Positions 1 to 52,824 of a stretch of 52,824 nucleotides of DNA are shown here, piece after piece (positions within the stretch are counted from its first letter, which is position 1; each line of letters starts with the position of its first letter). Made by a program: the position numbers and the translations under genes. This stretch comes from Clostridia bacterium (GTDB lineage Bacteria > Bacillota > Clostridia > Christensenellales > Aristaeellaceae): contig JAUMVG010000017.1 in NCBI GenBank assembly GCA_030530315.1, positions 1-52,824 on the forward strand, written 5' to 3'. The notes below the pieces were generated by a model. It did no database searches. It was not told where the DNA came from and saw only the letters and a program-made list of their open reading frames with translations.

Positions 1-300
1 GACTGGAAACTGTTCCGCAGCAGGCTTCCCGGCTGGCAGGAAGCCTATATGGCTCGGCTGAACAGGGAATACATCGAGCTTCTCTCCGGCCCCGGCACCG
101 CCTCAGAAAAGTTCTGGGAGTTGGAGAAGCGCATACGCCGGGACAAGAAGGCCGGCGGTGTCGCAATGCGAATGAGCCGGACCTATATGGATCTCAATAT
201 AATGTCTTTGATCGCCGACGGTGTGATCGGATTGGATGACCTTGAGGGATTCAGTGACGATCTCCGGGAGAAGATGGCGTTCATAATGAGGGAACAATGA
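1..300 (+). CDS. Small conserved hypothetical protein, 5' end outside window
   Basis: The frame is open from the first base, so the gene probably starts upstream of the window; the first internal ATG is at base 49. The visible 99 residues are charged and have no signal peptide or membrane segment. The opening stretch (Asp-Trp-Lys-Leu-Phe-Arg, then PGWQEAYM) reads naturally into the rest, which argues against a start at 49. It is coupled to the next gene by an overlapping ATGA. From memory, such pairs of roughly 100- and 70-residue proteins occur in Clostridia with no known role. I cannot assign a function. Confidence 0.6.
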   Translation, partial: DWKLFRSRLPGWQEAYMARLNREYIELLSGPGTASEKFWELEKRIRRDKKAGGVAMRMSRTYMDLNIMSLIADGVIGLDDLEGFSDDLREKMAFIMREQ

Positions 301-509
301 TGAAGTCCATTCTTATCAGGGATACGACCCGGGAGGAACGGGAGCGGATCGTTCACCAGGCGCTGTGGGGCGCTTGCGGCATCGACTGTGAATTCTGTTC
401 CGGCTGTGACAACCGGGGCGGAGGGAGAATAGAATCCCTGTATCAGCCCTACATCGATGGGGAGAAAGACCGAGTTTCAGGACACGGATCGAGCCGGGGA
501 AAAGTGTAG
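297..509 (+). CDS. Small cysteine-containing hypothetical protein, probably truncated
   Basis: The start overlaps the stop of the preceding gene (AATGATG), implying translational coupling. The 70-residue product has CGIDCEFCSGC near residues 28-38, a compact cluster of four cysteines that could bind metal or sit in a redox site. Up to about residue 56 (YQPYIDGEK) it looks like a recognisable small protein family of Clostridia. The remaining residues (DRVSGHGSSRGKV) look like out-of-family read-through. That tail lies exactly where the convergent ABC ATPase gene also runs out of family-like sequence, so the 3' end may have been lost in a rearrangement near 465-505. Function unknown. Confidence 0.5.
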   Translation: MMKSILIRDTTREERERIVHQALWGACGIDCEFCSGCDNRGGGRIESLYQPYIDGEKDRVSGHGSSRGKV

Positions 510-1162
510 ATGTGGTCCCCCATGAAAGTCGCAACCTCGTGGTCATGCGTAATGAACAGGCAGGAAAGTCCATGCTCTGTGCGCAGCTTGCGCAAGATTT
601 GTAGTATCTGAGCCTGTACGGATACGTCCAGCATTGAAGTCGGTTCATCCAGAACCAGGATTTCCGGCTCCAGCAGCAGCGCACGGCACAGCGAGAGCCG
701 CTGGATCTCGCCGCCGCTTACCTGATGGGGATAGCGGGTCAGCAGTTCGTCTGTGAGCTTGACTTCGTCCAGCAGCGCGGTCAGTCGGTCGCGGCGGTAC
801 TGAAGGCCAAAGATCGAAAGCGGCTCCAGCACGCTGTCCCCCAGCTTTTTGCGGGGATCGAAAAATGTCTCCGGGCGCTGACTGATCAGCTGCACACGCC
901 TGCGGAAGGGCAGCAGCGCCCTGCCGCGCAGCCGGGTGATATCCTCGCCGTGAAACAGTATCTGCCCTTCGTCCGGATCGATGAGACGCATTAAAATGCG
1001 GGCGAGTGTGCTCTTGCCGCAGCCGGACGGCCCCATAATCGCCAGCGTTTCTTCCTGATGCAGCTGGATGTCCCGTCCGGACAGTACGGCTTTGCTCCGA
1101 AACCCGAAGCCGCTCCGGTAGCGCTTGGAGAGACCGCGTCCTTCCAGAATCACGTCACTCAT
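449..1162 (-). CDS. Peptide/nickel-type ABC transporter ATPase (OppF/NikE-like)
   Basis: One of two cytoplasmic ATPases of an OppBCDF/NikABCDE-type importer. The 237-residue protein has Walker A (GPSGCGKST, about residue 44), the signature VSGGEIQRL, Walker B (ILVLDEPTSMLD) and the switch histidine (ITHDHE), so the catalytic core is complete. It is shorter than typical OppF/NikE (about 260-320 aa). The last residues, after GDHIYTF, do not look like family sequence and lie antisense to the broken end of the small gene at 297-509. The start ATG overlaps the end of the OppD-like gene by 8 bases. It is the last gene of the riboswitch-led operon. Confidence 0.85.
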   Translation of the reverse strand: MSDVILEGRGLSKRYRSGFGFRSKAVLSGRDIQLHQEETLAIMGPSGCGKSTLARILMRLIDPDEGQILFHGEDITRLRGRALLPFRRRVQLISQRPETFFDPRKKLGDSVLEPLSIFGLQYRRDRLTALLDEVKLTDELLTRYPHQVSGGEIQRLSLCRALLLEPEILVLDEPTSMLDVSVQAQILQILRKLRTEHGLSCLFITHDHEVATFMGDHIYTFPRLDPCPETRSFSPSM

Positions 1163-2078
1163 ACAGAAAACACCTCACCCTTCGCCCGTCCTTCGGCGCA
1201 TACGCGGGCGGACGGTTCCTGTGACATTTGGGCATGGCCCGGGCGCAGCGCGGCGCGAACGGACAGCCAAGCCCCCTCTCTCCCGCCCTTGGCGCGATGC
1301 CGTTCATCGCCTGAAAGCCGTTTTCCGGCAGCGCGTCCAGAAACGCGCGTGTGTAAGGATGCAGCGGAGACGCCAGCACATCCTCGCCCATTTCCAGGAT
1401 CTGTCCTGCGTACATCACGGCCAGCCCGTCGCACAGGCCGCGCGCCAGCGGCAAATCATGCGTGATGACCAGCATGCTGCTCACGCCGCGGGACTTCATC
1501 GCGCCCAGCGTCTGGCGCACCTGATCGCGCAGATCTCGATCCAGGCCTTTCGTCGGTTCATCCGCCAGCATCCAGGCAGGGGAGCAGGCGGATCCGATGG
1601 CGCACAGCACGCGCTGCTGCATGCCGCCGGACAACTCGTGGGGATATGCGCGCAGTATCGGCGCGGGATCATCAAAGCCAAAGTCGGCGAGCAGACGTCG
1701 AGCCCGGGCGTCGCTTTCCCTGCGGGACAGCTTCATCGGCAGCAGCGCTTCTCGCAGATGTGCGGCGACTGTGCGCGCCGGATTCAGAGATTCCGCCGGG
1801 TTCTGGGGAATCAATCCGATGCGCGTGCCCAGCATGGCACGGGACTTCGCGGGAGTCAGGGCTTCGCCGTCCAGCCGCATCTGGCCCTCCACCCGTGCGT
1901 AGGGCGGCAGGAGCCCCAGCAGCGCCAGGCCCAGAACGCTCTTGCCGCAACCGCTTTCGCCGATCAATCCTGTGACCCGTCCCCCGGCAAAGATGGCGCT
2001 CACACCGTCCACAGCCCAAATGTCCAGCTTCGGAAGGCGGAAGGTCACGCGCACATCGTCGATTTCGATGCCCTTCAC
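1155..2078 (-). CDS. Peptide/nickel-type ABC transporter ATPase (OppD/NikD-like)
   Basis: Second ATPase of the importer. The start chosen is GTG at 2078, because GGAGGTG lies about 5 bases upstream and GTGA overlaps the stop of the permease; the longer upstream frame is only open reading. The 307-residue product has Walker A (GESGCGKSV), the signature LSGGMQQRV, Walker B (WMLADEPTKGLD) and ITHDLP. A C-terminal region contains HPYTRAFLDALP and a cysteine-rich end (CPFAPRCARAMPKC). This tail is the oligopeptide/dipeptide ATPase C-terminal domain seen in OppD, DppD and NikD, and can carry an iron-sulfur cluster in relatives. Confidence 0.88.
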   Translation of the reverse strand: MKGIEIDDVRVTFRLPKLDIWAVDGVSAIFAGGRVTGLIGESGCGKSVLGLALLGLLPPYARVEGQMRLDGEALTPAKSRAMLGTRIGLIPQNPAESLNPARTVAAHLREALLPMKLSRRESDARARRLLADFGFDDPAPILRAYPHELSGGMQQRVLCAIGSACSPAWMLADEPTKGLDRDLRDQVRQTLGAMKSRGVSSMLVITHDLPLARGLCDGLAVMYAGQILEMGEDVLASPLHPYTRAFLDALPENGFQAMNGIAPRAGERGLGCPFAPRCARAMPKCHRNRPPAYAPKDGRRVRCFLYE

Positions 2079-2893
2079 AACCGGTTCACCTCCATGCTCT
2101 GCACATCCAGGCGATCGCGCAGCGCGTCGCCCAGCAGGTTGATGGCAAGCAGCAGCAAAAAGATGCACATTCCAGGCACGATGATCAGGTGCGGCGCGCT
2201 TCGGTAGTTCAGCCGCGCGTCGCTGATCATCACGCTCCAGTCCGGTGTGGGCGGGCGGATGCCCAGCCCCAAATAGCTCAGCGACGCGATGGACAACACG
2301 CAGCGCCCTACCCGCGTGGTGAACAGCACCACGATGTTGGGGATCATGTTGGGAATCACATGCCTTGCCAGCAGCCGCAGAGGCCCGGCGCCCAGCGCAC
2401 GCAGCCCTTCGACATAAGCCTCCTCCCGAATGCGCAGCGTCTCCGTGCGCACGATGCGGGAAAAACCCGCCCAGCTGGTCAGCACCAGCGCCAGGATCAG
2501 ATTGGGAATGCCCGGCCCCAGCACGCCCGCGATGGCAATCATCAGGCAGGTGCCTGGCAGGCCCTGGAAGATATTGGCCAGCGCCGTGGCCGCGAAGTCA
2601 GCCGCGCCGCCGAAGTAGCCGGAGATTACGCCCAGCAGCATGCCGAAGGCCATGGACAGCACCGTCGCGGCAAGCGCCACCAGAATGGACGCCCGGCCGC
2701 CGTACAGAACGCGGCTGAGCATATCCCGGCCCAGGGAATCCGTGCCCAGCCAGTGGGCCGGGCAGGGCCCGAGCAAGCGTTCGCTCATGGCGGTGGCATT
2801 GGGATCATAAGGTGCGATCCACGGCGCCAGCAGGCCGGTCAACAGTATTGCGGCCAGCAGCACCATCGAGATATGCAGCTTGTATTTTCTCAT
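2075..2893 (-). CDS. Peptide/nickel-type ABC transporter permease (DppC/NikC-like)
   Basis: Inner-membrane permease of 272 residues. The first membrane helix is near residues 8-28, followed by the family hallmark GTDSLGRDMLSRVLYGGR. An EAA-type coupling loop (EAYVEGLRALGAGPLRLL) sits near residue 160. The start ATG overlaps the stop of the upstream permease (ATGA), and its own stop overlaps the GTG of the ATPase. It would pair with the NikB/DppB-like protein to form the channel. Substrate cannot be told from sequence. Control by a cobalamin riboswitch points to a cobalt, corrinoid or metallophore cargo rather than peptides, by inference. Confidence 0.88.
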   Translation of the reverse strand: MRKYKLHISMVLLAAILLTGLLAPWIAPYDPNATAMSERLLGPCPAHWLGTDSLGRDMLSRVLYGGRASILVALAATVLSMAFGMLLGVISGYFGGAADFAATALANIFQGLPGTCLMIAIAGVLGPGIPNLILALVLTSWAGFSRIVRTETLRIREEAYVEGLRALGAGPLRLLARHVIPNMIPNIVVLFTTRVGRCVLSIASLSYLGLGIRPPTPDWSVMISDARLNYRSAPHLIIVPGMCIFLLLLAINLLGDALRDRLDVQSMEVNRL

Positions 2894-3831
2894 AGCCTCT
2901 TGCCTCCCAGTCGTACCCTGGGGTTGAGCAGCATGCTCACGATATCCACCAGCAGCGTGACCGCCACATATGCGCAGCCCGCCAGCAGCACATAGCCCTG
3001 CAGCGCGGGATAATCCCGATTGGTGATGGCGTCCAGCGCGTAGCTGCCGATGCCGGGCAGCGCGAATATGGATTCGATGACCACCGAACCGCCCAGCATT
3101 CCGCCCAGCGAATTGCCCAGCAGCGCCACGGCGGGCACGATGGCGTTGGGCAGCGCGTTGCGCACCACCAGCCGCCAGCGGCCGATGCCCCGGGCTTGGG
3201 CGGCGGTGAAATACTGCTTGCCGAATTCCGCCAGCAACGCCGAGCGCGTAAGTCTCGCCGCCATGGCCGCTGAAGCGGAGGACAACACCAGCCCGGGCAG
3301 GAGCAGGTATCTCAACCCGCCATTACCGCTGGTGGGCAGCCAGCGCAGCGTCTCCGCGAACAGCAGAATCAGCAGCAGCGCCAGCCAGAATGCCGGAAAG
3401 GACAGGCTGATATTGATGTACGTGCCAACAAGCCTGTCGGGCCAGCGATCCTGATACGCGGCGGCGACGCACCCAAGGCCTATGCCGGTGACGCAGGTTA
3501 TCAGCATGGAAAAGCCCGCCAGCTTCAGAGTCACCGGCAGACGGCGCGTCAGCTCTTCCGCCACGGGACGGCGGCTGTGGTAGGATGTGCCCAGATCCCC
3601 CGAAAAGGCTCGCCCCACCCAGCGCAAGTACTGCACCGGGTAGGGCGCGTCCAGGCCCATCTGCCTTTCCATGGCCTCGATCTGTTCCGGCGTGGGCTCA
3701 TACCCGCCCTGCGCCAGCGCCAGCTCCGCCGGATTGCCCGGGGAGATGACGCCCAGCACGAAAGCCGCCAGCGATATACCCAGCAGCACCGGAACCAATG
3801 AAAGCAATTTCTGAAACAGATAGCGGCTCAT
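2890..3831 (-). CDS. Peptide/nickel-type ABC transporter permease (DppB/NikB-like)
   Basis: 313-residue membrane protein. The start at 3831 (MSRYLFQKLL) is preferred over the in-frame ATG at 3909, because family members begin with this sequence and the extra upstream stretch is composed of intergenic hairpin DNA. The family features are an N-terminal helix, the periplasmic segment with GLDAPYPVQYLRW and GDLGTSY, and the EAA-type loop ARGIGRWRLVVRNALPNAIVP. It forms the channel with the NikC-like permease. The 65-base gap to the binding-protein gene contains a stable hairpin, which may set the usual excess of binding protein over permease. Confidence 0.88.
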   Translation of the reverse strand: MSRYLFQKLLSLVPVLLGISLAAFVLGVISPGNPAELALAQGGYEPTPEQIEAMERQMGLDAPYPVQYLRWVGRAFSGDLGTSYHSRRPVAEELTRRLPVTLKLAGFSMLITCVTGIGLGCVAAAYQDRWPDRLVGTYINISLSFPAFWLALLLILLFAETLRWLPTSGNGGLRYLLLPGLVLSSASAAMAARLTRSALLAEFGKQYFTAAQARGIGRWRLVVRNALPNAIVPAVALLGNSLGGMLGGSVVIESIFALPGIGSYALDAITNRDYPALQGYVLLAGCAYVAVTLLVDIVSMLLNPRVRLGGKRL

Positions 3832-3867
3832 GTGAAACCATCGCTTTTTAAGTATATTTGGGTGAAT

Positions 3868-3887
3868 GGGGGGAGAGAAGTCCCCCC
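3868..3887 (-). other. Intercistronic hairpin between binding-protein and permease genes
   Basis: A 7-bp G/C stem (GGGGGGA 3868-3874, TCCCCCC 3881-3887) with a 6-base loop lies just after the binding-protein stop. There is no T-run after it on the minus strand, so it is more likely a partial terminator or a 3' end-stabilising stem than a full stop. Confidence 0.5.
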
Positions 3888-3896
3888 CGGGACCTG

Positions 3897-5441
3897 TTAT
3901 TCCGCCCAAGCGACCAGCGGCAGCTCGATGCCGTACAGCTTGGCTTCGTAGCCGGTCAGCTTGGTGGAGTAGGCCATCAGCGTCATATCGTTGAACAGGG
4001 GCATCACCGGGAATTCCTCGGTGGAGATCTCCTGCAGGCGGTCATAGCATTCCCTGCGAACATCCATGTCCAGCGCGGCGGAGGCCTTCTCCATCAGCGC
4101 GTCCACCTCGTCGCTCTGGTAGCCCAGGCTGTAATTCTGGTTGTGGTCGCCGGAAGTCAGCATGAAGCGGCGGAAGATGGTGGCGGGTTCGGAGTTGGAC
4201 AAGCCCTGCTGCAGGCGGGCGATGCCGTAATTGGCGGCCTTCAGCTCCTCGCGCATGGCGGAGTAATCCATGGGCACAAGCTCGCAGTCGATGCCGATCT
4301 CAGACAGCCAGGAGGCTATCAGCGCGGACTCGTCGCTCAGTGCGGCCTCGCTGCCGTTGAAGCGGTACACCACGCTCACACGCTCGTCGCCCAGTACCTC
4401 GTGGGCCAGCGCCTTGGCCTTTTCCAGGTCCTCTTCCACGGGAATATCCTTGTAGAAGGGGGTGGAGTAGTTCAGGATATTGGTGGTGGGAGTGCCGAAG
4501 CCGTAGTACAGACCGTCGGTGATCTCGCTGCGGTGCAGGGCCAGGGAAACTGCCTGGCGCATGCGCACGTCATTGAAGGGGAACTGGGTGCCGTTCAGCG
4601 CCAGGAAGCGGATCATGGTGGACTTGGTGGTGGTCAGCGCGAAGCCTTCCTCATCCTTGAGCTCCACGGCCAGGGATGCGGGAATGGCGTTCAGGTCGAT
4701 CACGCCCAGGATCTCGCCGGCCTTCAGCGCGGAGAAACGGGTGTCGGCATCAGGGATCACGCGCACGCGGATGGTCTTTGCCCTGGCCTTTTCACCCCAG
4801 TAATCGTCGAAGCGCTCCAGCAGCACATACTCGTCCAGCACGTTCTCGGTGATGCGGAAGGGGCCGGTGCCGGCGCAGATGCCGTTGAAGTTGCCCTCGG
4901 CGTCGAAATTCTTCGGAGAATAGATGGCGCTGCCGAAGTTGACCATGTTGTACAGCTGGGTCGGCGCGGGCTGTGAGAAGGTCAGGCGAATGGTGTAATC
5001 GTCCACCTTCTCATACTTTTCCAGGTTCGGATAGTGGGAATTGATATCCAGCGGATAGAAAGAAGAGCTCTTCACGCCCAGCATCATGCGGTCGAAGTTG
5101 GCGATGACCGCGTCGGCGTTGAAGGCTTCGCCATCGTGGAACACCACGCCCTGGCGCAGGTTGAAGGTCCACTGGGTGCCGTCCTCGCTCATCTCCCAGC
5201 TCTCGGCCAGGCAGGGGATCGGCGCGGCGGTGTCGTCCTGAGTCACCAGCGGTTCCCAGACATACAGGATCTTGCTGCAATAATAGCCGTCCTGCTCGCC
5301 GGGCGCGAGATTGCGGTAGCCCGCCAACACGATTTCCGCATCGGGGTCGGATTGCTCCGCGAACGCGGACGCGCCAAACAGCGTCAGCGTCAGTGCCAGC
5401 AGCAAGGCCAGCAGGCGGAGGGAGAAATGGGTGTGTTTCAT
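3897..5441 (-). CDS. Extracellular solute-binding protein, family 5 (DppA/NikA-like)
   Basis: 514-residue secreted receptor of the importer encoded downstream. It has a long hydrophobic signal peptide (MKHTHFSLRLLALLLALTLT) ending in ASAFAE, an Ala-x-Ala site with no lipobox cysteine. Family-5 features are visible: LAESWEMSEDGTQWTFNLRQ, FHDGEAFNADAV and the C-terminal FPVMPLFNDMTLMAY. The RBS AGGAAGGA lies 6 bases before the ATG. Family 5 binds peptides, nickel, heme, opines and metallophores. Because the operon begins with a cobalamin riboswitch, a cobalt complex or corrinoid fragment is a reasonable guess, but no ligand residues can be named. Confidence 0.87.
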   Translation of the reverse strand: MKHTHFSLRLLALLLALTLTLFGASAFAEQSDPDAEIVLAGYRNLAPGEQDGYYCSKILYVWEPLVTQDDTAAPIPCLAESWEMSEDGTQWTFNLRQGVVFHDGEAFNADAVIANFDRMMLGVKSSSFYPLDINSHYPNLEKYEKVDDYTIRLTFSQPAPTQLYNMVNFGSAIYSPKNFDAEGNFNGICAGTGPFRITENVLDEYVLLERFDDYWGEKARAKTIRVRVIPDADTRFSALKAGEILGVIDLNAIPASLAVELKDEEGFALTTTKSTMIRFLALNGTQFPFNDVRMRQAVSLALHRSEITDGLYYGFGTPTTNILNYSTPFYKDIPVEEDLEKAKALAHEVLGDERVSVVYRFNGSEAALSDESALIASWLSEIGIDCELVPMDYSAMREELKAANYGIARLQQGLSNSEPATIFRRFMLTSGDHNQNYSLGYQSDEVDALMEKASAALDMDVRRECYDRLQEISTEEFPVMPLFNDMTLMAYSTKLTGYEAKLYGIELPLVAWAE

Positions 5442-5479
5442 GGATTATCCTTCCTTTTTTTATATTCCAAGCCTGATCC

Positions 5480-6316
5480 TCACTCAGGATTGGTGGCATG
5501 CACAGGTTCCCAAACCAGAAGCTGGGAGGTGAAATGGTATGCGTTTACCAGACTTCCATCCGGCTGACAAATATGATACGGCAGCAGCAGCGGCAGCAGC
5601 GCTTCGTCTGTTGCGGGTTTCAGCAGAAACGATCGCGCGCGACGAAGCAGCGCAGTCTGATCCGGATAGACATAATGCCGCGTATTGGGGATGTCGAGGC
5701 GCCTGGCGGCGATGCCAATGGAGGTGAGGATTTCCTGCATTTCCTCACAGCCCTGCCGAGTGTAGTGGACGGGCAGGCCGGCATCCACCATGTCCTTCAG
5801 CCACGGCAGCTCCGGCGGTTGGTTCATGCCAATGACGCACAGCTTCCGGGCCGCAGCGTCGAGTTTTTCGAAGAACAGCTCCGGCTCTGTCAGCCGGTAA
5901 AAGCAGTTGTAGGCGAAAACAAGGTCGTGAGGCGCGACGTCCGCTTCCTCCCAGGCGGCGCAGACGGTGTTCAGACGCCTTCCCATCTCCGTCGCCCGAC
6001 GCGACAGCAGAAGTAGATTGTCCGGAGAGATGTCCACCGCCGTGACGCTGTCGAAGCGCTCCAGCAGCGGAAAGGTGTAGTTACCCCAGCCAGGGCCGAT
6101 TTCCAGAACGGTATGGATTCCCTGGCCATCGCACAATGCTGACAGGGCCTGCCATACCTGACGGGCGTAATTGTCCCGTCCTGGCAGGCCGCTCTCTGCA
6201 CGCGTCTTCCAGAAATCGCGCTCGATTTCAGCGTCAGTGACGCGCGCCGCAAGCGTACCGTCAGGGCGCGCCAGTCCCTTGCGCCACAGATTCCCGGCAT
6301 CCGTATGTTTTTGCAT
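5480..6316 (-). CDS. Class I SAM-dependent methyltransferase, first gene of the B12-riboswitch operon
   Basis: 278 residues from the ATG at 6316 (MQKHTDAGNLWRKG). An ATG at 6373 in the same frame is rejected because it sits inside the stem of the hairpin at 6346-6379. The SAM-binding motif I (VLEIGPGWGNY) is at residues 70-80, followed by TAVDISPDN (motif II acidic residue) and DLVFAYNCFYR. It is 38 bases upstream of the binding-protein gene. The family is too broad to name the substrate. It is not evidently a nicotianamine-synthase/CntL-type enzyme. Its place between a cobalamin riboswitch and a metal/peptide-type importer suggests it modifies a corrinoid, a metallophore or something imported with it. 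Confidence 0.8.
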   Translation of the reverse strand: MQKHTDAGNLWRKGLARPDGTLAARVTDAEIERDFWKTRAESGLPGRDNYARQVWQALSALCDGQGIHTVLEIGPGWGNYTFPLLERFDSVTAVDISPDNLLLLSRRATEMGRRLNTVCAAWEEADVAPHDLVFAYNCFYRLTEPELFFEKLDAAARKLCVIGMNQPPELPWLKDMVDAGLPVHYTRQGCEEMQEILTSIGIAARRLDIPNTRHYVYPDQTALLRRARSFLLKPATDEALLPLLLPYHICQPDGSLVNAYHFTSQLLVWEPVHATNPE

Positions 6317-6345
6317 TGCATTCGCCGCTTTTTCCCATAATAACA

Positions 6346-6379
6346 GGGCTATTGCTGCACATAAAGACAGCAATAGCCC
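6346..6379 (-). terminator. Hairpin between cobalamin riboswitch and methyltransferase (expression platform)
   Basis: A perfect 12-bp inverted repeat (GGGCTATTGCTG at 6346-6357 and its complement at 6368-6379) with a 10-base loop lies between the aptamer and the gene. On the minus strand it is followed by TGTTATTAT, a weak T-rich tail. It may be the terminator that the riboswitch controls. Confidence 0.55.
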
Positions 6380-6443
6380 GCATTCGCCATGCTAAACGCG
6401 CCTGTTCGCTCCATGACCCGTGGAGGCAGATGAAAGGCGTTTT

Positions 6444-6602
6444 ACAGGCAAGTCTCCTGGCTTATGGATCAGCGCGTTGGCAGTCTTCCCGGCCCATGGC
6501 CAGTGACATATTTGCCTTCGCTCCCCAATTACAGTGGCGGCACCGCGCGGGACTTTACACCCGTCTTCCTTATTAAACCCCGTCCGCAGACAGAGTACCT
6601 GT
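6444..6602 (-). ncRNA. Cobalamin riboswitch
   Basis: On the minus strand the segment carries the conserved cobalamin aptamer elements in order. They are a GGTGTAAAGTCCC segment, GCCGCCACTGTAAT (6525-6538), GTCACTGGCC, GGGAAGAC and the B12-box AAGCCAGGAGAC (6452-6463). ACAGGTA at the 5' end pairs with TGCCTGT at the 3' end to close P1. The transcript would begin just upstream from the promoter at 6609-6638. This class binds adenosyl- or methylcobalamin and normally turns its operon off when B12 is plentiful. It should control the methyltransferase and the peptide/nickel-type importer. Confidence 0.93.
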
Positions 6603-6608
6603 GAAGTT

Positions 6609-6638
6609 ATTATAGACGATCAATGGCAAACATGTCAA
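6609..6638 (-). promoter_or_regulatory. Promoter for the minus-strand riboswitch operon
   Basis: On the minus strand TTGACA (6633-6638) and TATAAT (6609-6614) are separated by 18 bases, a consensus sigma-70/SigA promoter. Transcription should start about 6602, at the first bases of the cobalamin riboswitch. Confidence 0.85.
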
Positions 6639-6660
6639 GAAAAACAAATATCTGTCCAGC

Positions 6661-6708
6661 GCGGTTTATGAGTGTGTGACAAGAGCGGATTACGAGCGTG
6701 TGACAAGA
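6661..6708 (+). repeat. Two-copy 24-bp tandem repeat in the divergent control region
   Basis: Two adjacent 24-bp copies (6661-6684 and 6685-6708) agree at 21 of 24 positions; the shared core reads TTAYGAGYGTGTGACAAGA. The second copy ends 6 bases before the -35 of the plus-strand promoter. Helical-phase spacing (24 bp is slightly over two turns) makes a direct-repeat protein site possible. A simple duplication is the alternative. Confidence 0.7.
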
Positions 6709-6714
6709 TATAAC

Positions 6715-6744
6715 TTGACGAGCGACTGCTCAAAGGAATATAAT
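6715..6744 (+). promoter_or_regulatory. Promoter for the importer/nitrogenase-like operon
   Basis: TTGACG (6715-6720) and TATAAT (6739-6744) are 18 bases apart. The start point near 6751 lies about 20 bases before the 5' arm of the structured RNA at 6770-6872. Confidence 0.82.
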
Positions 6745-6769
6745 TGAATAGTAAATAAATATAAACTAA

Positions 6770-6872
6770 CTTTTCCTTCTCCACTTAAAGTGGAACATGG
6801 AACGGGGTAAGAACCCACGAGAAGGTCACTGTGCGGCGGGTAACCGCCAAGTCAGATACATGGAAGGAAAAG
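6770..6872 (+). ncRNA. Compact structured leader RNA, probable variant cobalamin-class riboswitch
   Basis: A long closing stem pairs CTTTTCCTT (6770-6778) with AAGGAAAAG (6864-6872), extended by TCCA/TGGA. Inside are GGAAC followed by a GGGT-AAGA-ACCC hairpin (6805-6816), GGTCACTGT (6824-6832), a GGCGG/CCGCC hairpin with a GNRA loop GTAA (6835-6848), and AAGTCAGATAC (6849-6859). The order and sequence resemble the cobalamin aptamer core (GGTG..ATCC, GCCACTGT, AGTCAGGAGACC) without its large side domain. A perfect terminator follows at 6943. Class assignment is by eye. The neighbouring divergent cobalamin riboswitch and downstream BtuFCD-type genes support it. Confidence 0.6.
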
Positions 6873-6942
6873 GCGCACTGTTCCAGTTCAGCAGCTGCGG
6901 TTTGGCGTTGCCTCAGAAGGGGGACGTCAGTTATTGCTTGCG

Positions 6943-6975
6943 CTCCTGACATCGGAACAGATGTCAGGAGTTTTA
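6943..6975 (+). terminator. Leader terminator upstream of the BtuF-like gene
   Basis: An 11-bp perfect stem (CTCCTGACATC 6943-6953, complement 6960-6970) with loop GGAACA is followed by TTTTAAT. GACGTCAG at 6923-6930 can pair with CTGACATC (6946-6953) with one mismatch, giving a candidate antiterminator. Placement 70 bases after the RNA element and 79 bases before the gene fits a transcription-attenuating riboswitch. Confidence 0.85.
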
Positions 6976-7053
6976 ATATCTGGGTCAAACGATATATGTT
7001 TTTCATATGCAAGGTACACCGTACCTGCAAATAAATGACAGGAGGATCCCATT

Positions 7054-7980
7054 ATGAAAAAACTCTGTACGATTCTGGCTATCTTGATGGCGCTGTGCAT
7101 GTGCGCATCCGCACTGGCAGAGGTGACCATCACCAACACCTACAACGGTGAAGACTTTGACATCACCTATGACAATCCCCAGCGCATCGTCAGCACTGCG
7201 GGCTTCACCACCGAGATGCTGCTGGCGCTCGGCCTGGAGGACAGAATCGTTGGCTATAGCTACATGGACAACGAGATCTTCCCGGCCTACAAGGAGGCCT
7301 TCGACAAGCTGAACTGCCTGAGCGACGAGTGGCCCTCCGACGAGGTGCTGCTGTCCGTGGAGCCCGACTTCGTCACCGGTTGGGCCTCCGGCTTCAGTGA
7401 CAAGCACTACAACCAGGCCTTTTGTGAAACCAACGGCATCCTGCCCTACGTGCCCAAGGTGGAGGGCGAGAACGCATCCATCGGTGAGGCCTACGAGGAT
7501 CTGACCAACCTGGGCGAGATCTTCGGCGTGCAGGATAGGGCCGCCGAGGTGATCAACGACATGCAGACCCGCATCGCCGCCGTGGAAGCGGCCACCAAGG
7601 ATGCCGAGACCGTCCGGGTGTTCATCTATGACTCCGGCGAGGACGAGCCCTTCACCCTGGGCGCCGGTCTGGCCTCCGATATGATCGCTGCGGCGGGCGG
7701 CAAGAACATCTTCGAGGACGACTTCAACTACTGGGGCACCGTGGCCTGGGAGAGTGTAATCGACCGCGATCCCGAGTACATCATCGTGATGGACTACTTC
7801 GCCGGCGGCAATACCCAGGAGAAGATCGACTTCCTGAAGAACAACGAGGCGCTGGCCGATGTCACCGCTGTCAGGGAGGGCAACATCTTCGTGCTGGGCC
7901 TGACCGACGTCACCGGCGGCGTGCGCAATGCCGAGGCCATCGAGACCATGGGACACAACTTCCACGCGGACCTGTTCTGA
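7054..7980 (+). CDS. Solute-binding protein of a BtuFCD/FecBCD-type importer (copy 1)
   Basis: 308 residues. The signal peptide (residues 1-22) ends in ASALAE, with no clear lipobox. The mature part has the class III binding-protein pattern NPQRIVSTAGFTTEMLLALGLEDRIVGYS near residues 32-60 and a long connecting helix in the middle. Later segments PEYIIVMDY and REGNIFVLG match FecB/BtuF C-terminal motifs. The RBS GGAGG lies 9 bases before the ATG. It delivers an iron-siderophore, heme, corrinoid or similar chelate to the permease at 8041. RNA control of the operon favours a corrinoid or cobalt compound by inference. Confidence 0.85.
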   Translation: MKKLCTILAILMALCMCASALAEVTITNTYNGEDFDITYDNPQRIVSTAGFTTEMLLALGLEDRIVGYSYMDNEIFPAYKEAFDKLNCLSDEWPSDEVLLSVEPDFVTGWASGFSDKHYNQAFCETNGILPYVPKVEGENASIGEAYEDLTNLGEIFGVQDRAAEVINDMQTRIAAVEAATKDAETVRVFIYDSGEDEPFTLGAGLASDMIAAAGGKNIFEDDFNYWGTVAWESVIDRDPEYIIVMDYFAGGNTQEKIDFLKNNEALADVTAVREGNIFVLGLTDVTGGVRNAEAIETMGHNFHADLF

Positions 7981-8040
7981 ACCTGAATCGACGGAATCGG
8001 CTGTATCCCTACAGCCGATTCCGCGCATATGGAGACAACC

Positions 8041-9093
8041 ATGCTGAAAAACGCTTCCCGCCGTTTGCGCTGGCTGCTGGCTGTGACACTGGCCGCGATG
8101 CTGTGCGTATCCGTCGCGCTGGCCATCAATATCGGCGCGGTGAACATCAACCCCCGCATCATATTCGAGATCATCGTCAACCGGGTGACAAATACACAGC
8201 TGTTCGAGCCCTTCTGGAAGAGCTCCCAGGAGTCCATCGTTTGGAACCTGCGCTTTCCCAAGGTGCTGGTAGCGGGCTGCTGCGGGGCCGGGCTGACGCT
8301 GGCGGGGATATTCATGCAGGCGCTGACCAAGAACCCGCTGGCCGATCCCTACATCCTGGGCATCTCCTCCGGCGCGTCCACGGGCGCGGTGCTCTCTCTG
8401 CTGGTGGGGAGCCTCCCGGTGATTGGCAGGCTGCCGCTGCACACCGGAGCGTTTTTCGGGGCGCTGTTCACGGCTATGCTGGTGTTTGTGTTTGGCGGGA
8501 ACACCATCCGAAGCGGCACCACGCGGTTGGTGCTGGTGGGCATGGCGGTGTCCGCTATGTTCACGGCGCTGACGGACCTCATCATATTCGTCACGCCGGA
8601 TTCCAAGAAGGTCACCAGCGCCATGTTCTGGATGACGGGCTCCTTCGCGGGCGTGGCCTGGACGGACGTCGCCCCGGCGATGATCGCGCTTGCCGTGGGC
8701 ATATTGGTCGCCGTCGCGATCCGGCGCGAGATGGACGCCCTGCTGATGGGCGAGCAGATGGCCCGCAATTACGGCGTCAACGTGACGCTCATCAAAATCG
8801 TGCTGATCGTCACCAGCACGCTGCTCACGGCGGTGATGGTCTCCATGAGCGGCATCATCGGCTTCGTGGGCCTGGTGATCCCTCATGTCACGCGGCAGCT
8901 GATGGGCGCGAACCACGGCAGGATGCTTCCCATCGCGCTGCTGATCGGGACGATATTCATGATCTGGGCCGATGTCATCGCCAGGGTCTGCGTAGCCCCG
9001 GAGGAGTTGCCCGTGGGCGTCATCACCGCCATCTGCGGCGCGCCGTTCTTCCTGGCGATGCTGAGAAAGTCGAGGTACAGTTTCGGAAAATGA
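8041..9093 (+). CDS. FecCD/BtuC-family ABC permease (copy 1)
   Basis: Polytopic membrane protein of 350 residues with about ten predicted helices. Family signatures include FPKVLVAGCCGAGLTLAGIF, QALTKNPLADPYILGISSGA and GFVGLVIPHVTRQLMG. The start at 8041 (MLKNASRRLRW) is preferred to 8029 because GGAG at 8031-8034 is then a well-spaced RBS. The stop overlaps the ATPase start (AAAATGA). A dimer of this protein would form the transport pore for the binding protein encoded just before it. Confidence 0.9.
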   Translation: MLKNASRRLRWLLAVTLAAMLCVSVALAINIGAVNINPRIIFEIIVNRVTNTQLFEPFWKSSQESIVWNLRFPKVLVAGCCGAGLTLAGIFMQALTKNPLADPYILGISSGASTGAVLSLLVGSLPVIGRLPLHTGAFFGALFTAMLVFVFGGNTIRSGTTRLVLVGMAVSAMFTALTDLIIFVTPDSKKVTSAMFWMTGSFAGVAWTDVAPAMIALAVGILVAVAIRREMDALLMGEQMARNYGVNVTLIKIVLIVTSTLLTAVMVSMSGIIGFVGLVIPHVTRQLMGANHGRMLPIALLIGTIFMIWADVIARVCVAPEELPVGVITAICGAPFFLAMLRKSRYSFGK

Positions 9094-9926
9094 ACATGGA
9101 CATGAAGCGCGACAAAGCGCCTGCCATTGAAACCGCGGGCCTCGGCTTTTCCATCGACGGGCACGACATACTGTCCGGGATCGACCTCAGGGTGATGCGG
9201 CATCAGTGGATCGGCCTGATCGGCCCCAACGGCTGCGGCAAGTCCACGCTGCTCAAAAACATCTACCGCCAGTACCAGCCTTCAGCGGGTGCCGTCTATG
9301 TGAACGGGGACGATGTCCGCGGCCTGAAGAACAAGGCTCTGGCCCGTCGGATGGCCGTGCTGGCCCAGGAAAACAACCTGGAGTTTGATTTCACCGTGCG
9401 GGAGATCGTGGCGATGGGCAGGTATGCCCACCGGAGCTTCCTGCAGGCGGCCACGGACGAGGACGACGCTGTATGCGCCGCCGCGCTTGAGACGGTGGGC
9501 ATGTCCGGCTTTGCCGAGCGCAGCTTTTTAAGCCTGTCCGGCGGCGAGAAGCAGCGGGTGTACATGGCGATGGCCTTCGCCCAGCAGAGTGAGATCCTGA
9601 TCCTGGATGAGCCTACCAACCATCTGGACATCGGCTACCAGCTGCATCTGATGGACACGCTACGTCAACAGCAGCGGGACCGGGGCGTGACGGTTTTTAC
9701 ATCGATTCACGACATGGACTTGGCCGCGGCCTACTGTGACAGGATCATCATGATGGATCGTGGCAGGATTGTCGCCCAGGGCCTGCCGGAGGAGGTATTG
9801 CGGGCGGATTTGATCCAGTCGGTTTTCCACGTGGATGTGGAGATCACGACCGATTCTGAAACCGACAGACGGCGCGTTCGCTATCTGAGATACCATTCTG
9901 ATGAGAGCCGGGCGACTCGTGCATGA
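9090..9926 (+). CDS. BtuD/FecE-family ABC ATPase (copy 1)
   Basis: 278 residues. Walker A GPNGCGKST (about residue 42), the signature LSGGEKQRV, Walker B ILILDEPTNHLD and the switch IHDMDLA are all present. The frame is open far upstream, but that is a shadow of the permease; the start ATG at 9090 overlaps the permease stop. A C-terminal extension with DVEITTDSETDRRRV follows the core. It powers the first importer of the operon and is followed by AAAAAGGAGG, the RBS of a second, separate importer. Confidence 0.9.
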   Translation: MNMDMKRDKAPAIETAGLGFSIDGHDILSGIDLRVMRHQWIGLIGPNGCGKSTLLKNIYRQYQPSAGAVYVNGDDVRGLKNKALARRMAVLAQENNLEFDFTVREIVAMGRYAHRSFLQAATDEDDAVCAAALETVGMSGFAERSFLSLSGGEKQRVYMAMAFAQQSEILILDEPTNHLDIGYQLHLMDTLRQQQRDRGVTVFTSIHDMDLAAAYCDRIIMMDRGRIVAQGLPEEVLRADLIQSVFHVDVEITTDSETDRRRVRYLRYHSDESRATRA

Positions 9927-9959
9927 ACCGTAGGACTTATAAAAAGGAGGATTAAAACC

Positions 9960-11036
9960 ATGAAAACCAAAGCTGTACTGTCCTTGACACTTGTGCTGGC
10001 GCTGATCATCTCCGCATTCGGCTTCGCGCTGGCGGAGGAAACCCGCACCGTGACTGACGCCGCAGGCAACGTGGTGGAGGTTCCCGCCGACCTGGCCAGG
10101 ATCTCCGTGACGCCGCTGCCCTGGTCCTCTGTCATCTATGCCATCGATGGCACCTCGGAGCACATGGTCTGCATCAACCCCGGCGCGATGAAGGCGTACA
10201 CCGGAAACTTCTTTGAGAAGCTCGACCCCGCCTATGCCAGTCTGGACACCACCTGCATCGGTACGGACTTCTCCATCAACATGGAGGAAATGGTGGCCCG
10301 CGGCATCCAGGCGATGGTGATCTGGGACTACCAGACCGACGAGGCCGAGCAGTTGAAGGCGCTGGGCATCGTGCCGGTGATGGTCAAGAACGACACCGTG
10401 GAGGATCTGCAATCCAGCCTGCGCGCGATCGGCGAGCTGGTGGGTAAGCCCGAACGTGCTCAGCAGTTCATCGACCTGTACGGCGAGGCCTATGACCGCA
10501 TACAGTCCTACCAGGACAAGGTCGCCGAGGCCGACAAGCCGAAGGTCATCTACCTGCGCAACAGTGAGCTGCGCCTGCAAGGCAATGATAACTTCATCAG
10601 CACTGCGCTGGCGCTGGCGGGCGCCGACAACGTGGCTGCCGAGCAGTCCAACATCAGCATGGAGGAGATCCTTGATATCAATCCCGACATCATCCTGATG
10701 AGCTGGTTCGACAAGTTCACGCCCGACGACCTGTACAACAACGCCATCGAGGGCCAGGACTGGAGCACCGTGAAGGCCGTTCAGGAGCATCACGTCTACA
10801 AGACCCCCATCGGCATCTATCGCTGGGACGCTCCTGGCGTGGAAACCCCTCTGATGATGCTGTGGCTCGCCCAGCTGGTCCAGCCGGAGATCTTCGCCGA
10901 CATCGACATCAACCAGGAGGTCACCGACTACTTCAAGACTTATTTCGACTATGACCTGACTCAGGAGGACCTCGACCAGATCATGAGCGTCGCCTATAAT
11001 GCCAACAGCGTCGCCTGGGAGGGCATGGGCAAATGA
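9960..11036 (+). CDS. Solute-binding protein of a BtuFCD/FecBCD-type importer (copy 2)
   Basis: 358 residues. The signal peptide ends FGFALAE (Ala-x-Ala, no lipobox). The mature start TRTVTDAAGNVVEVPADLARI is the standard opening of siderophore/corrinoid-type class III binding proteins. It diverges clearly from the copy-1 protein, so the two importers probably handle different ligands or forms of one ligand. MVIWDYQTDEAEQLKALGIVPVMV is a second family segment. A strong RBS precedes it, and its stop overlaps the ATG of the next permease, so translation is coupled. Confidence 0.87.
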   Translation: MKTKAVLSLTLVLALIISAFGFALAEETRTVTDAAGNVVEVPADLARISVTPLPWSSVIYAIDGTSEHMVCINPGAMKAYTGNFFEKLDPAYASLDTTCIGTDFSINMEEMVARGIQAMVIWDYQTDEAEQLKALGIVPVMVKNDTVEDLQSSLRAIGELVGKPERAQQFIDLYGEAYDRIQSYQDKVAEADKPKVIYLRNSELRLQGNDNFISTALALAGADNVAAEQSNISMEEILDINPDIILMSWFDKFTPDDLYNNAIEGQDWSTVKAVQEHHVYKTPIGIYRWDAPGVETPLMMLWLAQLVQPEIFADIDINQEVTDYFKTYFDYDLTQEDLDQIMSVAYNANSVAWEGMGK

Positions 11037-12058
11037 GTCTGAAGCGGGATGAAAACCGCCATGTGCGGCTGGTGGCCACCATGACAGCCATCCTGGTTCT
11101 GCTGATGATCGTCGCCATCGGACTGGGGAGATACAGTATCTCCCCGGTTCGCGTATTCAGGATACTGCTGTCCAGGATCGTGCCTGTACAGCGGGACTGG
11201 GAGGAACAGGCGGAGAGCGTCATATTTGTGCTGCGCCTGCCGCGCATCATGGCGGCGGTTCTGGTGGGAATGGCGCTTTCCCTGTCCGGCGGCGCTTACC
11301 AGGGCGTGTTCAAGAATCCTCTGGTGGCGCCGGACATGCTGGGCGTGTCCTCCGGGGCCTGCGTCGGCGCGTCGCTGGGCATCCTGCTGAATGCCAACGA
11401 GACGGTCATACAGATCATGGCGTTCGCCGGCGGCATGCTGGCGGTATTCGCGGCCAACATGATCCCGAAGCTGGTCCGCAACAATTCCATGATGGCGCTG
11501 GTGCTGGCGGGCGTGATCATCTCCGGTCTTATGAATTCGATCCTGGGCTTGCTCAAGTACCTGGCCGACCCGGAGACACAGCTGGCATCCATCACCCACT
11601 GGCAGTTGGGCAGCCTCGCTTCGGTGGTATGGAAGGACATCCTCTCCATCGGCCCGCCGATACTGATCGCATCGGCGGTGCTGATCGCCGTGCGCTTCAA
11701 GATCAACATCCTGTCGCTGGGGGAGAGCGAGGCGCGATCCCTGGGGACGGACATCCGCTGGGTGCGCGGGCTGATCGTCGTGTGCGCCACCGTGTTGACG
11801 GCCAGTGCCGTGTGCGTCAGCGGCACCATTGGCTGGATCGGGCTGGTCGTTCCCCATCTGAGCCGCATGCTGGTGGGACCGGACAACCGGAAGATGATCC
11901 CCATCTCCGCCGTGCTCGGGGCGATTTTCCTGCTGCTGATCGATACGCTGGCTCGGGTGCTCACCAGCGCGGAGCTGCCGCTGAGCATTCTCACCGGGCT
12001 GGTTGGCGCGCCGTTCTACGTCTACCTGCTGCTCAAGCAAAGGATGAAGCTGTCATGA
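11033..12058 (+). CDS. FecCD/BtuC-family ABC permease (copy 2)
   Basis: 341 residues with about nine or ten helices. Family signatures: LRLPRIMAAVLVGMALSLSG, YQGVFKNPLVAPDMLGVSSG and GTIGWIGLVVPHLSRMLVG. Start and stop both overlap neighbouring genes (ATGA at each end). Sequence similarity to the copy-1 permease is moderate, typical of paralogous importers rather than a recent duplication. Confidence 0.9.
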   Translation: MSLKRDENRHVRLVATMTAILVLLMIVAIGLGRYSISPVRVFRILLSRIVPVQRDWEEQAESVIFVLRLPRIMAAVLVGMALSLSGGAYQGVFKNPLVAPDMLGVSSGACVGASLGILLNANETVIQIMAFAGGMLAVFAANMIPKLVRNNSMMALVLAGVIISGLMNSILGLLKYLADPETQLASITHWQLGSLASVVWKDILSIGPPILIASAVLIAVRFKINILSLGESEARSLGTDIRWVRGLIVVCATVLTASAVCVSGTIGWIGLVVPHLSRMLVGPDNRKMIPISAVLGAIFLLLIDTLARVLTSAELPLSILTGLVGAPFYVYLLLKQRMKLS

Positions 12059-12828
12059 TACTGGAAGTCAAGGATCTGTCCTTCGCCTATCCAGGCGGCG
12101 AGACGCTGTTCGACCACGTCAGCTTCGCCCTGGAGGAGGGGCAGATATTTTCAATACTCGGCGCGAACGGGGCGGGCAAGTCTACCATGATGAACTGCAT
12201 TGCCAACCTGCTCACGCCCAATCGCGGGGAAATCCGGATCGCCGGAAAGAGGCTGTCGGACATGTCCATCCGTGAGGTCTCCATGCTGATCGGCTATGTG
12301 CCCCAGATGCACACGGCCGCCTATGGCTATGCGGTGAGGGATTTTGTGGTCATGGGCCGCGCGCCGCACCTGGGCTTTCTGAAGCAGCCCACCGCGGCGG
12401 ACTTCGCGCTGGTGGACGAGACGCTGGAGGAGCTGGGCATCGCCCGGCTGGCCAATCGTCCCTACACGGAGCTGTCCGGCGGCGAGCGCCAGCAGGTCAG
12501 CATCGCCCGAGCCATCGTACAGCAGCCAAAGATCATCATGCTGGACGAACCCACAAACCACCTGGACTACGGCAACCAGCTGAGGATGCTGCACCTGGTA
12601 CGCAAGCTGGCGTCGAAGGGCTATACCATAATCATCACCAGCCATATGCCCGACCATGTGCTGCTGCTGGGCGGCTCGGTGGGAATGCTGAACGATGACG
12701 GCAGCTTCGTAACCGGCAGGAACGAGGACATCATCACAGAAGAGAACCTGCGCAGGCTGTATGGCGTGGACGTGCACCTGATCTACCTGGAGCAGCTGAG
12801 GCGGGTCGTCTGCGTTTCGGGGGAATGA
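12055..12828 (+). CDS. BtuD/FecE-family ABC ATPase (copy 2)
   Basis: 257 residues with Walker A (GANGAGKST), signature LSGGERQQVSIARA, Walker B IIMLDEPTNHLD and the switch ITSHMPDH. The start at 12055 overlaps the permease stop. It completes the second importer. Only 3 bases separate its stop from the NifH-like gene, so the transport and redox genes are clearly on one transcript. Confidence 0.9.
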   Translation: MILEVKDLSFAYPGGETLFDHVSFALEEGQIFSILGANGAGKSTMMNCIANLLTPNRGEIRIAGKRLSDMSIREVSMLIGYVPQMHTAAYGYAVRDFVVMGRAPHLGFLKQPTAADFALVDETLEELGIARLANRPYTELSGGERQQVSIARAIVQQPKIIMLDEPTNHLDYGNQLRMLHLVRKLASKGYTIIITSHMPDHVLLLGGSVGMLNDDGSFVTGRNEDIITEENLRRLYGVDVHLIYLEQLRRVVCVSGE

Positions 12829-12831
12829 CGG

Positions 12832-13665
12832 ATGAACAGAACCATGAGGATTGCCTTTTACGGCAAGGGCGGCATTGGCAAATCCACCATTGCCAGCAAC
12901 GTCTCCGCACTGATGGCGATGGCAGGCAGGCACGTGCTCCACATCGGCTGCGACCCCAAGGCGGATTCCACGAGGCTGCTGACCGAGGCCCGCATCCCCA
13001 CGGTGCTGGAGCAGCTGGAGTCAAAGGAAAAGCTGTCTCGTGCGGATATGGTGTTTCCTGGCTTTGCCAGCGTGAGCTGCGTGGAGGCGGGCGGCCCGGA
13101 GGCCGGACAGGGCTGCGCGGGGCTGGGCATCACTACCGCCATCAATGAACTGACCGACGCAGGTGTGTTCGACGAGGATTGGGACGCCATCATCTACGAT
13201 GTGTTGGGTGATGTGGTCTGCGGCGGCTTTTCCGTGCCGATGCGTCAGCACTATGCCGACCGGGTCTACGTAGTAACGTCCGCCACTTACATGTCCCTGT
13301 ATGCCGCCAACAACATCCTGAAGGGTGTGCGGCGATATTCGATGGGCGGGCGTTCCCTGTGCGGCGGCCTGATCCTCAACCATGCGCATGGGGACGCAGA
13401 TGTGCAACTGTGCCGGGCCTTTGCCGGAGCGACAAAGACCAACGTGCTTGCGATACTCGAAGAGGACGCACAGCTTCAGCTCTCCGATTTCAGACGCGGC
13501 CTACTGGTGCGGGATTATCCCGACAGTTCCAATGCGCAGCACCTGCGCGACCTGATCGGGCAGATGGAGGCGCTGCCGGAGCAGCCGCTGCCGGAGCCGA
13601 TGTCCCAGTCGGGCATGGAGGACTTTGGTCAGCGGATGGCGGAGGTGTTGTATGGCAAACGCTGA
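12832..13665 (+). CDS. NifH/BchL/CfbC-family ATP-dependent iron protein
   Basis: 277 residues, the normal length for nitrogenase-type iron proteins. The P-loop GKGGIGKST is at residues 11-19 and CDPKADST at 40-47. Both [4Fe-4S] ligands are recognisable: Cys95 in EAGGPEAGQGCAGLGI and Cys130 in YDVLGDVVCGGF. The arginine that is ADP-ribosylated in true NifH (GRG) is Leu here. Such proteins form homodimers that deliver single electrons to a component-1 partner at the cost of ATP. No nifDK, nifEN or nifB is present, so nitrogen fixation is unlikely. The stop region overlaps the next gene, which is presumably its electron acceptor. Confidence 0.92.
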   Translation: MNRTMRIAFYGKGGIGKSTIASNVSALMAMAGRHVLHIGCDPKADSTRLLTEARIPTVLEQLESKEKLSRADMVFPGFASVSCVEAGGPEAGQGCAGLGITTAINELTDAGVFDEDWDAIIYDVLGDVVCGGFSVPMRQHYADRVYVVTSATYMSLYAANNILKGVRRYSMGGRSLCGGLILNHAHGDADVQLCRAFAGATKTNVLAILEEDAQLQLSDFRRGLLVRDYPDSSNAQHLRDLIGQMEALPEQPLPEPMSQSGMEDFGQRMAEVLYGKR

Positions 13666-14536
13666 TGTCGTGATCGAGCGTCTGGAGGACGAGGGCAAAA
13701 TGGGACCCGCACGGGGCATATTGCTCAAGGCGGGCATGGCGCTGGCGGCAGTGGGTTCGCTGGCTTGCCTGCGCAGCATCTACCTGACCGCCTGCCAGTT
13801 GGGACGCACGGATTACCTGTTCCTGGAACCGCTGACCGCTCGGGATTATGCCCTGGGGCGCAACACTTCTGCCATTCGGCGATGCGTGCAGCGTGCACTG
13901 GACAGGCCGGACGTGCGCGGCGTCGTGATCTATGCGTCGTGCATGGACATACTTGCGTACTGGAACGCAGATGAAATAATGGCGGGGCTGGACAATCCGC
14001 GCGGCGTTCCCGTGGAAATCTTCTATCGCGGGCCAATGGCCAAGCGCCGTGTGCCGCCGATGGAAGCACTCAGGCGGATATGGGAAAGGTGGGGTGTCGT
14101 GGACGAACCTGAGCTTGAGCCTGTGAAAGCGGAACCGGTATTTGATTTTGACGATCGACCGGATTTTGAGGGTGTCATTGAAACGCTCAGGGATGAAGAT
14201 TGTGACATCCTTCTGCTAACCCCGGGCGGCTGTAAGAGCTGCATGAGCTGCCAGGTACCGCCGGTGCGCGTTGACAACTTTCGGAATACCCGCTTTTCGG
14301 ATGTATTTGTTTGGAACTGCTCCGTGGACAAGCTCTGCAATGCTATTGCCGAATACTATGATGGTAACCGCCCGCTTTATCTCTTGAACACGGCTGTGAC
14401 ACAGACCATCGGTGTAGATTTGAACATGCTGTGCAAGATGCTGGTCGCAAGGGGAATACCGGCGGTTGCAGTTGAAACAAATGGTTTTGATAACACCAAA
14501 GCGGAACAGGAATGTTTTCAGAATCAGTTTGAATAA
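13652..14536 (+). CDS. Small nitrogenase-component-1-like protein, two subdomains
   Basis: 294 residues from ATG 13652, which overlaps the iron-protein gene by 14 bases; an upstream in-frame start is ignored. The sequence resembles NifD/NifK/CfbD pieces twice. In the first half, SLACLRSIY (Cys39), YLFLEPLTARD, and VVIYASCMD (Cys97) are followed by a helix and PVEIFY. The second half has LLLTPGGCKSCMSC (Cys194, 197, 200), FSDVFVWNCSVDKLCNAI, LLNTAVTQTIGVD and IPAVAVETNGF. Family subunits are usually above 400 residues, so this is a reduced or rearranged form. The cysteines could hold a P-cluster-like or [4Fe-4S] centre. The substrate is unknown; importers upstream suggest an imported metal chelate or tetrapyrrole. 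Confidence 0.72.
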   Translation: MANADVVIERLEDEGKMGPARGILLKAGMALAAVGSLACLRSIYLTACQLGRTDYLFLEPLTARDYALGRNTSAIRRCVQRALDRPDVRGVVIYASCMDILAYWNADEIMAGLDNPRGVPVEIFYRGPMAKRRVPPMEALRRIWERWGVVDEPELEPVKAEPVFDFDDRPDFEGVIETLRDEDCDILLLTPGGCKSCMSCQVPPVRVDNFRNTRFSDVFVWNCSVDKLCNAIAEYYDGNRPLYLLNTAVTQTIGVDLNMLCKMLVARGIPAVAVETNGFDNTKAEQECFQNQFE

Positions 14537-14939
14537 AGAATCTTGACGCTTACTCTGCTGGACGCCCACCACATCTTCGGTGAATGGCGAGAGGATTCGA
14601 GGCAGACGAAAGAGGCGAATTCGCACCGGACCTGAAAAGCGGCGTGCTTTCGCAAGATGCGCGGTTTGATCTGTTGGAGGGCGCAGAGCAGATCGCGTCA
14701 ACAAAAGAACAGACCAAAGTCGGAATGGCATTTTCGAGGGTTCCCACCAACACTTTGACACACAACCCCAGAAGCCCTGTGCCACAGGGGTTTTCACGAG
14801 GTTGGTGTTAAAATGATGGTGGAGACTACCCCCACACCAGACCAAAGCTTTACTACAAAGTGGCCAACGTTTTGGTACAATCTCCCGTTTTTACGATTAA
14901 CACAATCATAATGGTAGTAAAGTGTTGGCGGAGACACAA
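14537..14939. other. 403-bp non-coding or decayed interval after the nitrogenase-like operon
   Basis: No convincing gene. A 75-codon frame at 14584-14811 (plus) and a 209-codon frame on the minus strand exist, but neither has a good RBS or recognisable domains. CCCTGTGCCACAGGGG near 14778 forms a short hairpin. The stretch TTTTGGTACAATC near 14872 resembles the terminal-repeat sequence at 14946. Confidence 0.4.
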
Positions 14940-14995
14940 AACTGCACGGCAATTTTGATACAATGTGTGTCAGGGTTGCGGTGCAGTTCTTTTTT
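14940..14995 (+). terminator. Rho-independent terminator downstream of the nitrogenase-like operon
   Basis: AACTGCACGGCAA (14940-14952) pairs with TTGCGGTGCAGTT (14976-14988) with one mismatch and is followed by CTTTTTT. The distance of 400 bases from the last gene means it might instead end a transcript from the interval itself. Confidence 0.65.
14946..14965 (+). repeat. Left copy of a perfect 20-bp inverted repeat
   Basis: ACGGCAATTTTGATACAATG occurs here, and its exact complement occurs at 17211-17230. The pair brackets the HxlR regulator and two flavoprotein genes (about 2.3 kb). Confidence 0.85.
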
Positions 14996-15017
14996 GTCAG
15001 AACCCTTGCGCCGCAGG

Positions 15018-15165
15018 CACTCTTACACGAAAGCCCTTCTCTCCATCCCGTCCGGGAATCGCGAAAACTGGTCCCGACGGGCGTTGAACCCTCCGCACTC
15101 TTACACGATTGCTTTTTTGAAAGGTGCACTATCACACGATTGCTCAGAGCTTTCGTGTAATAGTG
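15018..15165 (+). repeat. Cluster of 13-bp repeats
   Basis: The motif CACTCTTACACGA occurs at 15018-15030 and 15096-15108. CACTATCACACGA follows at 15127-15139, and an inverted copy at 15153-15165 makes a 13-bp stem with one mismatch. A fifth copy (CACGATTACACGA) lies at 17180-17192 beside the right inverted repeat. Confidence 0.65.
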
Positions 15166-15222
15166 GGAGACGGATTTTGTCATGTTTCCTTCTGGAGAAG
15201 GAAACAAAAGCGGCCGATATGA

Positions 15223-15597
15223 TTATTGCAGTCCTCGATCAATTCTGATCTGATCTTCTCCCCATTCGTGAATTGCCAGCAGTACCGGCGTGAGCGCTTC
15301 ACCCCGGTCGCTGAGCGTGTACTCCGTTCTGGGAGGAACGACGGGATACATCGTTCGGATGATCAGCCCGTCCTCCTCTAGTTCCCTGAGTGCCTTGGAA
15401 AGCATCACGTCGCTAATGCCGGGAATGTCACGCCGCAGCTCACTGAACCGAAGCGGGCGGTTCTCGTCCGCAAGGTGCCACAGGATCGGGATCTTCCAGC
15501 GCTGCCCGATGATTGAAAGCACATACCGCACCGGGCAGACCTCTTCGCCCCGCTTGAGCATTTCCTTCATTTCAATGTGTTCCTGACTGCTGCTCAT
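15223..15597 (-). CDS. HxlR-family winged-helix regulator
   Basis: 124 residues from the ATG at 15597, chosen because GGAGG lies 5 bases upstream; a second ATG is at 15609. The family signature is complete: a conserved Cys in EEVCPVRYVLSIIGQRWKIPILWHL, then LRFSELRRDIPGISDVMLSKALRELEEDGLI (recognition helix) and the wing YTLSDRGEALTPVL. HxlR proteins respond to thiol-reactive compounds or small ligands and usually control the divergent gene. Here the divergent flavoprotein gene at 15706 is the likely target. Confidence 0.92.
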   Translation of the reverse strand: MSSSQEHIEMKEMLKRGEEVCPVRYVLSIIGQRWKIPILWHLADENRPLRFSELRRDIPGISDVMLSKALRELEEDGLIIRTMYPVVPPRTEYTLSDRGEALTPVLLAIHEWGEDQIRIDRGLQ

Positions 15598-15621
15598 GAC
15601 TGCCTCCATGCTAAGAAAAAT

Positions 15622-15658
15622 ATTAGTACTTGTATTAGTTTTATCTGCTTGCTATAAT
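15622..15658 (+). promoter_or_regulatory. Promoter of the flavoprotein genes with overlapping direct-repeat operator
   Basis: TTGTAT (15630-15635) and TATAAT (15653-15658) are 17 bases apart. ATTAGT is repeated at 15622-15627 and 15634-15639 across the -35, with AGTACT between; this is the likely HxlR site and would also cover the regulator's own promoter. Confidence 0.65.
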
Positions 15659-15705
15659 ACCAGATGTCAGGAGAAAACGCAAGCGCTTATTCGGAGGTAG
15701 AGGAA

Positions 15706-16434
15706 ATGAAGGTTATCGCGATCAACGGTTCTCCCCGCAGGAAGTGGAACACCGCACAGCTGTGCCAGGCCGCGCTGGAAGGGGCGGCAGCCGCAGGCGC
15801 TGAGACCGAGCTCATTCACCTGGAAACCATGAAATTCAAGGGCTGCATGAGCTGCTATGCCTGTCACAGCAAAAAGAAATATGACACGAAGGTCTGTTAC
15901 TATAAGGATGAACTGACCGAAACGCTGAACAAGTGCATCGAGGCCGACGCCATCGTCATCGGTACGCCAATCTATTACGGCTTTGCCACTGGCGACGTGC
16001 GCGCCTTCATGGAGCGGCTGATGTTTCCCATCGATACCTATGAGGTGGACAGTGAGGGCTATCGGCCCATCAAGCTGGACAGAGTCATCCCAACGGCCAT
16101 GCTCTACACCATGAACGCCAGCGAGCCCTTCTTCAGGGGGAACACAGCGCTGGCCATGAACGAGAGCGAGCTGCGGCGGATGTTCGGCTATTCTGAAAGC
16201 TATTATGCCTATGATACCTGTCAGTTCAACAACTACGACCTCTATGCTGCCAACCTCTTTAACGCCGAGCACAAATATGAGCGCCGGGAGAAGCAATTTC
16301 CCATCGACCTGGAAAACTGCCGCCAGTTGGGTTCTCGACTGGTGGAGAAGGCGAAGGAGGCCCAGTCGGGCACGCTGGTGCGCGAGCGCCTGCGCCTGCC
16401 GGAGGAATTCCTGAAGGAAATGCACATCATCTGA
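15706..16434 (+). CDS. Flavodoxin-fold NAD(P)H-dependent oxidoreductase, iron-sulfur-flavoprotein type
   Basis: 242 residues. The start at 15706 (MKVIAINGSPRRKWNT) follows AGGTAGAGGA. The N-terminus is the FMN phosphate-binding loop (GSPRRKWNTA). A cysteine cluster GCMSCYACHSKKKYDTKVC (CX2CX2CX9C, about residues 45-64) resembles the cluster-binding motif of archaeal and clostridial iron-sulfur flavoproteins. GTPIYYGFATGDVRAFMERL is the second flavin segment. A long C-terminal part after residue 150 is also present in the next gene. Likely reduces quinones, nitro compounds or an electrophile sensed by the HxlR protein. Confidence 0.85.
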   Translation: MKVIAINGSPRRKWNTAQLCQAALEGAAAAGAETELIHLETMKFKGCMSCYACHSKKKYDTKVCYYKDELTETLNKCIEADAIVIGTPIYYGFATGDVRAFMERLMFPIDTYEVDSEGYRPIKLDRVIPTAMLYTMNASEPFFRGNTALAMNESELRRMFGYSESYYAYDTCQFNNYDLYAANLFNAEHKYERREKQFPIDLENCRQLGSRLVEKAKEAQSGTLVRERLRLPEEFLKEMHII

Positions 16435-16448
16435 GGAGGCTTTTCGAT

Positions 16449-17093
16449 ATGAAGATCGTTGCCGTAAACGGAGGCCCGCGCAAGGGCAAGAACACCGACC
16501 AGATGCTGGACGCCTTCATTGAGGGCGTGAAGACCGCTGCACCGGAGGCGGAGGTTGAGGTCATTCGCCTGTATGATTATGCCTTCAAGGGCTGTATGAG
16601 TTGCTTTGCCTGCCAACTGGAGCAGAACCGGGACGACCTGGGCTGCCGGATCAAGGACGAGATTACCAGTCTGCTCAGGGACGCTTTCCACGCGGACGGT
16701 ATCGTGTTCGCCAGTCCCATCTATTACTGCAATGTGTCCGCCCAGCTGCGGCTGTTCTGGGAGCGGCTGCAATATCCCGGCCATTCTCCGAAGGCGATCC
16801 CCACCGCACTCATCTACACCATGAATGCCAACGAGGAGCAGACCGAGCAGTTCATGGGCAAGCCGCTGGAACTAAACAGCTGGTACCTGGAGGGGCGCTT
16901 CGGCGTGAAGCCGGAGGTCGTCTGTTCTTACGACACCTTCCAGTACAACGACAGCGAGCGTTTCAACGCCGCCTTCCGGGAGCCCGCCGCCCGCAAGAGG
17001 GTGCTGCACGATCAGAAGTTTCAGAGCGATATGCAGAACGCTCGCAATGCCGGTATGCGGCTGGTTCAGAAGATTAGGCCGTGTTCAATATAG
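16449..17093 (+). CDS. Flavodoxin-fold NAD(P)H-dependent oxidoreductase, paralog
   Basis: 214 residues with RBS GAGGAGG 11 bases upstream, and 14 bases after the previous gene. It has the same architecture: GGPRKGKNTDQML flavin loop, cysteine cluster GCMSCFACQLEQNRDDLGC, and FASPIYYCNVSAQLRLFWERL. It shares IPTALIYTMNA and the C-terminal SYDTFQYND-like stretch with its neighbour, so the two are an old tandem duplication and may form a heterodimer. Confidence 0.85.
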   Translation: MKIVAVNGGPRKGKNTDQMLDAFIEGVKTAAPEAEVEVIRLYDYAFKGCMSCFACQLEQNRDDLGCRIKDEITSLLRDAFHADGIVFASPIYYCNVSAQLRLFWERLQYPGHSPKAIPTALIYTMNANEEQTEQFMGKPLELNSWYLEGRFGVKPEVVCSYDTFQYNDSERFNAAFREPAARKRVLHDQKFQSDMQNARNAGMRLVQKIRPCSI

Positions 17094-17210
17094 GTGACAG
17101 CAGAAAAAGAGAGCTCATGGAAGAAACACGGCAAGAAGGAAACGGGCACAAGCCGGCCTTCAAAATGCATCGAGCGGTGCACGATTACACGATTGCACCG
17201 GGAGCCGGTG

Positions 17211-17230
17211 CATTGTATCAAAATTGCCGT
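17211..17230 (-). repeat. Right copy of the 20-bp inverted repeat
   Basis: On the minus strand this reads ACGGCAATTTTGATACAATG, identical to 14946-14965. A TGCACCG hairpin and one 13-bp repeat lie just inside it. Confidence 0.85.
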
Positions 17231-17248
17231 CTTTTTTCAATCAAAAAA

Positions 17249-17282
17249 GTCCGGAAACACTACGTTTTCGGGCTTTTCTTTT
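17249..17282 (+). terminator. Terminator of the flavoprotein genes
   Basis: GTCCGGAAA (17249-17257) pairs with TTTTCGGGC (17265-17273) using two G-U pairs, followed by TTTTCTTTT. Confidence 0.7.
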
Positions 17283-17355
17283 GTCTATAAGCAGGTGTAT
17301 ACCACAGCTTTTACCACTATTGGATAGAGGCTGGACCTCTATTGGCGGGCGTTGC

Positions 17356-18342
17356 TCAGTCCCTCGTGCTTCCGCCGCTGGCGTAGGAAACGGGGATCTG
17401 GAGCAGGCAGGGGATGCTTGGAGCCCTGGATTGCAGCACGAGGTCCACGCAGAGCCGCGCCATCTCCTCGACGGGCTGCACGATGGTGGAGCAATAGTAA
17501 TCCTCATCCCCGAAGCACTGCGCGCCGTCGTAGCCGATGATCTGCACGTCCTCCGGCACGCGAAGCCCCATTTGCTCCAGGGAGCGCTGGATCTTGTAGG
17601 CCAGCAGGTCCGTCGCGCAGAAGAGCCCGTCGTAATCCAGTCGGCCCTCATGCAGATGGTCGCGCAGGAAATCCTCAAAGGCGGAATAGGGCGTGCCGTC
17701 GTCGACGCACTCGCAGTGGAAGGGAATTCCGGCGTCCGTGCAGGCGCGGATGAATCCATCCCTGCGCTTGTCGGTCTCGTTGGGCAGGGGTGAGCCTGTG
17801 CGCAGGAAGGCCAGGCGCCTGCAGCCGTTTTCCATGAGCTTTTGTGCGGCGAGGTTTCCACCGCCGAAGTTGTCGCTGGCGACGCAGGCGATGCCGGGGC
17901 CGAGGCTGCGGTCGATGGAGACCGTCGGGATGCCCTTGGGGATGCGCAGCTCGGGGTTGTAGGTCAGGCAGATGATGCCGCTGACCATCTGCTGCTCGGA
18001 AATGAGCATGTACGTCTGCTCCAGGTTGAAGTTGCTCTCGGTGAGGAACAGCAGCATCTCATGGGAACGGCTGGCCAACTCCCTGCAGAGGCAGTCCGCC
18101 AGCCTGGAAAAGAATGGGTTGTGAAGGTTGGGCAGTATGACGCCGACGAAGTTGCTCCGGCTGCTGCGCAGCGCCCGGGCCTGGGGATTGACGTGATAGC
18201 CCAGCTTTTCTATGGCGTCTTCCACGCGCCGCTGGTAGGCCCTGCCCACGGGGATGCCGTTGACGACCTTTGACACCGTGCCAAGGGCCACCCCGGCTTC
18301 CCGGGCCACATCCTTCATCGTAATGCTCTTGCTGTCTGCCAT
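17356..18342 (-). CDS. LacI-family transcriptional regulator (first of three)
   Basis: 328 residues. The N-terminal helix-turn-helix reads MKDVAREAGVALGTVSKVVNG, with the hinge segment LGYHVNPQARALRSSRSNFVGVILPN. A periplasmic-binding-like effector domain follows to the end (VPEDVQIIGYDGAQ near residue 275). RBS GGAGG precedes the ATG. It lies 22 bases after the membrane-protein gene at 18365, so it belongs to the yesL-type operon. The ligand is probably a sugar, not identifiable. It is not close to the two LacI proteins at 20065 and 33617. Confidence 0.9.
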   Translation of the reverse strand: MADSKSITMKDVAREAGVALGTVSKVVNGIPVGRAYQRRVEDAIEKLGYHVNPQARALRSSRSNFVGVILPNLHNPFFSRLADCLCRELASRSHEMLLFLTESNFNLEQTYMLISEQQMVSGIICLTYNPELRIPKGIPTVSIDRSLGPGIACVASDNFGGGNLAAQKLMENGCRRLAFLRTGSPLPNETDKRRDGFIRACTDAGIPFHCECVDDGTPYSAFEDFLRDHLHEGRLDYDGLFCATDLLAYKIQRSLEQMGLRVPEDVQIIGYDGAQCFGDEDYYCSTIVQPVEEMARLCVDLVLQSRAPSIPCLLQIPVSYASGGSTRD

Positions 18343-18364
18343 GGCGTCCTCCGATGGTGTGACA

Positions 18365-19114
18365 TTACGCGGCGTCCGTCGGCTCCGCGGTCAGATAGTC
18401 GATATACAGAAGGGCGACGTCCTGACGGGCGCTGTTGCCGACGACGCCGAGATACACGTCCCCGGAAAAATCCGCGCGCTCGAACAGGGGGAAGGCGGAG
18501 AGGAGGATGCCGTTGGCGACCTCCTCGGTGACGGCCTGATAGGGAATGCTCTCGTCCAGGCGGTGCTCGATGTCGTTGTCCTCCAGGATCACGGTGTTCT
18601 CGACCAGCCGGTCGGCGATCCTCGCGGAGAGGGCGGCGTCCTGCGCCAGGAACGGCTCCAGCGGCAGCAGATAGCCGCCGGTGGACATGATGTCGAAGGC
18701 CTCGCGGTTCATCAGCAGCACGTCCAGCTGCCCGTTGGCCATGGCGGCCATCACCTTGAGCTGGGAGGCGTAGGCGTACTCGTGGTTCTGCACGGAGGCG
18801 TCCCGGCTCAGGTACAGGTTGCGGTACAGCTTGACCTCGGCCCTGGCCGGATTCGCACCGGATTCGCGTGCGAAGCCCTGGCCCAGCGCGGCGTCCATTG
18901 TGTCCCCGACGGCGATGTTGGCGTAGGCGACGTACAGCAGCGCGTCCTTGCGGGTCAGCCGGTAGTACAGCACGCTGCCGAGGCCCACCACGGCGATGAG
19001 GATCAGCACCAGCGGGAACTTGTAGTATTCAAAGAGGTGGTCCAGCTTCTGCGGCAGGCTCATGGCCGCGAGGGCCTCGCGGTTTTCCGCCCGCTCCGAT
19101 TCGGTCAGCCTCAC
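18365..19114 (-). CDS. Membrane-anchored protein with solute-binding-like domain, function unknown
   Basis: 249 residues starting with GTG that overlaps the stop of the YesL gene (GTGA). A short charged cytoplasmic N-terminus is followed by one membrane helix (about residues 33-52) and an outside domain. Segments such as NGQLDVLLMNREAFDIMSTGGYLLPLEPFL resemble the ligand lobe of extracellular solute-binding proteins. There is no signal cleavage site, so the protein should stay tethered. Coupling to YesL and a LacI regulator points to a role in carbohydrate uptake or sensing. Confidence 0.65.
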   Translation of the reverse strand: MRLTESERAENREALAAMSLPQKLDHLFEYYKFPLVLILIAVVGLGSVLYYRLTRKDALLYVAYANIAVGDTMDAALGQGFARESGANPARAEVKLYRNLYLSRDASVQNHEYAYASQLKVMAAMANGQLDVLLMNREAFDIMSTGGYLLPLEPFLAQDAALSARIADRLVENTVILEDNDIEHRLDESIPYQAVTEEVANGILLSAFPLFERADFSGDVYLGVVGNSARQDVALLYIDYLTAEPTDAA

Positions 19115-19809
19115 GGCTCGCCATCCCCTTCGCCGGGGTCATCGGACATGATGGCGTTTTCGGCCTTGTGGTTCTCGGGCGCGTTGGGATCGTAGAGCAG
19201 GGGCCGCAGGATCTTCAGCAGGACATGGGCGCTGATGACCGCGCACAGGCCCTCCCCGAATATGATGAGGGGCGTGAACACGTTCACCACCAGGAAGAAC
19301 ATGGCGTAGTGGATGAACACCACCAGGATGGTGACGAACAGGTAGTGGGTGCCGATGAGGAAGGCGTTCTTGAACATGTTGACCGTAGTATTGCTGGCGA
19401 TGGACAGCAGGGGGAAGATGTAGACCAGCACGATGACATAGGCGATCATGCAGGCGAAGATGCACGCCAGCAGCAGCGTCCAAACCACGGCGGCCGTGCC
19501 GGCGGAGGCGTCGCGCAGCCGGGAGAGCAGGATGGCGTCCCCGACGATCAGCGCGCCGGCCCCCAGCATGATCAGCCAGATGATGGTCGCCTGCTTGAAG
19601 TTCTGCTTGAAGGAGCGGAAGAACATGGTCGTGATGTAGCTGCCCTCGTCCTTGGCGATCTTGAAGGAGGTGTAGTATAGCGCCGTCGTGGACGCCCCGA
19701 TGGTGACGATGGGCAGGCAGCAGATCAGCCACATGACGTTCAGGCAGCAGCCGTAGCTGAGCTTCAGGAACAGCTGGCCGAATTTGCTGTCATAGGATAG
19801 GAATCGCAT
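19111..19809 (-). CDS. YesL/DUF624-family membrane protein
   Basis: 232 residues with five or six predicted helices. The family opening is visible: YDSKFGQLFLKLSYGCCLNVMWLICCLPIVTIGASTTALYY, with the conserved pattern of a helix followed by PIVTIGAS. The middle section FRSFKQNFKQATIIWL is also typical. RBS AGGAGG is 8 bases before the ATG. DUF624 proteins usually accompany oligosaccharide ABC transporters in Bacillota; their mechanism is unknown. First gene of a three-gene operon. Confidence 0.85.
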   Translation of the reverse strand: MRFLSYDSKFGQLFLKLSYGCCLNVMWLICCLPIVTIGASTTALYYTSFKIAKDEGSYITTMFFRSFKQNFKQATIIWLIMLGAGALIVGDAILLSRLRDASAGTAAVVWTLLLACIFACMIAYVIVLVYIFPLLSIASNTTVNMFKNAFLIGTHYLFVTILVVFIHYAMFFLVVNVFTPLIIFGEGLCAVISAHVLLKILRPLLYDPNAPENHKAENAIMSDDPGEGDGEP

Positions 19810-19857
19810 AGGATCGCCTCCTGATGTAAGGATGGGTGGGTAAACTGGAATTTAATT

Positions 19858-20027
19858 AGTTGAGAATTGAGAATTGGGAGTTGAGAATTTATGTTGAAAT
19901 CCTTACGGATTTCTCTGATTAAATGGTGGCAAATCATCGTAGAATCACAAATTATGGGGCGTAATCAAAACAAATCCCGAAGGGATTTGCACCACCATTC
20001 CCAATTCTCCATTCTCAATTCTCAATT
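19858..20027. mobile_element. Small palindromic repeat element (MITE-like)
   Basis: A run of imperfect GAGAATTGAGAATTGGGAG units at the left end (19858-19890) is matched in inverted orientation by CCCAATTCTCCATTCTCAAT at the right (20000-20027). The interior has two further hairpins, GAAATCC/GGATTTC and CAAATCC/GGATTTG. It has no coding capacity. Confidence 0.65.
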
Positions 20028-20064
20028 GGGCGTCAGCCCGACAACTTCCAAGTTGTCGCAACAA

Positions 20065-21090
20065 TCACAGCCTCGTCGAATCCCGATAGATCAGCTCGGT
20101 CTCGGTGTGCACGGTGCGAAAGTCCAGGTTCGGCTCCTCGATGCGGGAGAGCAGCAGCTGCATCGCCGCGACGGCCATGACCTGGGTGTGGATGTGCACG
20201 GTGGTCAGCGTGGGCGTCATGATGCGGGAATTGGGGGAGTCGTCGAAGCCGCAAAACAGCACGTCCTCCGGCACCGACTTGCCCAGCTTGCGCAATGCGT
20301 ATATCGCGTCCTCGGCGGCGAAGTCGTTGGCGCAGAGGAATACGTCCGGAAAGTCCGGGAGGGACGCCAGCGTCTCCTCCAGCTTCTCGCGGTCGCTGGT
20401 CTTGATGCAGAAGCGCTCCTCCACGGGGACGTTCGCCATGAGCATGGCGTAGCGGAAGGCGGTGTAGCGCTCGAAGAAGGATTGGCAGTGCTCGTAGTCC
20501 CCGATGAAGCCGATCCTCTGCTTGCCCCGGACCAGCATGTCGTTGATGAACCGCGTGATGGCGGTGGTGTTGTCCATGTAGAGCTGGTCGGCGGGCAGGT
20601 CGATGCCGTCCCGCTTGTTGGGCCCGTCCACGAAGAGCACCGGCAGGCCGAGGGCGCAGATCATCTCATCGTAGGCCCGGTCGAACATCTCGACGCAGAT
20701 GATGGCGCTGACCCGCCTGGGATCGAAGGTGAGCGGCAGGGTCCGGCACAGGAGGTTCTCCCGATCCACCCGATAGGTGTTCAGCGTATAGCCCCATTGC
20801 GGGAGGGCCTGCTTGAGCTTGTCCAGCATCAGCGTGGCGAAGTGGGCAGGGGAGAGGGCGCCCCCGCAGAGCAGCGCGATCTCGCCCTTGCTCTGCGAAT
20901 CATGCTCCGGGAAGAGGCCGGAGCGCTCTTTTATATAGGAAAAATGTTTGTATCCCATTTCGACGGCCTTTTCAAGAATCCGCTCGCGGGTGGCGTCCGC
21001 GAGGCCGTCGGCATTGTTGATGGCCTTGGATACGGTGTTGCGGGAAATGCCCAGCTCCTCCGCGATGTCCTGAATGGTAACTCTCTTCAT
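20065..21090 (-). CDS. LacI-family regulator of the fructan locus (left copy)
   Basis: 341 residues. HTH MKRVTIQDIAEELGISRNTVSKAINN, hinge MGYKHFSYIK, and an effector domain with LPVLFVDGPNKRDGIDLPADQLYMDN and VPEDVLFCGFDDSPNSRIMTP. Divergent from the permease operon at 21390. ATGCAAATG occurs in both intergenic promoters (21137-21145 in its own promoter, 21346-21354 before the permease), a candidate operator. Its near twin sits at 33617-34648 in the same orientation; they differ in the hinge-to-core linker. Confidence 0.93.
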   Translation of the reverse strand: MKRVTIQDIAEELGISRNTVSKAINNADGLADATRERILEKAVEMGYKHFSYIKERSGLFPEHDSQSKGEIALLCGGALSPAHFATLMLDKLKQALPQWGYTLNTYRVDRENLLCRTLPLTFDPRRVSAIICVEMFDRAYDEMICALGLPVLFVDGPNKRDGIDLPADQLYMDNTTAITRFINDMLVRGKQRIGFIGDYEHCQSFFERYTAFRYAMLMANVPVEERFCIKTSDREKLEETLASLPDFPDVFLCANDFAAEDAIYALRKLGKSVPEDVLFCGFDDSPNSRIMTPTLTTVHIHTQVMAVAAMQLLLSRIEEPNLDFRTVHTETELIYRDSTRL

Positions 21091-21120
21091 AAGAGCGAGC
21101 CTCCTTGTCGATTCAACCGT

Positions 21121-21149
21121 ATTGTAACATAAAATGATGCAAATGTCAA
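21121..21149 (-). promoter_or_regulatory. Promoter of the left LacI gene
   Basis: Minus-strand TTGACA (21144-21149) and TACAAT (21121-21126), spaced 17. ATGCAAATG (21137-21145) overlaps the spacer, which would allow autorepression. Confidence 0.7.
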
Positions 21150-21273
21150 ACTCAATATGTGCAATTTAGGCAAATACACGCTATTTTTTCCGGTTTGCGG
21201 CGCGCGATTTTCCCTTATGAGGGTTATCGACAGAATGGTTTGAGAAAAAATGTGCATATGTAACGAATGAGTA

Positions 21274-21302
21274 TTGACACACCCCTCTCACAATGATAAA
21301 AT
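21274..21302 (+). promoter_or_regulatory. Promoter of the fructan transport operon
   Basis: TTGACA (21274-21279) and TAAAAT (21297-21302), spaced 17. ATGCAACC at 21333 and AATGCAAATGCACATT at 21345-21360 lie just downstream, in the place expected for a repressor roadblock site. Confidence 0.75.
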
Positions 21303-21389
21303 AAGGATGTAGCCCCCGACAGAAGTGTGTAAATGCAACCTGCCAATGCAAATGCACATTAGGGGAGAACAGCAAAAAGGAGGATTACA

Positions 21390-22331
21390 ATGAACAAGCC
21401 CTTGCCTGCCAAGGAAAAGGTGCCCCTTAAACAGAGGACGCACAACACTCTGGTGTATCTGCGGCAGCACTGGCAGCTCTACCTGATCTTCATGTTGCCG
21501 GCGTTCGTGTTGACGATCATCTTCCGCTACATTCCGATGGGCGGCGTGGCGATCGCCTTCATGGACTACAATCCTTTCAGAGGACTGTGGCACAGCGAAT
21601 GGGTGGGATTCGAGCACTTCAATCGTTTCCTGTCCTCGCCTGACTTCATGAGATACCTGATGAACACTCTGAAGCTGAGCGTATTCGGCCTCCTGTGGGG
21701 ATTCCCGGCACCGATCCTGCTGGCGTTCCTGCTCAACCGCATCCTCAGCTCCAAGATCAAGCAGAAGGTTCAGCTGGTGCTGTACATGCCCAACTTCATC
21801 TCGGTCATCGTCCTTTGCGGTATCGTCCGCATCATCCTCTCGCCGACCGGTATGGTGAACATGTTCCTGGGAACGAACTTCAATTTCATGACCATGCCCC
21901 AGGCATTCCGCACGATCTACATTGCCAGCGGTATTTGGCAGGGCGCTGGCTGGGCCTCCATCATCTACACCGCGGCGCTGTCCAACGCCAGCAAGGATCT
22001 GAAGGAGGCGGCCGTCATCGACGGCGCGAACCTGATCCAGCAGATCAAGACGGTCGAGTGGCCCGCGATCAAGGATACCGTGCTCATCCAGTTCATCATG
22101 GCGGTGGGCAACATCATGAGCGTCGGCTTCGAAAAGGCTTACGCCCTGCAGACCGACCTGAACATGGGCGCTTCCGAGATCATCTCCACCTACGTGTACA
22201 AGAAGGGTCTTCTGGATGGCGACTATGGCTTTTCCACCGCGGTCGGCCTGTTCAATACCGTCATCAACATTGTTTTGCTGATCTCCATGAATACCATTGT
22301 CAAGAAGATGAACGAAGGCAAGGGCATTTAA
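21390..22331 (+). CDS. LplB/YtfT-type sugar ABC permease (CUT1)
   Basis: 313 residues with a cytoplasmic N-terminus and six helices. YLIFMLPAFVLTIIFRYIPMGGVAIAFMDYNPFRG is the typical LplB/YteP opening. The EAA loop is LKEAAVIDGANLIQQIKTVEWPAIKD. The RBS AAAAGGAGG is ideal. It pairs with the permease at 22350 to import an oligosaccharide captured by the protein at 23335. Because GH32 and fructokinase follow, the cargo is likely sucrose, kestose or another fructo-oligosaccharide. Confidence 0.92.
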   Translation: MNKPLPAKEKVPLKQRTHNTLVYLRQHWQLYLIFMLPAFVLTIIFRYIPMGGVAIAFMDYNPFRGLWHSEWVGFEHFNRFLSSPDFMRYLMNTLKLSVFGLLWGFPAPILLAFLLNRILSSKIKQKVQLVLYMPNFISVIVLCGIVRIILSPTGMVNMFLGTNFNFMTMPQAFRTIYIASGIWQGAGWASIIYTAALSNASKDLKEAAVIDGANLIQQIKTVEWPAIKDTVLIQFIMAVGNIMSVGFEKAYALQTDLNMGASEIISTYVYKKGLLDGDYGFSTAVGLFNTVINIVLLISMNTIVKKMNEGKGI

Positions 22332-22349
22332 GGAAGGGGGAGAGAGCGA

Positions 22350-23273
22350 ATGAGTGTTGCGAATACTACTGTTAGAAAGAAGAAGAGCGAGTTTGCCAAG
22401 TACCCCGCCGGGGACAAGACGATCCTGATCATCGCCTATGTGATCCTGGGCATCTTCCTGGCCGCGATCATCCTCCCGGTGCTGTACATCATACTGGCCT
22501 CCTTTATCGATCCCATTACGCTGCAGAACAAGGGCGTGACCTTTGACCTCAGCAAGTGGACGACGACGGCCTACACCCGAGTGCTGGGCAACACCCAGAT
22601 TTGGGTGGGCTTCAAGAACGCGCTGATCTACTCGGTGCTGTTCACCATTATCTCCGTCATCATCACGCTGCTGGCGGCGTACCCGATGTCCCGTTCGGAC
22701 TTCCGGTTCAGGAAGTTCTTCAATACCATCTACGTGATCACCATGTTCTTCGGCGGCGGCCTGATCCCCACGTACCTGCTCATCAGCGACCTGGGAATGC
22801 TCAACACGATCTGGGCCATCCTGCTGCCCGGCGCGTTCAGCGTCTGGAACATGATCATCGCAAGGACCTACTATCAGGGCGTTCCCCACGACCTTGAGGA
22901 GGCGGCCTCCATCGACGGCGCGACCGAGATGGTCTACTTCTTCAAGATCCTGCTGCCGGTCTGCACGCCGATCATCGCCACCATCTGCATGTGGCAGTTC
23001 GTCGGCATGTGGAACAGCTACTTCGACGCCATGATCTACCTGAACGACGTCTCCAAGCAGCCCCTGCAGCTGGTTCTGCGCGGCATCCTGATTCAGAGCC
23101 AGCCGGAGCCCGGCATGGTCTCCGACATGCAGTCCACCGCCCAGCGCGCTCAGCTGGCCGAGCTGCTGAAGTACGCCACCATCATCATCTCCAGTCTGCC
23201 GCTGCTGATCATGTACCCCTTCTTCCAGAAGTACTTTGACAGCGGCATCATGGCCGGCGCTGTGAAGGGCTGA
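22350..23273 (+). CDS. LplC/YtcP-type sugar ABC permease (CUT1)
   Basis: 307 residues and six helices. The family features are LPVLYIILASFIDP, the segment MFFGGGLIPTYLLISDLGMLNTIWAIL and the EAA loop LEEAASIDGATEMVYFFKILLPVCTP. It is separated by 18 bases from the first permease, with RBS GGAAGGGGGAGAG. It forms the heterodimeric channel with LplB-like. Confidence 0.92.
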   Translation: MSVANTTVRKKKSEFAKYPAGDKTILIIAYVILGIFLAAIILPVLYIILASFIDPITLQNKGVTFDLSKWTTTAYTRVLGNTQIWVGFKNALIYSVLFTIISVIITLLAAYPMSRSDFRFRKFFNTIYVITMFFGGGLIPTYLLISDLGMLNTIWAILLPGAFSVWNMIIARTYYQGVPHDLEEAASIDGATEMVYFFKILLPVCTPIIATICMWQFVGMWNSYFDAMIYLNDVSKQPLQLVLRGILIQSQPEPGMVSDMQSTAQRAQLAELLKYATIIISSLPLLIMYPFFQKYFDSGIMAGAVKG

Positions 23274-23334
23274 TCGGTACATTCAGGTATTGCAGGCAAT
23301 GCGCCTGTGCAATAAAAGAAAAGGAGATAAGACT

Positions 23335-24966
23335 ATGCGCAAGATTTCCATGATCCTGGCTCTGGCCCTGTGCCTGGCTCTGCTGATGAGCTCCGCCCTG
23401 GCCGATGGCTACACCTTCCCGCTGGAGAGCACCGAGAGCTTCACCGCTCTGACCAACTATCCCGTGGGCACCGAGTCTGACCCCAACAACCGCACCATCT
23501 TCAAGCGCCTGGAGGAGGCCACCAACGTGCATGTCGAGTGGCGCACCATCCAGTCCGATCAGTGGGGCGAGAAGATCGCCCTGGAGATGGCCAACGCCAA
23601 GACCCTGCCCGAGCTGGTCTTCAACGCCGGCTTCGGCGACACCGACCTGCAGAAGTACGCCAAGCAGGGCGCCATCATCCCCCTGGAGGACTACATCGAC
23701 ACCTGCATGCCCAACCTGCAGAAGGTGTTCGAGCAGGCGCCCGAGTATCGCGTGATGTGCACCGACGAGAACGGCCACATCTGGGCGTTCCCCTGGATCG
23801 AGCAGCTGGGCTATGAGAAGACCGCCATCCAGGCCGTCGGCAGCAACATGCCCTTCATCAACAAGGGCTGGCTGGACTTCCTGGGTCTGGAAGTGCCCAC
23901 CACCGTGGATGACTTCGAGGCTGCCCTGATCGCCTTCCGCGACAATGCCGACGCCCTGAAGGCCGAGTTCGGCATCGACGGCTCCATCATCCCCATGTCC
24001 TTCATCATGAACGACCAGGATCCCTACTTCCTGATCAACGGCTTCGGCGAGGGCTATGGCGACGTGGACAACTGGCGCCACATCACCGTGACCAACGACA
24101 AGCAGGTCATCTCCACCGCCACCACCGAGGGCTTCAAGAAGGGCACCGCGTGGATGCACAAGCTGTATGAGGAAGGCCTGATCGACCCCGAAGCCTTCAC
24201 TCAGGAATGGTCCACCTACGTGGCCAAGGGCAAGTCCGGCCGCTACGGCGTCTGCTTCTCCTGGGACGTGGCCAACATCGCCCAGGTCAGCATGGACGAC
24301 CTGATCGCCGGCAAGAGCTGGGTGCCGCTGCCCGCGCTGACCGCTGACGTGCGCAACGTGACCCCCTGCAATGGCGCCTTCACCTCCGGCTTCGATCGTG
24401 GCCGCTGCGTCGTGACCGCCCTGTGCAAGAACCCCGAGCTGGTCTGCTCCTGGATCGATCAGATGTACGCTCCGATGCAGTCCCCGCAGAACAACTGGGG
24501 CACCTACGGCGAGGATGACGAGTTCGACATCTTCGAGATGAGCACCAACGACGCCGGCGAGCCCATGCTGAAGCACACCTGGCTGGGCGACGCTTCCCCC
24601 GTTGAGGTCCGCGAGGCCGAGAGCGTGAACGGCCCCCTGGCCATCCTGGACAGCTACTATGGCGTGTATGTCACCCTGCCCGACGACGCGGCCTACCGCC
24701 TCAACTGGATCAAGGATATCTACACCCCCGACATGAACAACGACTACTGCTATCCCAACGTGTTCATGAACGCCGACGACAACAAGCAGTGCTCCAACCT
24801 GTCTGCTGACCTGTCCAAGTGCGTCAACACCGCCAAGTCCGACTGGGTGATGAACGGCTTCACCGATGCTGACTGGGAGAAGTTCCAGAACGATCTGAAG
24901 GCCTACGGCCTGGAAGAGTATCTGGCCATCCATCAGAAGTATCTGGACGCCTACTTCGGCGGCTGA
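23335..24966 (+). CDS. Extracellular solute-binding protein, family 1 (LplA-like), probable fructo-oligosaccharide receptor
   Basis: 543 residues. The start at 23335 follows AAAGGAGATAAG. Signal peptide of about 22 residues ends SSALADG, again without lipobox. The mature protein shows family-1 features: NNRTIFKRLEEATNVHVEWRT near residue 50 and EMANAKTLPELVFNAGFGDTDLQKYAKQGAIIPL. Unusually high GC at third positions fits high expression. It should capture the sugar and feed the two preceding permeases. Confidence 0.9.
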   Translation: MRKISMILALALCLALLMSSALADGYTFPLESTESFTALTNYPVGTESDPNNRTIFKRLEEATNVHVEWRTIQSDQWGEKIALEMANAKTLPELVFNAGFGDTDLQKYAKQGAIIPLEDYIDTCMPNLQKVFEQAPEYRVMCTDENGHIWAFPWIEQLGYEKTAIQAVGSNMPFINKGWLDFLGLEVPTTVDDFEAALIAFRDNADALKAEFGIDGSIIPMSFIMNDQDPYFLINGFGEGYGDVDNWRHITVTNDKQVISTATTEGFKKGTAWMHKLYEEGLIDPEAFTQEWSTYVAKGKSGRYGVCFSWDVANIAQVSMDDLIAGKSWVPLPALTADVRNVTPCNGAFTSGFDRGRCVVTALCKNPELVCSWIDQMYAPMQSPQNNWGTYGEDDEFDIFEMSTNDAGEPMLKHTWLGDASPVEVREAESVNGPLAILDSYYGVYVTLPDDAAYRLNWIKDIYTPDMNNDYCYPNVFMNADDNKQCSNLSADLSKCVNTAKSDWVMNGFTDADWEKFQNDLKAYGLEEYLAIHQKYLDAYFGG

Positions 24967-24980
24967 TCCAACGATGATTG

Positions 24981-25080
24981 CCGGCGGGTTCCTGTGGAGC
25001 CCGCCGGTCCCCGGCGGCCTGACCGCCAACCGTAAACAGGCTTTCCTCTCCCTGTTTTCCCCCTTTCCGGGGGAGGAAAG
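24981..25080 (+). other. Two hairpins between the binding-protein and GH32 genes
   Basis: CCGGCGGG (24981-24988) pairs with CCCGCCGG (25000-25007). Downstream, CTTTCCTC (25041-25048) pairs with GAGGAAAG (25073-25080), enclosing a C/G stem. No T-run follows, so they probably stabilise the upstream mRNA or partly terminate it, and lower expression of the enzyme genes relative to the binding protein. Confidence 0.55.
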
Positions 25081-25120
25081 CGCCTTTGAACACCATTACC
25101 ACATCAGGAAGGAAACGCAT

Positions 25121-26620
25121 ATGATCAGCCAAGCATTGCAGAAGGCGCGGGATTTTGAATCCCAGTATATTCCCTACGTGCCCCAGGAGGAGCGCCCGGA
25201 ATTCCACGTCACCGGCGGCATCGGCTGGATCAACGACCCGAACGGCTTCTCCGTCTACAAGGGCGAGTACCATCTGTTTCACCAGTACTACCCCTACAAG
25301 GCCATCTGGGGACCGATGCACTGGGGCCATCTCAAGACCCGGGATTTCATCCGCTGGGAGAGGCTCCCGGTGGCCCTCGCCCCGGACATGCCCTACGACA
25401 AGGACGGCTGCTTTTCCGGCAGCGCCATCGAACTGCCCGACGGACGCCAGCTGCTGATGTACACCGGCGTGCGCGAGGAGCGCCAGGAGGACGGCTCGAT
25501 GAAGCCCTTCCAGACCCAGTGCCTGGCCGTGGGCGACGGCGTGAACTACGAGAAGATAGACGCCAACCCGGTGCTCACCGCCAAGGATCTGCCCAAGGGC
25601 GGCAGCGCGGAGGATTTCCGCGATCCCAAGATGTGGCGCGAAGGCGACAGCTATTACGCCGTGGTGGGCAACCGCCCCGCCGATGGCAGCGGCTCCATAC
25701 TGCTGTTCAAGAGCGAGGATGGCTTCCACTGGACCTATCAGGGACGCGTGGCCTCCAACCACCGCCAGTACGGCATGATGTGGGAATGCCCCGATTACTT
25801 CAAGCTGGATGGCAAGGACGTGCTGCTGGTCAGCCCGCAGGAGATGAGCCCCATGGGGCTGGAATTCCACGCGGGCAACGGCACCGTCTGCATGATCGGC
25901 GAGGAGAATGAGAACAAGCACCTGATTCGAGAAAACGTCCACGCCATCGACTACGGCATCGACTTCTACGCGCCACAGACGCTCAAGGCGCTGGATGGCC
26001 GGCGCATCATGATCGGCTGGCTGCAGAACTGGGACACGGCGCGGAGCCACCCCATCACCGACCGCATCTGCGGTCAGATGACCCTGCCCCGGGAGCTGTC
26101 CATCCGAGACGGCCGACTGATCCAGCAGCCCGTGCGGGAGCTCGCCAACTACTATGGCGAGAAGATCAGCTACAAGAACGTGCCCCTGTCCACCGAAACG
26201 TTCCTGACGGGCATCCGCGGAAGGACCATCGACATGACGGTGAACGTGCGGCCGGCCAACGGCAGCATGATGTATCACGCCTTCAGGATGAACCTGGCCA
26301 AGGACGGCGAGCACGTAACGACCATTCGCTTCAAGCCGGACCAGGGCATCGTGCGGGTGGACCGCTCGCGCTGCGGATACCGGTTCGACATCGTGCACGT
26401 GCGTGAGTTCCCGGTCTATTCCAGGCACGGCTGCATCCGGCTGAGGGTCGTCATGGACAGGCACAGCCTGGAGCTGTTCGTCAACGACGGCGAGCAGGCC
26501 GCCAGCTTCGTGATGTACACCCCCGTGAGCGCGGACGTGATCAGCTTCGAGGCCGAGGGCGAGGTGCTGATGGACGTGGATAAGTACGACCTGATCTTTG
26601 ACGAGGAAGAGGAGAAATGA
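25121..26620 (+). CDS. Intracellular GH32 beta-fructosidase (sucrose-6-phosphate hydrolase type)
   Basis: 499 residues, no signal peptide. GH32 catalytic motifs are intact: WINDPNG (residues 36-42, nucleophile Asp39), FRDPK (Asp168, transition-state stabiliser) and WECPD (Glu222, acid/base). The five-bladed propeller part runs to about residue 330, and the C-terminal beta-sandwich follows (ending RHSLELFVNDGEQAASF). RBS AGGAAGG. It should cleave terminal fructose from imported fructo-oligosaccharides or sucrose in the cytoplasm. Its stop overlaps the start of the fructokinase gene. Confidence 0.95.
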   Translation: MISQALQKARDFESQYIPYVPQEERPEFHVTGGIGWINDPNGFSVYKGEYHLFHQYYPYKAIWGPMHWGHLKTRDFIRWERLPVALAPDMPYDKDGCFSGSAIELPDGRQLLMYTGVREERQEDGSMKPFQTQCLAVGDGVNYEKIDANPVLTAKDLPKGGSAEDFRDPKMWREGDSYYAVVGNRPADGSGSILLFKSEDGFHWTYQGRVASNHRQYGMMWECPDYFKLDGKDVLLVSPQEMSPMGLEFHAGNGTVCMIGEENENKHLIRENVHAIDYGIDFYAPQTLKALDGRRIMIGWLQNWDTARSHPITDRICGQMTLPRELSIRDGRLIQQPVRELANYYGEKISYKNVPLSTETFLTGIRGRTIDMTVNVRPANGSMMYHAFRMNLAKDGEHVTTIRFKPDQGIVRVDRSRCGYRFDIVHVREFPVYSRHGCIRLRVVMDRHSLELFVNDGEQAASFVMYTPVSADVISFEAEGEVLMDVDKYDLIFDEEEEK

Positions 26621-27582
26621 AGCGCTTTGATGTCGTCGCGCTGGGCGAGCTGCTGATCGACTTCACCGAGAACGGCGTCAGCGACCAGGGGAACCCGGTC
26701 TTCGAGGCCAACCCCGGCGGCGCGCCCTGCAACGTGCTGGCGATGCTCCGAAAGCTCTCCAGGACCTGCGCCTTCATCGGCAAGGTCGGGAACGATATGT
26801 TTGGCCATCAGCTGAGGGCTGTGGTCGAGGCCGCGGGCATCGACGCGGGCGCCCTGAGGATGGACGACGCCGTGCGTACCACGCTGGCCTTCGTCAAGAC
26901 CGACGAATACGGCGACAGGGACTTCTCCTTCTACAGGAACCCCGGTGCGGACATGATGCTCACCGAAGAAGAGCTGCCCCTGGACATGCTCCGGGACACC
27001 CGGATCTTCCACTTCGGCACGCTCTCCATGACCCATGAGGTCGTGCGCCAGGCGACGAAGGCCGCCGTGCTGGCCGCGAAGGAGGCGGGCGCGCTCATCT
27101 CCTTCGACCCGAACCTGCGCCCGCCGCTGTGGGACAGCCTCATCGAGGCCAAGGCTCAGATGCTGTGGGGACTATCGCAGGCGGACGTGGTGAAGATCGC
27201 GGACAACGAGATCGAGTTCCTCACCGGCACCTCCGACTTCGACCGTGGCGCGAATACCCTTCGCGGACGTTTCACGAACATCCGCCTGCTGAACGTCACC
27301 GCCGGAGCCAACGGAAGCTACGCCTACTATCAGGACAAGCGGGTATTCGTGCCCAGCTTCCTGCTGGGAGGCACCATCGAGACCACCGGCGCGGGGGATA
27401 CCTTCTGCGCCAGCGTGCTGAACTTCGTCCTGGAGCGCGGCCTGGACGGCCTCGGACGGGACGACCTGAAAGCCATGCTTCGCTTCGCCAACGCGGCGGC
27501 CTATCTGGTGACGACCCGGAAGGGCGCGATCCGCTCCATGCCGGAGCCGGCGCAGGTGGAAGCGATCCTGAACGAACACTGA
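26617..27582 (+). CDS. Fructokinase, PfkB/ribokinase family
   Basis: 321 residues. The PfkB signature 1 region is GGAPCNVLAMLRKLSRTCAFIGKVGNDMFG, and signature 2 is IETTGAGDTFCASVLNF, with the catalytic Asp in GAGD. The opening VVALGELLIDFTE is typical of bacterial fructokinases. Translation is coupled to the GH32 gene (ATGA). It phosphorylates released fructose for glycolysis. Confidence 0.93.
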   Translation: MKRFDVVALGELLIDFTENGVSDQGNPVFEANPGGAPCNVLAMLRKLSRTCAFIGKVGNDMFGHQLRAVVEAAGIDAGALRMDDAVRTTLAFVKTDEYGDRDFSFYRNPGADMMLTEEELPLDMLRDTRIFHFGTLSMTHEVVRQATKAAVLAAKEAGALISFDPNLRPPLWDSLIEAKAQMLWGLSQADVVKIADNEIEFLTGTSDFDRGANTLRGRFTNIRLLNVTAGANGSYAYYQDKRVFVPSFLLGGTIETTGAGDTFCASVLNFVLERGLDGLGRDDLKAMLRFANAAAYLVTTRKGAIRSMPEPAQVEAILNEH

Positions 27583-27819
27583 CTGCTGCGATAGCCCACA
27601 ACGACCCCATTTCAATGGCGGGGGACCACTCCACTCAATGGTTCTTCGCACATTCAAGAAGGAGGAAGCAGTTCCGCAGACTCGCGGTGCGGCAGTGTGG
27701 AGACCTGCCGTAATGCGGTTCGCGCAAGGCGACGGCGCTGAATGCTTTCATTTGACAGCCCCGCTGGATGCGCGACGCGAGGCAGCCCGGGAGGTGTCCC
27801 GGCTGCCAGAGCAAATGAT
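27583..27819 (+). other. Leader region of the MsmK-type gene, with hairpin
   Basis: 237 bases without a convincing gene. GGCAGCC (27781) to GGCTGCC (27807) forms a stem of about 11 bp with one bulge. The only good Shine-Dalgarno (GGGAGG, 27789-27794) lies at the loop side of this hairpin, about 25 bases before the ATG at 27820. Confidence 0.5.
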
Positions 27820-28974
<1,155 letters not shown>

Positions 28975-28996
28975 TTTCACATAACTGGGACTGAAC

Positions 28997-29016
28997 GCCG
29001 GGATTGATATCCCGGC
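28997..29016 (+). other. Hairpin after the ATPase gene
   Basis: GCCGGGAT (28997-29004), loop TGAT, ATCCCGGC (29009-29016): a perfect 8-bp stem. No T-run, so termination would be inefficient. Confidence 0.5.
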
Positions 29017-29065
29017 AAGGGCCCGTTATGGGCCACAATCGGAAACCACCGAGGAGGCTGAAACC

Positions 29066-29809
29066 ATGAAGAAACTCGTTGCCTTGATGCTGTGCGCCGC
29101 CATGCTGCTGTGCGTGGGCGCCGCGATGGCGGAGGACTATGCCATCGCTACCGACACTGCCTTCCGCCCATTCGAGTATACCGATGAGACCGGTGAACTC
29201 GTGGGCATCGACGTGGAGATCCTGGCTGCCATCGCCGCGGACCAGGGCTTCACCTACACCATCGAGCCCCTGGGCTGGGATGGCTCCATCGCCGCCTGCC
29301 AGGCGGGCCAGAAGGACGGCATGATCGCCGCCGCTTCCATCACCGAGGAGCGCAAGGCGGAGGGCTGGATCTTCTCCGACGGCTATTTCAATGGCACGCA
29401 GTCCATGGCCATCGCCGAGGGCACGCCCATCAAGGGCTTTGAGGACCTGGAGGGCCACACCGTTGCCGTGAAGGGCGCCACGCTGAGCGAGGATTACGCC
29501 AACAGCCTGGCGGAGCAGTATGGCTTCAAGGTGCAGACCTTTGGCTCCACGCTCGCCGTCTTCATGGCGGTCACCGGCGGCCAGTGCGCGGCCTGCATCG
29601 AGGACACCCCGGTCATTGAGGACTACATCCGCGATGGCGGCGTGTTCCTGAACCTGGTGGAAGGCACTGCCAGCGAGGGCACCGAATACGGCTTCGTCGT
29701 GTTCAGTGCCGACAAGCAGGAGCTGGTGGACAAGTTCAACGCGGGCCTGGCCAACATCAAGGCCAGCGGCGCGTATGACGAGATCCTGGCCAGGTATCTG
29801 AGCGAATAA
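29066..29809 (+). CDS. Family-3 (amino-acid type) solute-binding protein, without cognate permease
   Basis: 247 residues. Signal peptide ends VGAAMAED (Ala-x-Ala). The mature N-terminus YAIATDTAFRPFEYTDETGELVGIDVEILAAIA is the classic polar-amino-acid binding motif, followed by WDGSIAACQAGQKDGMIA. RBS GAGGAGG. No HisM/GlnP-type permease or ATPase adjoins it, and it lies between the MsmK gene and a secreted GH32. It may be an orphan receptor sharing another importer, or a sensor domain. The context suggests coexpression with fructan use. Confidence 0.87.
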   Translation: MKKLVALMLCAAMLLCVGAAMAEDYAIATDTAFRPFEYTDETGELVGIDVEILAAIAADQGFTYTIEPLGWDGSIAACQAGQKDGMIAAASITEERKAEGWIFSDGYFNGTQSMAIAEGTPIKGFEDLEGHTVAVKGATLSEDYANSLAEQYGFKVQTFGSTLAVFMAVTGGQCAACIEDTPVIEDYIRDGGVFLNLVEGTASEGTEYGFVVFSADKQELVDKFNAGLANIKASGAYDEILARYLSE

Positions 29810-29836
29810 GGCGTTTTCCTGATTACACGCAACCGG

Positions 29837-29868
29837 GACTGGAAGCCGGGGACACCCGGCTTCCAGTC
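29837..29868 (+). terminator. Strong terminator-like hairpin between binding protein and secreted GH32
   Basis: GACTGGAAGCCGGG (29837-29850) and its complement (29855-29868) form a perfect 14-bp stem with tetraloop GACA, followed by CTTTCC. The weak T-tail suggests partial termination or 3' end protection. Confidence 0.65.
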
Positions 29869-29908
29869 CTTTCCATATCCGCCTACCTGCCGAAAGGGAG
29901 TATGCATT

Positions 29909-31423
29909 ATGAAAAGAAGGTCGTTTGTCATTGCGGTTCTGCTGGTGGCCCTTGTCCTTGGCGCCATTCCATGCGCGTCGGCGAGCGGGTCTGACGATGC
30001 GGTGGACTATCAGCTCTATCCCGCGCCGGAGGGCGGCTACGTGGGCGACACCATGCCCTATGTGACCGAGGACGGCACCCTGGAGCTGTATTATCTCTAC
30101 GACACGGACCACAACGGCCAGGGCTATCATCCGATCTACAGGTTCACCACGGACGACCTCGTGGGCTACGAGGACGACGGCATGATGCTCGAATTTGGCC
30201 TCATGTCCGATCCCGACCCGGCATTGGGCACCGGCTCCGTCATGCGGGACAGGGAGGGCCTGTATCACCTGTTCTACACCGGCCACAACGACACCGGCAA
30301 CGGCGGCATGGGCAAGGAGTGCGTCATGCACGCCACCAGCGTTGACCGAGTGAACTGGCAGAAGCAGCCGGAGGATACCTTCTTCAGCCCGGAGGGCTAC
30401 TCCAGGGACGACTTCCGGGACCCCGAGGTGTTCTGGATGGAGGAGGATGGCTGCTACTGGCTGCTCATCGCGGCCCGGGAGGAGCAGCTGGGCGGCGTGG
30501 TGGCGAAGTACACCTCCCCCGACCTGAAGAGCTGGACCTTTGAGGGCCCCCTCTACGCGCCCCAGGCCCAGTATATGTTGGAGTGCCCGGACCTGTTCCG
30601 CATGGGCGACACCTGGTACCTCACCTACAGCTGGGATTGCGTCACCTATTACGCCATCGGCGAATCCATGAACGGCCCCTTTGTCGCGCCGGAGGACAAC
30701 ATCCTGGACGGCAAGGGCCTGATGGATGGCAACGGCTTCGTGTTCTACGCCGCCAAGACCGCCCAGTGGAACGGCAACACCTACCTCTGCGGCTGGCTGG
30801 GCCGTGCCGCGCTCTCCGCGGATTCGGGCATCTACCAGTGGGCGGGCAACGTGCTCAACCACCAGCTGGTCCGGCACGACGACGGCACGCTGGGCGTCGA
30901 GGCGCCGGAGACCTTTAAGGATTACTTCACGCAGGATTTTGACTATCGGGCGGAGAATATAGAAGCGGCGGACATCGCGGACGATGACATCGCCCTGTCG
31001 GCCGGGGACGGCGAAATTGCGCTGGCGGACCTGGGCGTGCGCGCGCCGACGATGATGCTGGAGTGCGACGTCACGCTGGATCCGGACGGCTGCGCGGGCT
31101 TTGCCTTCGGCGGCAGCGAGGCGGACGAAGCCTGGACCGCGCTGTGCCTGGATGCCGAAAGGAACCTGCTGCACTACGAGGGCTATGAGCTGAAGGAGCT
31201 TTCGGACTACGACCCGATGGCGGTCACCCGGTTCGACTTCTCGGATGGCGGGGTCCACCACGTGACGCTGGTGTGCGAGAATGAGATCGTCGTCCTGTAC
31301 ATCGACGACGCGAAGGCGCTCAGCTCCCGCATTGGCCATTCCACGGGCGGCGCGCATATCGGCGTGTTCAGCGACGGCTGTGACGCCGCGTTCAGCGATA
31401 TCGCGATGAAGATTCCCGAATAA
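29909..31423 (+). CDS. Secreted GH32-type glycosidase with variant nucleophile motif
   Basis: 504 residues with a signal peptide (MKRRSFVIAVLLVALVLGAI) and likely cleavage in CASASG. In place of WMNDPNG it has GYVGDTMPY (Asp47 in the nucleophile position), as in a divergent GH32 branch. FRDPEVF (Asp171) and LECPDLF (Glu225) are conserved. The C-terminal 160 residues form a lectin-like beta-sandwich (HHVTLVCENEIVVLYIDDAKAL). Probably releases fructose or fructo-oligosaccharides from polymeric fructan outside the cell, supplying the importer at 21390-24966. RBS AAAGGGAG. Confidence 0.85.
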   Translation: MKRRSFVIAVLLVALVLGAIPCASASGSDDAVDYQLYPAPEGGYVGDTMPYVTEDGTLELYYLYDTDHNGQGYHPIYRFTTDDLVGYEDDGMMLEFGLMSDPDPALGTGSVMRDREGLYHLFYTGHNDTGNGGMGKECVMHATSVDRVNWQKQPEDTFFSPEGYSRDDFRDPEVFWMEEDGCYWLLIAAREEQLGGVVAKYTSPDLKSWTFEGPLYAPQAQYMLECPDLFRMGDTWYLTYSWDCVTYYAIGESMNGPFVAPEDNILDGKGLMDGNGFVFYAAKTAQWNGNTYLCGWLGRAALSADSGIYQWAGNVLNHQLVRHDDGTLGVEAPETFKDYFTQDFDYRAENIEAADIADDDIALSAGDGEIALADLGVRAPTMMLECDVTLDPDGCAGFAFGGSEADEAWTALCLDAERNLLHYEGYELKELSDYDPMAVTRFDFSDGGVHHVTLVCENEIVVLYIDDAKALSSRIGHSTGGAHIGVFSDGCDAAFSDIAMKIPE

Positions 31424-31482
31424 GGACAGGGTAGCCACTTGAATGAATCATCGTCTACCGAGACGACAGGAGGTATTGGTCC

Positions 31483-33405
31483 ATGGCGGAACTGCACTAC
31501 AAGGATGCGCTCAAGCTGGGGCAGAAAGAGTATCGCGCCTGCGTTTCCGCGGGGAAGGATCCCTGCCTGCCCGTTCTGGATGACATCGTTCCCTCGGAGC
31601 GTTCCGCCATGGGCCTGAACCTGGGGCTCGTCTCGATTCCCGCGGAGCTCATCATCGGCACGAAGACCCGCGGGCGCACCAACGCCTTTGCCCGCAACTT
31701 CATGCCGCTGCTGGCGGAGAACACGGAATTCGCCCAGAAGTGGGAGCGCCTGTGTCAGTCCCACCTGGAGGAGGGCATCCGCGATCCCATCAAGGTGTAC
31801 GAATACCTGAACCGCTACTATGTCCAGGAGGGCAACAAGCGGGTCAGCGTTCTCAGGTTCTTCGGCGCGGTCAGCATCCCCGCCCAGGTGATCCGCATCA
31901 TGCCCAAGGACACCGGGGCCGAGGAGGTCAAGCCCTATCTGGAATACCTCGCTTTCAACCGGCTGAGCGGCGTCAACTACGTCGAATTCCACAAAAAGGG
32001 AAGCTATGCCAGGCTTCAGGCGTTCATGGGAAAGGGCGCGGACGAGCCCTGGGACGATGAGGACCGAAGCCGCTTTTCCGCCGCGTATCACGCCTTCAAG
32101 CAGGCCTACGAAGGCGTGGGCGGCGGCAAACTCGCCACCTCCGCCGCGGACGCCGTGCTTGCGTATCTGGAGATCTACGGCTATGAAAACCTGTGCGCCG
32201 GCAGACCGGCGGAATTGAAGAAGGCGATTGCCCGGATGTGGGAGGAGGTCGAGCTCAAACAGGAGGATTCGCCCATAGAGCTCAAGACGGAGCCGTCGAA
32301 GGAAAAGAAGGCGGCGCTGCTGTCCAAGGTCGTTTCCACCGTCAAGCCGGTGAAGGTGGCCTTCATCTACGACAAGAACCCGCGCAATTCCGCCTGGGCC
32401 TATGGCCATGAACAGGGCAGGCGGCACGTTCAGGAGGCCTTCCAGGGCAGGCTTGAAACCACCGATTACTGCGACGCCATCGTGAACGGGGAGGCGCAGA
32501 CCCTGGAGAAGGCGATCGCCGAGGGCAACCGGGTGCTGTTCACCACCTCGCCGCGCCTGCTGCCGGCCAGCCTGCAGGCGGCGGTCGCGCATCCGGAGGC
32601 GACGATCTTCAACTGTGCCCTGAACCAGTCCCACCGCTACATTCGAACCTACTATCCGCGCGCCTACGAGGTGAAGTTCATCATCGGCGCCATCGCCGGG
32701 GCGATGGCGGCGGGCGAGGACATCGGCTATGTCTGCGACTATCCCATCTATGGACAGGTCGCGGGCATCAACGCCTTCGCCCTGGGCGTGCAGCTGGTCA
32801 ATCCCCGGGCGAAGGTCGTGCTGGAGTGGTCCTCCGTCGACGGCGCCAGGGCGGCGCGGCAGAAGCTGGAGGGGAAGGGCATCCGCCTGATCTCCGCCCA
32901 GGATTTTGCGCGCTCGCGGGACGGCAGCTTTGAGGCGAATGGGCTGACCCTGTCGGAGGACGACGGCGTGAAGCTGCTGGCCGCGCCGCTCTGGAAGTGG
33001 GACGTCTACTATGAGGAAATGCTGCGGCGCCTGCTGGACAGGACAATGAAGGAAGAGTACGCGGCCAGCAACAAGGCGCTCAACTACTACTGGGGCATGG
33101 CCGCGGACGTGATGGACGTCCGGTGGTCCGAGGCGCTCCCGGACGGCGTGCGGAAGCTGGCGGGGATGCTGAAGCAGGGCATCTGCCGAGAGAGCTGCGA
33201 TCCCTTCCTGCTGCCGATACGCGACCAGTCCGGCCGGGCCGTGGCCGCCGGGGGAGACGCGCTCGGGCTGGAGCAGATCATGGGGATGGACTGGCTGGTG
33301 GACAATGTCGTCGGCGCGCTTCCCAGCTATGATGAGCTCAAGTCCTTCAGCAAAGTCACGGTGGATGTGATGGGCGTCGTTCCGTCCACGAAGAACAAAT
33401 CGTGA
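31483..33405 (+). CDS. ParB-like domain plus BMP/PnrA-like ligand-binding domain, cytoplasmic
   Basis: 640 residues, no signal peptide. Residues about 50-140 carry DPIKVYEYLNRYYVQEGNKRVSVLRFFG, closely resembling the ParB/sulfiredoxin-fold core (a proline-isoleucine strand, then EGNKRVSVL like the GHRRLAAL segment). From about residue 285 the protein matches BMP-family binding proteins (VKVAFIYDKNPRNSAWAYGHEQGRR, then VFNCALNQSHRY-like and IIGAIAGAMAA). BMP proteins are normally exported nucleoside or purine receptors. Here the domain must act inside the cell, perhaps as a sensor. RBS AGGAGGT. Last gene of the fructan locus. Confidence 0.75.
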   Translation: MAELHYKDALKLGQKEYRACVSAGKDPCLPVLDDIVPSERSAMGLNLGLVSIPAELIIGTKTRGRTNAFARNFMPLLAENTEFAQKWERLCQSHLEEGIRDPIKVYEYLNRYYVQEGNKRVSVLRFFGAVSIPAQVIRIMPKDTGAEEVKPYLEYLAFNRLSGVNYVEFHKKGSYARLQAFMGKGADEPWDDEDRSRFSAAYHAFKQAYEGVGGGKLATSAADAVLAYLEIYGYENLCAGRPAELKKAIARMWEEVELKQEDSPIELKTEPSKEKKAALLSKVVSTVKPVKVAFIYDKNPRNSAWAYGHEQGRRHVQEAFQGRLETTDYCDAIVNGEAQTLEKAIAEGNRVLFTTSPRLLPASLQAAVAHPEATIFNCALNQSHRYIRTYYPRAYEVKFIIGAIAGAMAAGEDIGYVCDYPIYGQVAGINAFALGVQLVNPRAKVVLEWSSVDGARAARQKLEGKGIRLISAQDFARSRDGSFEANGLTLSEDDGVKLLAAPLWKWDVYYEEMLRRLLDRTMKEEYAASNKALNYYWGMAADVMDVRWSEALPDGVRKLAGMLKQGICRESCDPFLLPIRDQSGRAVAAGGDALGLEQIMGMDWLVDNVVGALPSYDELKSFSKVTVDVMGVVPSTKNKS

Positions 33406-33450
33406 AGAGGCCCATAGCGACGAAACGATGAGGCTGCCTCAAACAGGAAA

Positions 33451-33528
33451 TGGAAAAGATCCCTCGCTTTGCTCAGGATGACGACGAATTGAAGCCCTGT
33501 CATCCTGAGCAAAGCGAAGGATCTTCCA
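33451..33528. repeat. REP-like inverted repeat
   Basis: Left arm 33451-33482 and right arm 33499-33528 are complementary over about 28 bases with few mismatches. The core is GTCATCCTGAGCAAAGCGAA. Very similar sequences are dispersed in many bacterial genomes; here it lies between the two convergent genes and may also act as a bidirectional terminator. Confidence 0.7.
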
Positions 33529-33616
33529 CTTTTATGTTGCGAAGGATTATTGCAGATTCCAGTGTCCGTTTGTTCCTTGAGACGGCGTCATGGCTTTGCA
33601 TCCCGGATCGCCGGGC

Positions 33617-34648
33617 CTACTCCAGCGGGGCGGAATCCCGGTAGATCAGCTCCGTCTCGGTATGCACGATGCGGTAGTTCAGGTGGGGCTCCTCGATGCG
33701 GGAGAGCAGCAGCTGCATCGCCGCGATGGCCATGATCTGGGTGTGTATGTGGACGGTGGTCAGGGAAGGTGTCATGATGCGGGAATTGGGGGCGTCGTCG
33801 AAGCCGCAGAACAGCACGTCTTCCGGCACCGACTTGCCCAGCTTGCGCAGCGTGTAGATGGCGTCGTCCGCGATGAAGTCGTTGGCGCATATGAACACGT
33901 CCGGGAAATCGGGCAGGGCGTTCAGAGCCTGGCTGATCTGTTCCGGGTCCAGCGTCTTGATGCAGAAGCGCTCGTCCACCGGGACACCCGCCATGAGCAT
34001 GGCGCATTGGAAGGCGGCGTAACGCTCGAAGAAGGACTGGCAATGCTCGTAGTCCCCGATGAACCCGATCCTGCGCTTGCCCCGGGCCAGCATGTCGTTG
34101 ACGAACCGGGTGATGGCGGTGGTGTTTTCCATGTACAGCTGGTCGGCGGGCAGGCTGGCGCCGTCCCGCTTGTGGGGGCCGTCCACGAACAGCACCGGCA
34201 GGTCGAGGGCGCAGATCATCTCGTCATAGGCCTGGTCGAACATCTCGATGCAGATGACGGCGCGGGCCTGCTCCGGTACGAAGGTGACCGGCAGCGAACG
34301 CTCCTCGAAGTTGGAGCGCTCGACGCGATGGGTGGTCAGGCTGTAGCCCATCTGGGACAGCTCCATCTTCAGCTTGTCCAGCATCAGCGAGGCGAAGTGA
34401 GCGGGCGCGATGACATTCCCGCACAGCAGCGCGATCTCGCCCTTGCTCTGCGGCGCCTCCTGCTCCTGGGGCCTGGCGGTCTGTGCCTTTATATAGGAGA
34501 ACTGCTTGTAGCCCATCTCGGTGGCCTTTTGCAGTATCTTTTCGCGGGTCGCTTCAGCAAGGCCATCGGTGTTGTTGATGGCCTTGGACACGGTATTGCG
34601 CGAGATGCCCAATTCGTCCGCGATATCCTGAATCGTTACCTTTTTCAT
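33617..34648 (-). CDS. LacI-family regulator of the fructan locus (right copy)
   Basis: 343 residues from ATG 34648 (AAGGAG 6 bases upstream); an ATG at 34663 lies in the RBS region. HTH MKKVTIQDIADELGISRNTVSKAINN is nearly identical to the protein at 20065. The two agree over most of their length (roughly three residues in four by eye), including LPADQLYM and VPEDVLFCGFDD. The conserved recognition helix implies that both bind the same operators; the effector pockets may differ. Its promoter on the minus strand reads TTGAAT, 17 bases, TACAAT near 34677-34705. Confidence 0.93.
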   Translation of the reverse strand: MKKVTIQDIADELGISRNTVSKAINNTDGLAEATREKILQKATEMGYKQFSYIKAQTARPQEQEAPQSKGEIALLCGNVIAPAHFASLMLDKLKMELSQMGYSLTTHRVERSNFEERSLPVTFVPEQARAVICIEMFDQAYDEMICALDLPVLFVDGPHKRDGASLPADQLYMENTTAITRFVNDMLARGKRRIGFIGDYEHCQSFFERYAAFQCAMLMAGVPVDERFCIKTLDPEQISQALNALPDFPDVFICANDFIADDAIYTLRKLGKSVPEDVLFCGFDDAPNSRIMTPSLTTVHIHTQIMAIAAMQLLLSRIEEPHLNYRIVHTETELIYRDSAPLE

Positions 34649-34663
34649 CTGTTGCTCCTTCAT

Positions 34664-34961
34664 TGCTATATTTGTATTGTAGCATACAAAAAAGCAAAAT
34701 TCAATGAGTGTCGCAACGGTTTGTTCCTTTTACATTTTCGTGGCATCTCAATGCGTGTGCAGATTGGTAAATGCCGTCATGCCGCCGGCGCATCGGCAGG
34801 CAAGGTGATTCCCGGTGCTCCATATGGCAGGAATTCCATTGATTTAGAGTCTGTTATAAATGCGCGTCAGGTGTTTTAGAAACAGACTCTGGTATGAACC
34901 TGGCGCTGCCGAAGTCGATGGAGGAATGCTTTCAGGGAATCGATGAAGGAATGCCTCCAGG
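34664..34961. other. Intergenic region with a degenerate inverted repeat
   Basis: No gene seen. It holds the LacI promoter and an inverted repeat AGAGTCTGTT (34846-34855) with AACAGACTCT (34881-34890). These arms and the TTTTAGAAAC beside them resemble the termini of the element at 41851-42018, so this may be a decayed relative. Confidence 0.5.
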
Positions 34962-35006
34962 AAAAAGCGCAGCCCCCGGATGATGATGGTCGATCGTCCG
35001 GGGGCT
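34962..35006 (-). terminator. Terminator of the aldo/keto reductase gene
   Basis: On the minus strand AGCCCCCGGA (34997-35006) and TCCGGGGGCT (34971-34980) form a 10-bp stem followed by GCGCTTTTTC. Confidence 0.85.
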
Positions 35007-35038
35007 AATACTGTCTTGGCTTTATGGGACCGCGGCGA

Positions 35039-36160
35039 TCAGTCCAACCGCGCGCTGGCATCCCGGATCAGTTCAATGATGGGCAGGTGCTGGGGACAGA
35101 CGCCCTCGCACTGGCCGCAGGCAACGCAGTCCGCGGCGCGGCCGTGGCCCTGGCTGACGAGGCCCCTGTAGAATGCCTTCGGCCGGAATTCCTCCTGGTA
35201 CAGCTTCATGGTGTTCACGGCGCGGAACACGTCGGGGATGGCAATGTTCATCGGACAGCCGTCGGTACAGTAGCGGCAGCCGGTGCACCCGATCTGCTCG
35301 ACGCTCATCATGGTCTTCCGCACGTCTTCGACGACGGCCTTCTCCGCGTCGCTCAGCGGTTCAAAGCGCGCGAAGGTCGACAGGTTGTCCGCCATCTGCT
35401 CGGGGCTCGACATGCCGGAGAGCACGGTCATCACGCCGGGCAGCGAGGCGACGAAGCGCAGCGCCCACGAGGCGGCGGAGCTGTCGGGCCGAAGGACCTT
35501 GAACTGCGCCTCCAGATCGGGGGTCAGGCTGGCCAGCGTGCCGCCCTTGACGGGCTCCATGACGACGATGGGCACGCCCCGGCGGCGCAGGATCTCATAC
35601 AGCCGGCCGGACTGAACGACCGGGTTCTCCCAGTCGGCGTAGTTCAGCTGGATCTGCACGAACTCCACCTCCGGGTGCGCGTCCAGCAGGGCCTCCAGGT
35701 ACTCCGGGCTGCCGTGGAAGGAGAAGCCGAAGTGGCGGATTTTGCCCTGGGCCTTCTTTTCCATCGCCCAATCCCAGCAGTTCAGCCGGTCATAGGTCTG
35801 GCCGTTGCCGCCGTCCTCCACGGAGTGCAGCAGGTAGAAGTCGAACCAGTCCAGGCCGCACCGCTCCAGCTGTTCGTTCAGGATGTGGTCGCGGTCGGCC
35901 TCCGACTTCAGGCACCAGGCGGGCAGCTTGGTGGCCACGGTGAAGTTGTCCCGGGGATGGCGCTTCGCCAGGGCTTCCTTCACGATCCTTTCCGAATTGC
36001 CGCCGTGATACACGTAGGCGGTGTCAAAGTAATTGAGGCCCGCGGCCAGATAGGCGTCGACCATCCGGCAGACCTGGTCCAGGTCGATTTTTCCGTCCGC
36101 TTCGGGCAGGCGCATCAGCCCGAAGCCGAGCTTCGGCATGTGGTTCAGATCAATGCTCAT
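35039..36160 (-). CDS. Aldo/keto reductase with C-terminal double [4Fe-4S] ferredoxin domain
   Basis: 373 residues from ATG 36160 (AGGAG 8 bases upstream). The AKR barrel has Asp and Tyr of the catalytic tetrad in GLNYFDTAYVYHGGNSE, Lys in ATKLP and His in LLHSVEDG. The C-terminus has CTGCRYCTDGCPMN and CVACGQCEGVCPQHLPI, two four-cysteine cluster motifs. Such fused enzymes are common in anaerobes and may couple carbonyl or sugar reduction to ferredoxin. The true substrate is unknown. Confidence 0.92.
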   Translation of the reverse strand: MSIDLNHMPKLGFGLMRLPEADGKIDLDQVCRMVDAYLAAGLNYFDTAYVYHGGNSERIVKEALAKRHPRDNFTVATKLPAWCLKSEADRDHILNEQLERCGLDWFDFYLLHSVEDGGNGQTYDRLNCWDWAMEKKAQGKIRHFGFSFHGSPEYLEALLDAHPEVEFVQIQLNYADWENPVVQSGRLYEILRRRGVPIVVMEPVKGGTLASLTPDLEAQFKVLRPDSSAASWALRFVASLPGVMTVLSGMSSPEQMADNLSTFARFEPLSDAEKAVVEDVRKTMMSVEQIGCTGCRYCTDGCPMNIAIPDVFRAVNTMKLYQEEFRPKAFYRGLVSQGHGRAADCVACGQCEGVCPQHLPIIELIRDASARLD

Positions 36161-36211
36161 TTTCATCTCTCCTTGGTGGTTCTGTGGAGCGAGCGCGCTC
36201 ACGAGCGGCGC

Positions 36212-36634
36212 TTACGCCTGTCTTCCAAACTTCGCCTGGGGGGATTCGGGATCTATCTTCATCAACTCGATGCGGATGCCGTTGGGATCGGTCACCCAGG
36301 CCTGCCAGTTCAGGTCGACGCCCTGTCTGGGCTCCACATCGATCGGACAGCCCGTGCCGCGGATGCGCTCGACGGTCTGGAAGATGTCGTCCACCTCAAA
36401 GCAGAAGTGATTGAAGCCGATCAGCGTGTCCCGCCAGGGGTTTTCCTCGGCGCCGCCGTAGAAGAGCTCCAGGAATTGGCCCGGGGCGACGCCCAGGTAG
36501 ACGATCCAGGGCGCGCCGGTCTCCGGGTGGTTGATCTCGAAGGCCTTTTTGAACCCCAGGGCTTCGGTGTAGAAGCGCAGGGATTCCTCCATGTTCCTGA
36601 CGGTGACGGCGTTGTGTGCGATGCCTGTGATCAT
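36212..36634 (-). CDS. VOC/glyoxalase-family metalloprotein
   Basis: 140 residues from ATG 36634 (GGAGGAGGA upstream); the longer open frame upstream is not real. The two beta-alpha-beta-beta-beta units place candidate metal ligands at His8 in IAHNAVTV, Glu in FLELFYGG, His in FNHFCFEV and Glu in RIELMKID. This matches glyoxalase I or methylmalonyl-CoA epimerase-like enzymes. It probably shares a transcript with the reductase at 35039, 51 bases downstream. Confidence 0.87.
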   Translation of the reverse strand: MITGIAHNAVTVRNMEESLRFYTEALGFKKAFEINHPETGAPWIVYLGVAPGQFLELFYGGAEENPWRDTLIGFNHFCFEVDDIFQTVERIRGTGCPIDVEPRQGVDLNWQAWVTDPNGIRIELMKIDPESPQAKFGRQA

Positions 36635-36723
36635 GTCGGTGTCCTCCTCCTTGAATTGGGTCCATCCGGTTTGCGGCCTGCGCCGGCGCGGGGCAACCCC
36701 GGACCCGGCGCGGCCATGCGGCA

Positions 36724-37476
36724 TTACAGTTCGATCTCCTCCATGAGGCGGGGAATCCGACACTTGACCCTGTCCCCGTATTTCGCGTCCAGGTAGTCGG
36801 CGAAGGCGCCGGGATCGCCGGAGTTGTCGGCGAACATATCCCAGTGGCCGGGAAGGACCAGCCCGGGGCACAGCTCGCCGGCGAGGTCCGCCGCCTCCTG
36901 GAAGGTCATGTTGCCGATGCAGTTGCGCCGATACCGCGCGCCGTCCCTGCCGTTGATGGGCAGCAGCGCCGCGTCGATGGGCCCGAAGGCCCTCAGTCGG
37001 GGCAGCATGCCCTCATAGCGCAGGGTATCGCCCGCGTGATAGATCCGCCTGCCCTCACCTTCGATGATGTACTGGAGGCAGGGATGCCGCCCCTGCTCGT
37101 CTGGGGCGAGGAACTCATGGGCCGCGGGAATGGCGCGGATCGTGATGTCGCCGATCCGCACGCTCTGTTCCGCGTCGATGGGCAGAAGCCGGCCTTCCGG
37201 GATGCCGTCGGCGAGGATGGCCGGGAGGTGGACCGAAGGAAAGACGAACTTCGCCTCCGGGCAGGTCGCTCCCCAGACCCGCCACGCGCCGTGGTCGATG
37301 TGGTCCGAATGGTCGTGGGTGCCGGCAAAGCCGTCGACGTCCGCCACGCTCTCGGCGGCGATCGGCGGGGGATACCGGCGCTGCGGAGTGACGGAGGCAA
37401 AGTAATCGACGATAACGGTCGTTCCGCCCAGGCGGATTTTGAGGCCCATCTGGCCGAGCCATGTGATCGAAGCCAT
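36724..37476 (-). CDS. Metallo-beta-lactamase-fold hydrolase (UlaG-like)
   Basis: 250 residues. The metal-binding motif is GTHDHSDHIDH (residues 52-62). Later ligands are likely the His in IPAAHEF, the Asp in YHAGDT and the His in LPGHWDMF. The opening SITWLGQMGLKIRLGGTTVIVDYF is typical of the beta-lactamase superfamily domain 2/UlaG group, which opens lactones or cleaves phosphodiesters. First gene of the minus-strand group 37476-35039, with AAGGAGA as RBS. Confidence 0.9.
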   Translation of the reverse strand: MASITWLGQMGLKIRLGGTTVIVDYFASVTPQRRYPPPIAAESVADVDGFAGTHDHSDHIDHGAWRVWGATCPEAKFVFPSVHLPAILADGIPEGRLLPIDAEQSVRIGDITIRAIPAAHEFLAPDEQGRHPCLQYIIEGEGRRIYHAGDTLRYEGMLPRLRAFGPIDAALLPINGRDGARYRRNCIGNMTFQEAADLAGELCPGLVLPGHWDMFADNSGDPGAFADYLDAKYGDRVKCRIPRLMEEIEL

Positions 37477-37577
37477 CTTCGGTTCTCCTTTCCGGATGCG
37501 GGCAGGGTTTCCTCCAGGGGATCGGCCGAAGCCTTGGAGCGGGCGATCCGACCGAAGGCCCCGTGATTTCTGATTGC

Positions 37578-37606
37578 ATTATACAATTTTGGGGATATCC
37601 GCACAA
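37578..37606 (-). promoter_or_regulatory. Promoter of the MBL-VOC-reductase group
   Basis: Minus-strand TTGTGC (37601-37606) and TATAAT (37578-37583), spaced 17. Confidence 0.6.
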
Positions 37607-37731
37607 TCCCTTCAGAGAGGATGTGAGAAAAGATCAAGAAAAAATAAGATTTGTTCATTGAATTGTCGAGGCGATGGATGTAAGGTACATGGGATTGAGC
37701 CATTATCGTACGATGGGGGGAAGCGAACGTG

Positions 37732-39165
37732 ATGCGTTCCAGGACCATGAACATGAGCCAGGGCAGGCCGCTGAAGCTGCTGGCCCTGTTTGCCATTCCG
37801 CTGCTCGTAGGGAATCTGTTCCAGCAGGCCTACAACCTGGCGGATTCCATCATCGTGGGGCGGTTCATTGGCGCGGGAGCGCTGGCGGCGGTGGGCGCTA
37901 CGAGTTCCATATCCTTCCTGTTCTTCTCAGTGTGCAACGGCATCAGCAGCGGCGGTGGCATCGTCACGGCACAGTACTTCGGCGCCGGAGATGACGACAG
38001 GGTGCGCCGCGCCATCGTGAATTCAGCATACATCATGTTTGTGACCTCCCTTGTCATGGGCGGCATCGCCTTTGCGCTGACCCCCACGGCCCTGCGCCTG
38101 ATGGGCACGCCCGGGGACATCCTGCCGGACGCCGTCACCTACATGCGCATGACCTGCCTCAGCGTGCCGCTCATTGCGGTGTACAATTATGCCGCCTCCA
38201 TGCTGCGGGCCCTGGGAGACTCCCGGACGCCGCTGTACTTCCTGGTGGTGGCCTGCCTGTTGAACGTGGCGCTGGACCTGCTCTGCGTGCGCACCCTGGG
38301 CCTGGGCGTGTTCGGCGCTGCGCTGGCCACGATGCTGGCCCAGCTGCTGGCGGGCGTGGGCTGCCTGGCCTTCGCGCTGCGCACCAATCCCTATTTCACG
38401 CCTGACCGCAGCCGGCTGGGCGTGGACTGGGAGATCATTCGCCACGCGGTGCGCCTCGGCCTGCCCCTGGCGCTGCAGTGGTCCATGATCGCCGTCTCCA
38501 CGACGGCGCTCCAGACGGTGGTCAACCGCTTCGGCACCGCGGCGGTGGCGGCGTTTACCGCGACGACCCGCATCGAACAGCTGACCCAGCAGCCCTTCGG
38601 CTCGCTGGGCATGGCGCTGTCCACCTACGCCGGGCAAAACTACGGCGCGCGCCGCCTGGACCGCGTCCGGGAGGGCCTGCGGGACGCCATGCTGGCCATG
38701 GCCCTGTTTTCCGGGGCGATGCTGGTCGTGATGCAGCTGCTGGGGCCCGCCATCGTCAAGGCCTTTGTCAGTGATGGCGAGGTGGTGGCGCTGGGCGGAA
38801 GGGCGCTGCGGTTGACCAGCTGGTTCTATGTATTCCTGGGCACGATCTACATGACCCGTGGCACGCTCAACGGCGTGGGAGACACCCTGTTCTCGTTCAT
38901 CAACGGCATCATCGAGATGCTGTGCCGCATCCTCCTGCCCATGGGGCTGACGCTGATTCCCTCGGCAGGTGTGTGGGCCATCTGGTGGACGGCGGGGCTG
39001 ACCTGGACCATCAGCGCCCTGGCGTGCCTGCTGCGCTATTTCTCGTGGAGCGGGAAGCGCGCGGGGACGGTGTTGACCGCGGCAGCCTTCGCGACTGGCG
39101 GGACGAACGCGCTTTCGGTGCGAAATAAAATCAAACCTGTGGACAATGGAAGGATTCTGCGGTAA
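37732..39165 (+). CDS. MATE-family efflux transporter (1)
   Basis: 477 residues with about 12 helices arranged as two bundles. MATE features: IPLLVGNLFQQAYNLADSIIVGRFIG at the start and the repeat-two start RLGLPLALQWSMIAVSTTALQTVVNRFG. TRIEQLTQQPFGSLGMALSTYAGQNYGA is characteristic of the Bacillota norM/DinF-like branch. GTG at 37729 is an alternative start directly before the ATG. It would export cationic drugs or metabolites using Na+ or H+. Confidence 0.93.
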   Translation: MRSRTMNMSQGRPLKLLALFAIPLLVGNLFQQAYNLADSIIVGRFIGAGALAAVGATSSISFLFFSVCNGISSGGGIVTAQYFGAGDDDRVRRAIVNSAYIMFVTSLVMGGIAFALTPTALRLMGTPGDILPDAVTYMRMTCLSVPLIAVYNYAASMLRALGDSRTPLYFLVVACLLNVALDLLCVRTLGLGVFGAALATMLAQLLAGVGCLAFALRTNPYFTPDRSRLGVDWEIIRHAVRLGLPLALQWSMIAVSTTALQTVVNRFGTAAVAAFTATTRIEQLTQQPFGSLGMALSTYAGQNYGARRLDRVREGLRDAMLAMALFSGAMLVVMQLLGPAIVKAFVSDGEVVALGGRALRLTSWFYVFLGTIYMTRGTLNGVGDTLFSFINGIIEMLCRILLPMGLTLIPSAGVWAIWWTAGLTWTISALACLLRYFSWSGKRAGTVLTAAAFATGGTNALSVRNKIKPVDNGRILR

Positions 39166-39168
39166 AAT
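39140..39168 (+). promoter_or_regulatory. Possible promoter of the MFS gene
   Basis: TGGACA (39140-39145) and TAAAAT (39163-39168), spaced 17, overlap the last codons of the MATE gene. Confidence 0.5.
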
Positions 39169-39237
39169 GATATCAGGCGGCATGTCGGACCGAGGCGCGG
39201 CTTCGGGCAGCCGGCGGCTGGAGAGGATTTGAGAGCC

Positions 39238-40434
39238 ATGGAGCGAATACAGTCGGTATTCAGGCCCGAGTCGAAATACAGGGCGTTCTTCCTGTCCGTG
39301 GTCACCTTTGGGCTGGCCTACGGGCTGTACAAGGGCGTGATCGACAACTACCTGGCGGAAGTCGTGGGCATGTCCGGCTTCGACAAGGGCGTTTCGGAGT
39401 TCTTCCGCGAGCTGCCGGGCCTGATGCTGGTGTTCATACTGGCGGCGCTGTACACCTTCTCTGCGGAGCGGATCTACCGGCTCGGCGCGGTGTTCATGCT
39501 CCTCGGCATGGCGGCGCAGGCCGTGGTGCCCAGCAGCCGCGTGCTGGTGATCCTGTGCATATTCGTGTATTCCCTGGGCGACCACATGCAGCTTGGCATG
39601 CGCAACACGCTGTCCCTCCAGTATTCCCGGGAGGGATGCGGCGGCGAGGCGCTGGGGATGCAGAACGCCGCCCAGCAGGTGGGCACGCTGGCGGGCTATC
39701 TGGTGGTGATCGCCGCGTTTTTCATGGTGAAGGACGCGCCCTGGCTGTACCGGGCGGCCTTTGCCGTCAGCGCCGGTATCATCGGCCTGGGCTGCGTTGC
39801 CAGCCTGCGCATGACCGGCGAGAGCGTCGCCGACGCGCACAAGCGCCGCTTCTACTTCCGCAGGAAATTCGCCAAGTACTACATGCTGGAGGTGTTCTAC
39901 GGGGCGCGCAAGCAGGTGTTCTTCACCTTCGGCCCCTACGTGCTGGTGCTGTTCTACAGCGCGAACGCCATGGTGATCAGCGCGCTGTTCGCCCTGTCGG
40001 CGGTGTGCGGCTTTTTCGCGTCGCCGCTGGTGGGGAAGATCATCGACCGGCTGGGCTACAAGGTCGTCATGATCTCCGACACGCTGATCCTGGTCGTGGT
40101 CTGCTTCTTCTACGGCTTCGCCCACCACATCTTTCCGAGGAACGTGGCCTTCGTCGTGTGCTGCCTGAACTACATCCTGGATTCAGTGATCTCGCTGGCC
40201 TCCATGGCCTCGAATGTCTACGTGCAGGACATCTCCGACAGCGCGGAGGAGGTGCGGGCGACGATCTCGACGGGCGTGTCGGTCAACCACCTCATCACCA
40301 TACTGATCGCCCTGTTCGGCGGCTGGATCTGGCAGGCGCTGGGCATCGAGACGCTGTTTATACTCTCCGCCGTGCTGGGCCTGTGCAACAGCGCCTACGC
40401 GGCGACGATCAAGACCGGCAGGAGGGCGGCGTAG
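39238..40434 (+). CDS. Major facilitator superfamily transporter
   Basis: 398 residues, about 12 helices, from ATG 39238 (MERIQSVFRPESKYRAFF); a TTG at 39229 is an alternative. Notable segments are ALYTFSAERIYRLG between helices 2 and 3, the central loop TGESVADAHKRRFYFRRKFAKYYM, and VGKIIDRLGYKVV, the second-half copy of the MFS loop motif. Substrate unknown. Confidence 0.85.
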   Translation: MERIQSVFRPESKYRAFFLSVVTFGLAYGLYKGVIDNYLAEVVGMSGFDKGVSEFFRELPGLMLVFILAALYTFSAERIYRLGAVFMLLGMAAQAVVPSSRVLVILCIFVYSLGDHMQLGMRNTLSLQYSREGCGGEALGMQNAAQQVGTLAGYLVVIAAFFMVKDAPWLYRAAFAVSAGIIGLGCVASLRMTGESVADAHKRRFYFRRKFAKYYMLEVFYGARKQVFFTFGPYVLVLFYSANAMVISALFALSAVCGFFASPLVGKIIDRLGYKVVMISDTLILVVVCFFYGFAHHIFPRNVAFVVCCLNYILDSVISLASMASNVYVQDISDSAEEVRATISTGVSVNHLITILIALFGGWIWQALGIETLFILSAVLGLCNSAYAATIKTGRRAA

Positions 40435-40586
40435 CCCGACAGACGGGGTGAAGGCGAGCAAATGTTCCTGGCAGGGGGCCGGTTCACAGGGCAAGACGCG
40501 CCTACGAGCGCGATAGGGCAGGCAGAAAACGGGTTTGACGCCCGTTTCATGCGCAATAAAATGACAAAAGGAAGGGAGACGGTATC

Positions 40587-40730
40587 ATGAAGGAATGGCT
40601 GGAGCGGCTGACAGAGGCCCAGAGGGCGAAGTTCGCCGAGCTGGGGGAGCACATCTCGCTGGTCATGCTCGCCAAGTTCTGCGAGGACGAGGGACTGGAG
40701 CTGCCGGACGTGGAAATAACGACCAAATAA
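40587..40730 (+). CDS. 47-residue charged small protein
   Basis: ATG 40587 follows AAGGAAGGGAGA, a good RBS, and the frame ends in TAA directly before a strong terminator, which supports a real gene. The product, starting MKEWLERLTEAQRAKFAELG, is mostly predicted helix with many Glu, Lys and Leu and one Cys. It has no signal peptide, double-Gly leader or known domain. Function unknown; a regulator of a neighbour or an antisense-type toxin component are only guesses. Confidence 0.6.
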   Translation: MKEWLERLTEAQRAKFAELGEHISLVMLAKFCEDEGLELPDVEITTK

Positions 40731-40766
40731 TCTCCGCCCAAACGGCGGGACCGGCGCAGCGCATAA

Positions 40767-40817
40767 CACCCCATCTGCCGGCGGCATTGCCGCCCGCAGA
40801 TGGGGTGCTGTGCTTTT
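40767..40817 (+). terminator. Terminator after the small ORF
   Basis: CACCCCATCTGC (40767-40778) pairs with GCAGATGGGGTG (40796-40807) around an inner GGCGGC/GCCGCC stem, followed by CTGTGCTTTTTC. Confidence 0.85.
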
Positions 40818-40849
40818 TCTCATGGCAGGGCGCGCTTGCGGCGGCCGGA

Positions 40850-41596
40850 TTATGCCGGGTCTCCGTCGATCCACCGGTCCAGCGCCTCGTCGTCGTATTC
40901 CACGCGATCCGAGAACGCCCGGGCCCTTTCGATGAGCGTGGAGAGGTCGCCGTCCGTCCAGCCGCCCGCGATCTCCGCGTAGGCGCGGCGGATGAAGTCG
41001 ACGCGCTCTTCCAGGCGGCCGTCGTACAGTGCGTCGGGCAGGTGGCGAAAGATCAGCGTCTCCAGGAGGCGGGCTTTCGGGCCTTCCTCCTGTATGGAGG
41101 AAAGCCACTGCCCGCGCAGATCGAACAGGTATTGCTCGTCCTCCGTCGGGGTTTCTTCGGCGCTCCCCTTCAGGCGGATCAGCCGCAGGGGATGGGGCCA
41201 GGACAGGATCAGGCGCGCGGCCTCCTCGCAGACCAGCCCGAGCCCCATCTCCACCCGGGAGGAGAAGTAGTTCCTGAACCGGGGGTGATCCCGGCAGATC
41301 TGGCAGAGCGCGCCTTCGCCCTCGTGAAGGATCAGGTCGCACAGGTTGTCGCCGTTGAGCAGCGGACAGCGCTCGCCCTCGGCCAGGATGAAGTGGGGCG
41401 CGCCTTCGCGGCTGACGCACCGACGGACGCGGTCGCCGAAGGCCCCGGGCAGCCCGGCGTAGCGGGCGAGGCTCTCCGCGTCGATGTCGATCTCCCAGCC
41501 CGCGCAGCAGGTGTGGACGCACCGGGAGGCGATGCAGTGAAAGGCCGGGTAGTAGTCCGGCACATAGAGGTTCATGGCGCTGTCGTGTTCGTTCAT
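40850..41596 (-). CDS. FliB-like (flagellin lysine-N-methylase family) protein, short form
   Basis: 248 residues from ATG 41596 (MNEHDSAMNLYVPDYYPAF). The cysteine-rich family signature is present: Cys21, Cys26, Cys30 and Cys31 in FHCIASRCVHTCCAGWEID, then CPLLNGDNLCDLI and LCQICRDHPRF, together a likely iron-sulfur site. Typical FliB proteins are about 370-400 residues, so the C-terminal part appears missing. No flagellin genes are in the window. The open frame continues upstream into a receiver-domain remnant, giving a longer ATG at 41737 that is probably not used. Confidence 0.78.
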   Translation of the reverse strand: MNEHDSAMNLYVPDYYPAFHCIASRCVHTCCAGWEIDIDAESLARYAGLPGAFGDRVRRCVSREGAPHFILAEGERCPLLNGDNLCDLILHEGEGALCQICRDHPRFRNYFSSRVEMGLGLVCEEAARLILSWPHPLRLIRLKGSAEETPTEDEQYLFDLRGQWLSSIQEEGPKARLLETLIFRHLPDALYDGRLEERVDFIRRAYAEIAGGWTDGDLSTLIERARAFSDRVEYDDEALDRWIDGDPA

Positions 41597-41650
41597 GCGA
41601 TCGCCCTTCCCGCCCGAACGCTCGGGCGGCGCCTTCCTGTCGGAGGGCGC

Positions 41651-41797
41651 CTTTCGTTTCTCCGCTCCCCGGATGAGTTCCACGAGGGTTTCGCGCAGCC
41701 AGGCCGGCTCCACGGGCTTCGACAGGTGGGCGTTCATGCCGACCTGAAGCTCCGCGCAGTCCTTTTCTCTGTAGAACCGCCCCGGCGGGCGCCGGAT
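41651..41797 (-). pseudogene. Remnant of a response-regulator receiver domain
   Basis: The minus-strand frame reads FYREKDCAELQVGMNAHLSK then PVEPAWLRETLVELIRG. This is the last quarter of a CheY-like receiver domain of the hybrid-kinase type (GMNAHLxKP is diagnostic, with the conserved Lys). It is preceded by a stop at 41798-41800 and runs into the FliB-like frame. The phosphoacceptor half is absent, so it cannot work alone. Confidence 0.7.
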
Positions 41798-41850
41798 CTA
41801 TCCTGCGCGGCCCGCGCCTTGCGGCGGCGGATCCGGAGAAGCGCGTTTTG

Positions 41851-42018
41851 ATTAGAGTGTGTTTCTAAAATGAGGCATGTGCAGTTTCGAGTGGATTGGG
41901 CTGCATTTCAAGGCGATTTTCCGCAGGCTTAGTGGTGCTAAGTCAAGGGAAATCAACGCAGAAATGCAGTTCAGGACGCCGAAAATGCGTCTTGATGAAT
42001 TTAGAAACACACTCTAAT
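41851..42018. mobile_element. 168-bp palindromic MITE with perfect 19-bp terminal inverted repeats
   Basis: ATTAGAGTGTGTTTCTAAA (41851-41869) is exactly inverted at 42000-42018. Inside, CTGCATTTC/GAAATGCAG, GATTTTCC/GGGAAATC and CTTAG/CTAAG pair in nested order, so the entire element can fold as one hairpin. It is non-coding. The GAGTGTGTTT termini recall IS5-group ends. Confidence 0.85.
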
Positions 42019-42240
42019 CCTTGTTTGTATTATACCAGCGGAACCCGTCCAAATCAACCGTACGGACAGGCTTACCATCGCGCCCGGCGGGAGCAAGGCC
42101 GCTGCGACGCGGAGCGGGGGACGGTCATTGACAACGGCTGGCGGCCATGCTATCATTTGTACAATCAATAATGAATTGGGACACTGGACCGGCGGCGCGG
42201 CTATAGCCGCCGGTTTGACGACGGATTGGAGGACGAGAGC

Positions 42241-42861
42241 GTGATTTCTTTTTTGCAGATGAACGTGCATGCCGGTGAGCTGCTGTTTGAGGACGACTTT
42301 CCCACGGGCGACCTTGGGGACCGTTGGGAGGTCTCCGGAGGAGAATGGCAGGCGCGGGACGGCGTGCTGACGGGGCGGTTTCGCGGCAACGGCGGCGGGC
42401 TGATCTACTCCCGCGCGGCGTTTCCCGGCGACGTCCTGCTGGACTTCACCGGCAGGATGCTCTCGCCCTGCGACAACGACCTGAACTTCACCTTCCGCGC
42501 GGACGGCTGGGACTACGTGAACAACGACGCGCACATCGGCTATGTCGGCGGGCTGAACGGTTGGTGGACGAAGTGCGCGGGCCTGGAGCGCTATCCAAGC
42601 TGCGACCTGCGGGCGCTGTGCGGCTTCAGGGCCGAGCCGGACCGGGACTACCACATCCAGACGGGCATCGTGGACAACATCTGCTTCCTGGCCGTGGATG
42701 GCGAACCGATCCTGGTGCTGTCGGACCCCGACCCCATCGTCGCGCCGGACTGCGCGCGGGTCGGACTGGGGACCTACTGCTCGCAGATCGAGTTCAGGCG
42801 GTTCAGGGTGTACCGGGCGGTGAAGGAGACCGTGGAGCGCAGCTACACGGCCCGGTTTTAA
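42241..42861 (+). CDS. Concanavalin-A-like fold protein (DUF1961/DUF1080-like)
   Basis: 206 residues from GTG 42241, chosen for GGAGG 8 bases upstream. Sequence pattern LLFEDDFPTGDLGDRWEVSGGEWQARDGVLTGRF followed by DLNFTFRADGWDYVNND and FRRFRVYRA is that of jelly-roll carbohydrate-active or lectin-like proteins. No signal peptide. The GH28 gene nearby suggests plant-polysaccharide metabolism, but catalytic residues cannot be named. Confidence 0.65.
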   Translation: MISFLQMNVHAGELLFEDDFPTGDLGDRWEVSGGEWQARDGVLTGRFRGNGGGLIYSRAAFPGDVLLDFTGRMLSPCDNDLNFTFRADGWDYVNNDAHIGYVGGLNGWWTKCAGLERYPSCDLRALCGFRAEPDRDYHIQTGIVDNICFLAVDGEPILVLSDPDPIVAPDCARVGLGTYCSQIEFRRFRVYRAVKETVERSYTARF

Positions 42862-42970
42862 TCGGATGGGAAAGGGCGGTCCCCGGAAAGGGACCGACCG
42901 TGGAGCGCGTCGCTCTGGAAATAGGCGGCGCGCCTTGTTCTGCCACCTCGCCGCCCCTGCCGCGGCGGCG

Positions 42971-44320
42971 TCAGGCCAGTTCCTGCATGCGCGCGCGATA
43001 GCAGCGCAGGAAATAGAGCAGCTCCGAGACGCCGGTGATCGTCCAGCTGAATATGTAGAGCAGGTACAGCGAGAGGATCGTGTGAAAGTGGGCGAACACG
43101 GTGAACACCCAGACCACGCGGAACACGCAGGAGCCGAGTATGACGATGATCATGGGCACGAAGCTCTTTCCCAGGCCCCGGGAGGCCGCGATGGTGCAGT
43201 CCATCAGCGCGGAGAAGGCGTAGGAGCAGCCCATGACCCGCAGGCGGATCAGCCCGGCTTCGGCCACCGCCGCGTCCTTGGTGAACAGCGACAGGAACTG
43301 GCGACCGAGGAGCACCAGCGCGCCGCTCATGACCGCCGCGATGCCAAAGGACAGCGAGAGGCACAGGATATAGCTCCTGCGGACGCGGTCCCGCTTGCGC
43401 GCGCCGAAGTTGCGGCTCATGAAACTGGCGCAGGCGGTGTAGACGGCGGCCATCACGTCGTAGACGAGGGCGTCGGCGTTGGCCGCGGCGGCGTTGCCCT
43501 CCACCATCACGGCGTCGAAGGTGTTCACGCCCGCCTGGATGAACAGGTTTGCGATGGCGAAGATGGCGTTTTGCAGGCCGGAGGGCACGGAGATGCCCAG
43601 CACCTGGCGGCACTTGTCCGGGTGAAGCCGGAGCAGCCCGCGGTGCAGCCCGTAGGACTCGTGGCGGTGGGACAGGGATAGCACGATCAGCCCTGCGGAC
43701 ACGTACTGGGAGAGGGCCGACGCCAGCGCCACGCCCGCCTCGGCCATGCCGAAGCCGATGACGAACAGCAGGTTCAGAACCACGTTCAACGCGCCGGCGA
43801 TGGACAGGAACATCAGCGGGCGGCGCGTATCCCCCGCGGCGGAGAGTACGCCGTTGCCGAAATTGAACAGGGCAAGGGCGGGCATGCCCAGCAGGTAGAT
43901 GCGAAGATAGCGGATCGCGCCGTTCAGCAGCACGTCCTTCGTGCCCAGCAGCATCAGCAGCGCCGGCGCGAACGCGATGCCCACCATAAGCAGCAGGACC
44001 CCGGTGAACAACAGCAGCAGCGCCGAGGTGTGCACCGTCTCTGATACGTCCCGGTGGCGCTCCGCGCCCAGGTAGCGCGCCACGGTCACGTTGACGCCGC
44101 TGCCCATGCCGATCATGAAGCCGGTGAACAACGATACCAGGATCGTCGTGGACCCCACCGCGCCGAGGGCCTCGGCCCCGGCGAAGCGCCCGACGACGGC
44201 GATGTCCGACATGTTGAACAGCACCTGCAGCACGTTGGAAAGCATCAGCGGCAGGCTGAAGCGCACGATGGATGAAAACAGCGGTCCCTCCGTCAGGGAA
44301 AGGCTGCGGGTATTGAACAT
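42971..44320 (-). CDS. MATE-family efflux transporter (2)
   Basis: 449 residues from ATG 44320 (GGAGG 10 bases upstream). Twelve helices: FSLPLMLSNVLQVLFNMSDIAVVGRFAG opens the first bundle, LGISVPSGLQNAIFAIANLFIQAGVNTF the second. ACASFMSRNFGARKRDRVRRSY is the conserved loop. It is only distantly related to the MATE protein at 37732. Substrate unknown. Confidence 0.93.
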   Translation of the reverse strand: MFNTRSLSLTEGPLFSSIVRFSLPLMLSNVLQVLFNMSDIAVVGRFAGAEALGAVGSTTILVSLFTGFMIGMGSGVNVTVARYLGAERHRDVSETVHTSALLLLFTGVLLLMVGIAFAPALLMLLGTKDVLLNGAIRYLRIYLLGMPALALFNFGNGVLSAAGDTRRPLMFLSIAGALNVVLNLLFVIGFGMAEAGVALASALSQYVSAGLIVLSLSHRHESYGLHRGLLRLHPDKCRQVLGISVPSGLQNAIFAIANLFIQAGVNTFDAVMVEGNAAAANADALVYDVMAAVYTACASFMSRNFGARKRDRVRRSYILCLSLSFGIAAVMSGALVLLGRQFLSLFTKDAAVAEAGLIRLRVMGCSYAFSALMDCTIAASRGLGKSFVPMIIVILGSCVFRVVWVFTVFAHFHTILSLYLLYIFSWTITGVSELLYFLRCYRARMQELA

Positions 44321-44338
44321 AGCGGCGATTCCTCCCAT

Positions 44339-44504
44339 TCCAAGGCACTATTATAGCCTTCGTCGACAGGAACGCTACCCGATTCCGTTTAAATGTTGTG
44401 TACGATAAAATGATTGTCGGCGCGTCCCTGAACGCTTCGCTAAGCCTGCGGCAACAGGACTCGCCGACCCGGAAAACGCTTCGTTTTCCCGATCATGAAT
44501 AATT
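44339..44504. other. Intergenic region between the second MATE gene and the GH28 terminator
   Basis: Contains the upstream region of the MATE gene and a hairpin GGAAAACG/CGTTTTCC near 44471-44489. No gene seen. Confidence 0.4.
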
Positions 44505-44546
44505 TAAACAAACTCCCGCGGGCGGCGCGGAAGGCCGGCCCGCGGG
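44505..44546 (-). terminator. Terminator of the GH28 gene
   Basis: Minus-strand GCCCGCGGGCCGGC folds with GCCGCCCGCGGG (44515-44546) and is followed by AGTTTGTTTAAA. Confidence 0.7.
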
Positions 44547-44562
44547 CGAGGGACGCGCGGCG

Positions 44563-45879
44563 TCAGGAGATCACCGTGTTGTCGTCGGTCAGCGTGGTGA
44601 CGCTGTCCGGGAAGTCGATGGTCTGCTTGGGGGTGATCCTGACGCGCTCTGCGCGGAGGTTCTCCACGGCCTCCGGGCGCAGATCGGCGTTGGCGGCGAC
44701 GATGTCCAGGTCCTCGAGGGCGAAGTCCTTCAGGTGATAGTGGGCCTCGTCCGCGCGGACGTTGAAGAAGGTGTCGCACTCGAACCGGCAGTTCCTGACG
44801 GTGACGTGCTCGCAGGCGGAGATGGGCATGTCCTCCCGTCCCTGGCGGTCGTAGAACTGGGACCAGGGATTGATGTTGATGAAGTTCGCGGCCTTTCCGC
44901 GGATGTTCTCCACCAGCACGTGCTCGTAGCGCTGGGGCGTGTCCGGGCGCAGCTTCATCCACAGCAGGTTGTATCCCGTGCCCACCTCGATGTTGCGGAA
45001 CACCACGTTGCGGGTGTGGATGTTCTCGGAGCCGAAGGTCAGGCAGCCGTGGCAGAAGCCGTAGACGCAGTCCTCGATCAGGATGTTCTCGTTCGCGCCG
45101 TTCTCCGGCTGCTCGTCCGCCCAGGCGCCCTTGCCGCCCTTGAGGGCCACGGCGTCGTCGTTGACGGCCATCGTGCAGCCCTTCACCAGCACGTCCGTGC
45201 AGGCGTCGATGTCGATGGCGTCTGAGCTGGGCGCGCCCACCGGCTCGTGGGGCGAGAGGATGCGGCAGCCGACGTACTTCACCCGGCGGCACTTGTACAG
45301 GTGGTTGGTCCAGAAGGGCGCGTTTTGCAGCGTCACGCCGGTCACCAGCACGTTCTCGCAGCGGGCGATGTACACCAGCCGGGGGCGCTGGGTGTCCTTG
45401 TTGGTGCACTGGGGATTCCAGGCGCGGCGCAGCCAGAAGTCCTGCCAGTACCTGAGGCCGTTGCCGTCGATGACGCCCTCGCCGGCGATGGTGAAGCCGT
45501 CGAGGCCCTCCGCGTTGATCAGCGCCGGGAAGTACAGGCAGTTCTGCCCCTCGATGCGGGTCTCGCACAGGGGGAAGTCGCGGATGTCGTCGCTGCCTAT
45601 CAGCGTCGCCCCGGCGCAGAGGTACAGGTGGACGCCCTGCCGGAAGTGCAGCGCGCCGGAGAGATACGTGCCCTCCGTCACGACGATCACGCCGCCGCCC
45701 TCCGCCGCGGCCCGGTCGATCAGGGTCTGGATCGCCGCCGTCTGGAGCGTGCCGTCCCCCGGAATGCCCCACTCGTCAAAGCGGTACGGCCTGCCCAGGG
45801 CGTCGAGGGTGACCTTCGGGATCTCGGAAAACCAGGGGTCCATGGCGCTGCCGTCCGGAAAGAATCGGCTGTTCTCCAT
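44563..45879 (-). CDS. GH28-family (polygalacturonase-like) enzyme, cytoplasmic
   Basis: 438 residues, no signal peptide. It has the right-handed beta-helix pattern. The pectin-enzyme opening is GDGTLQTAAIQTLIDRAAAEGGGVIVVTEGTYLSGAL. GH28 active-site blocks are present in altered form: SSDAIDID (residues 218-225, for NTDGID), NDDAVALKGG (240-249, both Asp kept), FCHGCLTFGSE (for GHG) and WMKLRPD (for RIK, Lys kept). This resembles rhamnogalacturonan-acting or unsaturated-oligogalacturonide members that work inside the cell. It stands alone as a single transcript. Confidence 0.88.
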   Translation of the reverse strand: MENSRFFPDGSAMDPWFSEIPKVTLDALGRPYRFDEWGIPGDGTLQTAAIQTLIDRAAAEGGGVIVVTEGTYLSGALHFRQGVHLYLCAGATLIGSDDIRDFPLCETRIEGQNCLYFPALINAEGLDGFTIAGEGVIDGNGLRYWQDFWLRRAWNPQCTNKDTQRPRLVYIARCENVLVTGVTLQNAPFWTNHLYKCRRVKYVGCRILSPHEPVGAPSSDAIDIDACTDVLVKGCTMAVNDDAVALKGGKGAWADEQPENGANENILIEDCVYGFCHGCLTFGSENIHTRNVVFRNIEVGTGYNLLWMKLRPDTPQRYEHVLVENIRGKAANFININPWSQFYDRQGREDMPISACEHVTVRNCRFECDTFFNVRADEAHYHLKDFALEDLDIVAANADLRPEAVENLRAERVRITPKQTIDFPDSVTTLTDDNTVIS

Positions 45880-46116
45880 TGCAAGTCATGCTCCCTTCTC
45901 GGGTCGAGTCGGTTGAACCGTGTCTGTTTCACCGCCATTGTACCACAGCTTCCGCCTTTTACCAAGCCCGGGGTGGCGGGAGAGGCGGCCGCACTCTGTT
46001 ATTTTTTGAAACCGCCCGCGCCGGTCGCTTTACAGATAATGCCCGTCACAGTATAATCAAGGAAATGCAATGGGGAATCCCCCGCACGCGGGGGCCCCGG
46101 ATGGCGAGGACATGCG
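45880..46116. other. Divergent intergenic region, GH28 and DUF89 genes
   Basis: 237 bases that must hold both promoters. I see no clear -35/-10 pair or repeat. GAGGACATGCG before 46117 is the DUF89 RBS. Confidence 0.4.
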
Positions 46117-46959
46117 ATGAAGCTGAACGAGGGCTGCGCGAAGTGCCTGATGGACAAGCAGCGGGAGAAGTGCGCGGACGAGGGATACCTTTCGGAGGTC
46201 CGGCGGCTGCTGGAGGATCGGCGGGAGGACGACTGCTCGCCCTACATGGTGTATCTCTTCAACGAGGCCTACGCCCGGCGGTTTGGCCCGGGCAAGGACT
46301 ACGGCGCGATCAAGCGGCAGTACAACGACCTGGTGCTGGGCATGGAGGCGCGGCTGCGCGACCGGCTTCGCGCCGAGGAGGACCCCCTGGCGGCGTCGCT
46401 GGCGCTGGCGCGGATCGGGAACTACATAGACTTCGGCGCGCTGGAGTCCGTGGACGCGGAGACCTTCCTGTCGCTGTTCGAGGACCTTTCCTTGAGCGAA
46501 CGGGACGGGGCGGTCTACGATTCCTTCCTGCGGGCCTGCGCCGACGGGCAGCGCTTTCTGCTGATCTGCGACAACTGCGGGGAGATCGCCCTGGACAAGC
46601 TGTTCCTGGAGCAGCTGCACGCCCGCTTTCCCGCGCTGGAGCTGACGGCGATGGTCCGGGGCGGCGACGTGCTGAACGACGCCACCGCAGAGGACGCCGA
46701 ATACGTGGGCATCGACCGGCTGGCCCGGGTCGTCTCCAATGGCCTGCCCATCCCGGGGACGGTGGTCAAGGCCCTCTCCCCGCAGGCGCGGGCGGCTCTG
46801 GACGGGGCGGACGTGATCCTGGCCAAGGGCCAGGGCAACTACGAGTCGCTGTCCGGACAGGGGCGGCGCGTGTTCTACGCGTTTTTGTGCAAGTGCGCGC
46901 TGTTTACGACGCGCTTTAAGGTGCCAAAGCTGACGGGCATGCTGGTGGAGGAAGAATGA
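46117..46959 (+). CDS. DUF89/ARMT1-like family, damage-control phosphatase type
   Basis: 280 residues. N-terminal CAKC (Cys7, Cys10) is typical of the prokaryotic subgroup. The metal-site block is FLLICDNCGEIALDK (family form D-N-x-G-E), followed by VRGGDVLNDAT and the end motif LAKGQGNYESL. Members hydrolyse phosphometabolites using a divalent metal. Next gene is recF, 34 bases downstream, so they are probably cotranscribed. Confidence 0.88.
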   Translation: MKLNEGCAKCLMDKQREKCADEGYLSEVRRLLEDRREDDCSPYMVYLFNEAYARRFGPGKDYGAIKRQYNDLVLGMEARLRDRLRAEEDPLAASLALARIGNYIDFGALESVDAETFLSLFEDLSLSERDGAVYDSFLRACADGQRFLLICDNCGEIALDKLFLEQLHARFPALELTAMVRGGDVLNDATAEDAEYVGIDRLARVVSNGLPIPGTVVKALSPQARAALDGADVILAKGQGNYESLSGQGRRVFYAFLCKCALFTTRFKVPKLTGMLVEEE

Positions 46960-46993
46960 CAGGGCTCCAAGGGAGCGCAAAGGTGGCGGCGGA

Positions 46994-48082
46994 ATGATCA
47001 TCACCCGGGCACAACTGAACAACTATCGCAGCTACATTTCCTGCGAGCTCGTGCCCTGCGAGGGCGTGAACGTGCTGCTGGGCGACAACGGCCAGGGCAA
47101 GACCAACGTGCTGGAGGCGCTGTACGTGTGCTGCACGGGGCGCTCCCACCGCACCCGGCAGGACCGGGAGCTGATCCGCTGGGGCGAGGACTTCGCCTCG
47201 GTGAAGGTGGAGGCCCAGCGCCGGGACGGCTCCCACGAGGTGGAGATCCTGATGCCCGCCCTGGGACGGCGCAGGATCAAGATCGCCGGGCAGGAGATCT
47301 CCCGCTCCGGCGAACTGATGGGTCACGTCACCGGCGTGCTGTTCTCCCCGGAGGACCTGCGCACCGTGAAGGACGGCCCCGCCGAGCGCCGCCGCTTCGT
47401 GGACATGGCCCTGTCGCAGATCAAGCCTGCCTATTACTACGCCCTGCAGCGCTACGCCCGGGCCCTGAAGCAGCGCAACGAGGCGCTGAAGGCCGTCGCC
47501 GCCCAGCCCGCCTTCATGGCCACGCTGGACGCCTGGGACGAGCAGCTGGCCACGGCGGGTGCGGAGCTGATGCGGCACCGCAGGGCCTACGTGGAGCAGC
47601 TGAGCCGTACGGCCTCGGAGACCCACAGGAGCATCGCCGACGGGCGGGAGAAGCTGGAGATCCGTTACCTGCCCAGCGTGACCATGGGGGACGACGTGCA
47701 GTCCAACCTGGAGGCGCTGTTCGGCGCCCGGGAGAACGACGTCCGCCGGATGACCACCACCGTGGGCGCCCACCGGGACGACGTGCAGATCCTGGTGGAG
47801 GGCCGGGATGTGCGGGCCTTCGGCTCCCAGGGGCAGCAGCGCACCGCGGCGCTGTCCATGCGGCTTTCCGAATTGGACGTGATGCGGGAACAGCTGGGCG
47901 AGTGGCCCATGCTGATGCTGGACGACGTGATGAGCGAGCTGGACCCCGGCCGCCGCCGCCAGCTGGTCAGCCACCTGAAGGGCATACAGACCTTTATCAC
48001 CTGCACCGACGCCGAGGACCTGGCCGGGGCCGAGGTGGGCAGGGCCTGGCGGGTGGAGAACGGAGAACTGAGAGAGGCCTGA
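46994..48082 (+). CDS. recF: DNA replication/repair protein RecF
   Basis: 362 residues, the usual RecF length. Walker A GDNGQGKTN (residues 30-38) in NVLLGDNGQGKTNVLEALY, the segment VLFSPEDLRTVKDGPAERRRFVD, the SMC/RecF signature FGSQGQQRTAALSMRLSE, and Walker B MLMLDDVMSELDPGRR. RecF binds gapped DNA and helps load RecA. It is not next to dnaA, dnaN or gyrB here. Confidence 0.96.
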   Translation: MIITRAQLNNYRSYISCELVPCEGVNVLLGDNGQGKTNVLEALYVCCTGRSHRTRQDRELIRWGEDFASVKVEAQRRDGSHEVEILMPALGRRRIKIAGQEISRSGELMGHVTGVLFSPEDLRTVKDGPAERRRFVDMALSQIKPAYYYALQRYARALKQRNEALKAVAAQPAFMATLDAWDEQLATAGAELMRHRRAYVEQLSRTASETHRSIADGREKLEIRYLPSVTMGDDVQSNLEALFGARENDVRRMTTTVGAHRDDVQILVEGRDVRAFGSQGQQRTAALSMRLSELDVMREQLGEWPMLMLDDVMSELDPGRRRQLVSHLKGIQTFITCTDAEDLAGAEVGRAWRVENGELREA

Positions 48083-48093
48083 TGGAAAGGCGA

Positions 48094-48140
48094 ATAAAGT
48101 GAAGGCGGGATCGGAGGCTCCGGTCCTGCCTTCACTTTAT
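48094..48140. terminator. Bidirectional hairpin between recF and the racemase gene
   Basis: A 17-bp stem (48094-48110 with 48124-48140) with a single G-U pair encloses a 13-base loop. The stop codon of the minus-strand gene lies in it. No strong T-run on either side. Confidence 0.65.
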
Positions 48141-48955
48141 GCGTCGATCTCCACGCGGCCCTCCTCCAGCAGGACGACCCTGCCGGTGATGGTCAGCATG
48201 GTCAGCGCGCCGCTCGCGTCCAGCCGGGCCCGCGCGGTGATGCTGCCTCCGGGCTGGAGGACGTCGACCTCGCGGTCCCGCCCGTCCCGGACGGCCAGCC
48301 AGCCGCCCACGGCGGCGGAGCCGCTGCCGCAGCCGTGCTCCCGCACCAGCGTGCCCGCGCTGGGCACGTACACCAGCGGGTCGATGGTGGCGGCGGCCTC
48401 GTCCCAGAGCAGCGCGCCCAGGGCGTCAGCGGCGATCTGCCGGTTCCACTCCGGCAGGCGGCGGCGCAGCTGGGCCTCGTCCAGCCCCGCCCCCGCGGGA
48501 AGGAGCAGGTGGGTGATGCCGGGCATCTCCACGGCGGGGACCGTCATGCTGCCGCCGTCCACGAGGATCTCGCGCAGCCCCAGCCGGGTGGGCAGGGGCA
48601 TCCGCACGGTGCCGATCCAGCCGTCCGCCTCCCGCCGGATGCGGCAGGGGACGGGGGTGTCGCAGCCGGAGACCTCGATCACCGGCTCCGAGACCGCGCC
48701 GGGGGCGAGCCCCGCATCGCGGCACAGCACCGCGCCCAGGGACATGGAGGCGTTGCCGCAGAACTCGCCGCCCATCATCTGCAGGCGGGCGCAGGCGCGG
48801 GGGTCGGCGGCGGGCTCCACATAGCCCACCTGCTCGCCGCCCACGGCCTTTAGCAGCCTGGCCGCGACGGCGGCCTGCCTGTCGCGGGGGACGTGGCTCG
48901 TGACCAGCAGCGTGATGTTGCCCGTGGGACTGAGCTTGATGTAGTCGATCGTCAT
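48137..48955 (-). CDS. CntK/DapF-fold amino-acid racemase or epimerase
   Basis: 272 residues of the two-cysteine, PLP-independent epimerase fold. Cys66 lies in MMGGEFCGNASMS and Cys209 in REHGCGSGSAAVG, the catalytic thiol pair. As I recall the CntK histidine racemase of staphylopine synthesis, it shares KLSPTGNITLLV, GGEFCGNA, IEVSGC, PLVYVP and QPGGSI. It is more like CntK than diaminopimelate epimerase. It is the last gene of the amino-acid importer operon (55 bases after the ATPase), suggesting that it racemises the imported amino acid. No cntL or cntM is seen. Confidence 0.8.
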   Translation of the reverse strand: MTIDYIKLSPTGNITLLVTSHVPRDRQAAVAARLLKAVGGEQVGYVEPAADPRACARLQMMGGEFCGNASMSLGAVLCRDAGLAPGAVSEPVIEVSGCDTPVPCRIRREADGWIGTVRMPLPTRLGLREILVDGGSMTVPAVEMPGITHLLLPAGAGLDEAQLRRRLPEWNRQIAADALGALLWDEAAATIDPLVYVPSAGTLVREHGCGSGSAAVGGWLAVRDGRDREVDVLQPGGSITARARLDASGALTMLTITGRVVLLEEGRVEIDA

Positions 48956-49010
48956 GGCGTGCCTCGCGTGGTTTTCCCGCCGGGGGGCGGCGGGAGGATG
49001 GGTTGCGCTA

Positions 49011-49766
49011 TCAGTTAAAGCGGCTGAGGAACTGCATTGTGCGCTCGTGCCGGGGATTGTTGATGATCTCCTTCGGGTCGCCCTGTTCCACGATCACGCC
49101 GTCGTCCATGAAGATCACGTGGTCGGAAACGTCCCGGGCAAAGGCCATCTCGTGGGTGACGATGACCATCGTCATGTGCTCGGCGGCCAGGGCGCGGATG
49201 ACCTTCAGGATCTCGCCGGTCAGCTCCGGGTCCAGGGCGGAGGTGGGCTCGTCGAAGAAGAGTATCTTCGGCCGCAGCGCCAGCGCCCGGGCGATGGACA
49301 CGCGCTGCTGCTGGCCGCCGGAGAGCTGGTAGGGGTAGGCGTTCTCCCGGTCGGAGAGGCCCATCTTCGCCAGCAGGTCCCGGGCGGTGGCCAGCACCTC
49401 GGCCTTGTCCCGCTTCTGGATCAGCGTGGGGGCCTCGGTGATGTTCTTCAGCACCGTGTAGTGGGGAAAGAGGTTGAAGTTCTGGAACACCAGCCCGAAG
49501 CAGGAGCGAATCTCCTTCAGCTCCGCCGGGGAGGCGTACATGGAGGCGCCGTTCACCTCGGTGACGGCGGATTTGCCCAGGTATTTCAGGGTGCCGCCGT
49601 TCATGGTCTCCAGCAGCGTCGCGCAGCGCAGCAGCGTGGACTTGCCGGAGCCCGAAGGCCCGATGATGGAGACCACCTGGCCCTGGCTGACGGTGAGGGA
49701 AATGTCCCTGAGCACCTCCATGCCGCCGAAGCGCTTGCGGCAGTGCTCGATTTCGAGTATCTTCAT
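49011..49766 (-). CDS. Polar amino-acid ABC ATPase (GlnQ/HisP-like)
   Basis: 251 residues. Walker A GPSGSGKST, signature LSGGQQQRVSIARAL, Walker B ILFFDEPTSALDPEL, H-loop IVTHEMAFARDVSDHVIFMD. It is the standard partner of the permease at 49831 and the binding protein at 50583. Confidence 0.95.
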   Translation of the reverse strand: MKILEIEHCRKRFGGMEVLRDISLTVSQGQVVSIIGPSGSGKSTLLRCATLLETMNGGTLKYLGKSAVTEVNGASMYASPAELKEIRSCFGLVFQNFNLFPHYTVLKNITEAPTLIQKRDKAEVLATARDLLAKMGLSDRENAYPYQLSGGQQQRVSIARALALRPKILFFDEPTSALDPELTGEILKVIRALAAEHMTMVIVTHEMAFARDVSDHVIFMDDGVIVEQGDPKEIINNPRHERTMQFLSRFN

Positions 49767-49830
49767 GGTCGGTCCTTTCCGGCGCGGCGCAGGGAGTGGC
49801 CGCGCTGTGGGATGATGTCTTGCGCTGTTT

Positions 49831-50481
49831 TCAGCGATAGTAGCTCATGGCCTTCTCGCAGCGGGACATGGCGAAGGCCACCACCGTGTTCATCAGGTAG
49901 TAGAACGCGCCTGCGATGACGAAGGGCATGAAGCTGGACTGGCTGTTGGCGATCTGCTTGCCGATGGAGAACATCTCCATGTAGGCCAGCGTGAAGGCCA
50001 TGGAGGTGTCCTTCACCAGGGTGATCACCTCGTTGGTGACGCTGGGCAGGATGTGCTTGACCACCTGGGGCAGTATGATGCGCAGGAAGGTCTGGGACTT
50101 GCTGTAGCCCAACACGTGGGCGGCCTCATACTGGCCCACGGGCATGGCTTCGATGCCACCGCGGTAGATCTCGGCGAAGTAGGCCGCGTAGTTCAGCGAG
50201 AAGGCGATGATGATGGCCAGCAGCTTTTCCTTCACCAGCAGCGTGACGCCGAACAGGTAGAAGGGCCCGTAGGCCACGGCGATCAGCTGGAGCATCAGCG
50301 GGGTGCCGCGCAGCAGCGATATGAAGCCCCGGGTGATGTTTTTGACGACGGCGTTCTTCGACATGCGCATCAGCGCCACCACCAGGCCCAGGGGCAGGGA
50401 GAACAGCAGCGTGAGGAAGAAGATGGCGCAGGTCCTGCCGAGGCCCTCGCTCATCTTGGTGATCATTGCGATGAGTGTCAT
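49831..50481 (-). CDS. Polar amino-acid ABC permease (HisM/GlnP-like)
   Basis: 216 residues, five or six helices. Family motifs RGTPLMLQLIAVAYG and the EAA loop QYEAAHVLGYSKSQTFLRIILPQVVKHILPS are clear. RBS AAGGAG-like sequence precedes. Likely works as a homodimer, as no second permease is present. Confidence 0.94.
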   Translation of the reverse strand: MTLIAMITKMSEGLGRTCAIFFLTLLFSLPLGLVVALMRMSKNAVVKNITRGFISLLRGTPLMLQLIAVAYGPFYLFGVTLLVKEKLLAIIIAFSLNYAAYFAEIYRGGIEAMPVGQYEAAHVLGYSKSQTFLRIILPQVVKHILPSVTNEVITLVKDTSMAFTLAYMEMFSIGKQIANSQSSFMPFVIAGAFYYLMNTVVAFAMSRCEKAMSYYR

Positions 50482-50525
50482 GAAAGGCGGCTCCTTACGG
50501 GTTATCAGGGCTGTTCATAGACGCA

Positions 50526-50560
50526 ATCAAAGGGCGCGCCGGGGAGACGGGCCCTTTGAT
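50526..50560 (-). other. Hairpin between binding-protein and permease genes
   Basis: ATCAAAGGGC (50526-50535) with GCCCTTTGAT (50551-50560): a perfect 10-bp stem. It lies after the binding-protein stop and could raise that gene's message over the downstream genes. Confidence 0.65.
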
Positions 50561-50582
50561 GGTTTTTCGGAAATGGAAGCGG

Positions 50583-51359
50583 TTATTCGGCGGCCAGGCA
50601 CAGCGCGGCGGTGTCCAGGCCGTACTTCTCGGCCAGCTGCACATAGGTGCCGTCCTCGACCAGCTGCATGAAGGCGCCTTCCACCTGGGAGCACATCTCT
50701 GCGTCGGCCTTGCGGAAGCAGATACCGTACTTCTCGGCGGCGAAGGGCTCCTCGACGGTGTAGTAATCGTCGCCGTACTCGGCGATCTTGCCGTTGGCCA
50801 CGCCGATGTCGATGGCGATGGCGTCGATGGCGCCGGCCATCAGCTCGGTGAAGGCCACGTTGTAGTTCTCATAGCGCACCAGCTCGCCGAAGGAGGCGCC
50901 GAAGTCCGCGGCGTCGCCGCCGTCGCTCAGCAGGATGTCCGCGGAGGTGCCCAGCTGCACGCCCACGACCTTGCCGGCCACGTCGTCCAGGGTCTCGATG
51001 CCGCTGCCGACCTTGGTGAGGATCATCTGGGAGTTGTCGGAATAGGCCATGGAGATGGTGTAGGCCTCGGGGTCGATCACGTCGATGGTCAGGCCGGACC
51101 AGATGCAGTCGATCTCATTGGCGTCCAGCTGGATCAGCTTGGTGTCCCAGTTGATGGGCACGATCTCCAGGTCCCAGCCCAGGATCTCGCAGACCTTCTG
51201 GCACATCTCCACGTCGTAGCCGGTGTAGCTGCCGTCGTCGCCCATGTAGGAGTAGGGCGGATACTCGGCGTCAATGCCCATCTTGAAGGCGCCTTCCGCG
51301 CTGGCGCAGGCGATCAGCGCAAACATCAAAACCAGGATCATGGCCAGGAGCTTCTTCAT
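50583..51359 (-). CDS. Family-3 polar amino-acid binding protein
   Basis: 258 residues from ATG 51359 (GGAGG 8 bases upstream). Signal peptide MKKLLAMILVLMFALIACAS; LIAC could be a lipobox, making this the only possible lipoprotein among the six binding proteins. The mature part has AEYPPYSYMGDDGSYTGYDVEMCQKVCEIL and the ligand-pocket segment KLIQLDANEIDCIWSGLTI. The exact amino acid cannot be read, but the adjoining CntK-like racemase makes histidine or another basic amino acid a candidate. Confidence 0.92.
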   Translation of the reverse strand: MKKLLAMILVLMFALIACASAEGAFKMGIDAEYPPYSYMGDDGSYTGYDVEMCQKVCEILGWDLEIVPINWDTKLIQLDANEIDCIWSGLTIDVIDPEAYTISMAYSDNSQMILTKVGSGIETLDDVAGKVVGVQLGTSADILLSDGGDAADFGASFGELVRYENYNVAFTELMAGAIDAIAIDIGVANGKIAEYGDDYYTVEEPFAAEKYGICFRKADAEMCSQVEGAFMQLVEDGTYVQLAEKYGLDTAALCLAAE

Positions 51360-51514
51360 ATTCGTTTCCTCCAAATCAAGTGAGATTGATGCTGTTAGTT
51401 TAACACTTTATCTTGCTAAAGTACAGATGCAACGCGTTATATTTATATTAAATGCATTGGAAGCCGGCGGGCGGCAGGGGCTTTGGATGTCCGCGAAGGG
51501 CGGGAAGACAGAAT

Positions 51515-51546
51515 TCAGGGTCCATCCGCGTGGGGATGGACCCTGA
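51515..51546 (-). terminator. Terminator of the VanW gene
   Basis: TCAGGGTCCATC (51515-51526) and GATGGACCCTGA (51535-51546) form a perfect 12-bp stem, followed on the minus strand by ATTCTGTCTT. Confidence 0.7.
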
Positions 51547-51577
51547 AATGCCGAAGGGGCAGGGAAGTGTGTTTTTT

Positions 51578-52699
51578 TCAGTTCCTGTACACGTCGCAGT
51601 ACAGCCAGCCGTCGGACACATAGGTGTAGAAGGTGAGGCTGCCGCCGCCGGTGTACTTGAAGGAGAAGTCCCGCCCCGAGGAGTAGTCGGTCAGTATGGC
51701 GTCGGAGGAGCTGGCCACGTAGCGCTGGTTGTACTTCTTGCCGTAGGTGGATTTTTCCACGATGGAGATGTCGTCCATGTCCTTGATCGCCAGCCACAGC
51801 ACGCTGGCCACCTGGGCCACGCCGCCGCCGGTGACCTTTTTGCCCCGGCCGTTGGTGGCGCGCTTGTAGCCGTAGGACTTGGTGCGCGGGCCGACGACCT
51901 CGTTGAAGGAGAAGATGTCGCCGGTCTGCAGGGTGGTGTCGCTGATGCAGTCCGCGGCAAGCTCCACGTTGTGCAGCACGTTCTCCTCGCCGCCGCAGTT
52001 CAGGCATGCGGAGGCGGCGAACGTGCGGGTCGGCGTCGCGGTGGCTGCCGGAGGCCCGGCGGGGGCGATGAACCACTGGCCGCCGATGTCGGCGTCCGCC
52101 TCGGGCGCGGAGGTGGCGGAGGGGAACTCGACGAAGAAGTCCGCGCCGGAATTGCCGTTTCCGGCGTCCGCGCCGACGGTGATGGAGCAGTAGACATAGC
52201 TGTCGTTCGCCCACATCTCGATGGTCATGACGTCGGCGTAGTTGGTGAAGCTGAAGTCGATGCCGGCGTCATAGTCCACGATGACGGCCTGGCTGCCGTC
52301 CAGCACGTAGCTGTCGGTGAAGCGGCTGCCGTAGGTGCGCACGGTGTCAAAGTCGATGTGCCCGCGCACCTCCTGCAGGGCCAGGTACAGCGTGGTGGCC
52401 ACCTGGGCCACGCCGCCGCCGGTGACGCTGACGCCCCGGCCGCTGGGGGCGGTCTGGTAGCCCCGGCTCTGGGTGCGGGCGCCCACCGTCTCGTTGAAGG
52501 AGAAGCGGCCGCCGTAGGGGATGGTGACGCCGTTGACGGCCTCGACGGCCAGGCTGATGTTGTTGCGCTTGGCCGTTCCGGAGCCGGAGAGCGGCGTGCG
52601 GTCGCTGTAGTACTCTGAGGCCGAGGCGTATGTAAGCGTGCCCAGGCCCGCGAGCAGCAGGCACAGGATCAATGCCGCGGCGGTGAACCTTTTCAGCAT
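51578..52699 (-). CDS. Secreted protein with two VanW domains
   Basis: 373 residues from ATG 52699 (GGGAGG upstream); the upstream frame to 52792 has no support. Signal peptide about 28 residues, ending YASASE. The VanW block occurs twice: SLAVEAVNGVTIPYGGRFSFNETVG then GRGVSVTGGGVAQVATTLYLA, and again ELAADCISDTTLQTGDIFSFNEVVG then GRGKKVTGGGVAQVASVLWLA. A Pro/Ala/Thr linker (APAGPPAATATPT) joins them. VanW domains are linked to vancomycin clusters and cell-wall proteins, but their activity is unknown. Confidence 0.92.
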   Translation of the reverse strand: MLKRFTAAALILCLLLAGLGTLTYASASEYYSDRTPLSGSGTAKRNNISLAVEAVNGVTIPYGGRFSFNETVGARTQSRGYQTAPSGRGVSVTGGGVAQVATTLYLALQEVRGHIDFDTVRTYGSRFTDSYVLDGSQAVIVDYDAGIDFSFTNYADVMTIEMWANDSYVYCSITVGADAGNGNSGADFFVEFPSATSAPEADADIGGQWFIAPAGPPAATATPTRTFAASACLNCGGEENVLHNVELAADCISDTTLQTGDIFSFNEVVGPRTKSYGYKRATNGRGKKVTGGGVAQVASVLWLAIKDMDDISIVEKSTYGKKYNQRYVASSSDAILTDYSSGRDFSFKYTGGGSLTFYTYVSDGWLYCDVYRN

Positions 52700-52824
52700 G
52701 GCGTATACCTCCCTTCCTTTTCTGCCGCTTGGACGGCGGGACCCCGTGAAAAGTTCCGGGCCTTCGGGATCAATGTCACTAAGATAGGGCAACGAGGGGC
52801 ACGAACAAGCGAGTTCGTGCTCCT
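52700..52824. other. Right edge, upstream of the VanW gene
   Basis: 125 bases up to the window edge; must contain the VanW promoter, but no clear -35/-10 pair was identified. No gene seen. Confidence 0.4.

Follow-up and report, generated by a model that had tools for sequence, protein, structure and literature searches.

Two papers of 2012 describe nitrogenase-like genes next to ABC transporters and give no function for them (Dos Santos 2012, PMC3464626; Kim 2012, PMC3306737; available parts of both). In M. labreanum and D. hafniense, the D-like subunit carries two cysteines and the K-like subunit carries one (PMC3464626, available part). CfbD pairs two copies of the same subunit, and Mar and Isr have separate D and K subunits, Isr with a radical SAM partner (PMC11423573, available part). 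No function for an importer-linked nitrogenase-like reductase appears in the available parts of PMC11423573, PMC10418091, PMC3464626, PMC12552129, and PMC3306737, a survey for which subscription literature was mostly outside the scope.

The window (the whole stretch of 52,824 nucleotides analyzed here, from a Clostridia bacterium) contains an operon that is a new variant of this nitrogenase-like/ABC-transporter arrangement. It shares with the group IV nitrogenase-like (NFL) loci of 2012 the NifH-like and component-1 genes, the occurrence in anaerobes, and the two-plus-one cysteine pattern of M. labreanum and D. hafniense, but here D is one domain and is fused to K, and the window copy is truncated. 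The riboswitch and corrinoid-domain links described below are not in the available parts of the two 2012 papers. The preliminary description knew of no described pathway with this layout; transporter-adjacent nitrogenase-like genes had already been reported.

The operon and its importers

The operon consists of two binding protein/FecCD-permease/ATPase sets, then a NifH-like gene, and then a component-1-like gene, all on the plus strand.

7054-7980, plus: SBP1, substrate-binding protein of importer 1 (PF01497, 107.2 bits)
8029-9093, plus: PERM1, FecCD-type permease (PF01032, 307.8 bits)
9090-9926, plus: ATP1, ABC ATPase (PF00005, 118 bits); ATG at 9090 or 9096, the start being our choice
9960-11036, plus: SBP2, substrate-binding protein of the second importer, which is the one linked to the reductase (PF01497, 70 bits)
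11033-12058, plus: PERM2, FecCD-type permease (PF01032, 277.7 bits)
12055-12828, plus: ATP2, ABC ATPase (PF00005, 118.3 bits)
12832-13665, plus: NIFH, nitrogenase-like iron protein, intact (PF00142, 268.6 bits)
13652-14536, plus: component-1-like gene, 3' truncated (short D domain and most of K domain 1)

All eight genes named in the preliminary description are present, with two complete transport sets upstream of the nitrogenase-like pair. The run was said to be free of gaps, and three junctions are indeed ATGA overlaps, with 3 bases ahead of NIFH and 14 bases shared by NIFH and the component-1 gene, but 48 bases separate SBP1 from PERM1 and 33 bases separate ATP1 from SBP2.

Both importers resemble BtuFCD and FecBCD in their three-part make-up, their FecCD-family permeases, and their Peripla_BP_2 binding proteins, but differ in that, among the matches listed, none of the six transport proteins reaches the cut-off of an NCBIfam model. 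The best model for SBP1 is TIGR03868 (158.9 against a cut-off of 392.4). All three equivalog cut-offs of the vitamin B12 importer BtuFCD are missed: SBP1 and SBP2 score 58.3 and 29.9 with BtuF (cut-off 234), PERM1 and PERM2 score 229.5 and 223 with BtuC (cut-off 461), and the two ATPases score 124.9 and 119.7 with BtuD (cut-off 281). The components of importer 2 are 74 to 75% (SBP2), 70 to 71% (PERM2), and 68% (ATP2) identical to their counterparts in L071, the closest complete operon.

The iron protein

NIFH qualifies as a group IV NFL iron protein: its PF00142 score is above the cut-off of 25, and its P-loop and its cluster cysteines C95 and C130 (window protein numbering) are invariant in 8 of 8 aligned sequences, which bears out the claim that both [4Fe-4S] cysteines are retained. 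In a tree made without CfbC, MarH, IsrH, or BchL sequences, NIFH groups with the NifH proteins of L071 and L015 in a separate clade, and the NifH of Sporomusa falls outside it.

NIFH scores 283.2 with the NCBIfam NifH model (cut-off 394.35), and the assembly of the window organism contains no further PF00142 match above 45 bits and no PF00148 match at the cut-off of 28.6, the window's own fragment included. No nifDK is thus seen in the assembly, and we rejected a Mo nitrogenase engaged in ordinary nitrogen fixation. The models of DPOR (BchL-BchN-BchB) and COR also miss their cut-offs, as NIFH scores 188.1 with BchL (cut-off 345.15) and 172.2 with BchX (cut-off 331.2), and there are no separate N and B subunits. 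CfbCD is closer, with tetrapyrrole chemistry and a CfbC score of 282.2 that is level with the NifH score, but this is below the CfbC cut-off of 402, the D and K parts are fused here, and component 1 matches no NCBIfam model. Among PDB sequences, NIFH matches the Mar complex best (215.7 bits), with NifH close behind (211.9 bits). MarHDK and IsrBHDK (methylthio-alkane and isethionate reductases) are also group IV NFLs, and the Mar complex comes second among the fold families listed. In contrast with these, the system described here has no separate D and K subunits, since the gene is fused in most relatives and a fragment in the window, and there is no radical SAM partner in the operon.

Component 1 is a fragment in the window

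In the relatives, component 1 is a protein of 545 to 584 amino acids in which a short D domain is fused to a K subunit. The window gene covers just ~285 residues at the N-terminal end of this protein; its homology stops near 14503, and its end falls within K domain 1 as modeled for L071. The missing K remainder was not found in the window organism's assembly, so that the gene does not encode a complete K subunit. With PF00148 it scores 24.3 bits (E = 1.8e-5), covering the profile in part, and 20.9 bits in the scan of the assembly, against the cut-off of 28.6, which four relatives' proteins from L013, L014, and L015 (D and K) pass with 36.3 to 126.2 bits. Three cysteines, C39, C97, and C194, are conserved. 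The component-1-like gene noticed at the outset is therefore present but, judged by alignment, is truncated in the assembly. Two repeat segments lie behind it, starting ~55 bases beyond the break.

14559-14938 and 14937-15213, no strand assigned: repeat segments with copies in congeners

Copies of the repeats are 94% identical elsewhere in the same genome, 87% in G009, and 92% in G020, and they occur in 7 of the 35 relatives searched, all 7 being congeners. Component 1 was found in none of 59 relatives searched, 27 of them congeners. Contamination as the origin of the contig is nevertheless unlikely, because the leader of the operon recurs in a congener (95% identity over 129 bases) and the repeats recur in seven. 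An error in the assembly could account for the truncation. The operon was probably acquired horizontally and is probably decaying in this genome.

The leader RNA and riboswitches of relatives

The preliminary description placed a leader RNA of probable corrinoid-sensing type before the operon. The upstream region contains the following features.

6430-6617, minus: cobalamin riboswitch belonging to the divergent operon that runs leftward (RF00174, 111 bits; cut-off 31.5)
6638-6609, minus: promoter-like site of the divergent operon (12 of 12 consensus matches)
6715-6744, plus: promoter-like site TTGACG-18-TATAAT ahead of the leader (consensus scan, 11 of 12 matches)
6769-6872, plus: structured leader RNA with a long P1 and a conserved core, like an AdoCbl riboswitch but below threshold
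6942-6971, plus: terminator-like hairpin between leader and first gene (12-pair stem, T-rich tail)

The promoter scan found 3 such sites in the region against 1.1 expected. A structured RNA is thus present on the plus strand, but no Rfam family matches it at threshold, the best being RF01482 (AdoCbl riboswitch) with 14.8 bits against 50 (E = 2). The sole clear riboswitch nearby, at 6430-6617, was rejected as the leader because it lies on the minus strand, at the head of the divergent operon, which consists of a methyltransferase (5480-6373) followed by an Opp/Dpp-type importer. Both sides changed in 7 of 10 pairs of the leader's P1, and a model of the leader (R1, from 6769-6900) finds a match in 7 of the family's 150 genomes, including its two source genomes. 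The leader may be a divergent new riboswitch variant.

Cobalamin riboswitches precede the operon in three relatives, L014, L042 (by pattern and blastn), and L015; the L015 element differs from the others at its 3' end. In those Selenomonas and Lachnospiraceae loci that were scanned, the operon is not preceded by any at-threshold riboswitch, and every Rfam match in L058 to L062 is below the gathering score. L033, L038, and L039 were covered by a B12-box pattern instead of Rfam. A riboswitch of S. flueggei L036 lies ~1.2 kb away in opposite orientation, before another gene.

Importer 2 accompanies component 1 in relatives

Gene calling overlooked some genuine genes where loci were GC-rich, and loci were therefore counted by tblastn. 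Among 16 loci chosen by component-1 similarity, which include the window and of which several are from one genus, 15 carry importer 2, which ties this importer to component 1. NIFH adjoins component 1 in only three (the window, L071, and L015). Of 15 genomes with a match, we left out G464, G470, G477, and G509, which match the K part of the query alone; G528 (L042) is also a K-only match but was retained, its piece being 96 to 97% identical to that of L014. In another search, which matched 7 genomes besides the window's own, four weak matches with a full-length D (G074, G130, G193, and G414) were handled apart, and importer-2-like genes are nearby in G193 and G414 and not within 19.5 kb in G074 and G130. 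A single-protein scan of genome contigs yielded 28 stretches and no relatives, and a plasmid search with the full L071 component 1 yielded one weak match, in Treponema.

All eight Selenomonas-type genomes have a NifH of 358 to 370 bits elsewhere in the genome, and seven of their eight loci have a TonB receptor beside component 1 (7 of the 16 loci overall). The one receptor examined, from L013, is closest to the siderophore receptors BauA and FemA and scores 184.7 bits with TIGR01783, under the cut-off of 223.5. In the two Anaerovibrio-genus genomes that were checked, no PF00142 match exceeds 57 bits, and one of these NifH-less genomes, L042, retains only the end of component 1. L071 includes a gene with a corrinoid-protein-like domain, for which a search across all loci found its own locus and one chance match. 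On a plasmid of Sporomusa termitida, NifH and two component-1 genes have as neighbors a TonB siderophore receptor, an AraC regulator, an iron ABC importer, and a PF00756 esterase, the last of which matches enterochelin esterase weakly (32.4 against 222).

Discussion

We propose, with a probability of about 0.42, that the window holds a decaying, horizontally acquired reductase-importer copy and that its intact relatives import and reduce a metal complex, for which a corrinoid or a cobalt compound resembling one is the likeliest candidate. In these relatives, SBP2-PERM2-ATP2 would import the complex, and the NifH-like protein would, with ATP, hand electrons of low potential to component 1, one polypeptide in which a D domain and a K subunit are fused and whose three cysteines may hold one Fe-S cluster. 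The imported compound would be reduced in a pocket of the K part, the fold of which is predicted. In the window genome, where the rest of K is lost, import may persist, but reduction probably does not. Import with ATP-driven low-potential reduction of a chelate or tetrapyrrole, as first suggested, is supported in part; the window's own component 1 is a fragment. A corrinoid is favored by the riboswitches of three relatives and the corrinoid-domain gene of L071. Against a corrinoid are the scanned Selenomonas and Lachnospiraceae loci, which have no at-threshold riboswitch before the operon, the deviant 3' end of the L015 element, the TonB receptors with their one siderophore-like example, the SBP2 score with BtuF, and the restriction of the corrinoid-domain gene to one genome. 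The low frequency of an adjacent NIFH and the NifH-less Anaerovibrio-genus genomes fit an ATP-driven reductase poorly, unless those copies decay too. It is more doubtful that the system is specifically a corrinoid salvage reductase, in which an imported corrinoid, a corrinoid-iron-sulfur-protein-like carrier of the L071 type, the minimal fused three-cysteine component 1, and cobalamin-riboswitch control would be combined, and in which reduction would act on cobalt or the macrocycle.

Fe(II) is otherwise released from ferric siderophores by esterases or flavoproteins. A ferric-siderophore reductase, in which the importer takes up a ferric siderophore and low-potential electrons from the nitrogenase-like pair release Fe(II), would account for the TonB receptors adjoining component 1, the BauA/FemA-like receptor of L013, and the Sporomusa cluster. 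We regard it as rather unlikely, as the Sporomusa NifH is in a different clade from NIFH, and the riboswitches of L014, L042, and L015 and the corrinoid domain of L071, in the window's component-1 group, fit iron badly. Opp/Dpp-type importers can carry nickel or cobalt, and the riboswitch-headed divergent operon of the window encodes such an importer. This is consistent with uptake of a cobalt or nickel chelate, in which a metallophore-metal complex is imported and its reduction frees the metal for cobamide synthesis; this would explain both riboswitches and TonB receptors, though the two were not seen together in one locus, but leaves the corrinoid-protein-like gene of L071 unexplained, and we consider it improbable. 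Least probable is that component 1 is no enzyme but takes imported metal and helps to build a metallocofactor, with NifH optional, which agrees with the linkage of component 1 to importer 2 rather than NIFH, with the two NifH-less genomes, and with the coupling of metal transport to cofactor assembly proposed by Dos Santos 2012 (PMC3464626, available part), but not with the retention of NifH in the operon by the window, L071, and L015, with the distant NifH of all eight Selenomonas-type genomes, which could serve in trans, or with the remnant state of component 1 in one of the NifH-less genomes, L042.

The compact fused form tied to one importer family, accompanied by corrinoid markers in some genomes and by siderophore markers in others, leaves a short list of candidate substrates. 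To our knowledge, no role has been assigned to many of the group IV nitrogenase-like proteins, which agrees with PMC3464626 and PMC11423573. Candidate substrates can be tested in sequenced relatives, namely, Selenomonas, Anaerovibrio, and Sporomusa. If the substrate is a corrinoid, the system would be a further ATP-driven route by which anaerobes reduce cobalt or process scavenged cobamides.

Organization of the operon and its flanks

The features around the reductase genes are as follows.

6430-6617, minus strand: cobalamin riboswitch (Rfam, 111 bits)
6715-6744: promoter-like site 5' of the first gene
6769-6872, plus strand: structured leader 5' of the first gene
6942-6971: terminator-like hairpin 5' of the first gene
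7054-14536, plus strand: apparent operon of eight genes, with two importer sets (FecCD type), then the iron protein gene (NIFH) and a component-1-like gene
14559-14938: repeat segment 1, behind the truncated component 1
14937-15213: repeat segment 2, behind the truncated component 1

The gene junctions are as the preliminary description had them, except that two gaps, of 48 and 33 bases, interrupt a run it had called gapless. The riboswitch at 6430-6617 lies on the minus strand and heads a divergent operon, so it cannot be the leader of the reductase operon and was ruled out. The operon that it controls extends leftwards to 449 and encodes a methyltransferase followed by an importer of solute-binding protein family 5 (Opp/Dpp type), whose cargo is perhaps cobalt or nickel. 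Just past the repeats, at 15223-17093, an HxlR regulator lies opposite two FMN reductase/flavodoxin-fold proteins, and a malK-I RNA is found at 27611-27825 (113.7 bits versus a cut-off of 60.3).

Importer 2 accompanies component 1

Sixteen loci, including the window, were chosen solely by component-1 similarity and scanned for the remaining operon genes; they are interdependent, since 8 are Selenomonas-type and 3 come from one Anaerovibrio genus. The importer 2 genes SBP2 and PERM2 are near component 1 in 15 of the 16 (the exception is L079), and ATP2 is in 14. At L070 the importer genes and component 1 diverge. A TonB receptor is nearby in 7/16 loci, all Selenomonas-type. Judged from gene neighborhoods, importer 2 and component 1 evidently belong together. 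NIFH, by comparison, is near component 1 only in the window, in L071 (a Lachnospiraceae locus) and in L015 (3/16; the count is weak for L040, whose contig is only 4.6 kb). The gene order in L071 is that of the window, with one additional gene between ATP2 and NIFH. None of the proteins listed among gene calls of the relatives' loci is closer to importer 1 than to importer 2; a search of 59 other genomes gave relatives of SBP1 in 7, just 34 to 35% identical (E up to 1e-40), and its own genome has two.

Among 14 genomes checked for NifH, all 8 Selenomonas-type genomes have one of 358 to 370 bits that is remote from component 1, two Anaerovibrio-genus genomes have no match above 57 bits, and G705 (1.5 Mb) has none above the cut-off.

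The iron protein

In a tree of 18 sequences, the iron proteins of the window, L071 and L015 form one clade (local support, 0.98 to 0.99). It is distinct from nitrogenase NifH and other nitrogenase-like proteins, including transporter-linked ones of Treponema and Sporomusa, and also from a Methylobacterium protein that is distant and unannotated (BchX-like, at a guess). No CfbC, Mar, Isr or BchL sequence was among the 18. The window protein missed every cut-off of the curated NifH, CfbC, BchL and BchX models.

Other arrangements were also seen. The genome of L071 encodes a 740-residue single protein in which a NifH domain is fused to a component-1-type part (L103, 88-2310), and L105 has a split gene resembling it. 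L044 (16-10462) and L049 (5867-11256) have NifH, D and K consecutively with genes that by eye are of hydrogenase maturation type, which resembles the association that Dos Santos 2012 (PMC3464626) reports for Coprococcus catus; L044 also has a second D-K pair.

Component 1 is truncated in the window

Relatives of component 1 were found by similarity in Lachnospiraceae, Selenomonas and Anaerovibrio, as well as in a Veillonellaceae assembly and genome G145. Fused relatives have 545 to 584 residues, with one D-type domain and a K subunit, and G145 has D (273 residues) and K (405) as separate proteins. The 294-residue window protein aligns up to residue 285 of the L071 protein and not beyond; a Gly-Phe pair at that point is invariant in 10/10 sequences. 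In the L071 model a strand (276-280) precedes the break point and a helix (290-303) follows it, and we read the break as falling within the first K domain. Third-position GC is 0.77 in NIFH and 0.72 and 0.55 in the first and second halves of the component-1 gene.

The rest of component 1 was not found elsewhere in the window assembly. The repeat segments matched in 7 of 35 relatives searched, all congeners, and the second has a 94% copy on a different contig of the window genome. The simplest reading is that the 3' part was lost through a repeat-associated rearrangement. An assembly error may also account for its absence. The assembly has 144 contigs, with 94.19% completeness and 6.11% contamination. 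A relative has lost sequence too: at L042 of genome G528 (8411-9798), from the genus of Anaerovibrio RM50, ATP2 and most of component 1 are gone, and the permease gene joins directly onto the component-1 end.

The leader RNA

The leader had been described as probably corrinoid-sensing. Nothing in Rfam matched the plus strand at E up to 1; the best family over the 231 bases scanned was the AdoCbl riboswitch RF01482, at 14.8 bits (cut-off, 50; E = 2) over model positions 25 to 96 of 149. From its sequence, it is possibly a divergent corrinoid sensor, and we claim nothing stronger.

A model built from two copies (the window and one congener) has hits in 7 of 150 genomes from the family, both sources counted. 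In the 7-sequence alignment, which was fitted to the structure and is hence biased towards it, pairing holds in 89.9% of cells, and double-sided changes affect 12 of 33 pairs, 7 of them in P1. Neither the paired-cell share nor the double-change count was equaled in 500 shuffles (the number of pair types was, by 8), and slid versions of the structure gave 2 or 3 double-sided-change pairs. The RNA was absent from every other of 17 loci scanned, relatives' operons included. Its copies (window 6769-6985, L054 8028-8159 and L063-L067), most with a promoter-like box just 5' by eye, are under the Rfam threshold and precede unrelated genes or none. The window copy is followed by SBP1, the G001 copy by a gene for an FMN-binding/FAD-binding protein and the G578 copy by one for a protein of 232 residues whose start looks signal-like by eye; no convincing gene was seen after the other four. 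The structured RNA may be a new riboswitch variant or else a small RNA.

Possible substrates

Nitrogenase-like proteins that adjoin ABC transporters are known, and coupling of metal transport to cofactor assembly was proposed for them (Dos Santos 2012); Desulfitobacterium hafniense has three nifHDK-like operons, each with transporter genes (Kim 2012, PMC3306737), and Isr and Mar are described in PMC11423573 and PMC12552129. In the available text of the literature retrieved, no function was found for the importer-linked type.

Above-threshold cobalamin riboswitches lie 175 bases 5' of the operon in Anaerovibrio RM50 (L014) and 14 bases 5' in L015, and L042 has a copy 99.4% identical to the L014 element ahead of its operon. 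L015, the locus of genome G145, has a second one (10653-12027) before an EamA-family transporter, the next gene upstream of the NIFH operon. The second half of a gene in L071 matches the large subunit of the corrinoid iron-sulfur protein (E = 2.9e-18; PF03599; for NF003195, 92.2 bits against a cut-off of 306); no copy of this gene was found in any other locus of the set. The riboswitches of L014, L015 and L042 and this gene would speak for a corrinoid. Against corrinoids, no at-threshold riboswitch heads the operon in Selenomonas loci L013, L034, L036 (where one lies ~1.2 kb off, facing another gene), L072, L073 and L076 or in Lachnospiraceae loci L070 and L071, and the L015 element deviates from the others at its 3' end; scans of L047, L048, L092 and L093 also gave none before the operon. 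The L013 TonB receptor, whose nearest matches are BauA and FemA, and a Sporomusa plasmid that also carries an AraC regulator and an esterase, but whose NifH is in a different clade from that of the window, would instead speak for a siderophore.
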